Below, in pieces: positions 1 to 64,000 of a stretch of 64,000 nt of DNA. Source of the stretch: Salinibacterium sp. ZJ450. GTDB lineage: Bacteria > Actinomycetota > Actinomycetes > Actinomycetales > Microbacteriaceae. A model generated the notes under the pieces. The model had not been told where the DNA came from, did no database searches, and saw only the letters and a program-made list of their open reading frames with translations. Made by a program: the position numbers and the translations under genes. Position 1 is the stretch's first letter; every line of letters starts with the position of its first letter. The stretch spans positions 62,001 through 126,000 of the forward strand of contig NZ_CP061771.1 in the NCBI RefSeq assembly GCF_011751885.2, in the 5' to 3' direction.

Positions 1-1
1 C

Positions 2-457
2 CACGCCGAGCGCCGCGACCTGTTCGGCGAAACCGACGACGTGGTGGCGCTGAAGTACCGGGCGAGTTCGCAGGCCGGGGTCACCGCCCTGCTCTGCGTG
101 GGAGAGCCGCAGCGGCTGTCACCAGCGGATGCCGCGGAGCACTGTGCGCGGCAGGTGACCGCCGCGGTGCCGACCGGCGCGCGCGGTGACCTGCTGCTCG
201 CCTACGAACCGATTTGGGCGATCGGCGCGGACGCGCCGGCCGACCCCGACTACGTCACCGCGGTGGTGCGCGAACTCCGCGCCCGTCTGGAGCCGGCGTA
301 CCCCGACCTCGCCCTCAGTATCCTCTACGGCGGCAGCGCCGGACCGGGGCTGATCGCCCGGCTCGACGGGGTGGACGGCCTCTTCCTCGGCCGCTTCGCG
401 CACGACGCCGCGAACTTCGCGCAGGTGCTCGACGAGGCATCCGCGCGTCGCCCATGA
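2..457 (+). CDS. Triosephosphate isomerase family protein, 5' end outside the window
   Basis: The reading frame is open from base 2, before the first in-window start, and opens with HAERRDLFGETD, which matches the active-site loop of triosephosphate isomerases (HSERR..FGE in the family). AYEPIWAIG carries the catalytic glutamate and YGGSAGPG is the phosphate-binding loop. The C-terminal half diverges from housekeeping TpiA (GLFLGRFAHD instead of the usual GALVGGASL), so a paralogue acting on another sugar phosphate, such as an erythrulose-phosphate isomerase, is possible. It lies 109 bases upstream of a tripartite tricarboxylate transporter on the same strand, which fits a specialised catabolic locus better than glycolysis. 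Family assignment is firm; the substrate is not. Confidence 0.85.
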   Translation, partial: HAERRDLFGETDDVVALKYRASSQAGVTALLCVGEPQRLSPADAAEHCARQVTAAVPTGARGDLLLAYEPIWAIGADAPADPDYVTAVVRELRARLEPAYPDLALSILYGGSAGPGLIARLDGVDGLFLGRFAHDAANFAQVLDEASARRP

Positions 458-500
458 CCATGTTGCGTCGCTGTCGTGGTTCTGCCACACTGCGAGTCAT

Positions 501-516
501 AGATCCAATAGGATCT
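501..516. promoter_or_regulatory. Candidate operator upstream of tctC (AGATCC-AATA-GGATCT)
   Basis: A perfect inverted repeat with 6-base arms and a 4-base spacer lies in the 109-base gap before tctC. Its size and position suit a GntR-type or similar dimeric repressor of the transporter operon. No such regulator gene is visible here; it may lie left of the window. Inference from symmetry only. Confidence 0.35.
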
Positions 517-566
517 TTGATTGCCAACCAACCCCACTGGTATTCATCAAAGGAGATAGACAGACA

Positions 567-1538
567 ATGGTGTCAACCACAGCAAAGGTGACCGCGATCG
601 GCGCAGCCGCCATCCTGGCCCTCACCGCCTGCAGCTCGGGCGCATCCTCGGCCGACAGCGAAGGCGGAGCATTCAGCCTCTCCGGCGACGCGCGCATGAT
701 CGTTCCGTTCAGCGCCGGCGGCGGCAGCGACCTCAGCGGCCGCGCCATCGCCGCTGGGCTCGAATCGGTCACCGGAACCAACGTCAGTGTGGAGAACCGC
801 GAGGGCGGCTCCGGCGCGGTGGGCTACTCGCACTTCCTCGCGCAGGAGGGCAAGGACAACTACCTGCTCGCCTCCGAGACGGCGATGCTCGCCCTGCCGC
901 TCACCCAGGACGTCGAATTCGACTTCACCAGCTTCACCCCGATCATGAAGCTCGGCGATGACTACACCCTGCTCGTGGTCGCACCCGACTCGCCGTTCGA
1001 GACCTGCACCGACGTCGTCGACCAGGCGAAGACCGACCGCGTCGTCGCGGCCGTGTCCGGCGCCACCAGCCTCGACGAGATCGTCTTCACGCTGGTTGAG
1101 GACGAAATGGACGTCAAGTTCGACCGCGTTCCGTTCGAATCGGGCAGCGAAGTGCTCGCGTCCCTGCTCGGCGGCCAGATCGACATCGCCTCGCTGAACC
1201 CGGGCGAGGTGCTCGGCCAGCTGGAATCCGGCGACCTGAAGGCGCTCTGCGCGTTCTCGGATGAGCGCTACGAGTACGACCAGCTCGCCGACATCCCCAC
1301 CGCCAAGGAGCAGGGCATCGACGTGGCGTTCGCGCAGTTCCGTGGCTTCATCGCCCCGGGCGGCATCAGCGACGACGCCAAGGAGTTCTGGATCAACGCG
1401 GCCAAGGAGTTCGAGAAGTCGGACGCCTACGCCGAGTACATCGAGCAGAATGTGATGCAGGCCAACGCCGTTTACGGCGACGACTTCGTCACGTACCTCG
1501 AGGGCAACAACGAAGACCTCAAGAAGGTACTGAAGTAG
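567..1538 (+). CDS. tctC: Tripartite tricarboxylate transporter substrate-binding lipoprotein
   Basis: A 323-residue binding protein of the TctC/Bug family. The N-terminus is a lipoprotein signal peptide ending in the lipobox LTAC, so the mature protein should be anchored outside the membrane. The start MIVPFSAGGGSDLSGRAIA is the characteristic first strand of the family, which presents carboxylates to the TctA/TctB membrane unit. AAGGAGA is placed before the ATG. The stop codon shares one base with the GTG start of tctB. Substrates of this family range over citrate, other carboxylates and aromatic acids; the actual ligand cannot be read from the sequence. Confidence 0.92.
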   Translation: MVSTTAKVTAIGAAAILALTACSSGASSADSEGGAFSLSGDARMIVPFSAGGGSDLSGRAIAAGLESVTGTNVSVENREGGSGAVGYSHFLAQEGKDNYLLASETAMLALPLTQDVEFDFTSFTPIMKLGDDYTLLVVAPDSPFETCTDVVDQAKTDRVVAAVSGATSLDEIVFTLVEDEMDVKFDRVPFESGSEVLASLLGGQIDIASLNPGEVLGQLESGDLKALCAFSDERYEYDQLADIPTAKEQGIDVAFAQFRGFIAPGGISDDAKEFWINAAKEFEKSDAYAEYIEQNVMQANAVYGDDFVTYLEGNNEDLKKVLK

Positions 1539-2098
1539 TGGAATCTGCACGACTCAAGGTCGCCGGGATCGCGTTCACCGCGGTCCTGGCGGCCGTCGGC
1601 GTTGCCGCCGTCATCGGCGGCATCGGCTATGGCGCATTCGGCGAGGAAGGCCGCATCGGGCCGGGCTTCCTGCCCGTCCTGGCAGGCGGCCTCGTCGCCG
1701 CATTCGCCGTGATCGACATCATCGGCCGGCTGCTCGAGCGGCGCCAACACAACTACGACGCCGAACTCGCGCTCGACACCGAAGCCATCGACGCACTGCA
1801 GGCCGAGGTCGACACCGAGAAGGCGACGGATGTCGACATCTTCGGTCGCACCCAGAAGCAGCGCAACCGCATGCTCGTCGCGGTCACCGGCATCCTGATC
1901 GTGGCGCTGCTACTGGTCAACGTGATTGGCTTCCTGCTCGCCTTCGGTCTCATGCTGTTCGTGATCGCCGTGGTCATCGAGAAGCGCAAGATGCTCTCCT
2001 CTCTCATCGTCACCGTGGCAGCCCTCGCTGTCGCCTGGCTCGTCTTCGGGGTTCTGCTGCGCGTGCCGCTGCCCCAGGGCCTACTCGGAATTCTGTAG
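1538..2098 (+). CDS. tctB: Tripartite tricarboxylate transporter small membrane subunit TctB
   Basis: A 186-residue membrane protein with four hydrophobic segments, two in the first 60 residues and two after about residue 105, separated by a charged, soluble loop. This is the layout of TctB, the poorly conserved small subunit that works with TctA. It starts at a GTG that overlaps the tctC stop codon, so translation is probably coupled. The identification depends on topology and its position between tctC and tctA. Confidence 0.88.
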   Translation: MESARLKVAGIAFTAVLAAVGVAAVIGGIGYGAFGEEGRIGPGFLPVLAGGLVAAFAVIDIIGRLLERRQHNYDAELALDTEAIDALQAEVDTEKATDVDIFGRTQKQRNRMLVAVTGILIVALLLVNVIGFLLAFGLMLFVIAVVIEKRKMLSSLIVTVAALAVAWLVFGVLLRVPLPQGLLGIL

Positions 2099-2100
2099 CC

Positions 2101-3675
2101 ATGATTGACAACCTCATCCTCGGTTTTGAGACCGCGCTCACCCCCGAGAACATCCTCTGGTGCTTCATCGGCGTGCTCATGGGCACGATCATCGGCCTCA
2201 TGCCGGGTCTCGGGTCCACCACCGGTGTCGCCATCCTGATCCCGCTGACCCTGGCGCTTGAGCCGGTCACCGCGCTGATCATGCTCGCCGGCATCTATTA
2301 CGGCGCCCAGTACGGCGGAACCATCACCTCGGTGCTGATCTCCACGCCCGGTGAAGCGGCGAGCGTGGTAACCACGCTGGACGGTTACCAGATGGCCAGA
2401 AACGGTCGAGCGGGCGCCGCGCTGGCGATCAGCGCCATCGGCTCGTTCGTCGCCGCGATCATCTCGCTCGCGCTGCTGATGGCGCTCGCCCCGCCGCTGG
2501 CCGACCTGGCACTAAACTTCGGCCCGGTCGAGAACCTCGCGATCATGATCCTCGGACTGGTGATCGTGGTCAGCTTCGCCGGCGGCTCGCTCGCGCGAGG
2601 CCTGATGATGGCCGCTGTCGGTCTGCTGATCTCCACGGTCGGCGTCGCCACCGGCTTCAGCGACGCCCGGTTCACGTTCGGCAACATCGACCTGCTCGGC
2701 GGCATCCCGTTCGTCGAGGTGATGATCGGCCTGTTCGCGCTCGGTGAGGTGCTGTACCAGATTAGGGTCGGTGCCGCGGCGCCCATCCGCACCCGGTTCC
2801 GCGACATGGTGATCACCAAGTCCGAGCTGAAGCGCTCGACCGGTCCGATCCTGCGCGGCAGCGGCATCGGCTTCCTGCTCGGCATCCTGCCCGGCGCCGG
2901 ATCCACGCTCGCCTCGTTCATGTCGTACGGCATCGAGAAGAAGGTGTCGAGAAACAAGCACCTGTTCGGCAAGGGAGCCATCGAGGGCGTCGCCGCACCG
3001 GAGGCCGCGAACAATGCGGCAGCGAACGCGAACTTCGTGCCGACGCTGGCGCTCGGCATCCCCGGCGGTGGCACCACCGCGGTGCTGCTCGGAGCGTTCA
3101 CCATCTACGGCCTGCAGCCCGGCCCGCTGCTGTTCGAGACCCAGCCGACCCTGGTCTGGGGACTGCTCGTCTCGTTCTTTATCGGCAACGTGCTGCTGCT
3201 GATCCTGAACCTGCCGCTGGCGCCGGTGTTCGCGCAGATGCTGCGGATCCCGTACGGCTACCTGTACCCGATCATCCTGCTGACCAGCTTCATCGGCGCC
3301 TACTCGGTGAGCAACAACATGTTCAGTGTGGTGCTGGTGCTGATCTTCGGCATCGTCGGCTACATCATGAAGGAACTCGACCTGCCGGTCGCCCCGCTGG
3401 TGCTCGGCCTCGTGCTCGGCCCGCTGTTCGAGAAGGCCCTCGTGCAGACCTCGGCGCTCGGCCAGGGCAGCTTCGGCATCATGCTGGAAAGCCCGATCTC
3501 GATCGGCATCCTGCTGCTCGCGGCGCTGCTCGCGTTCGGCCCGATGGTCTTCGGCAAGCTGCGCGCCCGTCGCAAGGCTGCCGCGGGCGCTGCGGGTACG
3601 AGCGCAGGCGCAGCCACGGGCTCGGACACCGAGCAGGACACCGAGCAGGACACGGAGTCGGTCGAGTCGAAGTAG
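2101..3675 (+). CDS. tctA: Tripartite tricarboxylate transporter large membrane subunit TctA
   Basis: A 524-residue polytopic membrane protein. GLMPGLGSTTG near residue 35 and YYGAQYGGTITSVLISTPGE near residue 65 are hallmark TctA motifs, and a second glycine-rich motif, GILPGAGSTLASF, follows near residue 260 in the repeated half. It forms the main translocation path of the secondary carboxylate importer. It begins two bases after tctB. The C-terminal tail is soluble and carries a short acidic repeat (DTEQ twice, then DTES). The operon ends just before a 21-base inverted repeat. Confidence 0.95.
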   Translation: MIDNLILGFETALTPENILWCFIGVLMGTIIGLMPGLGSTTGVAILIPLTLALEPVTALIMLAGIYYGAQYGGTITSVLISTPGEAASVVTTLDGYQMARNGRAGAALAISAIGSFVAAIISLALLMALAPPLADLALNFGPVENLAIMILGLVIVVSFAGGSLARGLMMAAVGLLISTVGVATGFSDARFTFGNIDLLGGIPFVEVMIGLFALGEVLYQIRVGAAAPIRTRFRDMVITKSELKRSTGPILRGSGIGFLLGILPGAGSTLASFMSYGIEKKVSRNKHLFGKGAIEGVAAPEAANNAAANANFVPTLALGIPGGGTTAVLLGAFTIYGLQPGPLLFETQPTLVWGLLVSFFIGNVLLLILNLPLAPVFAQMLRIPYGYLYPIILLTSFIGAYSVSNNMFSVVLVLIFGIVGYIMKELDLPVAPLVLGLVLGPLFEKALVQTSALGQGSFGIMLESPISIGILLLAALLAFGPMVFGKLRARRKAAAGAAGTSAGAATGSDTEQDTEQDTESVESK

Positions 3676-3683
3676 CCTCCGTC

Positions 3684-3736
3684 ATTCCGCAGAGAACGCC
3701 CATGTTTGCTCAGAGCATGGGCGTTCTCTGCGGAAT
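3684..3736. terminator. Perfect 21-base inverted repeat between tctA and panD
   Basis: Bases 3684-3704 are the exact reverse complement of 3716-3736, with an 11-base loop. It sits between convergent genes, 8 bases after the tctA stop and about 48 before the panD stop. No T-run follows either arm, but a hairpin this stable can act as a two-way terminator in high-GC bacteria. Confidence 0.65.
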
Positions 3737-3784
3737 CACGCGTGTGGCCGCAGCACTCACGCTGGGGTCGCCGGCAGTCGAGGG

Positions 3785-4195
3785 CTAAAGCGCGAGCGGG
3801 GCCCGCACGGCGTCGACACCGGTGGCGTCCGCGGCATCCGCTCCCAGATGCACGATGCGGTTACCGGCGTCCACATGCACGATCGCCGGCTGGAAGGCGC
3901 GCGCCTCGTCCGGGGTCATCTGCGCGTACGCGATCAGGATGACGAGGTCGCCGGGGTGCACCAGGTGCGCGGCGGCGCCGTTGATGCCGAGCACGCCGCT
4001 GCCGGGCTCGCCGGCGATCGTGTAGGTCTCGAGCCGCGCCCCGTTGGTGATGTCGACAATGGAGACCAGTTCACCGGGCAGGATGCCGGATGCCTCAAGC
4101 AGCTCGCTGTCGACGGTGACCGAGCCGACGTAGTGCAGGTCGGCGTGGGTGACCGTGGCGCGGTGGATCTTGGACTTCAGCATCGTGAGCAGCAT
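3785..4195 (-). CDS. panD: Aspartate 1-decarboxylase proenzyme
   Basis: Makes beta-alanine from aspartate for pantothenate and coenzyme A synthesis. From the internal ATG at 4195 the protein begins [16 protein letters not shown], the standard PanD N-terminus. HYVGSVT places the self-cleavage site at Gly24-Ser25, where the pyruvoyl cofactor forms. The 136-residue length is typical. The frame can be extended upstream to 4225, but the added ten residues are not family-like. The C-terminal 20 residues are alanine- and aspartate-rich and may be disordered. The other pantothenate genes are not adjacent, so it appears to be transcribed alone, between two strong hairpins. Confidence 0.95.
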
Positions 4196-4274
4196 GACGC
4201 GTCCACGATACTCGTGCCGCGGCATCCGGACCCTTCTGGACGCGGCGAAATTCTCCGGTCGGCTGCTCCACGGA

Positions 4275-4338
4275 CGGACTTCGGCGGCTCGGAAGGACGG
4301 TTTAGCGCGAAATCATCCTCCCGAGCCGCCGAAGTCCG
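4275..4338. terminator. Long inverted repeat downstream of pfkA
   Basis: Bases 4275-4297 pair with 4316-4338 with about one internal mismatch; both arms carry CGGACTTCGGCGGCTCGG or its complement. It lies about 20 bases past the pfkA stop and before panD, both on the minus strand, so it probably ends the pfkA transcript. Part of the left arm and loop recurs near 31741. Confidence 0.65.
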
Positions 4339-4357
4339 ACCGAGCAGGTCGGGAAAC

Positions 4358-5383
4358 TCAGCCGAACAGGATGCGGGCCTCGTCGTACCGGGCCTGCGGC
4401 ACGGTCTTCAGGTTGCCGAGCGCCTCTTCGAATCCGACCGTGACGATGTCGGTGCCGTGGAGCGCCACCATCTGGCCCCACTGCTTGTCCAGGGCGAGGT
4501 CGAGCACGGCCATGCCGAGCCGGGTGGCGAGCACCCGGTCGTACGAGGTGGGCGTGCCGCCGCGCTGGATGTGGCCGAGGGTGGTGGCGCGGGTCTCGAT
4601 CCCGGTGCGCTCCTCGATCACCGGCGCGAGCTTCTCGCCAATGCCGCCGAGCCGGGGCCGTCCGAACGCATCGAGGCCGCGTTCGTGGTGCGGGTCGTCC
4701 ATGGTGTCGAGCTCGAAGCCCTCCGACACCACGATCAGCGGTGCGCGACCGCGGTCGTGGGCGCTGGTCACCCACTCGATGATCTGGTCCATCGAGGTCT
4801 TCTGCTCCGGGATCAGGATGGCGTGAGCCCCGGCGGCCATGCCGGAGTGCAGCGCGATCCAGCCCACGTGCCGGCCCATCACCTCGGCGATCATGCAGCG
4901 GCCGTGCGAGTCGCCGGTGGTGCGCAGGCGGTCCATCGAGTCGGTGGCGATCTGCACGGCGGTGTCGAATCCGAACGTGTAGTCGGTGGCGGAGATGTCG
5001 TTGTCGATCGTCTTCGGTACGCCCACCAGCGGCAGGCCCTCATCGGACAGTCGCTTCGCGGCGGCCAGGGTGCCCTCGCCGCCGATCACGATGATCGACT
5101 CGATCTCGTTGCGGGCCATCACCTCGCGGATGCGGTCTGGTCCGCCGTTGCCCTCGAACGGGTTGGTGCGCGAGGTGCCGAGGATCGTGCCGCCCTGCTT
5201 GCTGATGCCGCGCACTTCGTGGCGGCCGAGCGGGATCAGGTCTTCCTCGATCACACCCTTCCAGCCGTTCTTGAAGCCGACGAACTCCTGGCCGTTGAGC
5301 GTCTGCCCCTTCAGCACGGCGGCACGAATGACCGCGTTGAGACCGGGAGCGTCGCCGCCCGACGTGAGGATGCCAATTCGCAT
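4358..5383 (-). CDS. pfkA: ATP-dependent 6-phosphofructokinase
   Basis: Phosphorylates fructose 6-phosphate in glycolysis. LTSGGDAPGLN at the N-terminus is the nucleotide-binding loop, PKTIDNDI at residues 123-130 contains the catalytic aspartates, and GHIQRGG lies near the C-terminal substrate site. Residues 101-106 read GGEGTL: glycine at position 104 predicts ATP as phosphoryl donor, whereas pyrophosphate-dependent relatives carry aspartate there. This combination is typical of actinobacterial PfkA. At 341 residues it is family length. It is a single-gene unit with a strong hairpin after the stop. Confidence 0.95.
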   Translation of the reverse strand: MRIGILTSGGDAPGLNAVIRAAVLKGQTLNGQEFVGFKNGWKGVIEEDLIPLGRHEVRGISKQGGTILGTSRTNPFEGNGGPDRIREVMARNEIESIIVIGGEGTLAAAKRLSDEGLPLVGVPKTIDNDISATDYTFGFDTAVQIATDSMDRLRTTGDSHGRCMIAEVMGRHVGWIALHSGMAAGAHAILIPEQKTSMDQIIEWVTSAHDRGRAPLIVVSEGFELDTMDDPHHERGLDAFGRPRLGGIGEKLAPVIEERTGIETRATTLGHIQRGGTPTSYDRVLATRLGMAVLDLALDKQWGQMVALHGTDIVTVGFEEALGNLKTVPQARYDEARILFG

Positions 5384-5523
5384 GAATGCGCCTGCCTTCT
5401 GGGTGGTGGTGCGGACGCTTGCGACGCCCGCCAGGGTCAGGGTGATGTTGGGGTTGAGCTTATCGCGGGCGGCGGAACGGCTGAGTTGACGGCGTCATGT
5501 GACGGATGTCGCGGCCGACGGCT

Positions 5524-6399
5524 TCAGGCGGCGGGCTCAACCGCGTGCCGCTCGCAGGCCACCGCGTCGCAGGCCTCGCACACCACGAACTGGTCGCGGC
5601 AGGACGGCTCGGTGCAGTTGCGCATCCGGCTGGTGGGGTTGCCGCAGGCGACGCAGTGCCCGAGTACCGCGGCATCCGGAGTGAAGTTCACCGCCATCCG
5701 CTGGTCGAAAACGTACAGCGAGCCCTGCCACAGGCCGGCGTCCCCGAATCGCTCGCCGTAGCGCACGATGCCGCCATCGAGCTGGTAGACCTCGCTGAAG
5801 CCGCGGTTCAGCATCAGCGAGGACAGCACCTCGCAGCGGATGCCGCCGGTGCAGTACGTGACGATCGGCTGGTCCTTGAGGTGGTCGTACTTGCCGCTGT
5901 CAAGCTCGGCGACGAACTCGCGGGTGTTCGCGACATCCGGAACCACCGCGCCCTCGAACCGGCCGATCTCGGCCTCGAACGCGTTGCGGCCGTCGAAGAA
6001 GGTGACGTCGCGGGATGCCACGAGCTCGTGCAGCTCGTCGGGGGAGAGGTGCGTGCCGCCTCCGACGACGCCGTTCGCATCGACCTTCAACTCGCCAGGT
6101 GCGCCGAAGCTGACGATCTCGTCGCGCACCTTGACGCTGAGCTTGGGGAAGTCGTCGCCGGTGCCCTCGCTCCACTTGAAGTCGATGTTCTTGAAGCTTG
6201 CGTACTCGCGGGTCTTGCGCACGTACTTCTTGACGGCCTTGAGGTCGCCGCCGATTGTGCCGTTCATGCCGTCGGCGGAGAGGATGATTCGCCCCTTCAG
6301 CCCGAGCGATTCGCACAGGTCGCGCTGCCAGAGGCGGACTGCGTCGGGGTCGGCGAGGGGCGTGAAGACATAGAACAGCAGGATCTTCGGAATGGCCAC
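5524..6399 (-). CDS. trhO: tRNA uridine-34 hydroxylase of the rhodanese family (TrhO/YceA)
   Basis: TrhO uses oxygen to make 5-hydroxyuridine at tRNA position 34. The N-terminal acylphosphatase-like part ([10 protein letters not shown], then [16 protein letters not shown]) is followed by a rhodanese domain with active-site cysteine 183 in [10 protein letters not shown]. The C-terminus carries many cysteines (HCVACG, CTEPSC, CEAC) and may bind zinc. I chose the GTG at 6399 because family homology starts there; the frame runs on to 6687, but that part has no family resemblance. TACACT lies 8 bases before the GTG, suggesting a near-leaderless start. It is divergent from the glycosylase gene. Confidence 0.9.
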
Positions 6400-6465
6400 G
6401 AGCGTCCAGTGTAGGCGGGGTGTGCTGGGTGCGCGGTTGGCGTCCACCCCCTCAGCCGACTGGCG

Positions 6466-6471
6466 TAGCCT
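6466..6471 (+). promoter_or_regulatory. Minus-10 hexamer TAGCCT, leaderless-type start
   Basis: TAGCCT stands exactly 6 bases before the ATG of the glycosylase gene and there is no ribosome-binding sequence, so transcription should begin at or next to the start codon. Confidence 0.55.
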
Positions 6472-6477
6472 GCCTGC

Positions 6478-7374
6478 ATGCCCCTCGAGTCGACCTACGC
6501 TCCGCGCGAGCCGGTCGACCTTCGCCAGACGCTCGGCCCGGTCGGCCGCGGCACGTACGACCCCACCTTCCGTTGGGAGGGGTCGAACGTCTGGCTGACG
6601 CTGCGCACTCCGGACGGCCCGGCCACCCTGCATCTGCGCGCCGGCGCCGAGATTGCCGCCACGGCCTGGGGCCCGGGCGCCGAGCACGCGATCGCCGGCG
6701 TGCCCGACCTCTGCGGGGCTGGCGACGACTGGTCAGCCCTCGACGTGAGCGGCAATGCGCTGTTGGCCGAGACGAGGCGACGGATGTCGGGACTCAGGCT
6801 GCCGCGCACCGGCCGGGTCTTCGCGGCGCTGATGCCGGCCATCCTCGAGCAGAAGGTCACCGCGGTCGAGGCGCTGCGCGCGTGGCGGCAACTGGTCACC
6901 AAGCACGGCGAGGAGCCGCCCGGGCCGGCGCCCCTCGGCATGCGGCTGATCCCCACCGGTGACGGCTTCAAGCGGATCCCGTCCTGGGAGTGGCACAAGG
7001 CCGGCGTCGGACCGCAGCGCTCCGCGACGGTCATGCGCGCGGCCGCCGTCGCGGCGTCGATCGACCGGCTGGCTGACAAGGATGACGCGGGGGCGCGCCT
7101 GCGCAGCATCCCGGGCATCGGCATCTGGACCGCCGCGGAGGTGACCCAGCGCTCGCACGGCGACCCCGACGCGGTGAGTGTCGGCGACTACCACCTGGCC
7201 GCGTTCGTCGGCTGGGCGATGGTCGGTGCGCCGGTCGACGATGACGGCATGCTCGAACTGCTGGAACCGTGGCGCGGCCACCGGCAACGGGTGGTGCGGC
7301 TGCTGCTGGCGAGCGGGGTGCGCAAGCCCGCATTCGGCCCGCGGATGACAATCCAGGACCACCGCCGGCACTGA
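6478..7374 (+). CDS. DNA-3-methyladenine glycosylase 2 family protein (AlkA-like)
   Basis: A base-excision-repair glycosylase of the HhH-GPD superfamily, expected to remove alkylated purines. The helix-hairpin-helix is at residues 205-222 ([15 protein letters not shown]) and the catalytic aspartate is Asp237 in [17 protein letters not shown] near residue 122 is the usual start of the catalytic core. At 298 residues it has an N-terminal beta domain of AlkA type. It is divergent from trhO with a leaderless-type promoter. No Ada or methyltransferase gene is nearby. Confidence 0.9.
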
Positions 7375-7440
7375 GCGGAGTGCTCGGTGCTTGGTGCGGG
7401 TGGGATCCTCGGGGCGGGCGGGCGTGCTGGTCGGGGCGTC

Positions 7441-7500
7441 TGATCCAGTTTGTCGGGTCTGAGCCACCGCGCCGTGGCTCAACCCCGACGAAGTGGATCA
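7441..7500. repeat. 27-base imperfect intergenic palindrome
   Basis: Bases 7441-7467 and 7474-7500 are inverted copies matching at 23 of 27 positions, with a 6-base loop. It lies in a 240-base gap between two plus-strand genes, 66 bases after the glycosylase stop. Matching mismatches are spread through the stem, as expected of an old dispersed palindrome or a long hairpin terminator. The rest of the gap shows nothing except the promoter of the next gene. Confidence 0.6.
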
Positions 7501-7602
7501 AAAGGCCACGGGCGAGTGCTTGCGCACCAGTCGGCGCCGGTGTCCGCGGCATCCGTTTGTGGCATCTCTACAGTCGAATCTCCGATGCGTTGCGGGGTTC
7601 GC

Positions 7603-7608
7603 TAGTCT
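7603..7608 (+). promoter_or_regulatory. Minus-10 hexamer TAGTCT, leaderless-type start
   Basis: TAGTCT is 6 bases before the GTG of the thioesterase gene, with no Shine-Dalgarno sequence between. Confidence 0.55.
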
Positions 7609-7614
7609 GCCGGA

Positions 7615-8172
7615 GTGAATCTGCTTTGGCGCACCCTGCTGCATCTCTGGCTCTCCGCCCGCCGCGCGAAGGTCGGCCCGTTCGATGTGGTGCGCACCAA
7701 CTTCCGGGTGCTGCCGACCGACCTGGACATCTACCGGCACATGAACAACGGCCGGTACCTCTCCATCGCCGACATCGGCCGGTTCGACCTGCTGAAGCGC
7801 AACGGCATGTATGAGGAGATGACCCGGCGCGGCTGGTACCCGGTGGTGGCGAGCTCCACGATCAGCTACCGCAAGTCGCTGATGCCGTGGCAGCGCTTCG
7901 TGGTTGAGAGCCGGTTCCTGGGCTATGACGAGCGCGCGGTGTACCTCGAGCAGCGTTTCGTGGTGAAGGGTGAGGTGTACGCCCGGATGTACCTGCGCGG
8001 GCGCTTCCTGAAACGCGGCGGCGGACACGTGCACATGGCCGAGCTTCACGACGTGATCGGCGTCGCCCCCCACGAGGTGCAGGTGCCGGAGTGGCTGCTG
8101 ACCTGGGGAACGGATGTCGCGCTGCCCAGCACCCGCACGCCGACGCCCAGCCATTGGGAATCAGCGGGGTAG
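7615..8172 (+). CDS. Acyl-CoA thioesterase family protein (hot-dog fold)
   Basis: A 185-residue single hot-dog domain of the type that hydrolyses acyl-CoA thioesters. TDLDIYRHMNNGRYLSIAD near residue 38 is the active-site region of the 4-hydroxybenzoyl-CoA thioesterase-like clan: an aspartate, then HMNNGRY. The strand VVASSTISYRKSL follows as in the THEM6-like subgroup. The GTG start is supported by the leaderless hexamer. The substrate is unknown. The next gene is convergent, with only a 12-base gap. Confidence 0.82.
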   Translation: MNLLWRTLLHLWLSARRAKVGPFDVVRTNFRVLPTDLDIYRHMNNGRYLSIADIGRFDLLKRNGMYEEMTRRGWYPVVASSTISYRKSLMPWQRFVVESRFLGYDERAVYLEQRFVVKGEVYARMYLRGRFLKRGGGHVHMAELHDVIGVAPHEVQVPEWLLTWGTDVALPSTRTPTPSHWESAG

Positions 8173-8184
8173 CGGGCGTCGGCG

Positions 8185-8604
8185 CTACGCGAAGATCCCG
8201 TTCGCCAGACCATAGGCGCGGGAAACCAGCTCGCGCAGCACCGTCTCGTCGATGTCCTCGAGCTTCTTCACGTAGATGCAGCCCTTGCCGAGGGTGTGCT
8301 TGCCGAGCTTGCCCAGCAGCGGCCGCAGCTCCTCGTGGTCGAGCAGCCCGTAGAAGGTGATCGCCGCCTTACGCGGCGAGAACCCGACCTTGGGCCAGTC
8401 GCCCTCGCGCCCGCTCTTGCCCCGGTAGTGCTGCGAGCCGTAGCCGATCATGCTCGGCCCCCACATGATCGGGACATCGCCGGTCGCGTCGCTCATCAGG
8501 GCGAGCACGCGCTCGCCCTGCTCGCGGCGCTTGTCCTCCGGCAGCTGGGCGATGAAATCGGCGGGCGCCACCTCGGTGGGCAGGGTCTTCTGGGCATCCG
8601 CCAT
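8185..8604 (-). CDS. DUF1801 domain protein
   Basis: A 139-residue soluble protein of the DUF1801 (YdhG-like) group; the central part PSMIGYGSQHYRG ... WPKVGFSPRKAAITFY is typical. I prefer the ATG at 8604, two bases past the upstream stop; a TTG at 8610 would instead overlap that gene. It follows an SRPBCC-domain gene in the same transcript, a pairing that is common in bacteria, but the biochemical role is unknown. A second, more distant DUF1801 gene lies at 18833. Confidence 0.85.
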   Translation of the reverse strand: MADAQKTLPTEVAPADFIAQLPEDKRREQGERVLALMSDATGDVPIMWGPSMIGYGSQHYRGKSGREGDWPKVGFSPRKAAITFYGLLDHEELRPLLGKLGKHTLGKGCIYVKKLEDIDETVLRELVSRAYGLANGIFA

Positions 8605-8606
8605 TG

Positions 8607-9116
8607 TCAAAGCCTCTCGTAGTACTCGCTCAGTGCTGGGTAATAGTCATCCCAGTCTGGCATCGGGCTGTTCTCGCGAGACGCGACCAGGCGGTCGAGG
8701 TACCACTCCCAGCCGGGGCCGATGTCGGCCAGGTCCTCCTTGCTGCGCAGGTAGTGCTTCAGGGTGAGCGTGGTGATGCCTTCGGCGTCGGTCAGGTCGA
8801 AGCCGACTCGCCAGGTGTCTCCCGACCGACCGAAGTCACCGCGGAAGTGCCGCGGCGGCTCGCAGCCCAGGATGGTCACGTGCTCGAGGGTGCCGTCCTC
8901 TTCGATCATCTCGAAGGCGATGGTCTTGCCGATGCCGGCGGTTCCCGACCAGCGGCCGATCCACTTCGCCAGCTCGTCTGGGCGGGTGAGGCTGCCCCAC
9001 AGTTCGCGCGCGGGCGCGTAGAAGGTGCGGCTGATCATCAGCGCCATGCCTTGGCTGTCGCGTTCCAACCAGCCGGTGGCCTCGGGCGTTTCGGCAGCCA
9101 GGTTCTCAGTAGCCAT
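8607..9116 (-). CDS. SRPBCC / AHSA1-type lipid-binding-fold protein
   Basis: A 169-residue protein of the START-like (SRPBCC, activator of Hsp90 ATPase homologue) fold. SRTFYAPARELWGSLTRPDELAKWIG near residue 29 is the standard first strand-helix of these proteins, which bind small hydrophobic ligands. The C-terminal GPGWEWYLDRLVA is also typical. Its start overlaps the end of the upstream FAD oxidase gene by 11 bases, and a DUF1801 gene follows immediately, so the three probably form one operon. The ligand is unknown. Confidence 0.83.
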   Translation of the reverse strand: MATENLAAETPEATGWLERDSQGMALMISRTFYAPARELWGSLTRPDELAKWIGRWSGTAGIGKTIAFEMIEEDGTLEHVTILGCEPPRHFRGDFGRSGDTWRVGFDLTDAEGITTLTLKHYLRSKEDLADIGPGWEWYLDRLVASRENSPMPDWDDYYPALSEYYERL

Positions 9117-10455
9117 AGGGAAAGACTCCTTCGGGGTCGTAACGATGACGGACTTCGGTGAGGCGGTTCAGGATGTCGGATGGCCAGGCCTTCGCGACGC
9201 GGTCGGGTGAGGTGGTGCGGCCGATGAAGTTGATGGTGAGCTCGGGGGAGACCCACGGCGCCACCGCAGCGCTCACCCGGTCGGCGAATGCCGGCAGCAC
9301 CGTCTCGAACAGCTCCGGCTCCATTCCGATGAAGGCCAGCGAGTAGTCGGAGTTGCGGCCGCCGACCGCGGAGCCCTCGTCGACGTCGATTTTGGTTCCG
9401 GCGCCGATGTGCCGCACCTCGGTGATCACCACCGGAATCTCGGTGCCGGGGCCGACCTCGCCGAGCAGGGCGCTGGCGAAGTCCTGGTCGATGGGGGTCA
9501 GCAGCATCCCGTGATCCCAGACCGGCACCGGATCGGTGGGGTCGTTGTGCACCAGGCCGAGTCGGCTGGTCGGCAGCTCACCGAGCAGGTCGAGGTAGAC
9601 CGGCGCGGCCTGGCGCAGCGGATCGGCCAGCTCCGGGCCCGCGTCCACCGGCCCGCTGGAGACCACCCGCACGCTCAGCACATGCCTGCCGCGCAGAGGC
9701 GGCGGTACCAGGTCGAGATCGGGCATCCGCATCAGCGCCACGCTCGACGTGACCTCGTCTGGGGCGCTGGCCGACCAGTCCACCCACGCCCGCAGCGCCT
9801 GCTCGATGTGCGGCTCGTCGAAGACCAGCGACCCCGCGTAGAGCGTGTCAGCCTCGATCAGCTCGATCGTGGCCTGGGTGACGATGCCGAGGCCGCCCTT
9901 GCCGCCGCGCAGCGCCCAGAACAGGTCGGGATGCTCGGTGTAGTTCGCCACCACGATCTCGCCGAGGCCGGTGACCAGCCGCAGTTCGCGCAGGTAGTCG
10001 GAGCCGAAGCCGTGACTGCGCGCCAGCGGGCCGAGGCCGCCGCCGAGCAGGAACCCGACGGCGCCGACCTGCGGCGACGACCCGGTGATCGGGGCGAGGT
10101 GGTGCTCGGCGGCCGCGGCCAGCACGGCGGCCCAGCGCACACCGGCGCCGAAGGTGGCGGTCCGCTCCTGGGCGTCGATCGACACCCGGTCAAGCTTCCT
10201 CGTGATCACCAGCACGCCGTCGGTATACGGCTCGGTCGCGCCGTGGCCGGTGGCCTGAACGCGCACCGGCATCCCGTTCTCCCGGGCGAACCGCACCGTC
10301 TGGGCGATGTCGGACTCGTTCTCGGCCACGACCACGGCATCCGGCTGATGGGTGACAGCGAGGTTGAAGCCGGTGGTCTCGTCGGGGAAACCGGGATCGG
10401 AGGGCGTGAATACGGGCGACGAGATGCGCGCACGCAACTCTGCGAATTCGGGCAT
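9106..10455 (-). CDS. FAD-binding oxidoreductase of the berberine-bridge-enzyme type
   Basis: A 449-residue flavoprotein. The FAD-binding domain of the PCMH type covers about residues 35-210; ATGHGATEPY contains His71, the position used in this family for covalent flavin attachment. GGGLGPLARSHGFGSD is the second FAD loop. The tail HRYDPEGVFPYGY matches the short BBE domain. There is no N-terminal export signal. Substrates of this family are usually sugars or secondary metabolites oxidised with release of peroxide. It is the first gene of a three-gene minus-strand unit with SRPBCC and DUF1801 proteins. Confidence 0.88.
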   Translation of the reverse strand: MPEFAELRARISSPVFTPSDPGFPDETTGFNLAVTHQPDAVVVAENESDIAQTVRFARENGMPVRVQATGHGATEPYTDGVLVITRKLDRVSIDAQERTATFGAGVRWAAVLAAAAEHHLAPITGSSPQVGAVGFLLGGGLGPLARSHGFGSDYLRELRLVTGLGEIVVANYTEHPDLFWALRGGKGGLGIVTQATIELIEADTLYAGSLVFDEPHIEQALRAWVDWSASAPDEVTSSVALMRMPDLDLVPPPLRGRHVLSVRVVSSGPVDAGPELADPLRQAAPVYLDLLGELPTSRLGLVHNDPTDPVPVWDHGMLLTPIDQDFASALLGEVGPGTEIPVVITEVRHIGAGTKIDVDEGSAVGGRNSDYSLAFIGMEPELFETVLPAFADRVSAAVAPWVSPELTINFIGRTTSPDRVAKAWPSDILNRLTEVRHRYDPEGVFPYGY

Positions 10456-10461
10456 GACGCC

Positions 10462-10467
10462 ACCATA
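10462..10467 (-). promoter_or_regulatory. Minus-10 hexamer TATGGT, leaderless-type start
   Basis: On the minus strand TATGGT is 6 bases before the ATG at 10455. The palindrome at 10466-10481 touches its upstream end. Confidence 0.5.
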
Positions 10468-10481
10468 GACCGGGGGGTCTG
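10466..10481. promoter_or_regulatory. Candidate TetR-type operator (AGACC-GGGG-GGTCT)
   Basis: A palindrome with perfect 5-base arms AGACC/GGTCT around GGGG abuts the minus-10 hexamer of the FAD oxidase operon. Similar AGACC...GGTCT sites are common TetR-family operators in actinobacteria. No TetR gene is in the window, so the cognate regulator is unidentified. Confidence 0.35.
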
Positions 10482-10507
10482 CCGAGCAACAGGGCAGGGT
10501 CGTCCGG

Positions 10508-12079
10508 TTACAGCTCCTCGAGCACCGCCATCGCGGCGTTATGTCCGCCGATGCCGCTCACCGCGCCGCCGCGGTGGGCGCCCGCGCCGCAGAGCAGGAT
10601 CGAGGGGTCGGTTGTCGCGACGCCCCAGCGTTCCGCTGCGGTGCCAAGCGAAGCATCGTCTTCGGCGAACGGCCAGGTCAGCGGGCCGTGAAAGATGTTG
10701 CCGCCGGGCAGTCCCAGGGCCGACTCGAGGTCGTGGGTGGTCTTCGTCTCGATGCATGGTGCGCCCGCGGCATCCGTCATCAGCAGCGGTTCGATCGGCT
10801 CGGCGAGCACCGAGTTGAGCGACGCCAGTGCTGCCGCCTGCAGCTGGTCGCGGTCGGCGGTGAGCCGGTCGGGTGCGTGCAGCCCGAACAGGGTGAGGGT
10901 GTGTGCTCCGCTGGCGCGCAGCTCGGGGGACAGGATGCTCGGGTCGGTGAGGGTGTGGCAGTAGATCTCGGCGGGCAGCGGGTCGGGGATCCGGCCGGCG
11001 GCGGCGCTGTCGTATGCGGCCTGCAGCTGCCGCCAGCCCTCGTTGATGTGGAAGGTGCCGCCGAACGCGGCCGCCGGGTCGACATCGCCGCGCAACCGGG
11101 GCAGACGGGAGAGCAGCAGGTTGACCTTGAGCTGGGCGCCTTCCGGTTTGGCGACCGTGGGGCCGGACCCGCCTGTCGCGGCGACGCGGTCGGTCCCGCC
11201 CCGGCCGAGCAGCCCGTCCAGCGTCCACGGCGACACGTTCGCCAGGATCCTCGTCGCGCCGAGCCGCCGTTGCTCACCGCCGACGGTGTAGGACACCTCG
11301 CCGTCGGGGGTGATCGCGGTCACCTCGGCGCCGGTGGCGAGGGTGGCCCCGGCAAGCCTGGCGGCGCGGGCCAGCTCGCCGCTGACCGCGCCCATGCCGC
11401 CGACCGGCACGTCCCAGTCGCCGGTGCCGCCGCCGATCACGTGGTACAGGAAGCAGCGGTTCGCCGCGAGGCTCTCGTCGAGATTCGGGGCGAAGGTGCC
11501 GATCAGGGCGTCGGTGAGCGCCACCCCGCGCACCACGTCGCTCGCGAAGGCGGACTCGATCGCCTCGCCCACCGGCCGCTCGATGAACGCCTGCCAGACG
11601 CGGTCGTCGCCCACCGCGGCGCGCGCCTCACGGCGGGTGAGCAGCGGGTCGCACACGGTGGGGAACAGGGTCGTGGCCAGGCGCCCGGTGCCGGAGTAGA
11701 AGTCGCGCCAGGCCGCGGCATCCTCGAACGCACCGATCGCCGCGAAGCTCGCGGTGGTGGCGGCGGGGTCGCCGTGGTCGATCAGCAGGCCGGTGTCCGA
11801 GCCGGGAACCGGCGTGTATGACGAATAGCGGCGGCGTTCCAGCCGGATTTCGAGGCCCAGGTCGTCGATGATCCGCTTCGGCAGCAGGCTGACCAGGTAG
11901 GAGTATCGCGACAGCTGCGCGTCGACGCCGTCGAAGGCCTGGGTGGACACGGCTGCCCCGCCGAGCACGTCGAGTTTCTCCAGCACGATCACGCGGAGAC
12001 CGGCGTCCGCGAGGTACGCGGCAGCGGTGAGCCCGTTGTGGCCGCCCCCGATGATGGCGACGTCGTAGAGGTCAGACAT
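10508..12079 (-). CDS. NAD(P)/FAD-dependent oxidoreductase of the phytoene-desaturase-like family
   Basis: A 523-residue flavoprotein beginning YDVAIIGGGHNGLTAAAYLADAG, a Rossmann dinucleotide-binding motif, followed by VLEKLDVLGGAA. Near the C-terminus IFHGPLTWPFAEDD and LCGAGAHRGGAVSGIGGHNAA complete the FAD-binding fold as in CrtI and PYROXD2-like proteins. No carotenoid genes are nearby, so the general name is safer than phytoene desaturase. The ATG at 12079 has a leaderless hexamer. It lies 26 bases past the end of the marR gene on the same strand. Confidence 0.85.
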   Translation of the reverse strand: MSDLYDVAIIGGGHNGLTAAAYLADAGLRVIVLEKLDVLGGAAVSTQAFDGVDAQLSRYSYLVSLLPKRIIDDLGLEIRLERRRYSSYTPVPGSDTGLLIDHGDPAATTASFAAIGAFEDAAAWRDFYSGTGRLATTLFPTVCDPLLTRREARAAVGDDRVWQAFIERPVGEAIESAFASDVVRGVALTDALIGTFAPNLDESLAANRCFLYHVIGGGTGDWDVPVGGMGAVSGELARAARLAGATLATGAEVTAITPDGEVSYTVGGEQRRLGATRILANVSPWTLDGLLGRGGTDRVAATGGSGPTVAKPEGAQLKVNLLLSRLPRLRGDVDPAAAFGGTFHINEGWRQLQAAYDSAAAGRIPDPLPAEIYCHTLTDPSILSPELRASGAHTLTLFGLHAPDRLTADRDQLQAAALASLNSVLAEPIEPLLMTDAAGAPCIETKTTHDLESALGLPGGNIFHGPLTWPFAEDDASLGTAAERWGVATTDPSILLCGAGAHRGGAVSGIGGHNAAMAVLEEL

Positions 12080-12085
12080 GGGTCG

Positions 12086-12091
12086 AGCCTA
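12086..12091 (-). promoter_or_regulatory. Minus-10 hexamer TAGGCT, leaderless-type start
   Basis: On the minus strand TAGGCT lies 6 bases before the ATG at 12079, implying a promoter for the oxidoreductase separate from that of the upstream marR. Confidence 0.5.
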
Positions 12092-12105
12092 GGGCGGTGG
12101 CGCGC

Positions 12106-12606
12106 CTAACCTGCGGCGGCGGGGCGGCCCGGTGCGACGTCGTCGCAGACCGGCGGGGCGATCGTGTCGAGCACGCGCACGGATGCCGCCAACAGCGCGG
12201 CCTTCTCGTCGTCGGTCAGCACGTCGAGGAACAGCTGACGGATCTTGCTGGCGTGCTCCCGCATCGCCCCGAGGATCGCCCGCCGCCCGTTGGCGGTGAG
12301 TCCGACCCAGGTGCCGCGCAGGTCGTCGGAGCATTCGCGACGTTCCACCAGGCCGCGGCTTTCCATGCGCGAAACCTGGTGCGAGATGCGGCTCTTCTCC
12401 CAGCCGATCAGTTCGCCGAGGTCGCGGCTGCGCAGCTGGTTGTCTCTCGACTCGAACAGCGCGAGCAGCACCTCATAGTCGGCGGCGGAGATTCCGGCAT
12501 CCCGCTGCAGCTGGCCCTCCAGGGCGCGGTCAAGCTGTCGGCGCATCATATGGAAGGTGCGCCAGACGGTCCATTCCTGGGTACTGACTTCCGAAACTTC
12601 GGACAT
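12106..12606 (-). CDS. MarR family transcriptional regulator
   Basis: A 166-residue winged-helix regulator. The DNA-binding region is near residues 50-105: LRSRDLGELIGWEKSRISHQVSRME (recognition helix) and GLVERR followed by a wing with GTWVGLT. MarR dimers usually repress a neighbouring detoxification or redox gene and let go on ligand binding or oxidation. Here the divergent neighbour is an FMN reductase. The ATG at 12606 is chosen over the upstream start at 12639 because TAGAAT stands 7 bases before it and a TCAA/TTGA palindrome lies just beyond, suggesting a leaderless, autoregulated gene. Confidence 0.9.
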   Translation of the reverse strand: MSEVSEVSTQEWTVWRTFHMMRRQLDRALEGQLQRDAGISAADYEVLLALFESRDNQLRSRDLGELIGWEKSRISHQVSRMESRGLVERRECSDDLRGTWVGLTANGRRAILGAMREHASKIRQLFLDVLTDDEKAALLAASVRVLDTIAPPVCDDVAPGRPAAAG

Positions 12607-12619
12607 GCTGAATATTCTA

Positions 12620-12631
12620 TCAAGTAGTTGA
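12620..12631. promoter_or_regulatory. Candidate MarR operator (TCAA-GTAG-TTGA)
   Basis: A palindrome with perfect TCAA/TTGA arms lies in the marR/FMN-reductase divergent gap, next to the marR minus-10 hexamer TAGAAT (minus strand, 12614-12619). The place is right for control of both genes by the adjacent MarR. Confidence 0.5.
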
Positions 12632-12713
12632 CACATCATCTAGGGGCACATATCGTTGACGCGTCACCCAAATTCATAGGGTGGTACCTGAACTTTCAAG
12701 AAAGGGACATTCT

Positions 12714-13259
12714 TTGTCTAACCTCAACATCGGCATCATCGTTGGAAGCACCCGCGAAGGCCGCGTCGGCCGCATGGTTGGCGACTGGGTTCTCGCCAAC
12801 GCCAAGGGTGAGGGCGCTTCGTTCGAGCTCGTCGACCTCGTCGACTACCCGAACCTGGGTGCCGAGTACCAGGCCAAGATCGACAGCTTCGACGGCTTCC
12901 TCTTCATCACCCCCGAGTACAACCACTCGCTGCCCGGTGGCCTGAAGAACTCGTTCGACTTCATCGCGCCCACCGCGTACAACAACAAGGCTGCCGGCGT
13001 CATCTCCTACGGCTCGATGGGTGGCGTTCGCGCCGCTGAGCACGTGCGTCAGATCCTCGGCGAGCTGCAGGTTGCCGACATCCGCACCGCAGTCATGTTC
13101 TCGCTGTTCACCGACTTCGAGGGCATGTTCACCGCCGACGTCAAGTTCACCCCCGCCGAGGTCAAGGCCGGCGAGCTGCAGGGCCAGATCGACCAGCTGC
13201 TCCCGTGGGCTGCCGCGCTGCAGACCGTTCGCGCCGACGCCGAGGCAATCGCCGCGTAG
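12714..13259 (+). CDS. NADPH-dependent FMN reductase family protein
   Basis: A 181-residue flavodoxin-like oxidoreductase. GIIVGSTREGRVGRMV at the N-terminus binds the FMN phosphate, TPEYNHSLPGGLKNSFDF near residue 70 lines the flavin ring, and SYGSMGGVRAAEH follows near residue 102. Such enzymes reduce FMN, quinones or azo dyes. I start it at the TTG at 12714, preceded by GAAAGGGA, rather than at 12681, because family homology begins at once (LSNLNIGIIVGS). A divergent MarR gene probably controls it in response to electrophiles or quinones. A strong hairpin terminator follows. Confidence 0.88.
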   Translation: MSNLNIGIIVGSTREGRVGRMVGDWVLANAKGEGASFELVDLVDYPNLGAEYQAKIDSFDGFLFITPEYNHSLPGGLKNSFDFIAPTAYNNKAAGVISYGSMGGVRAAEHVRQILGELQVADIRTAVMFSLFTDFEGMFTADVKFTPAEVKAGELQGQIDQLLPWAAALQTVRADAEAIAA

Positions 13260-13303
13260 TTCGTCCCCCTGTATGCGGAGGACCCGAAACTCCACATCCG
13301 CTG

Positions 13304-13333
13304 CTGTGCCCCACGGTCTTCCGTGGGGCACAG
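13304..13333. terminator. 13-base perfect hairpin, terminator between convergent genes
   Basis: Bases 13304-13316 (CTGTGCCCCACGG) are exactly complementary to 13321-13333 with a TCTT loop. It lies between the convergent FMN reductase and LysR genes and could end both transcripts. Confidence 0.8.
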
Positions 13334-13364
13334 TCCGTTAACGGGCGGTCAGGCGAGCGGTTCG

Positions 13365-14255
13365 TCAGGCGCCGAGCAACTGCACGGCCTCCAGCAGCAC
13401 CGCCCGGCAGGCCTGGATCGTGGGCCTACTGGCGCTGGCCTCCCGCGCCGAGGTGAACACCGTGCGCGACGGCGACCCTGGCAGCTCGACCAGGTCGAGG
13501 GTCGGCGTCTGCTCGGCCCAGACCAGATCGGGCAGCAGCGCCACGGCGTTGCCCGACTCGATCAACCGGATGTGCGCCTGCAGGTCGGCCGTCTCGAAAC
13601 GCACGTCGGGCTCGAACCCCGCCAACCGGCAGGTCTGCTCCGCCCAGTGCCGTGAGGCCGTGCCGCGCGGTTCCATCACCCAGGGCAGGGTGGCGGCATC
13701 CTGAATCGAACGGATGCCGCTGGCCTTAGTGGTACCGAGCCGCAGGCCGTCGTCGCAGAGCACCTCGCGGTCGAGTTCGGCCAGCCGCGGGGCGGAGTGC
13801 GCCGGGTACTGCTCCGCGATCACCAGGTCGAAATCGCGCGCCCAGACCGAGGCGAGCGCGCTCTCCGGCTCGCGCTGGGTGACCTCGACCCGCAGCTGCG
13901 GGTAGCGCTCGGCTAGCAGGGTGAGCGACTGCGGCACGATGCCGAGCGCTGCGGACTGGAACACCGCCAGCCGCACGGTGCCGGACACCTCGCTGAGCGA
14001 CGCGTGCATCTCGGACTCCATCAGCTCGAGTCGCTCGAGCAGCTGGGTGGTGTGGGCGACCAGCACGTCGGCCTGCGGGGTCAGCTGCACCCGACGGCCG
14101 GACTTGCTGAGCAGCGGCACTCCCGCCTCCTGCTCGAGGATGGCGAGCTGCTGCGACACCGCGGACGGGCTGTACGCCAGGGCCTCGGCAACGGCGGCGA
14201 GGGTTCCTCTGATCTTCAGCTCACGAAGTAGGCGTAGTCTGCGAACGTCGAGCAT
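13365..14255 (-). CDS. LysR family transcriptional regulator, probable regulator of putA
   Basis: A 296-residue LysR-type protein. The N-terminal winged helix runs MLDVRRLRLLRELKIRGTLAAVAEALAYSPSAVSQQLAILE, and the ligand-binding domain starts at about residue 92 (GTVRLAVFQSAALGIVP). It is divergent from putA across a 122-base AT-richer gap, the usual arrangement for a LysR regulator and its target, so a role in sensing proline or a related amino acid is likely but not shown. The effector cannot be read from the sequence. Confidence 0.88.
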   Translation of the reverse strand: MLDVRRLRLLRELKIRGTLAAVAEALAYSPSAVSQQLAILEQEAGVPLLSKSGRRVQLTPQADVLVAHTTQLLERLELMESEMHASLSEVSGTVRLAVFQSAALGIVPQSLTLLAERYPQLRVEVTQREPESALASVWARDFDLVIAEQYPAHSAPRLAELDREVLCDDGLRLGTTKASGIRSIQDAATLPWVMEPRGTASRHWAEQTCRLAGFEPDVRFETADLQAHIRLIESGNAVALLPDLVWAEQTPTLDLVELPGSPSRTVFTSAREASASRPTIQACRAVLLEAVQLLGA

Positions 14256-14377
14256 GCGGCATCCATTCGTAAGTGATTGTGAATAATATCGTGCAGAACT
14301 AGGCGCTTTATCTAACGAGAGTTGTGCCGCACACTATACGCAGCACGCACCCTGACCCCGATTTGCGAGGCAGATTC

Positions 14378-17300
14378 TTGAGTATTTCGCCCACTTCCTC
14401 GACCGAGGAGTTCCACGCCGGCGAGCTGTCCGACGAGGTCATCGCGACCGTGCGCCGCTGGCTCAGTGAGAGCACGGATGTCGCCACCGATGCCAGCGCC
14501 GCGCGCCTGGCCGGCGTGCTGAAAGACCCCAAGGGACTCGACTTCACCCTCGGCTTCGTCGACCGCGTGGTGCGGCCGGAGAACCTGCATGTGGCCGGCA
14601 AGAACCTCGAGCGGGTGAGCCACCTGGTGCCGTCGTTCCTGCCCTGGTACCTGCGCGGCGCGGTGTCGCTGGGTGGGGCGTTCGCGCCGCTGCTGCCGTG
14701 GCCGATCATCCCCACCGCGCGCACCGTGCTGCGCTCGATGGTGAGCCACCTCGTGATCGATGCCACCCCCGACAAGCTCGACAAGACCCTGGCGACGCTG
14801 CGCCAGCAGGGGGTGCGGCTGAACCTCAACCTGCTCGGCGAGGCCGTACTCGGCGACGCCGAGGCCGACAGCCGGCTGGCCGGAACCCGGCAGCTGTTGC
14901 AGCGCGACGACGTCGACTACGTCTCGATCAAGGTGTCGTCGATCGTCAGCCAGCTGAACATGTGGGCGTTCGACGAGACGGTGGAGCGAGTCGTGGAGCG
15001 ACTGACTCCGCTGTACCTGCTGGCCGCACGCGGCGGGCAGGGCAGCAAGTTCATCAACCTCGACATGGAGGAGTACCGCGACCTCGACCTGACGATCGCG
15101 GTGTTCATGCGGCTGCTCGATCAGCCGCAGCTGAAGAACCTCGAGGCCGGCATCGTGCTGCAGGCCTACCTGCCCGACTCGTTCGCGGCGATGCAGCGGC
15201 TGAACGCCTGGGCCACCGAGCGACGGCGGGCCGGCGGCGCCGGCATCAAGGTGCGCGTGGTGAAGGGCGCGAACCTCGCCATGGAGCAGGTCGACGCCAC
15301 GATGCACGGCTGGCCGCTCGCCACCTGGGGCAGCAAGGTCGAGACCGACACCAACTACAAGCGAATCCTGGACTGGGCGCTCACCCCGAACCGCACCGAC
15401 GCCGTGCGCATCGGCGTGGCCGGGCACAACCTGTTCGACCTGGCCTTCGCCTGGCTGCTGGCCAAGCGGCGGGGTGTGGAGGGCCGGATCGACGTCGAGA
15501 TGCTGCTCGGCATGGCCACCAGCCAGGCCGATGCCGTACGCCGCGACGTCGGCGGGCTGCTGCTGTACACGCCCGTCGTGCACCCGAAGGAGTTCGACTC
15601 CGCGATCAGCTACCTGGTGCGCCGGCTCGAGGAGAACGCCAGCCCGGAGAACTTCATGAGCGGCCTGTTCGACCTGGCCGAGCACGAGCCCGTGTTCCGG
15701 CGTGAGGCCAACCGGTTCCGGGCGTCCCTCGCGGCGCTCACGCCCGAGGTGCCGGCGCCGAACCGCGCGCAGGACCGCGGCGCGGTGCCCGCCTCGCTCG
15801 CGCCGACCACGTTCGCGAACACCCCGGACACCGACCCCGCGCTCGCCGCCAACCGCGCCTGGGGTCGGGCCATCCTCGAACGCAGCGCGTCGAGCACCCT
15901 CGGCATCGCCACGCTCGAGGCGGCGCGCATCCCGGACGAGACCAGGCTCGCCGACGCCATCGCCGCCGCCGTGCGCGCCGGCACCACCTGGGGTGCCACC
16001 CCGGCCGCCGACCGCGCCGCCCTGATCGACCGCGCCGGAGCGGAGCTCGAGGCCTCCCGCGCGAAGCTGATCGAGGTGGCCGCCGCCGAGACCGGCAAGA
16101 CCATCGCCGAGGGCGACGTCGAGGTGAGCGAGGCGGTCGACTTCGCGCACTACTACGCCGCCCAGGCGCGCCTGCTCGACACGGTAACCGGCGCCCGCTT
16201 CGTGCCCTCCACACTCACCGTGGTAACCCCGCCGTGGAACTTCCCGATCGCCATTCCCACCGGTTCGGTGCTGGCGGCGCTCGCCTCGGGCAGCGCGGTG
16301 ATCATCAAGCCCGCTCGCACCGCCCGGCGTACCGCAGCCGTGATGGTCGAGGCGCTCTGGGCGGCCGGCATCCCGCGCGACCTGCTGGTGCTCGCCAACC
16401 TCGACTCCGGCACGCTCGGCAAGCAACTGGTGGCGCACCCCGCGGTCGAGCGGGTGATCCTCACTGGCGGATACGAGACCGCCCAGATGTTCCGCTCCTG
16501 GCGGGCCGACCTGCCGCTGCTCGCCGAGACCAGCGGCAAGAACGCCATCATCGTCACCCCGCACGCCGACCTTGACCTCGCCGCGAACGACGTGGTGAAG
16601 AGCGCGTTTGGGCACGCGGGGCAGAAGTGCTCGGCGGCATCCTTTGTCATCCTGGTCGGCTCGGTCGCCACCTCCGACCGCTTCCGCCGGCAGCTGATCG
16701 ACGCGGTTAAGACGCTGCGGGTCGGGATGCCGGATGACCCGACGACGATCATGGGGCCGGTGATCGAGAAGCCGACCGGCAAGCTGCTCGCCGGGCTCAC
16801 CCAGCTCGGCGCCGGGGAGACCTGGCTGGTGGAGCCGCGACAGCTCGACGACAGCGGCCGGCTCTGGTCGCCGGGGGTGCGGGACGGCGTGGCGCCCGGC
16901 TCGGAATACCACCGCACCGAGTACTTCGGCCCGATCCTCGGCATCATGACCGCGCGCACCCTTGAGGACGCGATCGAGCTGCAGAATGCCCCCGCGTACG
17001 GGCTAACCGCGGGCATCCACTCACTCGACGCCGACGAGGTCGCCCTCTGGGCCGAGCGGGTGCAGGCCGGCAACCTCTACGTCAACCGTGGTATCACCGG
17101 CGCGATCGTGCAGCGGCAACCGTTCGGCGGCTGGAAGCGCTCCTCGGTGGGGGCCGGCGCGAAGGCCGGCGGCCCGAACTACCTGCTCACGCTGGGCTCG
17201 TGGGAGCCGGTGGATGCGCCACCCAAGTCGAACCTGCGGCTGACCGGGCTGGCCCGTTCCGTGACCTCGGTGATCACCGCCGCGCAGCCCGGCATGGACT

Positions 17301-17857
17301 ACCTCGAGTTCGACCGGGTGCGGCAGGCTGCCGAGGACGACAGCCGGGTGTGGGCCGAGGAGTTCGGCATCTCGAAGGATGTCTCGCAGCTGGGCGTGGA
17401 GCGCAACGTGTTCCGGTACCGGCCGGTTCCGGTCACCCTGCGGCTCGCCGAGGGCGCCTCGATCGGCGACCTGGTGCGGCTGATCGCCGGGGCCACCCTT
17501 GCCGGCGCCAGCATCGACATCAGCTCGGCTGTGGTGCTGCCGGCGGAGCTGGCCACCCTGATCGCCGGTCCGGAGTCGCCGGTCACGGTCGGCTCGCTGA
17601 TCGTGGAATCCGACGCGCGCTGGCACGTGCGGGTGGCATCCGGAGCGCTCACCACGCATCGGGTGCGGCTGATCGGCGGATCGGCAGCCGATCTGGCCAC
17701 CGCCTTGGGCGGGTCACCGGATGTCGCGATCTACGCAGGCCCGGTCACCACGGCCGGCCGGGTGGAGTTGCTCGCCTTCCTGCACGAGCAGGCGGTGTCG
17801 GTGACCGCGCACCGCTTTGGCAACCCCGACCGGATGATGCAGGAGCTGCCGCTGTAG
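14378..17857 (+). CDS. putA: Bifunctional proline dehydrogenase / L-glutamate gamma-semialdehyde dehydrogenase
   Basis: Oxidises proline to glutamate in two steps, the first at a flavin and the second with NAD+. The proline dehydrogenase barrel covers roughly residues 20-450 (LNLLGEAVLGDAEAD, KFINLDMEEYRDL, GMATSQADAVRRD). The aldehyde dehydrogenase domain follows: PPWNFPIAIPTG, then Glu717 in LAETSGKN and catalytic Cys751 in HAGQKCSA. About 190 C-terminal residues form an extra domain. I choose the TTG at 14378, seven bases after GCGAGG; the frame reaches back to a GTG at 14324. It has no N-terminal DNA-binding domain, consistent with control by the divergent LysR gene. Its second activity can also take up semialdehyde from the ornithine aminotransferase at 26.5 kb. 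Confidence 0.95.
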   Translation: MSISPTSSTEEFHAGELSDEVIATVRRWLSESTDVATDASAARLAGVLKDPKGLDFTLGFVDRVVRPENLHVAGKNLERVSHLVPSFLPWYLRGAVSLGGAFAPLLPWPIIPTARTVLRSMVSHLVIDATPDKLDKTLATLRQQGVRLNLNLLGEAVLGDAEADSRLAGTRQLLQRDDVDYVSIKVSSIVSQLNMWAFDETVERVVERLTPLYLLAARGGQGSKFINLDMEEYRDLDLTIAVFMRLLDQPQLKNLEAGIVLQAYLPDSFAAMQRLNAWATERRRAGGAGIKVRVVKGANLAMEQVDATMHGWPLATWGSKVETDTNYKRILDWALTPNRTDAVRIGVAGHNLFDLAFAWLLAKRRGVEGRIDVEMLLGMATSQADAVRRDVGGLLLYTPVVHPKEFDSAISYLVRRLEENASPENFMSGLFDLAEHEPVFRREANRFRASLAALTPEVPAPNRAQDRGAVPASLAPTTFANTPDTDPALAANRAWGRAILERSASSTLGIATLEAARIPDETRLADAIAAAVRAGTTWGATPAADRAALIDRAGAELEASRAKLIEVAAAETGKTIAEGDVEVSEAVDFAHYYAAQARLLDTVTGARFVPSTLTVVTPPWNFPIAIPTGSVLAALASGSAVIIKPARTARRTAAVMVEALWAAGIPRDLLVLANLDSGTLGKQLVAHPAVERVILTGGYETAQMFRSWRADLPLLAETSGKNAIIVTPHADLDLAANDVVKSAFGHAGQKCSAASFVILVGSVATSDRFRRQLIDAVKTLRVGMPDDPTTIMGPVIEKPTGKLLAGLTQLGAGETWLVEPRQLDDSGRLWSPGVRDGVAPGSEYHRTEYFGPILGIMTARTLEDAIELQNAPAYGLTAGIHSLDADEVALWAERVQAGNLYVNRGITGAIVQRQPFGGWKRSSVGAGAKAGGPNYLLTLGSWEPVDAPPKSNLRLTGLARSVTSVITAAQPGMDYLEFDRVRQAAEDDSRVWAEEFGISKDVSQLGVERNVFRYRPVPVTLRLAEGASIGDLVRLIAGATLAGASIDISSAVVLPAELATLIAGPESPVTVGSLIVESDARWHVRVASGALTTHRVRLIGGSAADLATALGGSPDVAIYAGPVTTAGRVELLAFLHEQAVSVTAHRFGNPDRMMQELPL

Positions 17858-17905
17858 CGGAGCCGGTGACGCCGCGGGTTGCCCCGCCGCGGGTGCCCTT
17901 CCGCA

Positions 17906-17971
17906 CCGCGCGGGGTTTCTCCCACCATGCGGACCTACATAGCGCCGCATTGAGTGAGAAACCCCGCGCGG
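17906..17971. repeat. Long intergenic palindrome downstream of putA
   Basis: Bases 17906-17921 (CCGCGCGGGGTTTCTC) are the exact reverse complement of 17956-17971. The interior keeps partial symmetry (ATGCGG near 17927 against CCGCAT near 17945), so most of 66 bases can fold as one arm. It lies 48 bases after putA and 27 before the end of a convergent gntR gene and may terminate both. Confidence 0.65.
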
Positions 17972-17998
17972 TTTACCGGTGCGGGTGCCGGGGCTGCC

Positions 17999-18370
17999 TC
18001 AGTCGCGCAGCGCCGCCGCGACGAGCGCCAGCGCGGCATCCGTCGACAGCCCGAGGTGCCGGATGCGCGCCGCATAGTCACGCGCCGCGAGCTGCGCGGC
18101 GCGCTCCGTCTCGTCGCCGTGCGCCGAGATGAACGAGCCGTTGCGGCCGCGGGTCTCGATCACCCCGTCGGCCTCCAGCTCGCGGTACGCCCGGGCAACG
18201 GTGTTAGCGGCGAGGCCAAGGTCTTCGGCCAGCCGGCGCACCGGCGGCAGCCGGGTTCCGGCAGCGAGCGTCCCGGCTCGCACCTGCTCGATCACCTGCA
18301 GCCGCAGCTGCTCGAACGGGGGAGTCTTGCCTGAGGCGTCGATCGAAACAGGGAAGGGCGCGGCATCCAT
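17999..18370 (-). CDS. GntR family regulator, short YtrA-like type
   Basis: A 123-residue regulator made of a GntR winged helix and little else. PPFEQLRLQVIEQVRAGTLAAGTRLPPVRRLAEDLGLAANTVARAYRELEADG spans the DNA-binding domain, and a short helical tail of about 45 residues replaces a ligand domain, as in the YtrA subgroup. The ATG at 18370 is favoured over the longer frame to 18490: TACATT lies 7 bases upstream and a TGTAG/CTACA palindrome overlaps it. The divergent cupin gene is the likely partner target; no ABC transporter, the usual YtrA partner, is adjacent. Confidence 0.88.
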   Translation of the reverse strand: MDAAPFPVSIDASGKTPPFEQLRLQVIEQVRAGTLAAGTRLPPVRRLAEDLGLAANTVARAYRELEADGVIETRGRNGSFISAHGDETERAAQLAARDYAARIRHLGLSTDAALALVAAALRD

Positions 18371-18379
18371 GCTCCGCAA

Positions 18380-18391
18380 TGTAGCACTACA
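18380..18391. promoter_or_regulatory. Candidate GntR operator (TGTAG-CA-CTACA)
   Basis: A palindrome with perfect 5-base arms overlaps the minus-10 hexamer (TACATT, minus strand, 18378-18383) of the gntR gene, which suggests autoregulation and control of the divergent cupin gene. Confidence 0.5.
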
Positions 18392-18440
18392 AAGCCATTG
18401 ACGGATGCCGTGGACCGGTCGACCATAGCGGTGAGGGAAC

Positions 18441-18476
18441 GGAGCGCCAGATGAACATGGAGCGCCAGATGAACAC
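18441..18476 (+). repeat. Tandem 18-base duplication of a ribosome-binding site and start codon
   Basis: The unit GGAGCGCCAGATGAACAT (18441-18458) is repeated at once at 18459-18476 with only the last base changed. Each copy holds GGAG and an ATG (18451 and 18469), and the period of 18 keeps them in frame. Confidence 0.85.
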
Positions 18477-18846
18477 CGTCGAGATCGCACAGCTCATCGC
18501 CCAGTCCGGTGGCGCCGGGAGGTTCGAGGGAGAGGACCACGGGTCACCGGTGTCGTTCTTCTTCGTGACGAGCCCGCCCGGCAAGGGCGCGAGCAAGCAC
18601 CGGCATCCGTACATCGAGACCTTCGTGGTCATCGAAGGCGAGATCGAAGCCATCGTCGGTGGGGAAATGCACATGCTGCATGGCGGCACCATCGCGATGA
18701 TCCCCGCGAACACCTGGCACGAGTTCAAGAACCGCTCCACCCGCAACGCGCTGATGGTGAACATCCACCCGGTGCCGCGGATGGTGCAGGAGGACTGGAC
18801 ACCGGAACTTGACGCAAGCGAGGTGAGACTCCATGCAAACCGTTGA
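18451..18846 (+). CDS. Cupin domain protein
   Basis: A small single-domain cupin of about 130 residues. The two cupin motifs are visible: HRHPYIETFVVIEGEIEAIVGG near residue 50, with the metal-binding histidines and glutamate, and IPANTWHEFKN near residue 89 with the last histidine. Function is unknown; such proteins may be isomerases, dioxygenases or sugar-binding. Two in-frame starts exist, at 18451 and 18469, each with its own GGAG, because of an 18-base duplication, so the N-terminus could vary by six residues. It is divergent from the gntR gene and overlaps the next gene by 14 bases. Confidence 0.85.
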   Translation: MNMERQMNTVEIAQLIAQSGGAGRFEGEDHGSPVSFFFVTSPPGKGASKHRHPYIETFVVIEGEIEAIVGGEMHMLHGGTIAMIPANTWHEFKNRSTRNALMVNIHPVPRMVQEDWTPELDASEVRLHANR

Positions 18847-19177
18847 GGAGTACATCAGCCACCTCGCGGTGCCGCAGCGCGTGGTCGCCCTGCGCCTGCA
18901 GGAACTCATCGACGAGGCGCTTCCCGAGGCTGCCGTGCGCATCTGGCACGGCCACCCGGTGTGGATGGCCGTGGACGTGCCGGTGGCGGGCTTCAAGGCG
19001 TATCCGCGCTACGTGAGCCTGCTGCTCTGGGGTGGGAAGCGGGTGTCGGACCCCTCCGGCAGGCTCGAGGCATCCGTCGGTTCCACCGACCTTGCCTCGG
19101 TGAAGGTCGCTAGCGTCGAGGAGATCGACGACGACCTGTTCCGCGACTGGTTGGTGCAGACCGCCGCGCTCACGTGA
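18833..19177 (+). CDS. DUF1801 domain protein
   Basis: A 114-residue protein starting MQTVEEYISHLAVPQRVVALRLQ and continuing to PEAAVRIWHGHPVW and YVSLLLWGGKR, the pattern of DUF1801 proteins (related to the iron-chaperone-like YdhG fold). It overlaps the end of the cupin gene by 14 bases, so the two are co-transcribed and probably translationally coupled. No catalytic residue can be assigned and the function is unknown. Confidence 0.82.
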   Translation: MQTVEEYISHLAVPQRVVALRLQELIDEALPEAAVRIWHGHPVWMAVDVPVAGFKAYPRYVSLLLWGGKRVSDPSGRLEASVGSTDLASVKVASVEEIDDDLFRDWLVQTAALT

Positions 19178-19205
19178 GAGCGGATGTCGCCGAGAGCGGC
19201 CGCCC

Positions 19206-19598
19206 CTAGCGGTGGGACGTCGGCTTCTTGAGGGTGCCGTCCTCGTTGTAGTACTTCCACTCGCCGCGCTTCTTGCCGCGCGCGTACTCGCCCTCGTCGA
19301 GGAGCTTGCCGTTCGCGAACCAGCGCTTCCACAGGCCGTCCTGCTCGCCGTCGAGGAAACGCCCCTCCTGCAGCTTGCCGCCGCCGTCGCGGTACCAGAC
19401 CCAGAATCCGGTGAGCTGGCCGGCGGACAGGTTGCCGACGGCGCGCAGCTCTCCGGTGCGGAAGTAGTACTTCCACTCGCCGGACTTCTCGCCGTCGACG
19501 TAGCTGCCCCGGCCGGCGAGGGTGCCGTCCTTGAAGCGTTCCTCCCAGATGCCCCTCTTGCGGCCCTGGTCGTCGGTCTGGTTGATCGGCTCGGCCAT
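19206..19598 (-). CDS. MORN2-repeat protein (YwqK-like)
   Basis: A 130-residue soluble protein made almost wholly of five to six MORN2-type repeats, each about 20 residues and containing patterns such as GEWKYYFRTGEL, GFWVWYRDGG, GLWKRWFANGKL and GEWKYYNEDGTL. The repeats form an extended beta sheet used for binding. Many such proteins are labelled YwqK-family antitoxins by automatic pipelines, on limited evidence. Here it follows the small alarmone synthetase gene by 18 bases on the same strand, so a joint function is plausible but unproven. Confidence 0.85.
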   Translation of the reverse strand: MAEPINQTDDQGRKRGIWEERFKDGTLAGRGSYVDGEKSGEWKYYFRTGELRAVGNLSAGQLTGFWVWYRDGGGKLQEGRFLDGEQDGLWKRWFANGKLLDEGEYARGKKRGEWKYYNEDGTLKKPTSHR

Positions 19599-19615
19599 CC
19601 CTCTACTCTCGCAGC

Positions 19616-20353
19616 TCAGGCGCTGGGCGGGATATCCGGCCCGAGGGTCACCCGCAGGTTCTCGGGCAGGCGCAGCGACTCTGCGGGCATCCGGCCAGCG
19701 TCTGGCTCCTCGGGGAGGGCGCGCACCTCGTCGTGCAGGTGTTCCATGCTGCGATCGAGCGTGCTCGCGACATCCGCGGCCAGCTTCAGCTCGGTGAGCA
19801 GGTCGATGGGCACAGCGCGGTTGTACTTGTAATAGATTTTGTGCTCGAGGCTGGCCCAGAAGTCCATCGCGATCGTGCGGATCTGCACCTCGACTTTCAC
19901 CTGCTCCACCCGGTCGGAGAGGAACACCGGAATCTCCACGATCATGTGCAGGCTCTTGTAGCCATTCGGCTTGGGCTTCGCGATGTAGTCCTTCACCTCC
20001 AGCACGGTGATATCCCGTTGCCCGGCCAGCAGTTCGCAGACGCGGTAGGTGTCGGTGATGAAGCTGCAGGTGACCCGCACGCCGGCAATGTCGGAGATCT
20101 CGCGCCGGATGGCGTCGAACGAGATGTCAATGCCCTTGCGCGCCGCCTTCTCGAGGATGCTCTCCGGTGTCTTCAGCCGGGAGCTGACCTGCTCGATCGG
20201 GCTGTACTCGTGGGTGTGGCTGAACTCTTCCTTGAGGATGTTGATCTTGGTCATGAGCTCATCGACGCCGAACTTGTAGCTGAGCATGAACCGAGTGAAC
20301 TCACCCCTCAGGTCATGGAGTCGCTGAAGTTCGTCGGGGCTGTCGATCTGCAC
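19616..20353 (-). CDS. Small alarmone synthetase, RelA/SpoT synthetase domain only
   Basis: A 245-residue (p)ppGpp synthetase lacking the hydrolase and regulatory domains of long Rel proteins. SSRLKTPESILEKAARKG (residues 57-73) is the ATP-binding entry, Asp88 in SDIAGVRV and Glu155 in VEVQIRT fit the two catalytic metal-site acids, and KPKPNGYKSLH (126-136) holds the guanosine-stacking tyrosine 132. WASLEHKIYYKY ends the domain, as in RelP/RelQ-type enzymes. All key residues are present, so activity is expected. It starts 5 bases after ramB and is followed by a MORN2 gene; the context suggests one transcript. Whether it is a housekeeping enzyme or a toxSAS-like toxin cannot be decided from sequence. 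Confidence 0.9.
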   Translation of the reverse strand: MQIDSPDELQRLHDLRGEFTRFMLSYKFGVDELMTKINILKEEFSHTHEYSPIEQVSSRLKTPESILEKAARKGIDISFDAIRREISDIAGVRVTCSFITDTYRVCELLAGQRDITVLEVKDYIAKPKPNGYKSLHMIVEIPVFLSDRVEQVKVEVQIRTIAMDFWASLEHKIYYKYNRAVPIDLLTELKLAADVASTLDRSMEHLHDEVRALPEEPDAGRMPAESLRLPENLRVTLGPDIPPSA

Positions 20354-20357
20354 CGCG

Positions 20358-21824
20358 TCAGTCTGTCAAAGCCAGCTTAGTTTTTGCCCGGGGAGCGTGC
20401 TGCTCGAGGAAGGTGTACACCTCGGTGCTGTCGACGCCGGTGAAGGTGCCGGCGGGCATCGCGGCCAGCAGAGAGGACTGCATGCGCGCGTTCGGCAGCG
20501 CGTTGCCGGCCCAGGCCGAGGCGAGGCCCTCCGGCGCGCGGCGGCAGCACGCGTCATCCGGACAGGTCGACACCTGCCGGTTGGTGGTATCACGCCCGCG
20601 GAACCACTTGGCGTGCGCGAACGGGGTGCCGACGCTCACCGAGAACGCACCCTGCGCGGTTGTCTGGATACTGGAAGTGCACCAGTACGTGCCACCCGGC
20701 TTGTCGGTGTACTGGTGATACGGGCTGAACCGGTCTTCCACCGCGAACACCTGGCGGGCACTCCAGTAGCGGCAGACCAGCTGCCCCTCGACGGCGCCGA
20801 GCGCGTCGGTCGGGAACTGCGCCTTGTCATTCTCGTATGCCTTGGAGATGGCCCCGGATTCGTGCACCTTCAGGAAGTGCACCGGAATGTCGAAGTGCTC
20901 GGTCGACAGGTTGGTGAACCGGTGCGCGGCCGTCTCATACGGCACGGCGAAGGCGTCGCGCAGGTCTTCGACCGAGAGCTGCTTCTGCGCTTTCGCGGTG
21001 GTCAGAAACGCGACGGCGTCGTCTTCCGGCACCAGCAGCGCCGCCGACAGGTAGTTCGTCTCCACCCGTTGGCGAAGGAACTCAGCGTAGTCGCGCGGCT
21101 CGGCGAGCCCCAGCACGTGACTGGCCAGCGCCTGCAGCAGCGTGCTGCGCGGGTCGCCGTCGGCCTTCACCGGCAGGTAGACGCGGCCGTTGCGCAGATC
21201 GGTGACCGACCGGGTGGATGCGGGCAGGTCGGCGACATAGTGCAGTGAAAAACCGAGGTGCGCTGCCAGTTCGGCGGTCAGCCGCTGCGACAGCGGGCCG
21301 CCGGTGTGCCCGACGGCGGCGAGCAGGCGTTTCGCCTCGGTCTCCAGTTCGGCGAAGTAGTTGTTCTGCCTGCGCATCTGCTGGCGGAGTTCGGTGTTCG
21401 CGCGGCGGGCCTCCTCGGGCGTCGCGGCGCGCTCGCGGTGCAGCCGGTCCAGCTCGGTGTGCAGCCCCAGGATCGTTTCGATCGCCTCGTCGCTGAGACT
21501 GCGGCGCACCGGCAGCGTCGGCAGGCCGAGCGAGGAGAACAGCGGCCCGCGCATGGCACGTTCCAGGGCGATCTCCAGCGCCGCTCGCTTGGACGGGGCT
21601 TCGGCGGTGAGCAGCGCGTCGAGCGGCACGCCGAGTGCCTTGGCGACGGTCTTCAGGTCGCTTAGCTTGGGCTCGCGCTTGCCGTTCTCGAGCACGCTGA
21701 CCTGCGAGGCGGCACGGCCAATGGCCGACCCGAGGGCGTCGAGCGTCATGCCGCGCTGCGTGCGCAGCTGCCGGATCCGCTTGCCGATCGTCAGGGCGTC
21801 GGGCACCTCGTCGTAGCTCGTCAT
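20358..21824 (-). CDS. ramB: RamB-type regulator of acetate/glyoxylate metabolism
   Basis: A 488-residue XRE regulator. The helix-turn-helix is at residues 12-68 (IGKRIRQLRTQRGMTLDALGSAIGRAASQVSVLENGKREP). A central region resembles the IrrE/ImmA family, and the C-terminal part, with CRYWSARQVFAVEDRF and YWCTSSIQTT, is the short-chain fatty acyl regulator domain with several cysteines (CPDDACCRR). This architecture is that of Corynebacterium RamB, which represses aceA and aceB on glucose. Here it is divergent from aceA with a 312-base gap holding repeated candidate operators, which strongly supports the same role. The small alarmone synthetase gene follows in the same direction. Confidence 0.9.
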   Translation of the reverse strand: MTSYDEVPDALTIGKRIRQLRTQRGMTLDALGSAIGRAASQVSVLENGKREPKLSDLKTVAKALGVPLDALLTAEAPSKRAALEIALERAMRGPLFSSLGLPTLPVRRSLSDEAIETILGLHTELDRLHRERAATPEEARRANTELRQQMRRQNNYFAELETEAKRLLAAVGHTGGPLSQRLTAELAAHLGFSLHYVADLPASTRSVTDLRNGRVYLPVKADGDPRSTLLQALASHVLGLAEPRDYAEFLRQRVETNYLSAALLVPEDDAVAFLTTAKAQKQLSVEDLRDAFAVPYETAAHRFTNLSTEHFDIPVHFLKVHESGAISKAYENDKAQFPTDALGAVEGQLVCRYWSARQVFAVEDRFSPYHQYTDKPGGTYWCTSSIQTTAQGAFSVSVGTPFAHAKWFRGRDTTNRQVSTCPDDACCRRAPEGLASAWAGNALPNARMQSSLLAAMPAGTFTGVDSTEVYTFLEQHAPRAKTKLALTD

Positions 21825-22136
21825 CCCATAACCATGTCAGGAGTCGAAGCCCAAACCCACCGCGTCCAGCGTTTTCAGGATCAGGTTGCGGCGGCCGCCG
21901 TGTCACAACGATTGGACTGGGTGCCTGTAGCTAATCGGCCGCGAGCTGCCAAATCCGTAGAAATGGGCGGGTTAGCGCCCCTAAATCGTCCGTCGGTGCC
22001 AGACGGGCTAAATTTCTGACGCGTGGAAGAATTGCCAAATTTCTGCTGCACGATCCCCGCAGAATGGCTTGTTTTGCCTCGAGAGTTGATGCCACGGCCC
22101 GACAGGCGGGCCACCAAGCATGTACCGGAGGCACCG
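21825..22136. promoter_or_regulatory. ramB-aceA divergent control region
   Basis: This 312-base gap has no convincing gene. It contains two direct copies of GCYAAATTTCTG, at 22007-22018 and 22034-22045, spaced 27 bases start to start. A partial inverted version, GCCAAAT then AGAAAT, lies near 21950. The aceA ribosome-binding site GGAG is at 22127-22130. The repeated AT-rich motifs in otherwise GC-rich DNA are the best candidates for RamB or another carbon-control regulator. Confidence 0.55.
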
Positions 22137-23429
22137 ATGAGCACCACTCGCCCAGGCGACCAGACCCAGACCGCGGCCGAGCTGGAGACCCAGTGGAAGA
22201 CCGACGCCCGCTGGAGCGGTATCACCCGCAACTACTCGGCCGAAGATGTCATCGCCCTCCGTGGATCGGTTCGCGAAGACCGCACGCTGGCCCGCCGCGG
22301 CGCCGAGAACCTGTGGAAGTACATCCAGGAGGAGCCGTTCGTGAACGCGCTCGGCGCCCTCACCGGCAACCAGGCGGTTCAGCAGGTGCGCGCCGGCCTG
22401 AAGGCGATCTACCTCTCCGGCTGGCAGGTTGCCGCCGACGCGAACCTGTCTGGCCAGACCTACCCGGATCAGAGCCTGTACCCGGCCAACTCGGTTCCCG
22501 CGGTGGTGCGTCGCATCAATAACGCGCTGCTGCGCGCCGACCAGATCGAGGTCGCCGAGGGCGGCGAGGTGCGTGACTGGCTGCAGCCGATCGTCGCCGA
22601 CGCCGAGGCGGGCTTCGGCGGACCGCTGAACGCCTACGAGCTGATGAGCTCGATGATCGAGGCCGGCGCCGCGGGCGTGCACTGGGAAGACCAGCTGGCC
22701 AGCGAGAAGAAGTGCGGCCACATGGGCGGCAAGGTGCTCATTCCCACCAGCCAGCACATCCGCACCCTGAACGCGGCCCGTCTGGCAGCGGATGTCGCGG
22801 GCGTGCCCTCGATCATCATCGCCCGCACCGACTCGCTCGCCGCGAACCTGATCACGAGCGACGTCGACGACCGCGACAAGCCGTTCCTCACCGGTGACCG
22901 CACCGCCGAGGGCTTCTACAAGACCAACCCCGGCATCGACACCGTGATCAGCCGCGGACTCGCCTACGCGCCGTACGCCGACCTGATCTGGGTGGAGAGC
23001 GCCGAGCCCGACATCGAGCTCGCCCGCACCTTCGCCGAGGCGATCCACAAGGAGTTCCCCGGCAAGAAGCTCGCGTACAACTGCTCGCCGTCGTTCAACT
23101 GGAAGCGTCACCTCGACGACGACCAGATCGCCCGCTTCCAGAAGGAGCTCGCGGCGATGGGCTACGCCTTCCAGTTCATCACCCTGGCCGGCTTCCACGC
23201 CCTGAACCACTCGATGTACACGCTGGCGCGCGACTACAAGGAGCGTCAGATGAGTGCATACGTCGAGCTGCAGGAGGCCGAGTTCGCCTCCGAGGCAGAC
23301 GGCTACACCGCCACCAAGCACCAGCGAGAGGTGGGCACCGGGTACTTCGACCGGATCGCCACGGCGCTCAACCCTGACAGCGCAACCCTCGCCCTCGTTG
23401 GCTCCACCGAGTCCGAACAATTCCACTGA
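22137..23429 (+). CDS. aceA: Isocitrate lyase
   Basis: Cleaves isocitrate to succinate and glyoxylate, the first step of the glyoxylate shunt used for growth on acetate and fatty acids. The signature KKCGHMGGK carries catalytic Cys193; [19 protein letters not shown] and TLAGFHALN are further conserved blocks. With the ATG at 22137, preceded by CGGAG, the protein is 430 residues, normal for the bacterial group. The open frame reaches upstream to 22023 but without family sequence. It faces ramB and is followed on the same strand by malate synthase. Confidence 0.97.
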
Positions 23430-23443
23430 TTTCACACCTCGCC

Positions 23444-23482
23444 GGTTGAGGAGCGCGCGACCGGGTCGCCCGCTCCTCAACC
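23444..23482. repeat. Intergenic palindrome GGTTGAGGAGCG ... CGCTCCTCAACC
   Basis: Perfect 12-base arms (23444-23455 and 23471-23482) with a 15-base GC-rich loop lie between aceA and aceB. GGTTGAGGAGCG is a motif I associate with dispersed palindromes in many actinobacterial genomes. It may attenuate read-through so that aceB is made at a different level, or act as a 3' end for aceA. Confidence 0.6.
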
Positions 23483-23508
23483 AGCCGCACTTCTGAAAGG
23501 CCACGACC

Positions 23509-25128
<1,620 letters not shown>

Positions 25129-25137
25129 CCCGTTGGC

Positions 25138-25165
25138 TGACTCCCCACCCAGCGGTGGGGAGTCA
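25138..25165. terminator. Hairpin terminator between aceB and the Lrp gene
   Basis: TGACTCCCCACC and GGTGGGGAGTCA form a perfect 12-base stem with a 4-base loop just after the aceB stop. The end of the convergent lrp gene lies inside the right arm, so the same hairpin can serve both transcripts. Confidence 0.78.
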
Positions 25166-25600
25166 GCTGCGGTCGCGCTGCACCAGGCTCGACAGCACGA
25201 TCGCGCTGCGGGTGTGGTCGACGTTGGGGGCGATGCGCACCCGCTCCAGAGCGTCTTCCAGGCTCGGGATGTCGCGGCTCCTCAGGTGCACGATGGCATC
25301 GGCGGACCCGGTCACGGTGCCCGCGTCGACGATCTCCGGCACCCCGTTCAGGATGCGCCGCAGCTCGTCGGGGGCCACGGTGCCGCGGCAGAACAGCTCC
25401 ACGTATGCCTCGACGGCGAGCCCCTCCACGGCCGGATCCACCTGCACAGTGAAGCCGCGGATGACGCCATCGGCCACCAGTCGGTCCACCCGGCGCTTCA
25501 CCGCCGACGCTGACAACCCGACGACCTCACCGATATCCCCATAGCCCGCCCGCGCATTTTGCCGCAGCAGGGAGATGATGCCGTGATCGAGGTTGTCCAT
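25163..25600 (-). CDS. Lrp/AsnC family transcriptional regulator
   Basis: A 145-residue protein with an AsnC-type helix-turn-helix at residues 1-55 (LDHGIISLLRQNARAGYGDIGEVVGLSASAVKRRVDRL) and a RAM ligand-binding domain after residue 65. It probably responds to an amino acid such as arginine or ornithine, since it is divergent from genes for arginine and ornithine breakdown. The ATG at 25600 is chosen over the long frame to 25789: TATTGT lies 7 bases upstream, giving a leaderless-type start, inside a GCAACAA/TTGTTGC palindrome. Confidence 0.9.
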   Translation of the reverse strand: MDNLDHGIISLLRQNARAGYGDIGEVVGLSASAVKRRVDRLVADGVIRGFTVQVDPAVEGLAVEAYVELFCRGTVAPDELRRILNGVPEIVDAGTVTGSADAIVHLRSRDIPSLEDALERVRIAPNVDHTRSAIVLSSLVQRDRS

Positions 25601-25604
25601 GCCA

Positions 25605-25626
25605 GCAACAATAGAAGATTTGTTGC
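25605..25626. promoter_or_regulatory. Candidate Lrp operator (GCAACAA-N8-TTGTTGC)
   Basis: Perfect 7-base inverted arms separated by 8 bases lie immediately upstream of the lrp start and overlap its minus-10 hexamer. The size and AT-rich centre suit an Lrp/AsnC dimer site controlling lrp and the divergent arginine genes. Confidence 0.6.
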
Positions 25627-25703
25627 GATCGCCGGGGTTGACGCGATCATATAGTGCGTGGAGTTCCCGAAAACTTGCGAGACGAGCGTGTGAGTATGGA
25701 GGC

Positions 25704-26558
25704 ATGACCTTGACTGACACCGAATCCGCTGCCGTCGACCAGGTGCCGACGAAGCCGAGCGTGCTCATGTGCCGGCCCACGTACTTCACCGTGAGCTACC
25801 GGATCAACCCGTGGATGTTCCCGGAGCTCCCGACCGACACCGACCTGGCGCTCAGCCAGTGGCAGTCCCTCCACGACACCTACGTCGGTCTCGGCTACGA
25901 CGTGAACCTGATCGAGCCCGTCGAGGGGCTGCCCGACATGGTCTATGCCGCGAACGGCGGGTTCGTGATCGACAACATCGCGTACGGCGCCAAGTTCACC
26001 CACGTGGAACGGCAACCCGAGGGTCCGGCGTACATGGACTGGTTCCGCGCGAACGGGTTCGACGTGCGCGTGCCGGACGACATCAACGAGGGCGAGGGCG
26101 ACTTCCTGCTGGTGGGCGATGTCATACTCGCCGGCACCGGCTTCCGCAGCGCCTCGAGCAGTCACAAGAAACTGGCGAGAATCTACGGCCGTGAGGTCGT
26201 CACGCTGAACCTGGTGAACCCCAACTTCTATCACCTCGACACCGCCGTCGCCGTGCTGAACCAGTCGTCGGAGGGCCGCCCGGCCAACATCGCCTACCTG
26301 CCGAGCGCGTTCGACCGACCCTCGCTCGACATCCTGCGCACGCGGTATCCGGATGCAGTCATCGTCACCGAGGAAGACGCCGCCGTCCTCGGCTTGAACA
26401 GCTTCAGCGACGGCCAGAACATTGTCATCGCGTCCCGAGCCCTCGACTTTGAGCGGCAGCTGCGCGAACGCGGCTACAACCCGATCGGCGTCGACCTGTC
26501 GGAGCTGCTGCGCGGAGGAGGAGGAGTGAAATGCTGCACCCTGGAACTTCGTCGGTGA
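25704..26558 (+). CDS. Guanidine-modifying enzyme, probable arginine dihydrolase (annotated family: DDAH-like)
   Basis: A 284-residue enzyme of the arginine deiminase/dimethylargininase fold. The catalytic triad elements are visible: Glu-Gly-Asp at 131-133 (GEGDFLL), His177 in NFYHLDTA and Cys277 in GGGGVKCCTLEL. Asn35 in RINPWM and Asn84 in VYAANGGFV match, as I recall, the asparagines that mark cyanobacterial arginine dihydrolases (ArgZ/AgrE), which turn arginine into ornithine, CO2 and two ammonia. That would feed the ornithine aminotransferase that overlaps its 3' end by 28 bases. Classic dimethylargininase, giving citrulline, is the alternative. GAGTAT stands 6 bases before the ATG, with GGAGG closer than a normal ribosome site. 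Confidence 0.8.
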   Translation: MTLTDTESAAVDQVPTKPSVLMCRPTYFTVSYRINPWMFPELPTDTDLALSQWQSLHDTYVGLGYDVNLIEPVEGLPDMVYAANGGFVIDNIAYGAKFTHVERQPEGPAYMDWFRANGFDVRVPDDINEGEGDFLLVGDVILAGTGFRSASSSHKKLARIYGREVVTLNLVNPNFYHLDTAVAVLNQSSEGRPANIAYLPSAFDRPSLDILRTRYPDAVIVTEEDAAVLGLNSFSDGQNIVIASRALDFERQLRERGYNPIGVDLSELLRGGGGVKCCTLELRR

Positions 26559-27835
26559 CCGCCGGCGACCTGACGCCGGCAACCGCCGCCGCGATCGAAC
26601 TCGAGGAATCGCACGCCGCGCACAACTACCACCCGCTGCCGGTCGTGATCAGTCACGGCGAAGGCGCGTGGGTGACGGATGTCGACGGCAAGCGCTACCT
26701 GGACTGCCTCGCCGCGTACTCGGCCGTGAACTTCGGCCACAGCAACCCGGTGCTGGTGGATGCCGCCAGAGCGCAGCTTGGGAAGATCACCCTGACCAGC
26801 CGCGCGTTCCACAACGACCAGCTCGGTCCGTTCGTGACGGCGCTCGCCGGGCTCGCCGGAAAAGACATGGTGCTGCCGATGAACACCGGCGCCGAAGCGG
26901 TGGAGTCGGCGATCAAGATCGCCCGTGCCTGGGGATACCGGGTGAAGGGTGTCGAGCCGGACAAGGCCACCATCATCGTGGCGGACGGCAACTTCCACGG
27001 CCGCACCATCAGCATCATCAGCTTCTCCAACGACCCCGACGCCCGCAACGACTTCGGGCCGTACACGCCGGGGTTCATCAGCGTGCCCTACGGCGACGCG
27101 CACGCGCTCGAGGAGGCGATCGACGAGAACACCGTCGCCGTGCTGATCGAGCCCATCCAGGGTGAAGCGGGCATCGTGATCCCGCCGGCCGACTACCTGC
27201 CGAGGCTGCGCGAGATCACCAAGCGCCGCAACGTGCTGCTGATCGCCGACGAGATCCAGTCCGGCCTCGGCCGCACCGGCGCCACCTTCCAGTGCGACAA
27301 CGTGGGCGTCGTGCCCGACCTCTACCTGCTCGGCAAGGCGCTCGGCGGCGGCATCGTGCCGATCAGCGCCGTCGTCGGCGACGCCGACATCCTAGGCGTG
27401 CTGAAACCCGGCGAGCACGGCTCCACCTTCGGCGGCAACCCGCTGGCCACCGCGGTCGGCCACGCTGTGGTGCGGATGCTCGGCAGCGGCGAATACCAGG
27501 AGCGGGCCAGACGGCTCGGCCGCGTCCTCGAGGACGGCGTGCGGCAGATGCTCGGTCGCGGCGTCGTCGATGTGCGCGCCGCCGGACTGTGGGTCGGCAT
27601 CGACATTGATCCGCAGCTCGCCAGCGGTCGCCGCGTCTGTGAATTGCTGATGGAGCGCGGGGTGCTCGCGAAGGACACCCACGGGTCGACCATCCGCCTG
27701 GCGCCGCCGCTCGTGGTCACCGCCGAAGACCTCGAGTTCGCCGTGGAACAGCTCGGAGCCGTGCTGGATGAGCTGGCTGCCGGCCGGGTGTCCCCGGTGT
27801 CGGAGGAGGAGGACACCGCGGCCGACCTGCCGTAG
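26531..27835 (+). CDS. rocD: Ornithine--oxo-acid aminotransferase
   Basis: A 434-residue class III aminotransferase that converts ornithine to glutamate gamma-semialdehyde. NTGAEAVESAIKIARAWGY binds the cofactor phosphate, ADEIQSGLGRTG holds the PLP-stacking aspartate and LLGKALGGG the PLP-bearing Lys269. YSAVNFGHSNP and NFHGRT support the ornithine-specific subgroup. The start overlaps the upstream gene by 28 bases after GGAGGAGG, so the pair is translationally linked. Its product spontaneously forms pyrroline-5-carboxylate, which PutA can oxidise. The last 35 residues are an acidic extension (SEEEDTAADLP). Confidence 0.93.
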   Translation: MLHPGTSSVTAGDLTPATAAAIELEESHAAHNYHPLPVVISHGEGAWVTDVDGKRYLDCLAAYSAVNFGHSNPVLVDAARAQLGKITLTSRAFHNDQLGPFVTALAGLAGKDMVLPMNTGAEAVESAIKIARAWGYRVKGVEPDKATIIVADGNFHGRTISIISFSNDPDARNDFGPYTPGFISVPYGDAHALEEAIDENTVAVLIEPIQGEAGIVIPPADYLPRLREITKRRNVLLIADEIQSGLGRTGATFQCDNVGVVPDLYLLGKALGGGIVPISAVVGDADILGVLKPGEHGSTFGGNPLATAVGHAVVRMLGSGEYQERARRLGRVLEDGVRQMLGRGVVDVRAAGLWVGIDIDPQLASGRRVCELLMERGVLAKDTHGSTIRLAPPLVVTAEDLEFAVEQLGAVLDELAAGRVSPVSEEEDTAADLP

Positions 27836-27891
27836 CCGGGGCTGCGGCCCGCGGTTTGCTCACCGTTGGGTAACACGACTGGCGATCAGGG

Positions 27892-27910
27892 GAAAGTTAG
27901 CCTAACCTAA
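27892..27910. promoter_or_regulatory. DtxR/IdeR-type iron box
   Basis: GAAAGTTAGCCTAACCTAA matches the 19-base iron-box consensus TTAGGTTAGSCTAACCTAA at about 16 positions, with a fully conserved right half. It lies 35 bases before the start of the ferric-iron importer operon, so an iron-loaded DtxR/IdeR repressor should shut the operon when iron is plentiful. The regulator gene is outside the window. Confidence 0.8.
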
Positions 27911-27944
27911 CTCCGGCCTTACTTTTCTCTCCCTTGGAGTCGCC

Positions 27945-28982
27945 TTGCGCCCTGTTACACGCCTTGCCGTCATCGCCGTCGGCGCGCTCGTTCTGGCCGG
28001 ATGCGCCAGCCCCGCACCAGACACCGAATCGGATGCCGCGCCGCAAAGCGACGGCGCGTTCACCCTCTACTCCGGTCGTGAGGAGGAGCTGGTGCAGCCG
28101 CTGATCGACATGTTCGAAGAAGAGAGCGGCGTCGACGTCGAGGTGCGGTACGGCAACACCGCCGAACTCGGGGCGCTGCTGCTGGAGGAGGGCGACCGCA
28201 CTCCGGCGCAGGTCTTCCTGTCTCAGGATGCCGGCGCGCTCGGCGCGCTCAGTGCCGCCGACCTGTTCAGCACCCTTCCCGAAAACGTCACCGACGCCGT
28301 CCCCGCCGGCTTCACCTCCACCGACGGAACCTGGGTCGGCGTCACCGGGCGTGCCCGCGTCATCGTCTACGACGGTCAGGAGTTCACCCCGGAGCAGGTG
28401 CCGGCCAGCGTCGATGCCTTCACCGACCCCGAGTGGTCGGGCCGGCTCGGCATCGCCCCCACCAATGCCAGCTTCCAGGCCTTCGTCACCGCATACCGGG
28501 TGTTGAACGGCGAGGAGGCGGCCGACGCCTGGGTTGAGGCGATCGCCGCGAACAACCCGCAGATCTTCGAGAACAACCGGGCCGTGCTCGCTGCCGTCAA
28601 CGATGGCGTCATCGACATGGGGCTGATCAACCACTACTACTGGTTCGCCCAGGCCGCCGAGGCCGGCGCCGAGAACATGCGCGCCCAGCTGTCCTACCCC
28701 GAGGCGGGGGACGCCGGCTCCATCGTGAACGTCTCCGGCGCCGGCATCCTGAAGACCGCGGCGAACGATGCCGACGCGCTCGAGTTCGTCGAGTTCCTGG
28801 TCTCGAAGAAGGCCCAGCAGTACTTCGTCGAGGGCACGTTCGAGTACCCGCTAGTCGAGGGTGTGGACGCGCCGGAAGGTCTGCCAGAGCTCGAGTCGCT
28901 GGTGAACCCCAAGCTCGACCTGTCCGACCTTGAGTCGCTGTCCGTCACGCAGGAACTGCTGGCGAAGCACGGCCTGATCTGA
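27945..28982 (+). CDS. Iron(III) ABC transporter substrate-binding lipoprotein
   Basis: A 345-residue binding protein of the FbpA/AfuA type. The signal peptide ends in the lipobox LAGC, so it is a lipoprotein. FTLYSGREEELVQPLIDMF is the classic first strand of ferric-ion binding proteins, INHYYWF holds the tyrosine pair expected to bind Fe(III), and the iron box upstream supports the substrate. The start is TTG with GGAG six bases before it. The permease gene follows after 10 bases. Confidence 0.92.
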   Translation: MRPVTRLAVIAVGALVLAGCASPAPDTESDAAPQSDGAFTLYSGREEELVQPLIDMFEEESGVDVEVRYGNTAELGALLLEEGDRTPAQVFLSQDAGALGALSAADLFSTLPENVTDAVPAGFTSTDGTWVGVTGRARVIVYDGQEFTPEQVPASVDAFTDPEWSGRLGIAPTNASFQAFVTAYRVLNGEEAADAWVEAIAANNPQIFENNRAVLAAVNDGVIDMGLINHYYWFAQAAEAGAENMRAQLSYPEAGDAGSIVNVSGAGILKTAANDADALEFVEFLVSKKAQQYFVEGTFEYPLVEGVDAPEGLPELESLVNPKLDLSDLESLSVTQELLAKHGLI

Positions 28983-28992
28983 CCGGCGACCG

Positions 28993-30558
28993 ATGACCAG
29001 TGCGCTGAAGGTGCGTGACCGCAGACCGCGGGCGCGCCCCTTCAGCGCACCGGTCTGGTTGGTGGTGCTCGCCGCGCTGTGCGCATCCGCCGCGGCGATC
29101 CCGCTCGTCTACCTGCTGGTACGGACGGCGGATGCCGGACTGACCGAGCTGCTCGACACGCTGCTGCGGCAGCGGGTGCTCATGCTCACCGTCAACTCGG
29201 TGCTGCTGGCGCTGGCCGTCACCGTGACCTGTCTGGTGCTCGGCACCGCGGTCGCCTGGGTTCTGACCCGGGTGCGGATGCCCGCCGCCCGGTTCTGGCT
29301 GCTGGTGTCGGCGCTGCCGCTGGCGGTGCCGTCCTACCTGGCGGCATACGGCTGGTTGGTGGCGGTGCCGTCGATGAACGGGTTCTTCGCGAGCTGGCTG
29401 GTGATGACCGCGGTCTGCGCCCCCTATGTGACCCTGCCGGTCGCTGCCGCCCTGCGCGGAGCATCCGGTGATCTGGAAGCAGTGGCCCGCACGCTCGGCC
29501 GCGGTCCGTTGGCGGCGTTCCGGGCGGCGACCTGGCCGCAGGTGCGCCCGGCCGCGATCGCCGGCGCGCTGCTGGTCTGCCTGTACACCCTCTCCGACTT
29601 CGGCGCCGTGTCGATGCTGCGCTATCAGACCCTGACCTGGGGCATCAACGCCGCATACAGCGCCAGCTTCGACCGCAACCAGGCGGCGCTGCTTGCCCTG
29701 GTGCTGGTGGTGCTCGCCTTGGTCGTGGTGGCGGGGGAGCGACGGTCGCGCGGCCAGGTGCCCCGCCCGGCCGCCCGCACCGTGCCGCCGCGGGTGCTGC
29801 CGGGACGCTGGCGGATACCGCTCGGGGCGCTGGTGCTGACCGCCCCGGTGGTCGGTGTGCTGATCCCGGTGGCGGGCCTGGTCACCCGGCTGCTGCAGGC
29901 GGAAACGATCCGCAGCATCGAAGTGCCGCGGCTGCTCGGTGCCATCGGCGCTTCGCTCGGCCTCGCCGTCGGCGGCGCCGCGCTCGCCGTACTGCTGGCG
30001 CTGCCGATCGCCGCGCTCGCCGCGCGGCACCGCGGGCGCCTGGTGAACGCCATCGAAGCGGTCGGCTTCCTCGGCCACGCGCTGCCCGGCATCGTCGTCG
30101 GCCTGTCCCTAGTGTTCTTCTCGCTTGCCGCAGTGCCGGCGCTCTACCAAACGGTAATCGTGCTGGTGTTCGCCTACGCCGTGCTGTTCATGCCGAAGGC
30201 GATCGGATCCACCCGCAGCGGCATCGCCGCGGTGCCCGGCGGCCTGATCGACGTGTCCCGATCGCTCGGGCTGTCGCCGCTTGTCACCTGGTGGCGGGTC
30301 ACCGCGCGGCTGGCGCTGCCGAGCATCGGAGTCGGCGCCCTGCTGGTGGCCATCTCGGTCATGAAAGAATTGCCGGCGACGTTGCTGTTGCGGCCGACCG
30401 GCATCTCCACACTCGCCACCGAACTCTGGGGGCGAACCGCGGTGTTCGAGTTCGGGGCGGCGGCACCGTACGCGGCCGCGTTGGTGCTGCTGGCCGCGGT
30501 TCCCGCGGTGGTGCTCTCCGGTATCCGCGGGGTGGCGAAAGAGGAGGACGAGCTGTGA
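28993..30558 (+). CDS. Iron(III) ABC transporter permease (FbpB type)
   Basis: A 521-residue membrane protein with about twelve transmembrane segments and two BPD permease domains in one chain, as is usual for FbpB/AfuB. Each half has an ABC-contact loop, seen as AVARTLGRGPLAAFRAATWP and DVSRSLGLSPLVTWWRV. SYLAAYGW and SDFGAVSMLRY are conserved in ferric-iron permeases. Its stop codon overlaps the GTG start of the ATPase gene by four bases (GTGA), so the two are coupled. Confidence 0.92.
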   Translation: MTSALKVRDRRPRARPFSAPVWLVVLAALCASAAAIPLVYLLVRTADAGLTELLDTLLRQRVLMLTVNSVLLALAVTVTCLVLGTAVAWVLTRVRMPAARFWLLVSALPLAVPSYLAAYGWLVAVPSMNGFFASWLVMTAVCAPYVTLPVAAALRGASGDLEAVARTLGRGPLAAFRAATWPQVRPAAIAGALLVCLYTLSDFGAVSMLRYQTLTWGINAAYSASFDRNQAALLALVLVVLALVVVAGERRSRGQVPRPAARTVPPRVLPGRWRIPLGALVLTAPVVGVLIPVAGLVTRLLQAETIRSIEVPRLLGAIGASLGLAVGGAALAVLLALPIAALAARHRGRLVNAIEAVGFLGHALPGIVVGLSLVFFSLAAVPALYQTVIVLVFAYAVLFMPKAIGSTRSGIAAVPGGLIDVSRSLGLSPLVTWWRVTARLALPSIGVGALLVAISVMKELPATLLLRPTGISTLATELWGRTAVFEFGAAAPYAAALVLLAAVPAVVLSGIRGVAKEEDEL

Positions 30559-31706
30559 GCTGGGTGTCGATCGACGATCTGCGGGTCGGGTACTCCGGCT
30601 CTGCCGTGCTCGTCGACGTGCACCTGGAGATCCCGCGCGGCACTCTGGTGGCGGTGCTGGGACCGAGCGGATGCGGCAAAACCACACTGCTGCGCGCGAT
30701 CGCCGGCCTGCTGCCCGCCACGGGCGGAACCATCAGGGTGGGCGACCGGGTGCTGTCCTCATCCACCCAGCAGCTGGCGCCGGAGAAGCGCGGCATCGGC
30801 TGGGTTCCGCAGGATGCGTCGCTGTTCCCGCACCTCAGCGTCGGCGAGAACATCGGCTTCGGTCTGCCACGCGGCACCGGACGGGCGGCTCGCATCCGCG
30901 AGCTGGCGACGCTGATCGGCCTCGGCGACTACGTCGACCGGGCACCATCGCAGCTCTCCGGCGGCCAGGCGCAGCGGGTGTCGCTGGCCCGTGCGCTCGC
31001 CCCGCGCCCGGACCTGGTGCTCCTCGATGAGCCGTTCGCGGCCCTGGACCCGCTGTTGCGCACGGCGCTGCGCACCGAGGTCACCGACCTGCTGCGGGCG
31101 CAGAACTCCACCAGCCTGCTGGTCACCCACGACCAGGAAGAGGCGTTGTCGCTGGCGGACTTCGTCGCGGTGATGATGGCCGGCCGCATCGTGCAGTGGG
31201 GCACGCCGGCCGACGTCTATGAGCGCCCGGCGACCCCGTGGGTCGCCCGGTTCGTCGGCGACACCGTCGAGTTCGACGGTGTCTGGATCGACGGGCGCGT
31301 CGACACCGCGCTCGGGCTCCTGGATGCGGACGCCCTGAGCGCCGACCCGCGGAGCGCTGACCAGCGCAGTGCCGACTCGCTCGATGCCGACCCGCGCAGC
31401 GCCGACACCGTGGATGCGGCGCTCGCCGACGGCACTCCGGTACGGGTGGTGTTGCGTCCGGAGTGGCTGGAGCTGGCGACATCCGGAACCGAAGCCAGCG
31501 TCGCGGCCACTGTCACCGCGATCGCGTACGCCGGCCACGATGCGCTGGTCACCCTTGAGCTTGCCAGCGGCGGGCGGGTGCGCGCCCGGATCGCGTCGCC
31601 CCGGCTGCCGCGGCGCGGCGATCGGGTGCACGTGGCGGTGCGTCACCGCGCGTTGGTGTACCCGCAGCCGAGCGGCGCGACCCTCGCCACGGCGCTGCCC
31701 GCCTGA
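30555..31706 (+). CDS. Iron(III) ABC transporter ATP-binding protein (FbpC type)
   Basis: A 383-residue ATPase. Walker A is GPSGCGKTT, the signature LSGGQAQRVSLARALAPRP, Walker B VLLDEPFAALD and the H-loop VTHDQEEA. I start it at the GTG at 30555, overlapping the permease stop; the open frame extends to 30291 without ATPase features. After the nucleotide domain comes an unusual acidic stretch (about residues 257-287) in which ADPRS/ADQRS/LDADPRS-like units recur, then a TOBE-like C-terminal domain (VRVVLRPEWLEL). The repeat looks like a linker expanded by DNA slippage. Confidence 0.92.
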   Translation: MSWVSIDDLRVGYSGSAVLVDVHLEIPRGTLVAVLGPSGCGKTTLLRAIAGLLPATGGTIRVGDRVLSSSTQQLAPEKRGIGWVPQDASLFPHLSVGENIGFGLPRGTGRAARIRELATLIGLGDYVDRAPSQLSGGQAQRVSLARALAPRPDLVLLDEPFAALDPLLRTALRTEVTDLLRAQNSTSLLVTHDQEEALSLADFVAVMMAGRIVQWGTPADVYERPATPWVARFVGDTVEFDGVWIDGRVDTALGLLDADALSADPRSADQRSADSLDADPRSADTVDAALADGTPVRVVLRPEWLELATSGTEASVAATVTAIAYAGHDALVTLELASGGRVRARIASPRLPRRGDRVHVAVRHRALVYPQPSGATLATALPA

Positions 31707-31743
31707 CCCGCTCGGACGCCCGCTCGGACGGTAAACGCGAGCT

Positions 31744-31795
31744 CGGGAGGATGGTTTCTGGCCATTTCGGCCTTTCTTGCGCCTGATCTCCTCCC
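31744..31795. repeat. Imperfect palindrome after the iron transporter, sharing a module with the pfkA hairpin
   Basis: CGGGAGGA (31744-31751) pairs with TCCTCCCG (31788-31795). The 17 bases from 31741, GCTCGGGAGGATGGTTT, match 4287-4303 in the pfkA hairpin at 15 positions. Nearby, CGCTCGGACG occurs twice in tandem (31719-31740) and GGCAACC-type short repeats follow to about 31865. No gene is visible in this 178-base gap. Confidence 0.45.
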
Positions 31796-31872
31796 GTCCG
31801 GAGTCGGCGGCGAGCCGGACGAGCGGCAACCTGAGTCGGCGGCAACCCGGATCAGCCGCAACCCACCGCGCG

Positions 31873-31878
31873 TAGGGT
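31873..31878 (+). promoter_or_regulatory. Minus-10 hexamer TAGGGT, leaderless-type start
   Basis: TAGGGT is 6 bases before the GTG of the acyl-CoA dehydrogenase-like gene. Confidence 0.5.
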
Positions 31879-31884
31879 GAAGGG

Positions 31885-33000
31885 GTGATTGCCCTGAGCG
31901 AAGATCTGCTGCATCGACTGCGTGAGCGAGCGCCGGAATACGACCGCGAGAACCGATTCTTCGACGAGGACCTCGCCGAGCTGAAGGATGCCGGTTACCT
32001 CAGCCCACAGACCCTGCTCGAGACCGTGCGCAACCAGCGGCTGCTCGCACGGTACGCCCCGGCGACGGCGCTCGGCATCAACATGCACCACGTCGTGGTC
32101 GGCGTCGCCCGGGTGCTGCACGACCGCGGTGATACCACTCTGGACTGGGTGCTGGCCGACGCCGAAGCCGGCGAACTGTTCGCGTTCGGCAACAGCGAGG
32201 CCGGCAACGACCAGGTCATGTTCGATTCCCGCACGGTCGCCACCCCGCTCGGCGACGGCGGCTACGAGTTCACCGGCACCAAGATCTTCACCTCACTGTC
32301 GCCGGCGTGGACCCGGCTCGGCATCTTCGGCCGCGACGACACCGACCCCGACGACCCGAAACTGGTGCACGGCTACCTCACCCGCGACACCGCGGGCCAC
32401 CAGGCGGTCGGCAGCTGGGACACCCTCGGCATGCGCGCCACCCAGAGCTTCAGCACCAGGCTCGACGGCGCGCGCGTTCCCGCCGAGCGCATCGCCCGCA
32501 TCCTGCCGGTCGGGCCGACCGGTGACCCGTACATCTTCGGCCTGTTCGCCAACTTCCTGCTGGCGATCGGCTCGGTGTACGCCGGCATCGCCGACCGGGC
32601 GCTCGAGCTCGGTGTTGAGGCCGTCGGGCAGCGCACCTCGCTGAAGAACGGCGGCCGAACGTACGCGCAGGATCCCGACATCCGTTGGCAACTGGCGGAT
32701 GCCGCGATCGCTCTGGACTCGCTGGCGCCGCAGCTCGAGGGCCTGGCCCGCGACGTCGACGAGCTGGTGAACCACGGCGGCGACTGGTTCCGGCTGCTGG
32801 TCGGCGCCAAGACCCGCGCGGTCGACGTCAGCCGGCAGGTGGTGGAGACCGCGATTCGTGTGTCGGGCGGCCGCTCCTACGGCGCCTCGAACGAGCTGGC
32901 CCGACTGTACCGCGACGTGCTCGCCGGGCTGTTCCACCCGAGCGACCCCGAGTCGGCGCACTCCACGGTGGCGCAGAACCTGCTCGGCCCGCTCGAGTAG
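31885..33000 (+). CDS. Acyl-CoA dehydrogenase family protein
   Basis: A 371-residue flavoprotein-fold enzyme. The middle domain (FAFGNSEAGND, then TGTKIFTSLSPAWTRL) and the C-terminal helical domain (VDVSRQVVETAIRVSGGRSYGASNELARLYRD) match acyl-CoA dehydrogenases and their relatives, including FMNH2-dependent monooxygenases of the DszC type. The usual catalytic glutamate cannot be placed with confidence, so a true acyl-CoA substrate is uncertain. It has a leaderless-type GTG start and no partner genes: an iron transporter lies upstream and the convergent lldD gene ends one base beyond its stop. Confidence 0.82.
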   Translation: MIALSEDLLHRLRERAPEYDRENRFFDEDLAELKDAGYLSPQTLLETVRNQRLLARYAPATALGINMHHVVVGVARVLHDRGDTTLDWVLADAEAGELFAFGNSEAGNDQVMFDSRTVATPLGDGGYEFTGTKIFTSLSPAWTRLGIFGRDDTDPDDPKLVHGYLTRDTAGHQAVGSWDTLGMRATQSFSTRLDGARVPAERIARILPVGPTGDPYIFGLFANFLLAIGSVYAGIADRALELGVEAVGQRTSLKNGGRTYAQDPDIRWQLADAAIALDSLAPQLEGLARDVDELVNHGGDWFRLLVGAKTRAVDVSRQVVETAIRVSGGRSYGASNELARLYRDVLAGLFHPSDPESAHSTVAQNLLGPLE

Positions 33001-33001
33001 A

Positions 33002-34228
33002 TCAGGGGCGCGGCACGAGGCGCTGCAACTGCCGCACGTGGCCGGGCTCGAGCTCCTCGAGCGAGTTCACGCCGAGCAGGCGCATGGTGCGCGCGATCTG
33101 GGTGGCCAGGATCTCGATGGCCCGATCGACGCCCTCGCGCCCGCCGGCCATCAGCCCGTACAGGTAGGCGCGGCCGACCATGGTGAACCGGGCGCCCAGC
33201 GCGACCGACGCCACGATGTCGGCGCCCGACATGATGCCGGTGTCCAGGTGCACCTCGGTGTCCATGCCCACCTCCCGCACGACATCCGGCAGCAGGTGGA
33301 ACGGAATCGGCGCCCGGTCGAGCTGGCGCCCGCCGTGGTTGGAGAGGGTGATCCCGTCGACGCCCATCCCGGCGAGCCTTTGCGCATCCGCCAGGCTTTG
33401 CACCCCCTTCACGACCAGCTTGCCCGGCCACTGCTCCTTGATCCAGGCCAGGTCGTCGAAGGTGACCGTCGGGTCGAACATGCTGTCGAGCAGTTGCGCC
33501 ACGGTGCCAGACCAGCGGTCGATCGACGCGAACGCGAGCGGCTCGGTGGTGAGGAAGTTGATCCACCACTCCGGGCGGGGGATCGCGTTGATCACCGTTC
33601 TCGGGGTGAGCGTCGGCGGGATCGTCATCCCGTTGCGCACATCGCGCAGCCGGGCGCCGGCCACCGGAACATCGACGGTCACCAGCAGGGTGTCGAACCC
33701 GGCCTTCGCCGCCCGGTCGACGAGCTGCATCGAACGGTCGCGGTCTTTCCACATGTACAGCTGGAACCAGCTGCGGGCGCCCTGAGCCGCGACATCCTCG
33801 ATCGTGGTCGTGCCCATCGTCGACAGCGCGAACGGGATGCCGGCCGCGGCCGCCGCACCGGCGCCGGCGATCTCACCCTCGGTCTGCATCATCCGGGTGA
33901 AGCCGGTCGGGGCGATACCGAACGGCAGCTCCACCCGTTTGCCGAGCACGTCCCAGCCGGTGTCGAGCCTCGACACATCGCGCAGGATGCTCGGCGTGAA
34001 CTCGATGTCCTCGAACGCCTGCCGGGCGCGCGCCAGCGAGATCTCGGCCTCCGCCGCGCCATCGGTGTAATCGAACGCGGCCTGCGGGGTGCGGCGCTTC
34101 GCGATGGTGCGCAGGTCGTAGATGGTGAGCGCCGACTGCAGCCGGCGGCGCTTGGCGTTCAACTGCGGCTTCTTGAACCGCATCAGCGGCATCAGGTCGC
34201 GGGGGTTGGGGAGTCGGCGCTGAACCAT
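33002..34228 (-). CDS. lldD: L-lactate dehydrogenase (FMN, quinone-linked), LldD type
   Basis: A 408-residue FMN-dependent alpha-hydroxy-acid dehydrogenase. [14 protein letters not shown] starts the barrel, [12 protein letters not shown] and [10 protein letters not shown] line the FMN, and SNHGGRQLD contains the active-site histidine and arginine. [20 protein letters not shown] binds the phosphate. It oxidises L-lactate to pyruvate at the membrane. As the last gene of the rhamnose operon, 9 bases after rhaB, it would use lactate made from rhamnose-derived lactaldehyde. Other substrates of the family, such as glycolate or mandelate, are less likely in this context. Confidence 0.9.
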
Positions 34229-34237
34229 GATGTCCTT

Positions 34238-35680
34238 CTACTGAGCGGTGTCGTGCAGAGCGGTGCGGGGAAGGTACCGGGTGAGGCTGACCGAGCGCAG
34301 CACCAGCGCGCGCAGGGTCTCCAGATCGCCAACGAGACGGCCATGCGCCCTCGCCTGGATCAGCACGTTGCCGATCGCGGTGGCCTCGACCGGGCCGGCG
34401 ATCACGGGCATTCCGGTGCGGTCGGCGGTGAGCTGGCAGAGCAGGGCATTCTGTGATCCTCCACCGACCAGGTGCACGATCGCAACGTTCTTGCCGGTCA
34501 GCCGGTGCGCGGCAGCAACGGCATCCGCGTAGGCGGCGGCCAGGCTCTCCATCATGCTGCGCACCAGCTCGGCCCGCCCGGTCGGCACCGGCAGCCCGGT
34601 CTCGCGGCAGAGCTGCTCGATTCGCGCCGGCATGTCACCCGGCGGCAGGAATCGGTCATCGTTCACGTCGAACACGGCGACCGGGCGATCCACCTCGGCG
34701 GCCTGCTGCAGCAGCTGCGGCAGATCGACACGGTCACCGGATGCCGCCTCCCAGGCCCCGACCGACTCGTTCAGCAGCCACAGGCCCATTACATTCTTTA
34801 GATACCGGATGCGGCCGTCCACGCCGCCCTCGTTGGTGAAATTGGCGATCCGGCCGGCATCGGTGAGCACCGGATGCTCCAACTCGACCCCGACGAGCGA
34901 CCAGGTTCCGCTGGAGATGTACGCGAAGTCGGCAGTCGCGGCGGGAATCGCGACCACCGCCGATGCGGTGTCGTGCGAGGCGACCGAATGCACGGTGAGC
35001 TTGCGGGGGATGCCGAGCTGGCGGGCGACATCCGGTAGCAGCGCTCCGACTCTGGCGCCACTGTCGACCAGCGGCGGGAACACGGCGCGGGGCAGCGCCA
35101 GCCGGCCGATCAGGGTGTCGTTCCAGCGGCCGGTGCGCGGATCGAGCAGCCCGGTGGTGGAGGCGTTGGTCTTCTCGGCGAACTGCTCGCCGGTGAGCCA
35201 GAAGTTGATCAGGTCGGGCACCAGCAGAAACGTGTCCGCCTGATCGAGCCGTCCGCTGATCCGGTCGGCGGCCAGCTGGTACAGCGTGGTGAACGGCAGG
35301 AACTGCAGGCCGTTCGCCGCGTACAGCTCGGCCCGGTCGACCAGTGCCTCGGTGGCCTGAACCCCGGCGGCGGTGCGCTCGTCGCGGTAGTGGAACGGCT
35401 CGCCAAGCGTCCGGCCGCCAGCGAGCAGCGCGTAGTCGACCGCCCAGGAGTCCACGCCGATACTGACCAGCCCGGGTTCCTGCCGGGTCGCTGCGGCGAG
35501 GCCGTCGAGCGCGTGCCGGTACAGCCCGGTCAGGTCCCAGTGCAGGCCGTCCGCCTGCCGCACGGGGTGGTTCGGGAACCGGCTGATCGGAACCAGGCGC
35601 AGCTCGTTGTGGTTGACGTAGCCGAGCATCACCCGGCCGCTCGTCGCGCCCAGGTCGACGGCGGCCACCGCGGCGGTCAT
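34238..35680 (-). CDS. rhaB: Rhamnulokinase
   Basis: A 480-residue FGGY-family sugar kinase that phosphorylates L-rhamnulose. VAAVDLGATSGRVMLG is the first phosphate-binding loop, SIGVDSWAVDYALL and ISSGTWSLVGVE are rhamnulokinase hallmarks, and VHLVGGGSQNALLCQLTAD binds the adenosine. HDTASAVVAIP contains the catalytic aspartate. Its start shares one base with the stop of the upstream aldolase-dehydrogenase gene. Confidence 0.95.
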   Translation of the reverse strand: MTAAVAAVDLGATSGRVMLGYVNHNELRLVPISRFPNHPVRQADGLHWDLTGLYRHALDGLAAATRQEPGLVSIGVDSWAVDYALLAGGRTLGEPFHYRDERTAAGVQATEALVDRAELYAANGLQFLPFTTLYQLAADRISGRLDQADTFLLVPDLINFWLTGEQFAEKTNASTTGLLDPRTGRWNDTLIGRLALPRAVFPPLVDSGARVGALLPDVARQLGIPRKLTVHSVASHDTASAVVAIPAATADFAYISSGTWSLVGVELEHPVLTDAGRIANFTNEGGVDGRIRYLKNVMGLWLLNESVGAWEAASGDRVDLPQLLQQAAEVDRPVAVFDVNDDRFLPPGDMPARIEQLCRETGLPVPTGRAELVRSMMESLAAAYADAVAAAHRLTGKNVAIVHLVGGGSQNALLCQLTADRTGMPVIAGPVEATAIGNVLIQARAHGRLVGDLETLRALVLRSVSLTRYLPRTALHDTAQ

Positions 35681-37716
35681 CAGCGCAGGAACGCGGCGGC
35701 GACGCCGGCGTCCACGGGGATGTGCAGACCGGTGGTGTGGCTGAGGTCGCTGCTGCAGAGCACGAACACCGCGTTCGCCACGTTCTCGGGCAGCACCTCA
35801 CGCTTCAGCAGGGTGCGCTGCGCGTAGTACTTGCCGAGTTCCTCCTCCGGTACGCCGTAGACGGCGGCCCGCTTGGCGCCCCATCCGCCGGCGAAGATGC
35901 CGGACCCGCGCACCACCCCGTCGGGGTTGATGCCGTTCACCTTCACCCCGTGCTCGCCGAGCTCGGCCGCGAGCAGGCGTACCTGGTGGGCCTGATCGGC
36001 CTTGGTCGCCGAGTATGCGATGTTGTTCGGCCCGGCGAAGATCGAGTTCTTCGACGAGATGTAGATGATGTCGCCGCCGAGCTTCTGGTCGATCAGCACC
36101 CGCGCGGCCGCCCGGGAGACCAGGAACGAGCCCTTCGCCATCACGTTGTGCTGCAGGTCCCAGTCTGCGGTGGTCGTCTCGAGCAACGACTTCGACAGCG
36201 ACAGTCCGGCGTTGTTCACCACCAGGTCGAGCCCGCCGAAGGCCAGCACGGTGGCGTCGATCGCCGCCTGGACCTGGTCCTCGCTGGTGACATCCGCCTG
36301 CAGCCCGATCGCGACATCCGTTCCGCCCAGCTCGGCCGCGGCAGCCTCAGCCTTGGCCGCCTCCAGATCGGCGATGACGACGCAGGCGCCCTCCGCGGCA
36401 AGCCTCGCGGCGACCGCCTTGCCGATTCCGGATGCCGCGCCGGTGACCAATGCGATTCGGGATGCCAGTGGCTTGGGTTTCGGCATCCGTTGCAGTTTCG
36501 CCTCCTCGAGCGCCCAGTACTCGATGCGGAACTTCTCGGCGTCGGAGATCGGGGAGTATGACGAGATCGCCTCCGCGCCGCGCATCACGTTGATGGCGTT
36601 GAGGTAGAACTCGCCGGCCACCCTGGCGGTCTGTTTGCTGGCGCCGTAACTGAACATCCCGACGCCGGGGATCAGCACGATCGCCGGGTCGGCGCCGCGC
36701 ATCGGCGGCGAATCCGGCGTCGCGTGCGCGTCGTAGTACGCGGCGTAGTCCACCCGGTACTGCTCGTGCAGCTCGGTGAGCCGGGCCAGCGAGTCGGCGA
36801 CCGAGGCATCGGCCGGCAGGTCGAGCAGCAGCGGCCTCACCTTGGTGCGCAGGAAGTGGTCGGGGCAGCTGGTGCCTAGCGCGGCCAGCCGCGGGTGCTC
36901 GATCGAGCCGAGGAACTCGGTGACCTCCGTCGCGTCGGTGAAGTGGCCGACCTGCGCCCTGTCGGTCGACACCAGTCCGCGGATGGTGGGCGCGAGACCG
37001 GCTGCCTTCGCACGCCGTTCGGTCTCTGGCAGTGGGCCGAAGCCCGGCAGTCGCGCGCCGAACGGGTCGGGGCGGCCGTGCGCCTCGATGTACGCCGCGG
37101 CGGTGTCGATGATCCAGCGCGAGTTGCGCTCGCAGTCCTCGCTGGTATCGCCCCAGGCGGTGATGCCGTGACCGCCGAGGATGCAGCCGATCGCCTGCGG
37201 GTTGCCGGCCTTGATCCGGGCGATGTCCTCGCCGAGCTGCCAGCCCGGACGCCGCCACGGCACCCACAGCACGCGGTCGCCGAACGCCTGCGCGGTGAGC
37301 GCCTCACCGTCGGCGGCGGTGGCGAAGGCGATGCCGGAATCCGGATGCAGGTGGTCGACGTGTGCGGCGTCGACCAGGCCGTGCATGGCGGTGTCGATCG
37401 AGGGTGCCGCGCCGCCCTTGCCGTGCAAGGTGTAGTCGAAGGCGGCGACCATCTCGTCCTCGCGGCCGACGCCGGGGTACACCGCGGAGAGCGCGCGCAA
37501 CCGGTCGAGGCGCAGCACGGCGAGCCCGGATTCGGTCAGGGTGCCGAGGTCGCCGCCGGAGCCCTTCACCCAGAGCAGCTCGACCTGCTCCCCGGTGACC
37601 GGGTCGGTGTCGGTGCCCTTGGCGGAGGTGTTGCCGCCCGCGTAGTTGGTGTTGCGCGGGTCCGCGCCCAGCCGGTTGGAGCGGGCAATGAGGTCGGCAG
37701 CGGTCGGGTTGGTCAT
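35680..37716 (-). CDS. Bifunctional rhamnulose-1-phosphate aldolase / L-lactaldehyde dehydrogenase
   Basis: A 678-residue fusion. Residues 1-390 form a class II aldolase domain: NYAGGNTSAKG, then the metal ligands in HVDHLHPDS and LGGHGITAWG. Residues about 420-678 form a short-chain dehydrogenase: ALVTGAASGIGKAVAARL, NNAGLS, ISSKNSIF and the catalytic YSATK. Such RhaEW-type fusions split rhamnulose 1-phosphate into dihydroxyacetone phosphate and lactaldehyde and oxidise the aldehyde to lactate. The gene follows the isomerase gene by one base and leads into rhaB, completing the pathway. Confidence 0.94.
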   Translation of the reverse strand: MTNPTAADLIARSNRLGADPRNTNYAGGNTSAKGTDTDPVTGEQVELLWVKGSGGDLGTLTESGLAVLRLDRLRALSAVYPGVGREDEMVAAFDYTLHGKGGAAPSIDTAMHGLVDAAHVDHLHPDSGIAFATAADGEALTAQAFGDRVLWVPWRRPGWQLGEDIARIKAGNPQAIGCILGGHGITAWGDTSEDCERNSRWIIDTAAAYIEAHGRPDPFGARLPGFGPLPETERRAKAAGLAPTIRGLVSTDRAQVGHFTDATEVTEFLGSIEHPRLAALGTSCPDHFLRTKVRPLLLDLPADASVADSLARLTELHEQYRVDYAAYYDAHATPDSPPMRGADPAIVLIPGVGMFSYGASKQTARVAGEFYLNAINVMRGAEAISSYSPISDAEKFRIEYWALEEAKLQRMPKPKPLASRIALVTGAASGIGKAVAARLAAEGACVVIADLEAAKAEAAAAELGGTDVAIGLQADVTSEDQVQAAIDATVLAFGGLDLVVNNAGLSLSKSLLETTTADWDLQHNVMAKGSFLVSRAAARVLIDQKLGGDIIYISSKNSIFAGPNNIAYSATKADQAHQVRLLAAELGEHGVKVNGINPDGVVRGSGIFAGGWGAKRAAVYGVPEEELGKYYAQRTLLKREVLPENVANAVFVLCSSDLSHTTGLHIPVDAGVAAAFLR

Positions 37717-37717
37717 C

Positions 37718-38890
37718 TCAGGCTCCCCATCCGGCCTGGGCTCCGCCGACCCGCTCTGCCCGGATGCGCTGCTGGTATCCGCTTTCCTTGTATGCCGTCA
37801 TCGGGTTCGCAGGCAGCCTGCGTGCCTCACGGAACTCGGCGAGGGCGGGGCGCACGTCGGTGTAGAAGGCGTCCATCATGATCTCGTTCGCCTGCAGCAC
37901 GTCGTTCTCGCGTTGCGCCAGCTCGAGCGAGTCGCGATCAAGCAGCAGGGCGCGCGCGGTCATCTCCTGCACGTTCAGCACCGAGCGGATCTGCCCGGGG
38001 ATCTTCTCCTCAATGTTGTGGCACTGGTCGAGCATGAACGCCACCGAGGAGTCCGGGCCGTAGCCGCCGCCGCGAATCACCTCCACCAGGATGCGGAACA
38101 GCTGGAACGGGTCGGCGGCGCCGACGATGAGGTCGTCGTCGGCGTAGAAGCGGGAGTTGAAGTCGAACGAGCCGAGTTTTCCGAGGCGCAGCAGTTGCGC
38201 CACGATGAACTCGATGTTGGTGCCGGGGGCGTGGTGCCCGGTGTCGAGGCAGACGACGGCGCGCTCGCCGAGGGCGTGCACCTGCGCGTACGCGGTACCC
38301 CAATCCGGCACGTCGGTGTGATAAAACGCCGGCTCGAAGAACTTGTACTCGAGCACCAGCCGCTGGTCGGTGCCAATCCGCTCGTAGATGGTGGCGAGGG
38401 AGGTGGCGAGGGTGTCCTGCCGGCGACGCATATCGTCTTGCCCTGGGTAGTTGGTTCCGTCGGCAAGCCAGATCTTCAAGTCCCGGGAGCCGGTCTGGTT
38501 CATGATCTCGATGCACTCGAAGTGGTGGTCGATTGCCTTCTGCCGCACCGCGGGATCGGGGGAGGCCAGCGAGCCGAACTTGTACGCCTCGTCCTGGAAG
38601 GTGTTCGAGTTGACGGTGCCGAGCTGCATCCCGAGGTCCTGGGCATAGGCGCGCAGTGCGGCGAAGTCGTCGACACGGTCCCAGGGGATGTGCAGCGCCA
38701 CCGTCGGGGCGAGCCCGGTGAAGCGGTTCACCGTCGCGGCATCCGCGATCTTCTCCTGCGGAGTGCGTGGCGTGCCCGGTGTGCCGAACACCCGGAAGCG
38801 GGTGCCGGAGTTGCCGAACGCCCAGGACGGCAGTTCGATCGCTTGGGCCTCGAGCTGCTGGGCGAGGGGGCCGAGGTCGGTGAGTGTCAT
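37718..38890 (-). CDS. rhaI: L-rhamnose isomerase (RhaI type)
   Basis: A 390-residue sugar isomerase with a xylose-isomerase-like barrel. Visible metal-site blocks include VLEYKFFEPAFYHTD, VCLDTGHHAPGTN and FNSRFYADDDL. This is the Pseudomonas stutzeri/Bacillus type of rhamnose isomerase, not the longer E. coli RhaA. It starts at the ATG at 38890, after AAGGAC; the frame reaches to 38944 without family sequence. It converts L-rhamnose to L-rhamnulose and lies between the mutarotase and aldolase genes. Confidence 0.92.
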   Translation of the reverse strand: MTLTDLGPLAQQLEAQAIELPSWAFGNSGTRFRVFGTPGTPRTPQEKIADAATVNRFTGLAPTVALHIPWDRVDDFAALRAYAQDLGMQLGTVNSNTFQDEAYKFGSLASPDPAVRQKAIDHHFECIEIMNQTGSRDLKIWLADGTNYPGQDDMRRRQDTLATSLATIYERIGTDQRLVLEYKFFEPAFYHTDVPDWGTAYAQVHALGERAVVCLDTGHHAPGTNIEFIVAQLLRLGKLGSFDFNSRFYADDDLIVGAADPFQLFRILVEVIRGGGYGPDSSVAFMLDQCHNIEEKIPGQIRSVLNVQEMTARALLLDRDSLELAQRENDVLQANEIMMDAFYTDVRPALAEFREARRLPANPMTAYKESGYQQRIRAERVGGAQAGWGA

Positions 38891-38894
38891 GGTG

Positions 38895-39257
38895 CTAGTC
38901 CTTATGAGCTGCGTCGGATCGGGCGTCAGCGAGTTGGTCTTCAAGGTGGAAGATCTCCTCGAGCACGAGGAAACCTGCGTCGGGGGTTACCCCGTCAAGC
39001 TGGTCGAAGAAGTCGCTCATCTCCGCCTGCCAGCGCGTGTTGACTTCCGTCTCGGCCATGGCACGCTGGGCGGCGGCGAGGGACTCGGTCTCGAAATAGC
39101 CGATGAGCAGCCCGTCCGGCCGGAGGAACAGTGAGTAGTTGGTCCAGCCGGCCGCCTGCAGTGCCTCGAGCATCTCTGGCCAGACTGCGGCGTGCCTGGC
39201 ACGGTATTCGTCGAGCCGATCGGGCTTGACGGTGAGCTGGAAGCAGATGCGGGTCAC
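38895..39257 (-). CDS. rhaM: L-rhamnose mutarotase
   Basis: A 120-residue protein of the RhaM/YiiL family that interconverts rhamnose anomers. The N-terminus RICFQLTVKPDRLDEYRARHAAVWPEM and the region WTNYSLFLRPDGLLIGYFE are diagnostic, with the active-site histidine in RHAAVWPE. It lies 4 bases upstream of the isomerase gene and follows the importer genes. Confidence 0.95.
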   Translation of the reverse strand: MTRICFQLTVKPDRLDEYRARHAAVWPEMLEALQAAGWTNYSLFLRPDGLLIGYFETESLAAAQRAMAETEVNTRWQAEMSDFFDQLDGVTPDAGFLVLEEIFHLEDQLADARSDAAHKD

Positions 39258-39326
39258 GGCACAGCCTTCCTCATGGGTTGTCGGGGTGCCCGGCCGGCAC
39301 GCGGCCGGGCACCGGGGCGGCGTCGA

Positions 39327-40376
39327 CTAGAAGTCGAAGTCGCCGATGTTGTCAGCGTTGAACCGGAACGGGTCGCCGAGCAGCACGGTCGCGTCGGCCT
39401 CGACGGTGTATTCACCGAGTCGGCCGGCATCGAAGGTGTCGCCCTCTTCGCCGGTGATGTCGCCCTCGATGAGGGCCTTCGCGCCATACGCGGCGAGGTA
39501 GCCCAGGTCGCCTGGGTTCCATAGGGCGAACTCGGTCACGGTGCCGTCCTCCACGTACTCACGCATCTGGTTGGGCGTGCCGAGTCCGGTCAGCGCCACG
39601 GTGCCCTTGTACTCCGAGGTCGACAGGTACCGCGCCGCGGCGGTGATTCCGACGGTGGTCGGCGAGATGATCCCCTTCAGGTCCGGGTAGGTCTGCAGCA
39701 GCGCCGCGGTCTTGTCGAACGAGGTCTGGTCGTCATCGTCGCCGTAAACCGTTTCCACCAGTTCGATGTTCGGGTGGTTGGCCGCCAGTTCCTCCTCCAT
39801 GATCTTGATCCAGGCGTTCTGGTTGGTGGCGTTGGCCGAGGCAGACAGGATGGCGATCTGACCGGCGTCGCCGATCTGCTCGGCGATCATGTCGACCTGC
39901 ACCTTGGCGATGCCTTCAGCGGTGGCCTGGTTGATGAATAGGTCGCGGCACTCGGGGTTGGTGTCTGAGTCGAAGGTGACGACTTTTACTCCGGCGTCGC
40001 GGGCCTCGTTCAGGGCGTCGCAGATGGCTTCCGGGTCGTTCGCTGAGATAACCAACGCCCCGACGCCCTGCTGCGCGGCCGTCTGGATGAAGCTGACCTG
40101 TGAGGTCGGGCTCGCCTCGGACGGGCCAACCTCTGAGTAGGTGCCGCCGAACTCGTCGATCGCTTCTTCTCCTCCGGCGTTGGAGGTGTCGAAGTACGGG
40201 TTGCCGAGGTTCTTCGGCAGGAAGGTGATCGACAGTTCCCCGTCGCCACCGCCGTCGCCATCCCCATCGCCGTTGCCGTTGCCGCCCGCACAGCCGGTGG
40301 CGACCAGCGCCACGCTCACTGCGACGGCGGCGAGTGCTGTGACCGACCGGCCGCGTCGAATCCTCTGACTGAACAT
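39327..40376 (-). CDS. rhaS: Rhamnose ABC transporter substrate-binding lipoprotein
   Basis: A 349-residue periplasmic-binding-protein-like lipoprotein (type I fold) with lipobox VATGC, followed by an acidic, glycine-rich linker of repeated GD/GN units (about residues 30-46) that would hold the sugar-binding domain off the membrane. FLPKNLGNPYFDTSNAGG starts the ligand domain, and ISANDPEAICDALNEARDAGVKVVTFDSD is typical of the RhaS/AI-2-like subgroup. Position in the operon makes rhamnose the likely ligand. Confidence 0.92.
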   Translation of the reverse strand: MFSQRIRRGRSVTALAAVAVSVALVATGCAGGNGNGDGDGDGGGDGELSITFLPKNLGNPYFDTSNAGGEEAIDEFGGTYSEVGPSEASPTSQVSFIQTAAQQGVGALVISANDPEAICDALNEARDAGVKVVTFDSDTNPECRDLFINQATAEGIAKVQVDMIAEQIGDAGQIAILSASANATNQNAWIKIMEEELAANHPNIELVETVYGDDDDQTSFDKTAALLQTYPDLKGIISPTTVGITAAARYLSTSEYKGTVALTGLGTPNQMREYVEDGTVTEFALWNPGDLGYLAAYGAKALIEGDITGEEGDTFDAGRLGEYTVEADATVLLGDPFRFNADNIGDFDF

Positions 40377-40429
40377 CGTTGTTTCCTTTCGTTGGCGATT
40401 CGTGTGATTGCGGTGGACTGGAGTCGCGC

Positions 40430-41503
40430 CTACCCGGAGGAGGCGGGGACTTCTTTCCTGGACTTCCCGGCCGATCCGAGCCGCTTGCTGCGGACCCAGC
40501 GCAGGACGCTGGTCGACACCACCGAGAGCACGAGCAGCACTCCGGTGATGACGTTGATCACGTCGGAGGTGACGTTCGCCAGGCGCAGCGCGCTGCCGAG
40601 CGTGCCGATCAGCAGCACGCCCGCGATCACGCCGTGGATGGCGCCGCGGCCGCCGAAGATGGAGACCCCGCCGAGCAGGACCGCGGCGATGATCGACAGC
40701 TCCAGGCCGATGGCGTTGTCGCCTCGCGCATTGCCGAAGCGGAGGGTGAAGAAGATGCCGGCGAACGCGGAGACGAGACCACTCGACACGAACAGGAGGA
40801 ACTTGGTGCGGTCGACGTGCACGCCGGAGAACGCGGCGGCTTCCTTATTCAGGCCGATGGCGTAGATCCCCCGGCCGAACGAGGTGAAGTGAAGCAGGAT
40901 GGCGAAGGCCACGGCGAGCACGACGATCGGGATCACGATCGAGGGCACCGGTGTGCCGGGGATGCGGGACTGCGCAAGGTCGGTCCAGAACTCGGGGAAG
41001 TCGGTGATGGCAGTGGTGCCGAGCAGGCCGACCGCGATTCCGCGGAACAGCGCCAGCGTGCCGATCGTTACCGCGAGGGAGGGCAGCCCGACGACGGTGA
41101 TCAGGAAGCCGTTGAGCGCCCCCGCGATGACGCCGACAAAAAGCGCCACCAGGGCGGTCGCCTCGAACGGCAGCCCGGCCTGGGTGAGGATGCCGACGAT
41201 CACACTGCTCAAGCCGACCGTGCTGGCGACGGAGAGGTCGATCTCTTCGGAGACGATGATCAGCGTCATGGGCAGCGCGATCAACAGGATCGGCGCGACA
41301 TCCAGCAACAGGTAGGTCACCGTGAGCGGGCTGTCGAAGTTCCGGACGGTGGCGAGAGCGACCAGGATGACGACCACGAGCAGGCCGATGATCGCTGATT
41401 CCCGGGTGAACAGCACGCGCTGCCAGGCGGGACGGCCGTGCGCCCGATAGCTGTCGGGGGCTCGGCGCACCGCCGAGTTCTCTCGCAAGATCGTGTCAGA
41501 CAT
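40430..41503 (-). CDS. rhaQ: Rhamnose ABC transporter permease, second copy
   Basis: A 357-residue inner-membrane permease of the ribose/rhamnose (RbsC-like) group with eight to ten hydrophobic segments. EEIDLSVASTVGLSSVIVGI and LLGGVSIFGGRGAIHGVIAGVLL are the conserved cytoplasmic loops of this family. Its start overlaps the end of the first permease gene by eight bases. It forms a heterodimeric channel with that subunit. Confidence 0.9.
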   Translation of the reverse strand: MSDTILRENSAVRRAPDSYRAHGRPAWQRVLFTRESAIIGLLVVVILVALATVRNFDSPLTVTYLLLDVAPILLIALPMTLIIVSEEIDLSVASTVGLSSVIVGILTQAGLPFEATALVALFVGVIAGALNGFLITVVGLPSLAVTIGTLALFRGIAVGLLGTTAITDFPEFWTDLAQSRIPGTPVPSIVIPIVVLAVAFAILLHFTSFGRGIYAIGLNKEAAAFSGVHVDRTKFLLFVSSGLVSAFAGIFFTLRFGNARGDNAIGLELSIIAAVLLGGVSIFGGRGAIHGVIAGVLLIGTLGSALRLANVTSDVINVITGVLLVLSVVSTSVLRWVRSKRLGSAGKSRKEVPASSG

Positions 41504-42533
41504 GGGTCTCGTCTCTCTGAGCGATGAGCTTTCGTGACTGGCGCAGCGACAGCACGCGGTCGAGCACGATGGCGCCGAGGATCAGCGCGCCGACCACGGC
41601 GCGCTGCCAGAAATCCTGGATGCCGAGAATGGGCAGGGCCCGGTTGATGGTGAGCAGCAGGAACGCGCCGATCGCGGCGCCCCACACGGTGCCGCTTCCG
41701 CCGGAGATCGCAACACCGCCGATGACCGCGGCACCGATTGCCTGCAGTTCCCATCCGGTGCCCGCCTGCGAGCTGACCGTGCCGTATCGGGCGGCGTAGA
41801 GCACCCCGGCGAGCCCGGCGAGGGCGCCGCAGACGACGAACGCGACCAGGATCCGGCGGGTCACCTTGAGGCCATAGAGCTGCGCGGCATCCGGATCCGA
41901 ACCGATCGCATAGAACTCCCGGCCGCCGCGGGCGTTGCGCATGTACCAGGCGGCGACCACCAGCACGACGAGCGCGATGACGGTGAGCACCGGAATGGAG
42001 GCCAGTTGGGCGGTGCCGAGCCCGCGGAACTCGGCGGGCATGTCCGAGGCGTTGATCCGGTCGCCGCCAGCCCAGGCGACGTTGATGCCGCGGTAGATGT
42101 ACAGGGTGCCGAGGGTGATCACCAGGGCCGGCACGCGGGCGAACGCGACCAGTGCTCCGTTGATCAGGCCGAGCACGGCACCGAACGCGATGCCGGCGAC
42201 GAAGACCAGGGCGGGCGGGATGCCGGGGAAGTCGATGAACAGGCGGCCGGTGAGATACGCGGTGAGTCCGAGTACGGAGCCGACGGACAGGTCCACGTTG
42301 CGGGTGATGATCACGATCGCCTGTCCGACCGCGACGAGCAGCAGGATCGACGGGGTAAGCAGCAGGTCGCGGTAGCCGTCGGCGCTGAACAGGAAGCTCG
42401 GGTTGCGGAGGGTCGCGGCGATGATGATCACGACCAGCGCGATCGCGATGCCCGTCTCGCGGGCGCCGAACACCGTTCCCAGGGTGCGGGCGATCGGGCT
42501 GCGCGTAGTGCCGCCGGTGGCGCCGATGCTCAT
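41496..42533 (-). CDS. rhaP: Rhamnose ABC transporter permease, first copy
   Basis: A 345-residue RbsC-like permease. NVDLSVGSVLGLTAYLTG and VIGGVAISGGSGTVWGAAIGAFLL repeat the family pattern seen in the second permease, from which it clearly differs along most of its length. It overlaps the ATPase gene by four bases and the next permease by eight, a tight translational chain. Confidence 0.9.
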   Translation of the reverse strand: MSIGATGGTTRSPIARTLGTVFGARETGIAIALVVIIIAATLRNPSFLFSADGYRDLLLTPSILLLVAVGQAIVIITRNVDLSVGSVLGLTAYLTGRLFIDFPGIPPALVFVAGIAFGAVLGLINGALVAFARVPALVITLGTLYIYRGINVAWAGGDRINASDMPAEFRGLGTAQLASIPVLTVIALVVLVVAAWYMRNARGGREFYAIGSDPDAAQLYGLKVTRRILVAFVVCGALAGLAGVLYAARYGTVSSQAGTGWELQAIGAAVIGGVAISGGSGTVWGAAIGAFLLLTINRALPILGIQDFWQRAVVGALILGAIVLDRVLSLRQSRKLIAQRDETHV

Positions 42534-44050
42534 CGGACCGCCTCCTCATGGGTGGCGGCCAGGATGACCGCTTCGGGGGTTGCCGCGTCACGATCGAGGT
42601 TGGCGGTGAGCCGGCCCTCGCGCATCACCAGCACCCGGTCGGCCATGCCGAGCACTTCGGGCAGTTCCGAGGAGATCATCAGGATGCCGAGGCCAGTGCT
42701 GGCGAGTTCGGACAGCAACCGGTGCACCTCCGCTTTCGTGCCCACGTCGATGCCGCGGGTGGGTTCGTCGATGATCAGCACGCGCGGATTCGTGGCCAGC
42801 CATTTGCCGAGCACGACCTTCTGCTGGTTGCCGCCGCTCAGGGTGCCCACCTCGGTGTCGAGGAAGCTAGTCTTCACCTCCAGTCGGCTCGCCCAGATCT
42901 GCGACGCCTTGGTCTCCGCGGACTCGCGGATCAACCCCGCCTTGGCCAGCTTGGAGCGGATGGCGAGGGTCAGGTTGTGGGCCACCGAGGAGTCCAGCAC
43001 CAGCCCCTGCTTGCGGCGGTCCTCGGGCACCAGGGCGAGCCCGAATGCCATGGCCGCTCTGGGCCTGCCCGGGCTGAGTGTCTTGCCCGACACCGTCACG
43101 GTGCCGGAGTCGTACGGGTCGACCCCGAACACGGCGCGGGCCACTTCGCTGCGGCCGGCGCCCACCAGGCCGGCGAGTCCGACGATCTCGCCGGATCGCA
43201 CCGTGAAGCTGATGTCGTGGAAGACGCCGGCGCGGGTGAGGTTCTGCACCCGCAGCAGGTCGTCGCCGATCGTGGTCTCCATCTTGGGGAACAGGGTGGA
43301 CACGTCCCGGCCTACCATCAGCCGCACGATCTCGTCGACGTTGGTCTCGTCGATCGCGTGCGTGGCGATGTACTCGCCGTCCCGCATCACGGTCACGGTG
43401 TCGCACAGGTCGAACACTTCGTTGAAGCGATGGGAGATGAACACCAGCGCCCGACCCTCGTCGCGCAGGCTGCGCGCCACCGCGAACAGCCGCTCGACCT
43501 CGATGCCACTCAGGGCGGCGGTCGGCTCGTCCATGATCAGCACGCGCGCGTCGAGCGAAATGGCCTTCGCGATCTCGATGATCTGCTGGTCGGCGATCGA
43601 CAACCCCTCGGTGAGCCGGTCGGGATCGATCCGCACGCCCAGGCGGGCAAAGATCGCGTTCGCCTCGGTGCGCATGGCCTTGCGGTCGATCCGGCCCAAC
43701 CGGCCGGTGGGCTGGCGGCCCATGAAGATGTTCTCGACCACGGACAGGTCGGGAAAGAGGGTGGGCTCCTGGTAGATCACCGCGATGCCGGCGGCCTTCG
43801 ATTGGGCGGTGCTGTGGAAATCGGCATCCTCACCGACCAGGCGGAACTCGCCGGCGTCGCGCCGGTAGACGCCGGCGATCACTTTCACCAACGTGGACTT
43901 GCCTGCCCCGTTCTCGCCGACGAGGGCGTGGATCGAGCGGAAGTCGAGGCGGAGGCTGGCGGACTTGAGCGCCACCACGGGGCCGAATGACTTGCTGACG
44001 TTCCGGAGTTCGAGGGCGGGCGTCGCCGCGGGATCGGGGGTAGTCGACAT
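42530..44050 (-). CDS. rhaT: Rhamnose ABC transporter ATP-binding protein (two ATPase domains)
   Basis: A 506-residue sugar importer ATPase with two nucleotide-binding domains. The first has Walker A GENGAGKST, signature LSIADQQIIEIAKA and Walker B VLIMDEPTAAL. The second has a less canonical P-loop (GLVGAGRSE) and signature LSGGNQQKVVLGKWLA with Walker B LIIDEPTRGID, as is normal for the RbsA/RhaT group. It is the first gene of the rhamnose operon, whose promoter and LacI-type operator lie in the gap towards the regulator gene. The symbol RhaT is also used for an unrelated E. coli permease. Confidence 0.92.
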   Translation of the reverse strand: MSTTPDPAATPALELRNVSKSFGPVVALKSASLRLDFRSIHALVGENGAGKSTLVKVIAGVYRRDAGEFRLVGEDADFHSTAQSKAAGIAVIYQEPTLFPDLSVVENIFMGRQPTGRLGRIDRKAMRTEANAIFARLGVRIDPDRLTEGLSIADQQIIEIAKAISLDARVLIMDEPTAALSGIEVERLFAVARSLRDEGRALVFISHRFNEVFDLCDTVTVMRDGEYIATHAIDETNVDEIVRLMVGRDVSTLFPKMETTIGDDLLRVQNLTRAGVFHDISFTVRSGEIVGLAGLVGAGRSEVARAVFGVDPYDSGTVTVSGKTLSPGRPRAAMAFGLALVPEDRRKQGLVLDSSVAHNLTLAIRSKLAKAGLIRESAETKASQIWASRLEVKTSFLDTEVGTLSGGNQQKVVLGKWLATNPRVLIIDEPTRGIDVGTKAEVHRLLSELASTGLGILMISSELPEVLGMADRVLVMREGRLTANLDRDAATPEAVILAATHEEAVR

Positions 44051-44099
44051 TCGACGGCTCCTGACTTCTCAACGCTGAGCTGTGGGACACGCGGGCAAA

Positions 44100-44111
44100 T
44101 GAAACGTTTTA
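44100..44111. promoter_or_regulatory. Candidate LacI-family operator (TGAAACGTTTTA)
   Basis: TGAAACGTTTTA has the AACGTT core and near-perfect symmetry of LacI/GalR-family operators. It lies 50 bases before the first gene of the rhamnose operon and in the gap shared with the LacI gene. Confidence 0.65.
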
Positions 44112-44188
44112 AACGCGCGATTGAAAGCAATGTATGTCGAGCGGAAAGCGGTGTCAACCCGTGGGGCGCGACTTCGTCCGAGATGTGA

Positions 44189-44202
44189 TTAAATCGTTCC
44201 AA
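44189..44202. promoter_or_regulatory. Second, weaker LacI-type site (TTAAATCGTTCCAA)
   Basis: A partially symmetric AT-rich site with a central TCG/CGT sits 53 bases before the LacI gene and about 90 bases from the first site. Two sites at this spacing could allow DNA looping and autoregulation. Confidence 0.4.
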
Positions 44203-44254
44203 TCGGGCGCACTGGTGCCCCGAGCCGCCTCGCGTGGGGAAGTCAGGAGTTCGC

Positions 44255-45271
44255 ATGGCCGTCAGCGTCAGGGATGTCGCGACGCACGCCGGCGTCTCGG
44301 TGGGCACCGTCTCCAACGTGATGAACTGGCCCGAGAAGGTGGCCCCCGCCACGGTGGAACGGGTGCAGGCCTCGATCGCCGCGCTCGGCTTCGTGCGCAA
44401 TGACGCGGCACGGCAGCTGCGGGCGGGCCGCAGCCGGAGCATCGGCCTGGTCGTGCTCGACGTGCGCAACCCGTTCTTCACCGACCTGGCTCGGGGCGCG
44501 GAGGCCAGGGCCGCGCAAGACGGCCTCACCATCCTGCTCGGCAACAGCAATGAGACCGGTGAGCGGGAGGCGGCGTACCTCGACCTGTTCGAACAGCAGC
44601 GCGTGCAGGGGGTGCTGATCTCGCCGCTCGCCGATCACCTCCCTCGGTTGCGGCGGATGCGCGAACGCGGCACCCCGACCGTGCTGGTCGACCGCGAGAC
44701 CGACGACCTCAGCTTCTCGTCGGTTGCCGTCGACGACGTCGCCGGCGGCTATCTCGCCGCGCGTCACCTGATCGAGATCGGCCGCCGTCGCCTCGCCTTC
44801 ATAGGCGGGCCGGCGAGCATCCAGCAGGTCGCGCGCCGGCTGGCGGGCGCCCGCAAGGCGGTGGCGGAGGCCGACGGGGTGTCGCTTGAGCTGATCCCGA
44901 CCGAGTCGCTCACGGTGTTGCAGGGCCGCGCCGCAGGGGAGTCGATCCGCGAGCGGGCCGCGAGCGACCGGCCGGACGCCATCTTCGCGGCCAACGACCT
45001 GCTCGCCATGGGGGTGCTGCAGGCGTTGATGATGCTCGGCGATGTGCGCGTGCCCGAGGACATCGCCCTGATCGGCTACGACGACATCGATTTCGCGTCG
45101 GCGGCCGTCGTGCCGCTGTCGTCCATCCGGCAGCCGAGCGAGCTGATCGGGTACACCGCGGTCGACCTGCTGCTGCGGGAGAGCAAGGCCGCCGACGGCG
45201 AGCCCCGCGAGCAGATCGTCTTCCAGCCGGAGCTGGTGGTGCGGGCCAGTACCGTGCCGACAGCGCGCTGA
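44255..45271 (+). CDS. LacI family regulator of rhamnose use
   Basis: A 338-residue LacI/GalR repressor. The N-terminal helix-turn-helix and hinge read VSVRDVATHAGVSVGTVSNVMN, and GLVVLDVRNPFFTDLARGAE begins the sugar-binding domain; IFAANDLLAMGVLQAL and IALIGYDDIDFA are conserved core strands. It starts at the ATG at 44255 after CAGGAG; the track of the frame up to 44234 is not needed. Being divergent from the rhamnose operon across a gap with LacI-type operators, it most likely represses that operon until rhamnose or a rhamnose derivative binds. Confidence 0.92.
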   Translation: MAVSVRDVATHAGVSVGTVSNVMNWPEKVAPATVERVQASIAALGFVRNDAARQLRAGRSRSIGLVVLDVRNPFFTDLARGAEARAAQDGLTILLGNSNETGEREAAYLDLFEQQRVQGVLISPLADHLPRLRRMRERGTPTVLVDRETDDLSFSSVAVDDVAGGYLAARHLIEIGRRRLAFIGGPASIQQVARRLAGARKAVAEADGVSLELIPTESLTVLQGRAAGESIRERAASDRPDAIFAANDLLAMGVLQALMMLGDVRVPEDIALIGYDDIDFASAAVVPLSSIRQPSELIGYTAVDLLLRESKAADGEPREQIVFQPELVVRASTVPTAR

Positions 45272-45322
45272 CCCGACATCCGCCGCCTTCAAACGCTGAC
45301 CGGGTGGTCGCATACTGGGGGA

Positions 45323-45988
45323 ATGGACGCCTGCTGCACGCCGGACGGTTCCGCCGATTACGCCGCGGTGTTCGATGAGCGGTTCGCCTCCCGGGTCGCT
45401 CGCCGCTACCGGCGGCGCGGCCTGGCTCGCGCCGAACGCCGCATCGTCGAGTACGCGTCGGCCGCGGGTGTTGCCGGCGCGTCGGTGCTCGAGGTCGGGG
45501 GCGGTGTCGGCGAGATCCAGTTGGAGTTGCTCGCCCGCGGCGCCGCCAGCACCGTGAATCTGGAGCTTTCGCCCGGCTATGAGACGGAAGCGGCCCGTCT
45601 CATCGCCGAAGCCGGAGTCGCCGAGCGGGTCACCAGGCGGGTGGGTATCGATATTGCGCGACATCCGGATGTCGTCGAGCCCGCCGACATTGTCGTGCTG
45701 CACCGCGTGGTCTGCTGCTACCCCGACGTGGAACGTCTGCTCGCGGCGGTGGCCAGCCGCGCCAGGCGCTTGGTGGTGTTCAGCTATCCGACCGCGTCCT
45801 GGTTCACCCGGATGGGCGTTCGGATCAGCAACTTCTTCATCCGGCGCTCGGGGCGCAACTATCAGGGGTTCGTGCATTCGCCGGACGCCATGCTCCGCAG
45901 CCTGCGGGCGCACGGGTTCGAACCGCGCGAGCAGCAGCGGGGCATCGCGTGGTGCGTGGTCGCCGTCGCGCCGGTGGCCGCGGGCTGA
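45323..45988 (+). CDS. Class I SAM-dependent methyltransferase
   Basis: A 221-residue protein with the SAM-binding motif VLEVGGGVGEIQLELL near residue 55, followed by NLELSPGYE at the second strand and DIVVLHRVVCCYPD near residue 125. The overall pattern resembles magnesium-protoporphyrin O-methyltransferase-like enzymes, but there is no photosynthetic context, so the substrate is unknown. CATACT stands 6 bases before the ATG, a possible leaderless promoter. The MFS gene to the right is convergent. Confidence 0.82.
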   Translation: MDACCTPDGSADYAAVFDERFASRVARRYRRRGLARAERRIVEYASAAGVAGASVLEVGGGVGEIQLELLARGAASTVNLELSPGYETEAARLIAEAGVAERVTRRVGIDIARHPDVVEPADIVVLHRVVCCYPDVERLLAAVASRARRLVVFSYPTASWFTRMGVRISNFFIRRSGRNYQGFVHSPDAMLRSLRAHGFEPREQQRGIAWCVVAVAPVAAG

Positions 45989-45997
45989 CCGCCCGGC

Positions 45998-47317
45998 TCA
46001 GCCCTTGCGCGCCACCGACTCGTCCAGCGCGAGGTCCTCTTCGGCGATCTCCCGCCCGTCGCCCTCGTAGCTGAGGTAGAACCGGCTGCGCAGCGATGAG
46101 TCGTAGCGGATGCGCATGCGGCGGGACGCCACCATCCAGAGCACGCCCACCCCCATGGCAACGAAGCCGGCGGTGGCGCCCACGCCGAGCGCCCAGCGGG
46201 GTCCCAGTTCGTCGGCCACCCACCCCACGATCGGCGCGCCGAGCGGGGTGCCGCCCACGAAGATCGCCATGTAGAGCGCCATCACGCGGCCGCGCATCAC
46301 CGGCGACGTGGTGGTCTGCACGGTGCCGTTGGCCGTGGTCATCAGGGTGATTGAGGTGAATCCGACGAGCACGAGCGAGGCCGCGTAGGTCCAGTAAGTC
46401 GGCATCAGCGCGGCGACCACCAGGCTCGCTCCGAACAGGCCGGCCGAGGCGAACACGAGGCGCAGCCGCGGCCGGTCGCGCCGGGCTGCCAGCAGTGCGC
46501 CGGTGACCGAGCCGATCGCCAGGATCGAGGACAGCACCCCATACTCGCCAGCGCCCAGACCGAATTCGATGCTGGCCATTGTTGACGAGTAGATCGGAAA
46601 GTTGAGGCCGAAGGTTCCCAGCAGGAAGACGATCACCATGATCACCATGAGGTCGGGTCGGTGCCGCACATAACGGAACCCCTCCAGCAGCTGGCCACGC
46701 CCGCGCGGCGCCCGCTTCGGCTTGCGCAGCGCTGACTTGTCGAGCAGCAGCAGGGCGATGATGGTGGCCCCGTACGTCACGCCGTTCAGCAGCATCACCC
46801 AGCCGGCGCCCACCAGCACCGTCAGGCCGCCGGCCACGGCCGGGCCGATCAGACGAGCGGTGTTGAAGGATGCCGAGTTCAACGCCACTGCGTTTGGCAG
46901 GTTCTTCTCGCTGACCAGGTCCGAGACGAATGCCTGCCGCGCGGGAGTGTCGATGGCGGCGACGACTCCGAGCAGGAAGGAGAAGGCGTAGACGTGCCAC
47001 AACTCGGCAATGCCGGTGACGACGATGAGGCCGAGCGCCAGCCCGAGCGCGGCCATCACGGCCTGCGTGATGATCAGCAGCTTGCGGCGGTCGAACCGGT
47101 CGGCGATCAGCCCGGCCCACGCCACCAGCAGCAGCTGCGGCAGGAATTGCAGTCCCATGTTGATGCCGAGCGCGGTGGCGTCGTGGTCGGTGAGCTCGGT
47201 GAGCACGATCCAGTCCTGCGCGGTGCGCTGCATCCAGACGCCGATGTTCGAGATCAGCGCGCCGGCGAACCACAGGCGGTAGTTGAAGATGCCGAGGGAG
47301 CGGAACATCGCGGTCAT
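45998..47317 (-). CDS. MFS transporter, enterobactin-exporter-like (MFS_3)
   Basis: A 439-residue membrane protein with about twelve hydrophobic segments. LGINMGLQFLPQLLLVAWAG followed by GLIADRFDRRKLLI is the conserved loop between helices 2 and 3 of major facilitator proteins, and the segment AIDTPARQAFVSDLV is typical of the EntS/MFS_3 branch. The last 45 residues are charged and cytoplasmic. It overlaps the marR gene by four bases, so the pair is likely an inducible drug or metabolite exporter unit. Confidence 0.88.
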   Translation of the reverse strand: MTAMFRSLGIFNYRLWFAGALISNIGVWMQRTAQDWIVLTELTDHDATALGINMGLQFLPQLLLVAWAGLIADRFDRRKLLIITQAVMAALGLALGLIVVTGIAELWHVYAFSFLLGVVAAIDTPARQAFVSDLVSEKNLPNAVALNSASFNTARLIGPAVAGGLTVLVGAGWVMLLNGVTYGATIIALLLLDKSALRKPKRAPRGRGQLLEGFRYVRHRPDLMVIMVIVFLLGTFGLNFPIYSSTMASIEFGLGAGEYGVLSSILAIGSVTGALLAARRDRPRLRLVFASAGLFGASLVVAALMPTYWTYAASLVLVGFTSITLMTTANGTVQTTTSPVMRGRVMALYMAIFVGGTPLGAPIVGWVADELGPRWALGVGATAGFVAMGVGVLWMVASRRMRIRYDSSLRSRFYLSYEGDGREIAEEDLALDESVARKG

Positions 47318-47733
47318 TGCTCGGCCAATTGTTGGAGCACCGGAGCGGCGGCATACAGCGCGGCACGGTGTTCGGGGGAGAGCTCCGCGAGCCGTTCGAC
47401 GAACCAGGCATCCCGCTGCAGCCGGGTCTGCTGGATCAGCTGCCGACCGGCATCCGTGATGGCGACCACCACCTTGCGGCCGTCATCCGGGGCGGATCCG
47501 CGGCTGACATAGCCCGCGGTTTCGAGAGCGTTGACCGTGCGATTCATCGACGGGGGTGTGACCTTCTCACTGACGCTCAGCTCTCCGATCGGGGCTGCAC
47601 CGCGGTCGCCGAGCGTGCACAGCACCGAGAACTGGCTGTCGGAGATGCGATCGTCCACCTTCTGCGCACGCAACCGTCTGGCCAGCCGGCCAATGGACAA
47701 GCGGAGGTCGTGGGGAAGCGTCGGGTCAGTCAT
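47314..47733 (-). CDS. MarR family transcriptional regulator of the MFS exporter
   Basis: A 139-residue winged-helix protein. APIGELSVSEKVTPPSMNRTVNALETAGYVSRG is the recognition helix region and GRKVVVAITDAG the wing. It is translated from the same transcript as the MFS exporter and faces a hydrolase gene. A TTAGC/GCTAA palindrome in the gap is a good operator candidate. The inducer is unknown. Confidence 0.92.
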   Translation of the reverse strand: MTDPTLPHDLRLSIGRLARRLRAQKVDDRISDSQFSVLCTLGDRGAAPIGELSVSEKVTPPSMNRTVNALETAGYVSRGSAPDDGRKVVVAITDAGRQLIQQTRLQRDAWFVERLAELSPEHRAALYAAAPVLQQLAEQ

Positions 47734-47741
47734 GGGGATGC

Positions 47742-47767
47742 TTAGCCTAACAAATTAGCCGCGCTAA
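47742..47767. promoter_or_regulatory. Candidate MarR operator (TTAGC-CGC-GCTAA, with a TTAGCCTAA element)
   Basis: TTAGCCGCGCTAA (47755-47767) has perfect 5-base arms and resembles the SlyA/MarR box TTAGC..GCTAA. A second, shorter inverted element, TTAGCCTAA, lies at 47742-47750 next to the marR start. Together they fit an autoregulated marR-MFS operon. Confidence 0.6.
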
Positions 47768-47782
47768 ATAAACCCTAGGCTC

Positions 47783-47788
47783 TAGCAT
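47783..47788 (+). promoter_or_regulatory. Minus-10 hexamer TAGCAT, leaderless-type start
   Basis: TAGCAT lies 6 bases before the GTG of the hydrolase gene, with no ribosome-binding sequence. Confidence 0.5.
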
Positions 47789-47794
47789 GGCGAC

Positions 47795-48748
47795 GTGCCC
47801 AAGTTCATTCCCGTGCGACAAGACCTGACCTTCGTCGACGCCCAGGGGGTCACCGTGCACTACTACGTCTGGCAGCCGGGGGCGCCCCAGGCGGTGGTGC
47901 AGCTCGTGCACGGCCTCGGCGAATACGCGCGGCGGTATGAGCTGCTGGTGCACGAGCTGGTGAACGCGGGCATCGCGGTGTACGCCAGCGACCTGCGCGG
48001 GCACGGCGCCACCGGACTGGAACAGTGGAACGGCGACGTCAGCAAGCTCGGCAAGCTGGGGCCCGGCGGCATCCCGGCCACTATCGACGATCTCACCCAG
48101 CTGAGTGGCATCATCCGCGACGACCATCCCGGACTGCCGATCGTGCTGCTCGGCCACAGCTTGGGCTCCCTGCTGGTGCAGAAGGTTCTCAACAAGTACT
48201 CCGTCGGCTACGCCGCCGCGATCCTCACCGGCACCGCGTACCGCATGCCCGGCTACATGAACAGCGGCGACCTGAACTCCCGACACAAGTCACTCGGCGA
48301 CACCGGATACGAGTGGCTCAGCCGCGACGAAGCGATCTCGCAGGCGTTCCTCGACGACGCACTTACCTTCAACGCCGACGTGCTCAAGCTGTTCGGCCCG
48401 CGCGACGGGCTGCGCCTGTTCGGACGTCCGGCGAAGGGGCTACGCGACATCCCACTGCTGATCATGATCGGCGAGGACGACAGCCTCGGCGGGGAGAAGA
48501 GCGTGCGCAAGCTCGCCGAGAGCTACGTGGAACGATCCGGACTGACGGATGTCGAGGTGGTGGTGTACACCGATGCCCGGCACGAGGTCTTCAACGAACT
48601 CAACCAGGCCGAGGTGCGCGACGACCTGGTGGCGTGGCTGCGCGCCCGGCTGCCGGTGCTGGCCGAGCGCAGCGCGCAGGCCGAGGCTCAGGCCGAGGCT
48701 CAGGCCGAGCCACTGGCCGAAACCAAGGACGACTCAGCCGACGATTAG
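47795..48748 (+). CDS. Alpha/beta hydrolase, monoacylglycerol-lipase-like
   Basis: A 317-residue serine hydrolase. VVQLVHGLGEYARRYELL forms the oxyanion loop, LLGHSLGSLL holds the nucleophile, SDLRGHGATG matches the monoglyceride lipase subgroup, and the acid and histidine are seen in IGEDDSLGGEKS and DARHEVFNE. It likely cleaves a lipid or other ester in the cytoplasm; there is no signal peptide. The C-terminal tail carries a tandem AQAE repeat (three copies near residues 292-304) that is not part of the fold. Confidence 0.88.
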   Translation: MPKFIPVRQDLTFVDAQGVTVHYYVWQPGAPQAVVQLVHGLGEYARRYELLVHELVNAGIAVYASDLRGHGATGLEQWNGDVSKLGKLGPGGIPATIDDLTQLSGIIRDDHPGLPIVLLGHSLGSLLVQKVLNKYSVGYAAAILTGTAYRMPGYMNSGDLNSRHKSLGDTGYEWLSRDEAISQAFLDDALTFNADVLKLFGPRDGLRLFGRPAKGLRDIPLLIMIGEDDSLGGEKSVRKLAESYVERSGLTDVEVVVYTDARHEVFNELNQAEVRDDLVAWLRARLPVLAERSAQAEAQAEAQAEPLAETKDDSADD

Positions 48749-48751
48749 GCT
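48746..48751 (+). promoter_or_regulatory. Minus-10 hexamer TAGGCT overlapping the previous stop codon
   Basis: TAGGCT is 6 bases before the ATG of the lipoate ligase gene; its first three bases are the TAG stop codon of the hydrolase gene. The two genes therefore can be transcribed separately despite a 9-base gap. Confidence 0.5.
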
Positions 48752-48757
48752 GGTCGT

Positions 48758-49807
48758 ATGCACGGAGAGTACAAGGTTCCCGGCGGCAAGCTCGTCGTTG
48801 TCGACCTCGACGTGATCGACGGCCGCATCGCGAACTTCCGGCTCGCGGGCGACTTCTTCCTCGAGCCAGACGAGGCGCTCGAGGCGATCAACGCGGCGGT
48901 GAACGGTCTGCCGGCCGAGACCGAGTCCAAGCACATCGCCGACGCCATCCAGCGGGCCCTGCCCGCCGAAGCGCAACTGCTCGGGTTCTCACCGGATGCC
49001 GTGGCCACCACGATCCGCCGCGCACTGAAGCGCGCCACCACCTGGAACGACTACGACTGGCAGCTGGTGCATCCCGGTCCGCTGCCGCCGCGCCTGCACT
49101 TGGCACTCGACCAGGTACTCACCGAAGAGGTGGGGGAGGGACGCCGCAAGCCCACCCTGCGCATCTGGGAGTGGGACCAGCCCGCCGTGGTCATCGGCAG
49201 CTTCCAGTCAGTGAAGAACGAAGTCGACCTCGACAACGCCGCCAAGTACGGCTTCGACGTGGTGCGCCGCATCAGCGGTGGCGGTGCCATGTTCATGGAC
49301 GCCGGTGCCATCGTCACATACTCGCTCTACGTGCCGAGCGACCTGGTGCAGGGCATGACCTTCGCCGATTCTTACGCCTTCCTCGACGAGTGGGTCATCC
49401 TCGGGCTGCAATCGCTCGGCATCAACGCCACCTACCAGCCGCTGAACGACATCGCGAGCCCGCACGGCAAGATCGGCGGCGCCGCGCAGAAACGCCTCGG
49501 CAGCGGGGCGGTGCTGCATCACGCCACGCTCAGCTATGACATGGACGGCGACAAGATGGTGCAGGTGCTGCGCATCGGTCGCGAAAAGATGAGCGACAAG
49601 GGCACCAAGAGCGCCGAGAAGCGCGTCGATCCGCTGCGCAGCCAGACAGGCCTGTCACGGGCAGAGATCATCGAGCAGCTCATCGACACCTTCCGTGACC
49701 TGCACGGGCTGACCGACAGCGCGATCACCGCGGACGAGCTGCAGCGAGCAGAAGACCTCGTTGTCGACAAGTTCGGCACCGAGGAATGGCTGCACCGGGT
49801 GCCGTGA
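48758..49807 (+). CDS. Lipoate--protein ligase family protein with N-terminal accessory domain
   Basis: A 349-residue ligase that should attach lipoate or a related acid to lysine on 2-oxoacid dehydrogenase or GcvH proteins. Residues 1-90 (VPGGKLVVVDLDVIDGRI, then LAGDFFLEPDEAL) look like the accessory domain usually found at the C-terminus of bacterial LplA. The catalytic domain follows from about residue 100, with RRISGGGAMF (170-179) and lysine 238 in HGKIGGAAQKR. The order is thus reversed relative to E. coli LplA. It could also be an octanoyltransferase-like protein. The downstream permease gene starts inside its 3' end. Confidence 0.86.
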   Translation: MHGEYKVPGGKLVVVDLDVIDGRIANFRLAGDFFLEPDEALEAINAAVNGLPAETESKHIADAIQRALPAEAQLLGFSPDAVATTIRRALKRATTWNDYDWQLVHPGPLPPRLHLALDQVLTEEVGEGRRKPTLRIWEWDQPAVVIGSFQSVKNEVDLDNAAKYGFDVVRRISGGGAMFMDAGAIVTYSLYVPSDLVQGMTFADSYAFLDEWVILGLQSLGINATYQPLNDIASPHGKIGGAAQKRLGSGAVLHHATLSYDMDGDKMVQVLRIGREKMSDKGTKSAEKRVDPLRSQTGLSRAEIIEQLIDTFRDLHGLTDSAITADELQRAEDLVVDKFGTEEWLHRVP

Positions 49808-50844
49808 CAAGGCGCTCGCGTGGCCTGACGCTCTCCCTCCTACTCACCGCCTTCCTGCTTCTGGGCGTGCTCGCCTCGGCCGTGGCCGGCCAGCTGCCGA
49901 TCGCGCCGACCGACGTGCTCGGCTCGGTGCTGCGCGCCATCGGCATCGATACCGCGTGGGCACCGGATGACGCGGTGGTGGAGTCCACGCTGTGGGCGGT
50001 GCGCTTCCCCCGCATCATGATGAGCCTGCTGGTCGGCGCGGCGCTCGCCGCCGCGGGCGCGGTGATGCAGGCCATCTTCGGCAACCCGCTGGCCGAACCC
50101 GGCGTGGTCGGAGTCTCCGCCGGCGCCGCCCTGGGCGCGTCGATCGCGATCGCCGCCGGAATCACCGCCCTCGGCGGCTGGAGCCTCGCCGTGTTCGCCT
50201 TCGCGGGCAGCCTGCTCGCCACCCTGATCGTGTACTTCGTGTCGCGCGCCAACGGCCGCACCGAGGTCGTGACGCTGCTGCTCACCGGCATCGCAGTGAA
50301 CGCGGTGGCCGGCGCCGGACTCGCGCTGGTGCAGTTCCTCTCCGACTCGGCCAGCCGGGAGCAGATCGTGTTCTGGCAGCTCGGCTCGCTCAACGGGTCA
50401 CGCTGGCCGGAGGTGGCCATCGTCGGCGTGGTCTGTGTCGCGGGGGTGATCGTCGCGGCATCCCTCGGCCGTCGCTACGATCTGCTGTCGCTCGGCGAAC
50501 GCAACGCCAGGCACCTCGGCGTCGACATCGAGCGGCTGCGGATGGGCTCGATCGTGCTGGTGGCGCTGCTCACCGGTGTGGCGGTCGCGTTCTGCGGCAT
50601 CATCGCCTTCGTCGGGTTGGTGGTTCCGCACATCATCCGGATGGCGATCGGGCCAACGCACCGGCCGCTGATCATCGCCAGCGCGGTGGGCGGCGGCGCC
50701 CTGCTGGTGCTCGCCGACCTGCTCACCCGCACCCTGATCGCCGGCGCCGACCTGCCCATCGGCATCCTCACGGCGCTGGTCGGCGGGCCGTTCTTCTTCT
50801 TCCTGCTGGCACGCCAGCGCTCCCGCAGCGGAGGCTGGGCATGA
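49804..50844 (+). CDS. FecCD family iron-chelate/heme ABC transporter permease
   Basis: A permease of about 346 residues with some ten transmembrane segments. PRIMMSLLVGAALAAAGAVMQ, NPLAEPGVVGVSAGAALGA and the C-terminal GIIAFVGLVVPHIIRM are the standard conserved blocks of the FecCD/BtuC/HmuU family, whose members import siderophores, heme or cobalamin. The GTG at 49804 overlaps the upstream stop (GTGA); an in-frame ATG at 49786 is the alternative. No substrate-binding protein gene lies beside it, which is unusual for this family. Confidence 0.88.
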   Translation: MTRRSRGLTLSLLLTAFLLLGVLASAVAGQLPIAPTDVLGSVLRAIGIDTAWAPDDAVVESTLWAVRFPRIMMSLLVGAALAAAGAVMQAIFGNPLAEPGVVGVSAGAALGASIAIAAGITALGGWSLAVFAFAGSLLATLIVYFVSRANGRTEVVTLLLTGIAVNAVAGAGLALVQFLSDSASREQIVFWQLGSLNGSRWPEVAIVGVVCVAGVIVAASLGRRYDLLSLGERNARHLGVDIERLRMGSIVLVALLTGVAVAFCGIIAFVGLVVPHIIRMAIGPTHRPLIIASAVGGGALLVLADLLTRTLIAGADLPIGILTALVGGPFFFFLLARQRSRSGGWA

Positions 50845-51605
50845 CCGCCATCTCAGCCGAGAGCATCGGGGTCGTCTACGACGGCACGGCCATTCTTCAG
50901 GACGTGACTCTGGATGTCGTCGCCGGCGAGTTGCTCGCCCTGGTCGGGCCGAACGGGGCGGGCAAGTCGACACTGCTCGGCGTGCTCTCCGGCGACGTGC
51001 GCCCGACCCACGGCTCGGTGACCCTGGACTCCCGCCCGATCGAGGCCTACCGGTCGGTGGAGCTTGCGCGGCAGAGGGCCGTGCTCACCCAGGAGAACCT
51101 CGTCAGCTTCCCGTTCCGCGTCGGCGAGGTGATCGAGATGGGGCGGGCGCCGTGGGCCCGCACCCCCGGCTTCGAGGATGATGAGGCGGCGGTGGCCGAG
51201 GCGGTGGCGGCAACCGACGTGGGACACCTGCTCGAGCGGCGGATCACGTCGCTGTCTGGCGGAGAGAAGGCCCGCGTCGCGCTGGCCAGGGTGCTGGCGC
51301 AGCAGACCCCGATCGTGTTCCTCGACGAACCGACGGCCGCGCTCGACCTGCGGCATCAGGAAGACGTGATGCGCACCGCGCGCGCGCTCGCTGATGCCGG
51401 CCGGGCCGTCGTGGTGGTGTTGCACGACCTGTCGCTTGCCGGGGCGTACGCCGATCGCATCGCCCTGGTCTCCGAGGGGTGCCTGGCCGCCACCGGGCCA
51501 CCGCACCAGGTGCTGACGGCGGAGCGGATCGGCGCGATCTACGGGCTACGGGTGCAGGTGCTGCTGCAGGATGACCGCCCGGTGGTGCTTCCGCTGCGCG
51601 GATAG
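50841..51605 (+). CDS. Heme/iron-chelate ABC transporter ATP-binding protein (HmuV-like)
   Basis: A 254-residue ATPase. Walker A is GPNGAGKST, the signature LSGGEKARVALARVL, Walker B IVFLDEPTAALD and the H-loop VVLHDLSLAGAYAD. AVLTQENLVSFPFRVGEVIEMGR is the Q-loop region as in heme importer ATPases (HmuV). It overlaps the permease stop by four bases (ATGA). Together the two genes make a transporter core, but the binding protein must be encoded elsewhere. Confidence 0.88.
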   Translation: MTAISAESIGVVYDGTAILQDVTLDVVAGELLALVGPNGAGKSTLLGVLSGDVRPTHGSVTLDSRPIEAYRSVELARQRAVLTQENLVSFPFRVGEVIEMGRAPWARTPGFEDDEAAVAEAVAATDVGHLLERRITSLSGGEKARVALARVLAQQTPIVFLDEPTAALDLRHQEDVMRTARALADAGRAVVVVLHDLSLAGAYADRIALVSEGCLAATGPPHQVLTAERIGAIYGLRVQVLLQDDRPVVLPLRG

Positions 51606-51613
51606 GCGTCACG

Positions 51614-51619
51614 TACACT
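51614..51619 (+). promoter_or_regulatory. Minus-10 hexamer TACACT, leaderless-type start
   Basis: TACACT is 6 bases before the GTG of the small membrane protein gene, so that gene is probably transcribed separately from the transporter. Confidence 0.5.
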
Positions 51620-51625
51620 GTCCGG

Positions 51626-51919
51626 GTGGATTGGTGGGTCGTGCTCGGCATCGTCATCGCGATCATCGTGATGGCGCTGATCGCGAACCACAAAGGCTGG
51701 ATCGATCTGAGCGACAAGCACCGCAGCGGCCGTGGCAGCGGCAGTGGCCTGGGCATCGGCGACGAGGTCTTCCATCCGACCCGGCACGAGGCGCAGGTCG
51801 AAATGGACCGGCAGACCGTGCTGCCCGCCCCCGCCCCGATTCCGGGCGACGGCGACAAGGGCGTGTACCGCGGCCGGGTGCAGATCGCACTGGACGACGA
51901 CGGCACGCCGAAGCGCTGA
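51626..51919 (+). CDS. Small single-span membrane protein, unknown function
   Basis: A 97-residue protein with one N-terminal membrane helix (WWVVLGIVIAIIVMALIAN), then a basic, glycine/serine-rich stretch and a soluble acidic C-terminus. The helix is followed by positive charges (HK, KHR), so the C-terminus should face the cytoplasm. I do not recognise the family. Support for a real gene is the leaderless-type promoter with a GTG start, the well-formed membrane helix and its fit between neighbours. The MFS gene to the right is convergent, 19 bases away. Confidence 0.65.
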   Translation: MDWWVVLGIVIAIIVMALIANHKGWIDLSDKHRSGRGSGSGLGIGDEVFHPTRHEAQVEMDRQTVLPAPAPIPGDGDKGVYRGRVQIALDDDGTPKR

Positions 51920-51938
51920 CCGCCGCCGTCTCACCGGG

Positions 51939-53759
51939 TTAGCTGGAGCGGTCGCCGCGCCCCGACCCGATATCGACCGGCTCGATGTCCACCGGTTCGG
52001 TGCGATCGGCGAGGCCGGGCGCTGCCGGTGATCCCATGCTCTCCGCCGCGTGCTGCGCCTCTGCCGCCATGTCGGAGTGCGCTTCCTGGATGCCCGACTG
52101 CTCGCGCAGCGGGGTTGCCTTCAGGAAGAAGCTGAGTAGGAACGCCAGCAGGACAACCACGAAGCCCACCACGAACACGGTACTGCTGGCGCTGGCGAAG
52201 CCCTCCAAAAAGGGAGCGGCCAGGCGCGGATCCGCGCCGATCAAGAACGACGAGTCGCCGTTCAGGGAGCCGCTGATCGACGCCGGGTTCTGCAACAGCT
52301 GCAGGATCGGCTTGTTCACCGGGTTCTCGAGCACGTCGGGATCGGCCATGGCCGCCTGCATCGCCGCAATGGTCGACTGGTCGGCGAACGCTGCCCGCAA
52401 CCGATCGGGCAGCACACCGAATAGCACCGAGAACACCACCGCGGTGCCGAGCGTGCCACCCATCTGCCGGAAGAAGGTGGCGGAGCTCGTTGCCACCCCG
52501 AGGTCCTGGTGTCCCACCGAGTTCTGGCTGGCGATCGTCAGCGTCTGCATCAGCTGGCCGAGCCCGAGGCCGGCGAACAGCATCCCGACGATGATGAACC
52601 ACAGCGGCTTGTCGGCGGAGACGAAGCTGAGCCAGAGGAACGAGGCGGCGAGCATGCCGGAGCCGATGATCGGGAAGACCTTGTATCGTCCGCTCTTGGC
52701 GATCAGGTTGCCGCTCACTATCGACGAGGCCATCAGGCCGATGATCATCGGCAGCATCAGGAAGCCGCTCTCGGTGGGCGTCGCGCCCGACACCATCTGC
52801 ACGTACAGCGGAATGGTCATCATCGCGCCGAACATGCCGAAGCCGACGAGCACGCCGAGCACGGTGGCCACCGAGAACGTGCTCGAGCTGAACAGCTTCA
52901 GCGGGATGAGCGCGTCATCTCCCATCCGGCGCTCGATCAGCACGAACCCGACCGTGCCGATGATCACGAGGCCGTACATGGCGAGCGCGAGCGGCGAGAA
53001 CCAGCCCCACTCGCGGCCCTCCTCGGCCACGAGGATCAGCGGAACCACCGCGACGATCACCGCGACGGCGCCCCACCAGTCGATGCGCGCCGGCCGCGGG
53101 TTGTGCGGGATGTGCAGGAACGCCATCACCAGGCCCAGCGCGATCAGCCCGATCGGCAGGTTGAGGAAGAACACCCAGCGCCATCCGGAGACGAACAGGA
53201 TCTCGTCCACCCCGGCGAACAGGCCACCGATCAGCGGGCCGATCACGCTGGTGATGCCGAAGACAGCGAGGAAGTAACCCTGGTACTTCGCCCGTTCACG
53301 TGGGGCGAGGATGTCGCCCATCACGGTGAGCGGCAGCGCCATCAGTCCACCGGCGCCGAGGCCCTGGATCGCCCGGTACGCGGCAAGCTCGTACATGGTG
53401 TTGGCGAGGCCACTGAGCAGCGATCCGATCAGGAAGATCACGATCGCCGCGAGGAACAGCGGACGCCGCCCGAAGATGTCGCTGAGCTTTCCGTAGATCG
53501 GGGTGCTGATCGTGGAGACGATCAGGAACGCCGTGGTCACCCAGGCCTGCAGCGCCATGCCGCCGAGGTCGTCGGCGATGGTCTTCATCGCCGTGCCCAC
53601 CACGGTCTGGTTCAGCGACGACAGGAACATCGCGGCCATCAGGCCGACCATGACGGCCATGATCTGGCGGTGGCTCATCACCCCACCGGCGTCGGCGATG
53701 GCATTCGCCCGGGCCTTGCCGCGGGAGATGGGTTTGGACGATGCGGACTTGCGGGACAT
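51939..53759 (-). CDS. DHA2-type MFS multidrug transporter (EmrB/QacA-like)
   Basis: A 606-residue major facilitator protein with about fourteen membrane helices. LDGTIVNVALP-like motif C is not exact, but [31 protein letters not shown] and [18 protein letters not shown] are DHA2 landmarks (motifs D1, A and the helix-4 loop). The long C-terminal tail is soluble. I start it at the ATG at 53759; the frame continues to 53777. The 5' leader contains a hairpin and, further up, a GTAATT/AATTAC palindrome. It probably exports drugs or toxic compounds under a TetR-like repressor not present here. Confidence 0.9.
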
Positions 53760-53781
53760 TCGACCTCGAAGAATCAAGAAA

Positions 53782-53816
53782 CGCCACCGCGTCGCGCGGG
53801 AGCAGCGACGGTGGCG
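53782..53816. promoter_or_regulatory. Leader hairpin of the DHA2 transporter gene
   Basis: CGCCACCG ... CGGTGGCG arms (53782-53795 with 53805-53816, one 2-base bulge) lie about 25 bases upstream of the transporter start on its own transcript side. It could attenuate expression, or terminate read-through from the right. No other evidence. Confidence 0.35.
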
Positions 53817-53829
53817 TGGTTATTGCGGC

Positions 53830-53857
53830 GTAATTATTGCGTGGACTGCAAAATTAC
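53830..53857. promoter_or_regulatory. Candidate TetR-type operator (GTAATTATTGC-N7-GCAAAATTAC)
   Basis: A near-perfect inverted repeat of 10-11 bases with a 7-base spacer lies in the gap between the transporter and the divergent lipoprotein gene. It is AT-rich in GC-rich DNA, which marks it as a likely promoter/operator. TTATTGCG also occurs twice directly at 53820-53841. Confidence 0.45.
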
Positions 53858-53901
53858 ACGCTTCGCACCGAGTCTGTCAACCGCGCCGACAGGGTCGCCG
53901 T

Positions 53902-53907
53902 TAGCCT
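53902..53907 (+). promoter_or_regulatory. Minus-10 hexamer TAGCCT, leaderless-type start
   Basis: TAGCCT is 6 bases before the GTG of the amidase-domain lipoprotein gene. Confidence 0.5.
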
Positions 53908-53913
53908 TGAGCC

Positions 53914-54798
53914 GTGGTCTCTTCTCTGCGCTCCCGACTGATGTCCGCCTCCGCAGCGCTCGCGGTGAGCGCCCTGATGCTCGCCGGCTGCACTGCGGTT
54001 CCTGCCGAGCAGCAGTCGGCCGCATCACCGCCCGAGGCGGCCGCCGCCCCTGCGGCCGCGGAACTGTCACCGGCCACCGGGTCGATCTCCGGCGGCGACA
54101 CCGTCACCATCACCGGCAGCAGCCTGGGCGATGTCACCCGGGTGGTAATCGGTGGGGTGGATGCCGCGAATGTGGTGGCCAAGGCTGACACCGTGACCGC
54201 GGTGGTGCCGCGCGCCGCCGAGTACCAGCCGGTCGCGGCATCCGTTGAGGTGTTCGCCGGCGACATCGCGGTGCCCGCCTCGGCTCCGCTGACCTTCAGC
54301 TACGCCGCGGTCACGCCCGTCGACTCGCAGCTGCAGTACGCGTTCGCGCACTGGAACAACTACAACCTCGACGAGTACGGCACCTTCAACCCGGTGGGCG
54401 GCGACTGCGTCAACTTCGTGAGCCAGACCCTGATGGCACGCGGCTGGGCCGAGACCGACGACTGGTACAACAACAACGGCGGCGACGACTGGACCTACTC
54501 CTGGATCCACGTTCCCACCTTCGACAACTGGCTGCGGGACAACGCCGACCGCCTCGGCGTCACCGAGCTCAGCCTCGAGCAGCGCGACCAGGTGAAGGTG
54601 GGCGACGTGGTGATGTTCGACTGGAACGTCAACGGCGCGCTCGATCACACCCAGATCGTCTCAGAGGTGACCGTCGTCGACGGTGCCACCAAGATCAAGA
54701 TGGTCGGTCACAACCGCGACTCGAACTGGCGTGACCTCGACGACACCCTCACCGTCGACCACCCGGGCGGCACCGCCTACTTCTGGAGCATTCCGTAA
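53914..54798 (+). CDS. Exported lipoprotein with IPT/TIG domain and amidase domain
   Basis: A 294-residue surface protein. The signal peptide ends in LMLAGC (Cys26 would be lipidated). An alanine-rich linker leads to an IPT/TIG immunoglobulin-like domain at about residues 50-130 (LSPATGSISGGDTVTITGSS). The C-terminal domain from residue 138 matches the amidase_6 type: YAFAHWNNYN, then Cys165 in GGDCVNFVSQ and His245 in ALDHTQIVS form the likely cysteine-histidine active site. It may cleave peptide or amide bonds in the cell envelope, possibly in peptidoglycan. Substrate and phenotype are unknown. Confidence 0.83.
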   Translation: MVSSLRSRLMSASAALAVSALMLAGCTAVPAEQQSAASPPEAAAAPAAAELSPATGSISGGDTVTITGSSLGDVTRVVIGGVDAANVVAKADTVTAVVPRAAEYQPVAASVEVFAGDIAVPASAPLTFSYAAVTPVDSQLQYAFAHWNNYNLDEYGTFNPVGGDCVNFVSQTLMARGWAETDDWYNNNGGDDWTYSWIHVPTFDNWLRDNADRLGVTELSLEQRDQVKVGDVVMFDWNVNGALDHTQIVSEVTVVDGATKIKMVGHNRDSNWRDLDDTLTVDHPGGTAYFWSIP

Positions 54799-54820
54799 GG
54801 CGACGCTCGCCGGCTAATCG

Positions 54821-56458
54821 CTACCCGGCCAGCGCCGCGTCGACGATGCGTTTGGCCTCGGCCTGCACCTCGCGCAGGTGCTCGGCTCCCTTGAACGACT
54901 CGGCGTAGATCTTGTAGACGTCTTCGGTGCCGCTCGGACGCGCGGCGAACCAGGCGTGCTCGGTGACCACCTTCACGCCACCGATGGCTGCGTCGTTGCC
55001 GGGCGCGGTGCTCAGCTTGGCGGTGATCGGGTCGCCCGCGAGGGTGTCGGCGGTGATGTCGTCGCCGGTGAGCTTGCCGAGCCGCGCCTTCTGCTCCTTG
55101 CTGGCCGGTGCGTCAATTCGCTCGTACACCGGGTCGCCGAACTGCTCGGTGAGCTCGCGGTACAGCTGCGACGGGCTCTTGCCGGTCACGGCGAGGATCT
55201 CGCTGGCGAGCAGGGCGAGCAGGATGCCGTCCTTGTCGGTGGTCCACGCCGACCCGTCGCGGCGTACGAAGCTCGCGCCGGCGCTTTCCTCGCCGCCGAA
55301 GGCGACCGAGCCGTCGATCAGGCCGGGAACGAACCACTTGAAGCCGACCGGCACCTCCCAGAGCTGGCGGCCGAGCGACTGTGCCACCCGGTCGATCATG
55401 GAGCTGGAGACCAAGGTCTTGCCGATCGCGGCATCCTGCTTCCACTGGGGCCGGTGCGTGTACAGGTACTGGATTGCGACGGCGAGGAAGTGGTTCGGGT
55501 TCATCAGCCCACCGTCGGGCGTGACGATGCCGTGCCGGTCGGCGTCCGCGTCATTGCCGGTGAGGATGTCAAAGCTGTCTTTGTTCTTGAGCACCGACGC
55601 CATCGCGGACGAGCTGGACGGATCCATGCGGATCTTGCCGTCCCAGTCCAGGGTCATGAACTCCCAGGTGGGGTCGACGAGCGGGTTCACCACGGTCAGA
55701 TCGAGGCCGTACTGCTCGGCGATCAGCTGCCAGTAGTGCACGCTGGCGCCCCCCAACGGATCCGCGCCGATGCGGATACCGGCCTTCTTGATGGCCTCCA
55801 TGTCGATGATGTCGCCGAGGTCGGCCACGTACTTGCCGCGGAAGTCGTAGGTGTCGACCCCGGATGCCTCCTGCTGCTTCACGTCGCGGTTGCCGTTCGC
55901 GATCAGCTCGTTGGCGCGGTTGGCGATCCAGCCGGTGGCGTCGCTATCTGCCGGTCCGCCGTGCGGCGGGTTGTACTTGAAGCCGCCGTCACGCGGCGGG
56001 TTGTGGCTCGGGGTGATCACGATGCCGTCGGCCTTGCCCTCGTTGGAGGAGCCATCCGTCGAAACCCGCTTGTTGTAGGCGATGATCGCGTGGCTGAGCG
56101 CCGGGGTCGGCACGAAGTCGTCGAACTCGTCGACCAGTGCATTCACGCCGTTCGCCTCGAGCACCATCAGCGCCGTGGTCTCGGCCGGGCGGCTGAGACC
56201 GTGCGTGTCACGGCCGACGAACAGCGGCCCGGTGATGCCCTGCTCGGCGCGATACTCGCAGATCGCCTGGGTGATCGCCGCGATGTGCATCTCGTTGAAA
56301 GCGGTATCGAGCGAGGAGCCACGATGGCCGCTGGTACCGAACACCACCCGCTGCTCAGGGATGGCGACATCCGGAATTCTCGTGAAGTACGCCTTCACCA
56401 GCTCGGGAACATTGATCAGATCAGTCTTCTGGGCCGGCTGCCCCGCACGCGCGTTCAT
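54821..56458 (-). CDS. pgm: Alpha-D-glucose phosphate-specific phosphoglucomutase
   Basis: Interconverts glucose 1- and 6-phosphate for glycogen, trehalose and cell-wall sugar synthesis. The protein is 545 residues, as in E. coli Pgm. [20 protein letters not shown] carries the phosphoserine, [13 protein letters not shown] the metal loop, and [11 protein letters not shown] the sugar-binding loop; [15 protein letters not shown] binds the phosphate near the C-terminus. [11 protein letters not shown] is the N-terminal hallmark. CACACT stands 6 bases before the ATG. It is divergent from pheA. Confidence 0.95.
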
Positions 56459-56480
56459 CTGTCCAGTGTGTCACTGGCCA

Positions 56481-56486
56481 TAAACT
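56481..56486 (+). promoter_or_regulatory. Minus-10 hexamer TAAACT for pheA
   Basis: TAAACT lies 7 bases before the ATG at 56494, which favours that codon over the in-frame GTG at 56488 as the pheA start. Confidence 0.5.
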
Positions 56487-56493
56487 CGTGACC

Positions 56494-57438
56494 ATGCCTG
56501 ATTCGAGCGCCCACGAGACTTACAGCTATCTGGGCCCCGTCGGCACGTTTACGTGGGCCGCGCTCGCGCAGGTTCCGGATGCCGCGAACAAGCCGTGGCG
56601 ATCGGTCAATAGCGTCACCGAGGCCCTCGACGACGTAGTGTCTGGGCGCAGCGTGGCGGCAATGATCGCGATGGAGAACTCCATCGAGGGTGGAGTGAGC
56701 GCCACTCAGGATGCCCTGGCGAACATCCCCGGGCTGCGCATCATCGGCGAGTATGTCGTTCCGGTGAACTTTGTGCTGGTCGCCCGCCCGGGCGTTTCCC
56801 TGAACGACGTTCAGGTGGTGAACGCGCACCCTGTCGCCTACGCGCAGACCCACGGCTGGCTCGACAAGCACCTGCCCAAGCACGCGCACCTGCCGGCAAC
56901 CTCGAACGTCGCGGCGGCGCACAGCCTGCTGGAGAACGACATCGCCGACGCCGCGGTGGCCCCGCCCGGCATCACCGAGCACCTCGACCTGGTGCAGCTC
57001 GCCTCCGACATCGGCGACAACCCGAACGCCGCCACCCGGTTCGTGCTGGTCAGCCGCACCGGGCAGCTGCCGCCGCAGACCGGCAGTGACAAGACCAGCA
57101 TCATCGCGGAACTGCCGACGGATGCCCCGGGCTCGCTGCTCGAGATGCTGGAGCAGTTCGCCACCCGCGGTGTCAACATGAGCCTGATCGAGTCACGGCC
57201 GATCGGGGATTCGCTCGGCCGCTACCGGTTCGTGATCGACCTCGACGGGCACATCCTCGACGAGCGGGTTGCCGACGCCCTGCTCGGGCTCAAGCGGTTC
57301 AGCCCCCAGGTGATCTTCCTCGGCTCGTACCCGCGCGCCGACAAGGTGCAGATCCAGGTCACCCAGCGCTACGGCGACGACATCTTCGTGGAGGCGCGCG
57401 ACTGGTTGCGCGGCCTGATCGCGGGCGAGCCGGAGTAG
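56494..57438 (+). CDS. pheA: Prephenate dehydratase
   Basis: Converts prephenate to phenylpyruvate in phenylalanine synthesis. YSYLGPVGTFTWAAL starts the catalytic domain, MIAMENSIEGGV and the motif NAATRFVLVSR (with the catalytic threonine) follow, and a C-terminal ACT domain with LIESRPIGDSLGRYRF should bind phenylalanine for feedback control. It is monofunctional, with no chorismate mutase domain. The ATG at 56494 is chosen because of a minus-10 hexamer; the frame also has a GTG at 56488. At 314 residues it is of normal size. The lipid-kinase-like gene to the right is convergent. Confidence 0.95.
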   Translation: MPDSSAHETYSYLGPVGTFTWAALAQVPDAANKPWRSVNSVTEALDDVVSGRSVAAMIAMENSIEGGVSATQDALANIPGLRIIGEYVVPVNFVLVARPGVSLNDVQVVNAHPVAYAQTHGWLDKHLPKHAHLPATSNVAAAHSLLENDIADAAVAPPGITEHLDLVQLASDIGDNPNAATRFVLVSRTGQLPPQTGSDKTSIIAELPTDAPGSLLEMLEQFATRGVNMSLIESRPIGDSLGRYRFVIDLDGHILDERVADALLGLKRFSPQVIFLGSYPRADKVQIQVTQRYGDDIFVEARDWLRGLIAGEPE

Positions 57439-57447
57439 CGCCCCGCT

Positions 57448-58443
57448 CTAGTCCAGTTCGTAGTCCGCCGGGATGCGCACCAGCAGCCCGCCCGGCACCA
57501 CCCAGGTCTTCAGGGCCACCGCCAGACCGAACGCGTCGCCGTCGAGTTCGAACTCCTCCGGGTGATCGAGCTTCATGATCAGCTCCTTGCCCTTCAGGTA
57601 GCGCAGCGTGCGCACCTCCCGGGTGAGGCTCATCAGCTTGCGCCCCACCTGGCTGCGCCGCAGCACACCGTTCTCCCACACGATCTTGATCCAGATCTGC
57701 ACCCAACCGAAGAAACCCTCCGGGCGCAGCGCCACGATGTCGAAGAGCCCGTCGTCGACCGCGGCCTCCGGCAGCAGCAGGATGTTCGCGGGCAGCGACC
57801 CGCAGTTACCGATCAGCACGGTGTGCGCGCGCATCGCCCTGGCCGGCGCGCCGTCCAGGCTGTAGCGCAGCCGCACCTTGTTGTTGCCTCGCAGCGACCG
57901 GGCAATCGCGTCCACGTAGGCGAGCCAACCGACTCGTTTCTTCAGCTCCGGCTTGGTGTTCGCGATCATCTGCGCGTCGAGCCCCACACCGGCCATCACC
58001 ACGAACACATGCCGGCTCTTGCTGCCGTCGGGGCGGCGCGCTTCGACGAAGCCGAGGTCGATCGGCCGGCTCTTGCCGCTGAAGGCGCTGGTGAGCGACT
58101 CCTCCAGGTGATCGAGGGTGAGATCCAGGTTGCGGGCGAGGAGGTTCCCGGTGCCGGATGGCAGTAACCCGATCGGCACCTCGGTGCCGTGGAGTGACTC
58201 CGCGACCGCGCGCACCGTGCCGTCGCCACCGGCGGCCATCACCATGTGGGCACCCTGCTTGAGGGCTTCCTTCGTCTGCCCACCGCCGGGGTCGGCTTCC
58301 GTGGTCTCGAACCACAGCGTCGGCGCCCAGCCCGCTTCTTGCTCGGCTTCGGCCACGGCGGCGCGCAACACGTCAAGATCCACCTTGATCGGGTTGTAAA
58401 CAACGGCTGCGGTCCGGAGGGCAGGGTTGGTCGTCGCTGGCAT
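57448..58443 (-). CDS. Diacylglycerol kinase family lipid kinase
   Basis: A 331-residue protein of the DagK/YegS type. MAAGGDGTVRAVAESL (near residue 90) is the nucleotide-binding loop and LPSGTGNLLARNLDL the second conserved loop; AALDDGLFDIV-like VDDGLFDIVALRP marks the beta-sandwich domain. It should phosphorylate diacylglycerol or a related lipid or sphingoid base at the membrane. TACCGT stands 6 bases before the ATG at 58443, giving a leaderless-type start. It is divergent from serS, with only a 37-base gap. Confidence 0.9.
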   Translation of the reverse strand: MPATTNPALRTAAVVYNPIKVDLDVLRAAVAEAEQEAGWAPTLWFETTEADPGGGQTKEALKQGAHMVMAAGGDGTVRAVAESLHGTEVPIGLLPSGTGNLLARNLDLTLDHLEESLTSAFSGKSRPIDLGFVEARRPDGSKSRHVFVVMAGVGLDAQMIANTKPELKKRVGWLAYVDAIARSLRGNNKVRLRYSLDGAPARAMRAHTVLIGNCGSLPANILLLPEAAVDDGLFDIVALRPEGFFGWVQIWIKIVWENGVLRRSQVGRKLMSLTREVRTLRYLKGKELIMKLDHPEEFELDGDAFGLAVALKTWVVPGGLLVRIPADYELD

Positions 58444-58449
58444 GCCTCA

Positions 58450-58455
58450 ACGGTA
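58450..58455 (-). promoter_or_regulatory. Minus-10 hexamer TACCGT, leaderless-type start
   Basis: On the minus strand TACCGT is 6 bases before the ATG of the lipid-kinase-like gene at 58443. Confidence 0.45.
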
Positions 58456-58480
58456 GGCCATAACATGCAAAACTAGTCCG

Positions 58481-59746
58481 GTGATCGATCCGCAGCTTCT
58501 CCGTGAAAATCCCGATGTGATCAGGAAGTCGCAGGAAGTCCGTGGCGCCCCTGTAGAGCTCGTCGACGAGGCCATTGCCGCCGACGCCGCCCGCCGCACC
58601 GCCATTTCCGGCTTCGAAACGCTGCGCGCTGAGCAGAATGTGTTCGGCAAGACCGTGGCGAAGGCGCCGAAGGATGAGAAGAAGGCCCTGGTAGCCCAGG
58701 CGCAGCAACTCGCCGCCTCGGTGAAGTCGGCGCAACAGGCGGCCAACGAGGCCGAAGTGGAGTTCCACCGGATCGTCGGGGCGCTGGAGAACATCGTGCT
58801 CGACGGCGTGCCCGCCGGCGGCGAAGACGACTTCATCACGATCAAGGAGGTGGGCGAGAGGCCCACGTTCGACTTCGAACCCCGTGACCACCTCGAACTC
58901 GGCGAATTGCTCGACGCCATCGACATGACCCGCGGCGCCAAGGTCAGCGGTGCCCGGTTCGCGTTCCTCAAGGGGATCGGCGCGCGCTTGGAGCTCGCCA
59001 TCATGAACATGGGACTCGACCGCGCGCTCGAGGGCGGCTTCATCCCGCTGATCACGCCCACGCTGGTGAAGCCGGAGATCATGTCCGGCACCGGATTCCT
59101 CGGCGCGCACTCCGAGGAGATCTACTACCTGCCCGCCGACGACCTGTACCTCACCGGCACCAGCGAGGTGGCGCTCGCTGGCTATCACGCCGATGAGATT
59201 CTCGACATCTCCGACGGCCCGATCCGCTACGCCGGCTGGTCCACCTGCTACCGGCGCGAGGCCGGATCCGGCGGCAAGGACACCCGCGGCATCATCCGGG
59301 TACACCAGTTCAACAAGCTGGAGATGTTCAGCTATGTCGATCCAGCGGATGCCGCGGCAGAGCACGAGCGTCTGCTCGCGTTCCAGGAGGGCATGCTGCA
59401 ATCCCTCGGGCTGAACTACCGGGTGATCGACACCGCCGCCGGCGACCTGGGATCCAGCGCCGCCCGCAAGTTCGACGTGGAAGCCTGGGTGCCCACCCAG
59501 AACGCGTACCGGGAGCTGACCAGCACGAGTAACTGCACCACCTATCAGGCGCGCCGTCTCGACATCCGTCACCGCACTGAATCCGGCAAGACCACCCCGG
59601 TGGCCACGTTGAACGGCACCCTGGCCACCACCCGTTGGATCGTGGCGCTGCTCGAAACGCATCAGCAGGCCGACGGCTCGGTGCTGGTGCCCGAGGCGTT
59701 GCGTCCGTATCTCGGCGGCCTGACCGTGTTGGAACCGAAGAAATGA
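58481..59746 (+). CDS. serS: Seryl-tRNA synthetase
   Basis: Charges tRNA-Ser with serine. The N-terminal part ([22 protein letters not shown] cut here to [12 protein letters not shown]) begins the tRNA-binding coiled coil, which runs to about residue 110. Class II motif 2 is seen in [26 protein letters not shown] shortened to [16 protein letters not shown], and motif 3 in [25 protein letters not shown] binds serine. The 421-residue length is standard. The start is GTG with a weak AAAACT hexamer 6 bases before it. Two tRNA-Ser genes lie within 5 kb downstream. Confidence 0.96.
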
Positions 59747-60549
59747 CCGACCGCCTCCTGATCGCGCTCGACATCGACGGCACCGTGCTGCATGAAGACG
59801 GCACGATCACCGAGGCCGTGCACGACGAGGTCACCCGCGCGCACGCCGCGGGCCACGAGGTGATGCTCGCCACCGGCCGCGCGCCGGCGATGACGATTCC
59901 GGTGCTGGAGCGGCTCGGCCTGACCGCCGAATACCTGGTCTGCTCGAACGGTGCGATCACCCTGAGGCGGGACCCGGAGGCGCCGTTCGGCTACTCCCGC
60001 GAGCACGTCGAAACGTTTGACCCGTCGCAGGTGCTGCTCACCGTGCGCGAGAGCCTGGAGTCGGCGAACTACGCGGTGGAGGACCAGACCGGCCTGTACC
60101 GGTTCACCGGCTGGTTCCCCGACGGCAGCCTGGGCGCGTACAGCGAGAAGGTGGAGTTCGAGGAGCTGATGACGCACCGCGCCACGCGCGTGGTCGTGAT
60201 CTCGCCGGAGCACCAGATCGAAGAGTTCCTGAAGATCGTCGAGAACATGGGCCTGCACAAGGTCAGCTACAACGTGGGCTGGACCGCGTGGCTCGACATC
60301 GCTCCCGACGGGGTGAACAAGGCCACCGCGCTCGAGCGGGTGCGCGCCGAACTCGGCATTCCGCGCGCCAACGTGATCGCGATCGGCGATGGCCGTAACG
60401 ACATCGACATGCTCCGCTGGGCTTCGGAAGAAGGACACGGAGTGGCGATGGGCGACGCCCCCGAAGACGTTCAGGATGCCGCGAACACGGTCACCGAGAC
60501 CGGCCTGAACAACGGCGTGGCCGTCATCCTCGGCAAACTGGTGCCATGA
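59743..60549 (+). CDS. HAD hydrolase of the Cof type
   Basis: A 268-residue haloacid-dehalogenase-fold phosphatase. Motif I is LDIDGTVL, motif II lies in LATGRAPAM, motif III uses the lysine in GVNKATAL and motif IV is [12 protein letters not shown]. The cap is of the type C2 found in Cof/YbiV proteins that dephosphorylate sugar phosphates or flavin precursors. Its ATG overlaps the serS stop (ATGA), and its stop overlaps the next start, so the three genes form one transcript. The natural substrate is unknown. Confidence 0.9.
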
Positions 60550-61796
60550 CCAAGATGCGGTCGGGCGAGAACGGGCGACCCGCGGGCGCCCCGACTCGGC
60601 ACGGCCGCCTGCCTGAGGCCAAGGCCTGGCCCACGGCACTGAAGGGCCTCGCGCTCGTGCTGAGCGTACTGCTGATCAGCACCGTCGCGGTCATCGGCAT
60701 TACCGCGGTGCGGTTCAGCAGCGGCATCGACATCGTCGACATCGGCAAGGGCGACGCCCCGCCGCCCTCCGTCGGCGCCTACCCTGGCGGGTTCAACATC
60801 CTGATCGTCGGCAGCGACACCCGCGAGGGGCAGGGTGCGGCATACGGCAAGACCGCTGGCACGTTGAACGACGTCAACATGCTGCTGCACGTGTCTGCCG
60901 ACCATTCCCGAGCGATCGCGGTCAGCATCCCGCGCGACACCATCGTGCCGGTGCCGAGCTGTGAAGACGATAAGGGCAGGGTCAAGTCGGCGATGTCGGG
61001 CCAGCCGATCAACAGTGTGCTCTCCCACGGCGGCCTCGGCTGCGTCGTAGCGACCGTCGAGCGGCTCACCGATCTCGACATCCAGTTCGCCGGCATGATC
61101 ACCTTCCAAGGTGTGATCGAACTGAGCAACGCCGTGGGCGGTGTTCCGGTGTGCGTCGATGGGCCGATGGTCGACGCATATTCCACGATCAATCTTCCTG
61201 AGGCGGGGGAGTACGTTCTCTCCGGCGCGGAGGCGCTCGCCTTCCTGCGCACCCGGCACGGCGTCGGCGACGGCAGCGACCTTGCCCGCAACGCGTCACA
61301 GCGGGTCTACCTGTCATCACTCGTGCGCACCCTGCAGAGCGGCGACACTCTCGGCGATCCGGTGAAGGTGTATCAAATCGCGGAGGTGGCGCTGAACAAC
61401 ATGACCTTCTCCGCCAGCCTCGGCAACATCACCACTCTCATCTCGCTTGCGCAAGCGTTGAAAGACATCCCGCTCGACCAGGTGCAGTTCGTGCAGTACC
61501 CGACGCAGTACAGCGCGGACTTCCTGAAGGTGCGCCCCAACAAGCCGGTGGCGGGCCAGCTGTTCGAGGCGATTGCCGCCGACCTGCCATTCCAGCTCGC
61601 CGCAGGCGAGACCGGAGCCGGGGCGACGATCGACCCGAAGGCGCCGGTCACCGAGCCGACCGCTCCGCCTGCGACCGAGGAGCCGACAACCACCGAGACA
61701 CCGGATGCCACGGCCCCCACAGCCGCGGAACCTGAGGTGATCGAGGGCCTCGAGGGGCAGACCGCGGCCGACCACACCTGCTCGGTCACGCGCTGA
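60546..61796 (+). CDS. LCP (LytR-CpsA-Psr) family cell-wall ligase, first copy
   Basis: A 416-residue membrane-anchored protein. One N-terminal helix (LKGLALVLSVLLISTVAVI) is followed by an extracellular LCP domain: NILIVGSDTREG, VSIPRDTIVPVP with conserved arginine-aspartate, and FLRTRHGVGDGSDLARNASQ. LCP enzymes attach secondary polymers such as arabinogalactan or teichoic acids to peptidoglycan. The tail from about residue 350 is rich in proline, threonine and glutamate and ends in GQTAADHTC, a motif shared with the second copy. It overlaps the HAD gene by four bases. Confidence 0.92.
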   Translation: MTKMRSGENGRPAGAPTRHGRLPEAKAWPTALKGLALVLSVLLISTVAVIGITAVRFSSGIDIVDIGKGDAPPPSVGAYPGGFNILIVGSDTREGQGAAYGKTAGTLNDVNMLLHVSADHSRAIAVSIPRDTIVPVPSCEDDKGRVKSAMSGQPINSVLSHGGLGCVVATVERLTDLDIQFAGMITFQGVIELSNAVGGVPVCVDGPMVDAYSTINLPEAGEYVLSGAEALAFLRTRHGVGDGSDLARNASQRVYLSSLVRTLQSGDTLGDPVKVYQIAEVALNNMTFSASLGNITTLISLAQALKDIPLDQVQFVQYPTQYSADFLKVRPNKPVAGQLFEAIAADLPFQLAAGETGAGATIDPKAPVTEPTAPPATEEPTTTETPDATAPTAAEPEVIEGLEGQTAADHTCSVTR

Positions 61797-61867
61797 CCCG
61801 GAGCGTCGCCCTCGGCCGCCTGTCAGCGTTTCGAGCATCCTTTCGGTTATGCTCGATTTTTGTTATG

Positions 61868-61952
61868 GGAGGGCTGTCCGAGCGGCCGATGGAGCCAGTC
61901 TTGAAAACTGGTGGGCAGAAATGTCTCGTGGGTTCGAATCCCACGCCCTCCG
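61868..61952 (+). tRNA. tRNA-Ser (anticodon UGA)
   Basis: An 85-base cloverleaf with acceptor stem GGAGGGC/GCCCTCC and discriminator G. The anticodon stem CCAGT/ACTGG surrounds the loop CTTGAAA, anticodon TGA at 61902-61904. A long variable arm and the T-loop GGTTCGAATCC are present. CCA is not encoded. It reads UCA and related serine codons and lies between two LCP genes. Confidence 0.97.
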
Positions 61953-61987
61953 CTTCACCGACGTAACCGACGACCGGAGGGACAAGC

Positions 61988-63286
61988 GTGAGTGAACTGC
62001 GGCCCCGAGCCAACCGGTCGGGCACGGTGTCCAGCGTCGCCCGGCACGGCCAACTGCCGAGACGCCGACCCTGGCTGACCGCGCTCAAGTTCATCGCCGG
62101 CACGCTCGCCGTGCTGCTGGTGAGTGGCGTCTCGGTTGCCGCGATCGCGCTGAACAACCTGAACCAGGGCATCGACCGGGTGGAACTGGCGAGCGAAGAC
62201 GGCACAAAACCGCTGCCCCAGATCGGCGACTTCGATGGCGGCTTCAACGTACTCGTGGTCGGCAGCGACACTCGTCAGGGGCAGGGCGACCAGTTCGGCA
62301 AGTCGGACAGCGAGCTGAACGACGTCACCATGCTGCTGCACGTGGCGCAGGACCAAACCAGCGCCGTGGCCGTCAGCTTCCCGCGCGACCTCGTGGTGCC
62401 GATTCCCGCCTGCCCGCGGGAAGACGGCGAGGGCAGCTACCGCTCGATGTCGGCGCAGCCCATCAACGTGACCCTGTCTTACGGTGGGCTTGCCTGCACC
62501 GTGCTGACGGTGGAGAAACTCACCGGACTCGAGATCCCGTACGCCGGTCTGATCACCTTCGACGGTGTCGCCCAGATGTCCACCGCGGTCGGCGGCGTGC
62601 CCGTCTGCGTGGACGGCCCGATCAAAGACCGATACACCGGTTTGAACCTGCCCAAGGCTGGCACCTACAACCTGGTTGGATACGACGCGCTGGCCTTCTT
62701 GCGCAGCCGTCACGGCGTCGGTGACGGGAGCGACCTCGGCCGCATCAGTTCGCAGCAGGTCTACCTGTCGTCGCTGGTGCGCACGCTGCAGTCCGGTGGC
62801 ACGCTCACCGATCCGACGAAGCTGTACAACATCGCCACCACGGCGACCCAGAACATGCAGCTGTCGAACAGCCTCGCCAACCTCGACACGATGGTGTCGA
62901 TGGCGAACGTGCTGCGCAAGCTCGACCTCACCCAGGTGACTTTCGTGCAGTACCCGGGCACCACCGGTCAGGGCGGGGTGTACTCCGGCAAGGTGGCGCC
63001 GATCAAGGCCCAGGCCGAGAAACTGTTCGACAAGATCCGCGCCGACGAGCCGTTCATGCTGGAGCAGGGCAACACCGGTATCGGCTCCACGGTTGACCCG
63101 AACGCCCCGGTGCAGGCCGCTCCCGAGCCGGAAGCGCCCGAAACTGCCGCGCCTACGGAAACGGCAGCTCCTTCCGACTCCGCAACCCCGGCGCCCGGCG
63201 AAACCGCCGTCGCGGCCCCCGCCGAAGTGCTCGGCAATGTCAAGGGACAGACCGCGGCGGACTACACCTGCGCCGCGGCGAACTAA
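61988..63286 (+). CDS. LCP (LytR-CpsA-Psr) family cell-wall ligase, second copy
   Basis: A 432-residue paralogue of the preceding LCP protein. The membrane helix (TALKFIAGTLAVLLVSGVSV) is followed by NVLVVGSDTRQGQG, VSFPRDLVVPIP and FLRSRHGVGDGSDLGR. Both copies share VGGVPVCVDGP and QVYLSSLVRTLQSG-type blocks, so they arose by tandem duplication with a tRNA gene now between them. The tail is Pro/Ala/Glu-rich and ends in GQTAADYTC. The GTG start has GGAGG upstream. It probably attaches cell-wall glycopolymers; the exact substrate may differ from the first copy. Confidence 0.92.
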   Translation: MSELRPRANRSGTVSSVARHGQLPRRRPWLTALKFIAGTLAVLLVSGVSVAAIALNNLNQGIDRVELASEDGTKPLPQIGDFDGGFNVLVVGSDTRQGQGDQFGKSDSELNDVTMLLHVAQDQTSAVAVSFPRDLVVPIPACPREDGEGSYRSMSAQPINVTLSYGGLACTVLTVEKLTGLEIPYAGLITFDGVAQMSTAVGGVPVCVDGPIKDRYTGLNLPKAGTYNLVGYDALAFLRSRHGVGDGSDLGRISSQQVYLSSLVRTLQSGGTLTDPTKLYNIATTATQNMQLSNSLANLDTMVSMANVLRKLDLTQVTFVQYPGTTGQGGVYSGKVAPIKAQAEKLFDKIRADEPFMLEQGNTGIGSTVDPNAPVQAAPEPEAPETAAPTETAAPSDSATPAPGETAVAAPAEVLGNVKGQTAADYTCAAAN

Positions 63287-63334
63287 ACCGATTCGAAAGC
63301 TGTCGCCAGTATGGCTAAGATGGCTGGGGACCAT

Positions 63335-63424
63335 GGAGACGTCGCATAGTCCGGCCTAGTGCACCACCCTGCTAAGGTGGAGTTCCCTTTATGGGAACCG
63401 AGAGTTCAAATCTCTCCGTCTCCG
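63335..63424 (+). tRNA. tRNA-Ser (anticodon GCU)
   Basis: A 90-base cloverleaf: acceptor GGAGACG/CGTCTCC with discriminator G, anticodon stem CCACC/GGTGG around CTGCTAA (anticodon GCT at 63371-63373), a long variable arm with TTCCC/GGGAA and T-loop AGTTCAAATCT. CCA is not encoded. It reads AGU/AGC serine codons. Confidence 0.97.
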
Positions 63425-63474
63425 CTCATGTCATGTCGCAGACATCGTTCATAAATGTTTTCACGGCATGGTTC

Positions 63475-63506
63475 CAAAACCCTCACTCTTCTGAGTGGGG
63501 GTTTTG
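63475..63506 (+). terminator. Hairpin terminator after tRNA-Ser(GCU)
   Basis: CAAAACCCTCACTC pairs with GAGTGGGGGTTTTG with one mismatch around a TTCT loop; the 3' arm ends in TTTT. It should end the tRNA transcript and also lies at the end of the convergent pseudogene. Confidence 0.8.
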
Positions 63507-63512
63507 TGGTTT

Positions 63513-63763
63513 CTAAGCCGAGCCGCTCCACGGCGCGGGAACCAGTACCCACAGCACGACCGCCGGTCCGCTGCCCTCAACCTGCCAGGTGTGGGGCTCA
63601 CGGCCCGGAAAGGCCAGGGAGTCGCCGGCAGCGAGAACACCTGGCGCAGCTGCACGAACGTCGCCACACTCGGTGATGTCTCGTCTCGCTCGACCCGACT
63701 CAGAAAACCCTTTGCTGAGGCCCGTTGTCTCGGCGAAGGCGGCGGCGTAGCTTGATCGCAAAG
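63513..63763 (-). pseudogene. Remnant of an XRE-cupin (PuuR-like) regulator
   Basis: Two minus-strand frames together give a recognisable regulator. One reads ETTGLSKGF, then the frame shifts and the other gives LSRVERDETSPSVATF and VQLRQVFSLPA, the standard end of an XRE helix-turn-helix. The first frame resumes as AAGDSLAFPGREPHTW and ends LWVLVPAPWSGSA, the last part of a cupin domain. Most of the cupin between them is missing; the join CTGCCGGCGA can be read as either side, as expected for a deletion between short repeats. The N-terminus is also degraded. Intact relatives often neighbour polyamine or agmatine genes, and an agmatinase gene starts 30 bases away. Confidence 0.72.
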
Positions 63764-63792
63764 TGTCTAGACAGGATCGATGGTCGCCCGAT

Positions 63793-64000
63793 ATGCAACC
63801 CGCTGATGGAGTCGTGCCGACGGAGCCCCGAGGGCCGGTGGACGCGAGCGTCGTGCCGCGATTCGCCGGCATCGCAACCTTCGCGCGCCTTCCGCGCCTC
63901 GACGAGGTTGAGCGCGCGAATATCGCGATCGTGGGTGTCCCGTTCGACAGCGGTGTCAGCTACCGACCGGGGGCTCGCTTCGGTCCCGCGCACGTTCGTG
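63793..64000 (+). CDS. speB: Agmatinase / ureohydrolase family protein, 3' end outside the window
   Basis: An open frame from the ATG at 63793 runs to the window edge. [14 protein letters not shown] and [19 protein letters not shown], then AHVR, are the N-terminal signature of agmatinases of the arginase superfamily, which release urea from agmatine to give putrescine; the manganese ligands lie further on, outside the window. An upstream ATG at 63779 is closed by a stop after eight codons. The divergent pseudogene is the probable remains of its regulator. Related guanidino substrates such as guanidinobutyrate are possible. Confidence 0.85.

What the first reader, a model, noticed from the sequence alone, without database searches (positions are those of the whole stretch)
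25163..27835. Possible arginine dihydrolase linked to ornithine aminotransferase under an Lrp regulator
The DDAH-like enzyme has Asn35 (RINPWM) and Asn84 (VYAANGG) where, from memory, cyanobacterial ArgZ/AgrE have the asparagines linked to dihydrolase activity, and its gene overlaps rocD by 28 bases. A direct arginine to ornithine step without arginase or carbamoyl phosphate would feed RocD and then the second half of PutA at 14.4 kb. Automatic annotation would probably say dimethylargininase, hiding an ammonia-releasing arginine pathway in an actinobacterium.
Basis: partly seen in the sequence, partly recalled or inferred. Interest (0 to 1): 0.58.

Follow-up and report, generated by a model that had tools for sequence, protein, structure and literature searches.

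The report
Mislabelled arginine-to-ornithine enzyme of actinobacteria
A bacterial gene that databases call a methylarginine-degrading enzyme looks instead like an enzyme that turns arginine straight into ornithine and ammonia for the next gene in its operon, which could explain how such bacteria use arginine without the usual arginase.

Summary
Window 25704-26558 (+) encodes a 284-residue protein with Asn35 and Asn84; it overlaps rocD by 28 bases, with a divergent Lrp/AsnC gene. NCBIfam calls it dimethylargininase (NF045659). Its closest solved structures, by sequence and fold, are the cyanobacterial arginine dihydrolases ArgZ and AgrE, not DDAH. Both Asn are present in 32 of 32 family proteins examined. 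The Asn84 site is Asp in 12 of 12 DDAH-type and 8 of 8 deiminase-type proteins, but Asn in ArgZ, AgrE and E. coli AstB, all dihydrolases; one well-supported branch divides the two sides. rocD follows in 64 of 80 named loci. Of 12 named genomes without recognised RocD, 10 carry a strong ornithine cyclodeaminase (4 of 67 with RocD), once as the next gene: the unfused ArgZ/AgrE pair. Both partners consume ornithine. The window genome has no recognised deiminase, carbamate kinase or arginase, though two unassigned arginase-like genes remain. A same-order M. tuberculosis cluster was shown in 2015 to be needed for arginine use, its ornithine source unexplained. Activity is untested. Verdict: very likely a stand-alone arginine dihydrolase, and a mislabelled family.

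The parts
25704..26558 (+). Stand-alone arginine dihydrolase candidate (284 aa; database label dimethylargininase, NF045659). Asn35, Asn84, Glu129, Asp133, His177, Cys277 invariant in alignments A1 and A2.
   Evidence: A2 came from loci found with patterns that include the two Asn
26531..27835 (+). RocD, ornithine aminotransferase (434 aa), start codon inside the dihydrolase gene (28-base overlap)
   Evidence: TIGR01885 481.3 bits, cut-off 378.4; overlap conserved
25163..25600 (-). Lrp/AsnC-family regulator, divergent from the dihydrolase gene
   Evidence: HTH_AsnC-type and AsnC_trans_reg; a divergent relative (45% identity or more) within 2.5 kb in 31 of 80 named loci
25601..25703 (.). 103-base divergent promoter region; no convincing shared operator found
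26514..26526 (+). GGAGGAGGAGGAG: Shine-Dalgarno-like run for rocD that also codes the Gly-rich loop before Cys277
   Evidence: sequence; role inferred
14324..17857 (+). PutA-like protein with L-glutamate-semialdehyde (P5C) dehydrogenase region, residues about 538-957; possible downstream step

Best explanation
The protein is a single-domain arginine dihydrolase: L-arginine + 2 H2O -> L-ornithine + 2 NH3 + CO2. By analogy with ArgZ/AgrE, Cys277 attacks the guanidinium carbon, one ammonia leaves, water attacks, and because an Asn (84) rather than an Asp holds the guanidinium nitrogens, the remaining intermediate can turn and lose the second ammonia. Ornithine then goes to RocD, made from the overlapping gene, and glutamate semialdehyde/P5C to a dehydrogenase such as that of PutA. 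The divergent Lrp/AsnC protein probably switches the operon on when arginine is present. In relatives the ornithine-consuming partner can be ornithine cyclodeaminase instead of RocD. Shown here: sequence, residues, predicted fold, tree, gene partners and their exchange. Inferred: the reaction, its mechanism, the regulation and the physiological role.
For: Nearest solved structures are ArgZ and AgrE by sequence (E 8e-44 to 1e-39; best DDAH 0.068) and by fold (the 13 best chains; best E 2.7e-27, TM 0.87; best DDAH 8e-16; model pLDDT 87.5). Asn at both sites in 32 of 32 proteins from a profile search not tied to those residues (25 over the NF045659 cut-off, window included, and 7 below it at 31-35% identity); at the Asn84 site Asp in 12 of 12 DDAH-type, 8 of 8 deiminase-type and 7 other proteins, Asn in ArgZ, AgrE and E. 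coli AstB (Asn110), a dihydrolase. One branch, support 100/97, divides the two sides. rocD lies beside 0 of 20 weaker relatives (flanks about 1 kb), of which 5 of 5 DDAH-type proteins scanned pass NF045660. rocD adjacent in 64 of 80 named loci, in 17 of 25 over-cut-off gene copies, window included, and beside 4 of 7 distant relatives. 20 of 22 genomes over the NF045659 cut-off have RocD; of the 246 genomes none with arginase over its cut-off has either. Partner exchange: strong ornithine cyclodeaminase in 10 of 12 genomes without RocD against 4 of 67 with it; in Demequina aurantiaca it is the next gene and passes NF005762. Window genome: no ADI-family match, no carbamate kinase over cut-off. 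Genetics of the M. tuberculosis gene in the same-order cluster: induced by arginine, needed to send arginine carbon to proline, no arginase homologue (PMC4569260).
Against: I saw no report of an assay on arginine for any enzyme of this family. The protein misses the curated cut-off of NCBIfam's arginine dihydrolase model by far (184.3 against 450 bits). It lacks the ornithine cyclodeaminase domain of ArgZ/AgrE. On the tree it does not group with ArgZ alone: the Asn side is one side of an unrooted branch, not a shown clade. rocD is not adjacent in 15 of 80 named loci (one more is cut off) nor in 8 of 25 over-cut-off copies (one of them on a short contig), and copies in other genomes have unrelated neighbours. 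Two of the 12 genomes without RocD have no strong cyclodeaminase either. Two unassigned arginase-like genes in the window genome could also make ornithine. Co-occurrence and partner counts are not corrected for relatedness, some genomes are drafts or MAGs, one genome counted as having RocD (G259) has a stop inside that gene, and the 350-bit line for 'strong' cyclodeaminase was set after seeing the gap (354 to 239 bits).
Confidence: 0.86

Rival explanations
1. A true dimethylargininase (DDAH), as annotated: it hydrolyses methylated arginines to citrulline and methylamines.
For: NF045659, an equivalog model named dimethylargininase, matches at 409.8 bits over its cut-off of 300; same superfamily and fold; a review repeats the DDAH label for the M. 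tuberculosis protein (PMC11008464, passages).
Against: The Asp of DDAH-type proteins is Asn in 32 of 32; far below the other two DDAH models (62.6 of 340, 21.8 of 450 bits); three genomes (G023, G172, G094) hold both this gene and a separate protein that passes NF045660 and has no rocD beside it; RocD has no use for citrulline; opposite side of a 100/97 branch.
Confidence: 0.05
2. An arginine deiminase-like enzyme that stops at citrulline, with ornithine made later by other enzymes.
For: Weak match to Pfam ADI (26.2 bits, cut-off 22.8), although the genome-wide search with the same family listed none; shared Cys-His chemistry.
Against: The deiminase Asp is Asn here (8 of 8 deiminase-type proteins have Asp); no carbamate kinase over cut-off in the genome (32 of 358 bits), so no known catabolic route from citrulline to ornithine; four genomes carry both this gene and an ArcA-like gene (G038 over the TIGR01078 cut-off of 489.1; G023, G009 and G050 at 440-479 bits, below it).
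Confidence: 0.05
3. A dihydrolase for another guanidino compound (for example a modified arginine) whose product is ornithine or a derivative.
For: AstB shows that dihydrolases of this superfamily can use modified arginine; extra copies in some genomes have other neighbours.
Against: The partners RocD and ornithine cyclodeaminase take free ornithine; the M. tuberculosis gene is needed for growth on free arginine (PMC4569260).
Confidence: 0.04

Closest known systems
ArgZ (Synechocystis Sll1336; 6juy, 6juz, 6jv0, 6jv1) and AgrE (Anabaena Alr4995; 6lrf-6lrh), arginine dihydrolase joined to ornithine cyclodeaminase
   Same: Fold over the whole length (TM about 0.87), 32-35% identity, both Asn, Glu, His, Cys, EGxGD loop; coupled to an ornithine-consuming activity
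   Different: Single domain; partner is separate RocD here, separate cyclodeaminase in some relatives; actinobacterial; below the NF052232 and NF052231 cut-offs
M. tuberculosis Rv2324 / Rv2323c / rocD / rocE cluster (PMC4569260)
   Same: Regulator gene beside a DDAH-labelled gene and rocD; NF045659 carries Mtb in its name; needed to use arginine; no arginase homologue there. Rv2323c itself was not fetched or aligned here
   Different: rocD is frameshifted there; the authors left the ornithine-forming step open, naming an unrecognised arginase or an amidinotransferase as possibilities
DDAH (Pseudomonas 1h70/3rhy, human DDAH1, Streptomyces-type NF045660)
   Same: Superfamily, Cys-His chemistry, fold (TM about 0.77)
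   Different: 16-18% identity; Asp at the Asn84 site in 12 of 12 DDAH-type proteins; no rocD neighbour
AstB, N-succinylarginine dihydrolase (E. coli)
   Same: Asn at the same aligned site (Asn110); same type of reaction
   Different: 447 aa, very divergent (end branch 5.3), uses succinylarginine

Membership tests
Arginine dihydrolase (ArgZ/AgrE type) | Asn at both guanidine-site positions (ArgZ N22, N71) | tested here: met
   Asn35 and Asn84 aligned with them; N71 is in the title of 6juz, N22 is recalled numbering that fits the constant offset of 13
Arginine dihydrolase (ArgZ/AgrE type) | Catalytic Cys, His and acidic residues in the pentein fold | tested here: met
   Cys277 (opposite the Ser of the C264S chain 6jv1), His177, Glu129, Asp133 invariant in A1 and A2; model matches ArgZ
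Arginine dihydrolase (ArgZ/AgrE type) | Sequence score over NCBIfam NF052232 (450 bits) | tested here: not met
   184.3 bits
Arginine dihydrolase (ArgZ/AgrE type) | Fusion to ornithine cyclodeaminase (bifunctional ArgZ, NF052231) | tested here: not met
   284 aa, single domain; 181.1 of 1025 bits. Cyclodeaminase is a separate next gene in Demequina aurantiaca
Arginine dihydrolase (ArgZ/AgrE type) | Arginine to ornithine, two NH3 and CO2 | not testable with these tools
   needs purified enzyme
Dimethylargininase (DDAH) | NCBIfam NF045659 (name: dimethylargininase) | tested here: met
   409.8 bits, cut-off 300; the model's name is what is in doubt
Dimethylargininase (DDAH) | Asp at the guanidine site, as in DDAH-type proteins | tested here: not met
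   Asn84; Asp in 12 of 12 DDAH-type proteins
Dimethylargininase (DDAH) | NCBIfam NF045660 (340) or NF045658 (450) | tested here: not met
   62.6 and 21.8 bits
Arginine deiminase | ArcA-type sequence (TIGR01078) with the Asp of FTRD | tested here: not met
   no TIGR01078 match in the window genome; Asn for Asp. Pfam ADI matches weakly, 26.2 bits over 22.8

The most novel reading that the evidence does not exclude
The whole family that NCBI names dimethylargininase after M. tuberculosis is a widespread actinobacterial arginine dihydrolase, the missing first step of arginase-free arginine use in these bacteria, working as an exchangeable module with either RocD or ornithine cyclodeaminase; the cyanobacterial ArgZ/AgrE fusion is one fixed form of that pairing.
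Probability: 0.75. Interest if true: 0.66.

Novelty: new variant of a known kind. Interest (0 to 1): 0.57.

Why it matters
It would correct the automatic name of a large gene family, extend arginine dihydrolases from cyanobacteria to actinobacteria, and make directly testable a question left open in 2015: how bacteria with no arginase turn arginine into ornithine. It would also remove the sequence basis for claims that such bacteria degrade methylated arginine by this enzyme. The Asn/Asp site gives a simple annotation rule.

Tried and rejected
A shared operator in the divergent promoter: the regions between Lrp and dihydrolase genes of 31 named loci and of the window were taken; one over 420 bases was dropped and the remaining 31 were searched for inverted repeats and shared 7-mers; nothing stood out. 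Rejected as evidence: Asn conservation in the 80 named loci, because the search patterns contained those Asn. The absence of recognised arginase in all 22 genomes over the NF045659 cut-off is weak by itself, since the 35 arginase genomes lie in other families. Scanning window 14312-16909 (-) as PutA was a mistake: it is the antisense frame and matched nothing; the gene is on the + strand. Full texts of the ArgZ and AgrE structure papers were sought and are not held, so the mechanism is recalled, helped by PDB titles and one title in a reference list ('bond rotation'). Downstream genes of the 15 named loci without adjacent rocD were only partly identified: of 20 ORFs scanned against Pfam, one was a cyclodeaminase, the rest unrelated or unmatched.

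Literature limits. PMC4569260: abstract, Results, Discussion and passages seen. PMC11659421: section 6 and passages. PMC8262935: whole text. PMC11008464, PMC12910592, PMC8826395: passages only. In the listings of nine searches of the held library I saw no paper that assigns the actinobacterial family to arginine dihydrolase; most subscription papers are missing from it. The partner-exchange count treats genomes as independent; the contrast inside Frigoribacterium (L091, L099 against L103) and Agromyces (L082 against L084) suggests more than one event.
Full report
What is there. The window holds, on the + strand, a 284-residue ORF (25704-26558) whose last 28 bases overlap the start of rocD (26531-27835); an Lrp/AsnC gene (25163-25600, -) faces away across 103 bases. 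The rocD start is preceded by GGAGGAGGAGGAG, which at the same time codes the glycine loop in front of Cys277. Isocitrate lyase and malate synthase genes lie just upstream (22023-25128). The genome is one contig of 3.83 Mb, 99.3% complete.

What databases say. NCBIfam gives NF045659, dimethylargininase, 409.8 bits over a cut-off of 300. The two arginine dihydrolase models follow at 184.3 and 181.1 bits, far below their cut-offs of 450 and 1025; the two other dimethylargininase models score 62.6 and 21.8. In plasmid records 5 of 11 relatives at 46% identity or more are annotated dimethylargininase, the other 6 show no feature.

What it is nearest to. Against all PDB sequences the significant matches are ArgZ and AgrE (E 8e-44 to 1e-39); the best DDAH has 0.068. 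With a 26-sequence profile ArgZ reaches 3e-84 and AgrE 2e-80, the best DDAH 6e-17, the best deiminase 2e-6. A predicted model (mean pLDDT 87.5, pTM 0.87) has 13 ArgZ/AgrE chains as its 13 best fold matches (best E 2.7e-27, TM 0.87, 32-35% identity) before the first DDAH (8e-16, 18%).

The two asparagines. I took proteins from a search of 246 genomes of the phylum (a sample, 90% complete or more) with the NF045659 profile, which is not conditioned on those residues: 25 over the cut-off (window included) and 7 lower-scoring ones at 31-35% identity. All 32 have Asn at both positions. I left out three fragments on contig ends in G021 and G241. As contrast I fetched 20 of the weaker matches: 12 group as DDAH, all with Asp at the Asn84 site; 5 of the 12 were scanned and all 5 pass the NF045660 cut-off. 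Seven others also have Asp; one (L051) has Asn. Eight of the 12 deiminase-type loci were used, four over and four under the TIGR01078 cut-off: all eight have Asp. E. coli AstB, a dihydrolase of another branch, has Asn110 there, as ArgZ and AgrE have Asn. The motif EGxGD is one residue longer than the EG-GD or DG-GD of DDAH-type and deiminase-type proteins. A tree of 63 proteins has one branch (bootstrap 100, SH-aLRT 97) with every Asp protein on one side (27) and every Asn protein on the other (36). It is unrooted, and AstB and L051 sit on long branches, so this is a split, not a shown clade.

Gene partners. Among 80 named loci (found with patterns that include the Asn, so used here for context only) rocD follows on the same strand in 64; 15 lack it and one is cut by the contig end. 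Among the 25 over-cut-off copies, window included, 17 have it; of the 8 without, one lies on a short contig. So do 4 of the 7 distant relatives, while 0 of the 20 weaker relatives do within flanks of about 1 kb. Where the RocD alignment reaches residue 1 (24 of the 80 loci) the overlap is exactly 28 bases in 16. A divergent Lrp gene within 2.5 kb was found in 31 of 80. In the 246 genomes 22 have this gene over the cut-off and 41 have RocD over its cut-off; 20 have both. Arginase over its cut-off is in 35 genomes, none of which has either, but these lie in other families.

Partner exchange. Following the 15 named loci without adjacent rocD, I found that in Demequina aurantiaca (L141) the next gene is an ornithine cyclodeaminase (Pfam 387 bits; NF005762 545.7 bits over 350), the kind of domain that is fused to the dihydrolase in ArgZ and AgrE. 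Of the 15 genomes 3 have RocD over cut-off elsewhere, one of these with a stop inside the gene. Of the other 12, 10 carry a strong cyclodeaminase (at least 373 bits); of the 67 with RocD (64 adjacent, 3 elsewhere) only 4 do (354-398 bits; Fisher p 4e-8, not corrected for relatedness; L101, cut off, left out). Two of the 12 (L085, L139) have no strong cyclodeaminase. The window genome has RocD and no cyclodeaminase-family match. Outside L141 and L153 (4.6 kb away) no relative of the L141 cyclodeaminase lies in the fetched loci, so in most genomes the pairing is by presence, not by neighbourhood. Both partners consume ornithine and neither uses citrulline (established knowledge), which is the strongest genomic argument for the product.

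Rest of the pathway in the window genome. No ADI-family match by genome search with Pfam or TIGR01078; the window protein itself scores 26.2 bits on Pfam ADI. Carbamate kinase is absent at its cut-off (32 bits of 358). Four arginase-superfamily genes exist: an agmatinase at the window's right edge, one hutG-like below cut-off, and two unassigned that score 70.9 and 67.9 bits on the arginase model, cut-off 227.6; one search lists five matches there, none over the cut-off. So a true arginase is not recognised but not excluded. A PutA-like protein with a P5C dehydrogenase region is at 14324-17857.

Link to earlier work. Hampel et al. 2015 (PMC4569260; abstract, results, discussion and passages seen) found that arginine strongly induces the M. 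tuberculosis cluster of Rv2323c, rocD and rocE, next to the regulator gene Rv2324; that the Rv2323c mutant grows poorly on arginine and makes little proline from it, though it keeps some nitrogen uptake from arginine by another path; that ornithine comes almost wholly from arginine although no arginase homologue is present; and they left the step open. NF045659 carries Mtb in its name. I did not fetch or align Rv2323c itself. The NnhA paper (PMC11659421, section 6) notes that the bifunctional proteins cluster with a larger group of uncharacterised proteins. An arginine dihydrolase would explain the 2015 result; no paper seen in my searches says so.

Assessment. What is known kind: arginine dihydrolase. 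What is variant: single domain, actinobacterial, exchangeable ornithine exit, mislabelled family. What is missing: any assay.

Noticed in passing
about 63750-64000 and beyond (L002): An agmatinase gene runs off the right edge of the window (TIGR01230 234.7 bits over 174.3), a possible second arginine/agmatine route.
   Followed up: partly
L051 (G111): A divergent relative with Asn at both aligned sites in a genome with arginase over its cut-off; possibly another dihydrolase class.
   Followed up: no
   Followed up: partly
L067 / G038:C1:1203610-1208242: An arginine deiminase gene over the TIGR01078 cut-off lies about 1.4 kb beyond rocD, next to the dihydrolase-rocD pair.
   Followed up: no
25698-25712: GGAGG lies one base before the ATG at 25704, so a TTG at 25710 may be the real start of the dihydrolase; residue numbers here use the ATG.
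   Followed up: no
L004, L005: Two arginase-superfamily proteins of the window genome reach no curated NCBIfam cut-off.
   Followed up: partly
L063 (G143): Here the dihydrolase with its divergent Lrp gene is followed by an amino acid permease instead of rocD.
   Followed up: partly
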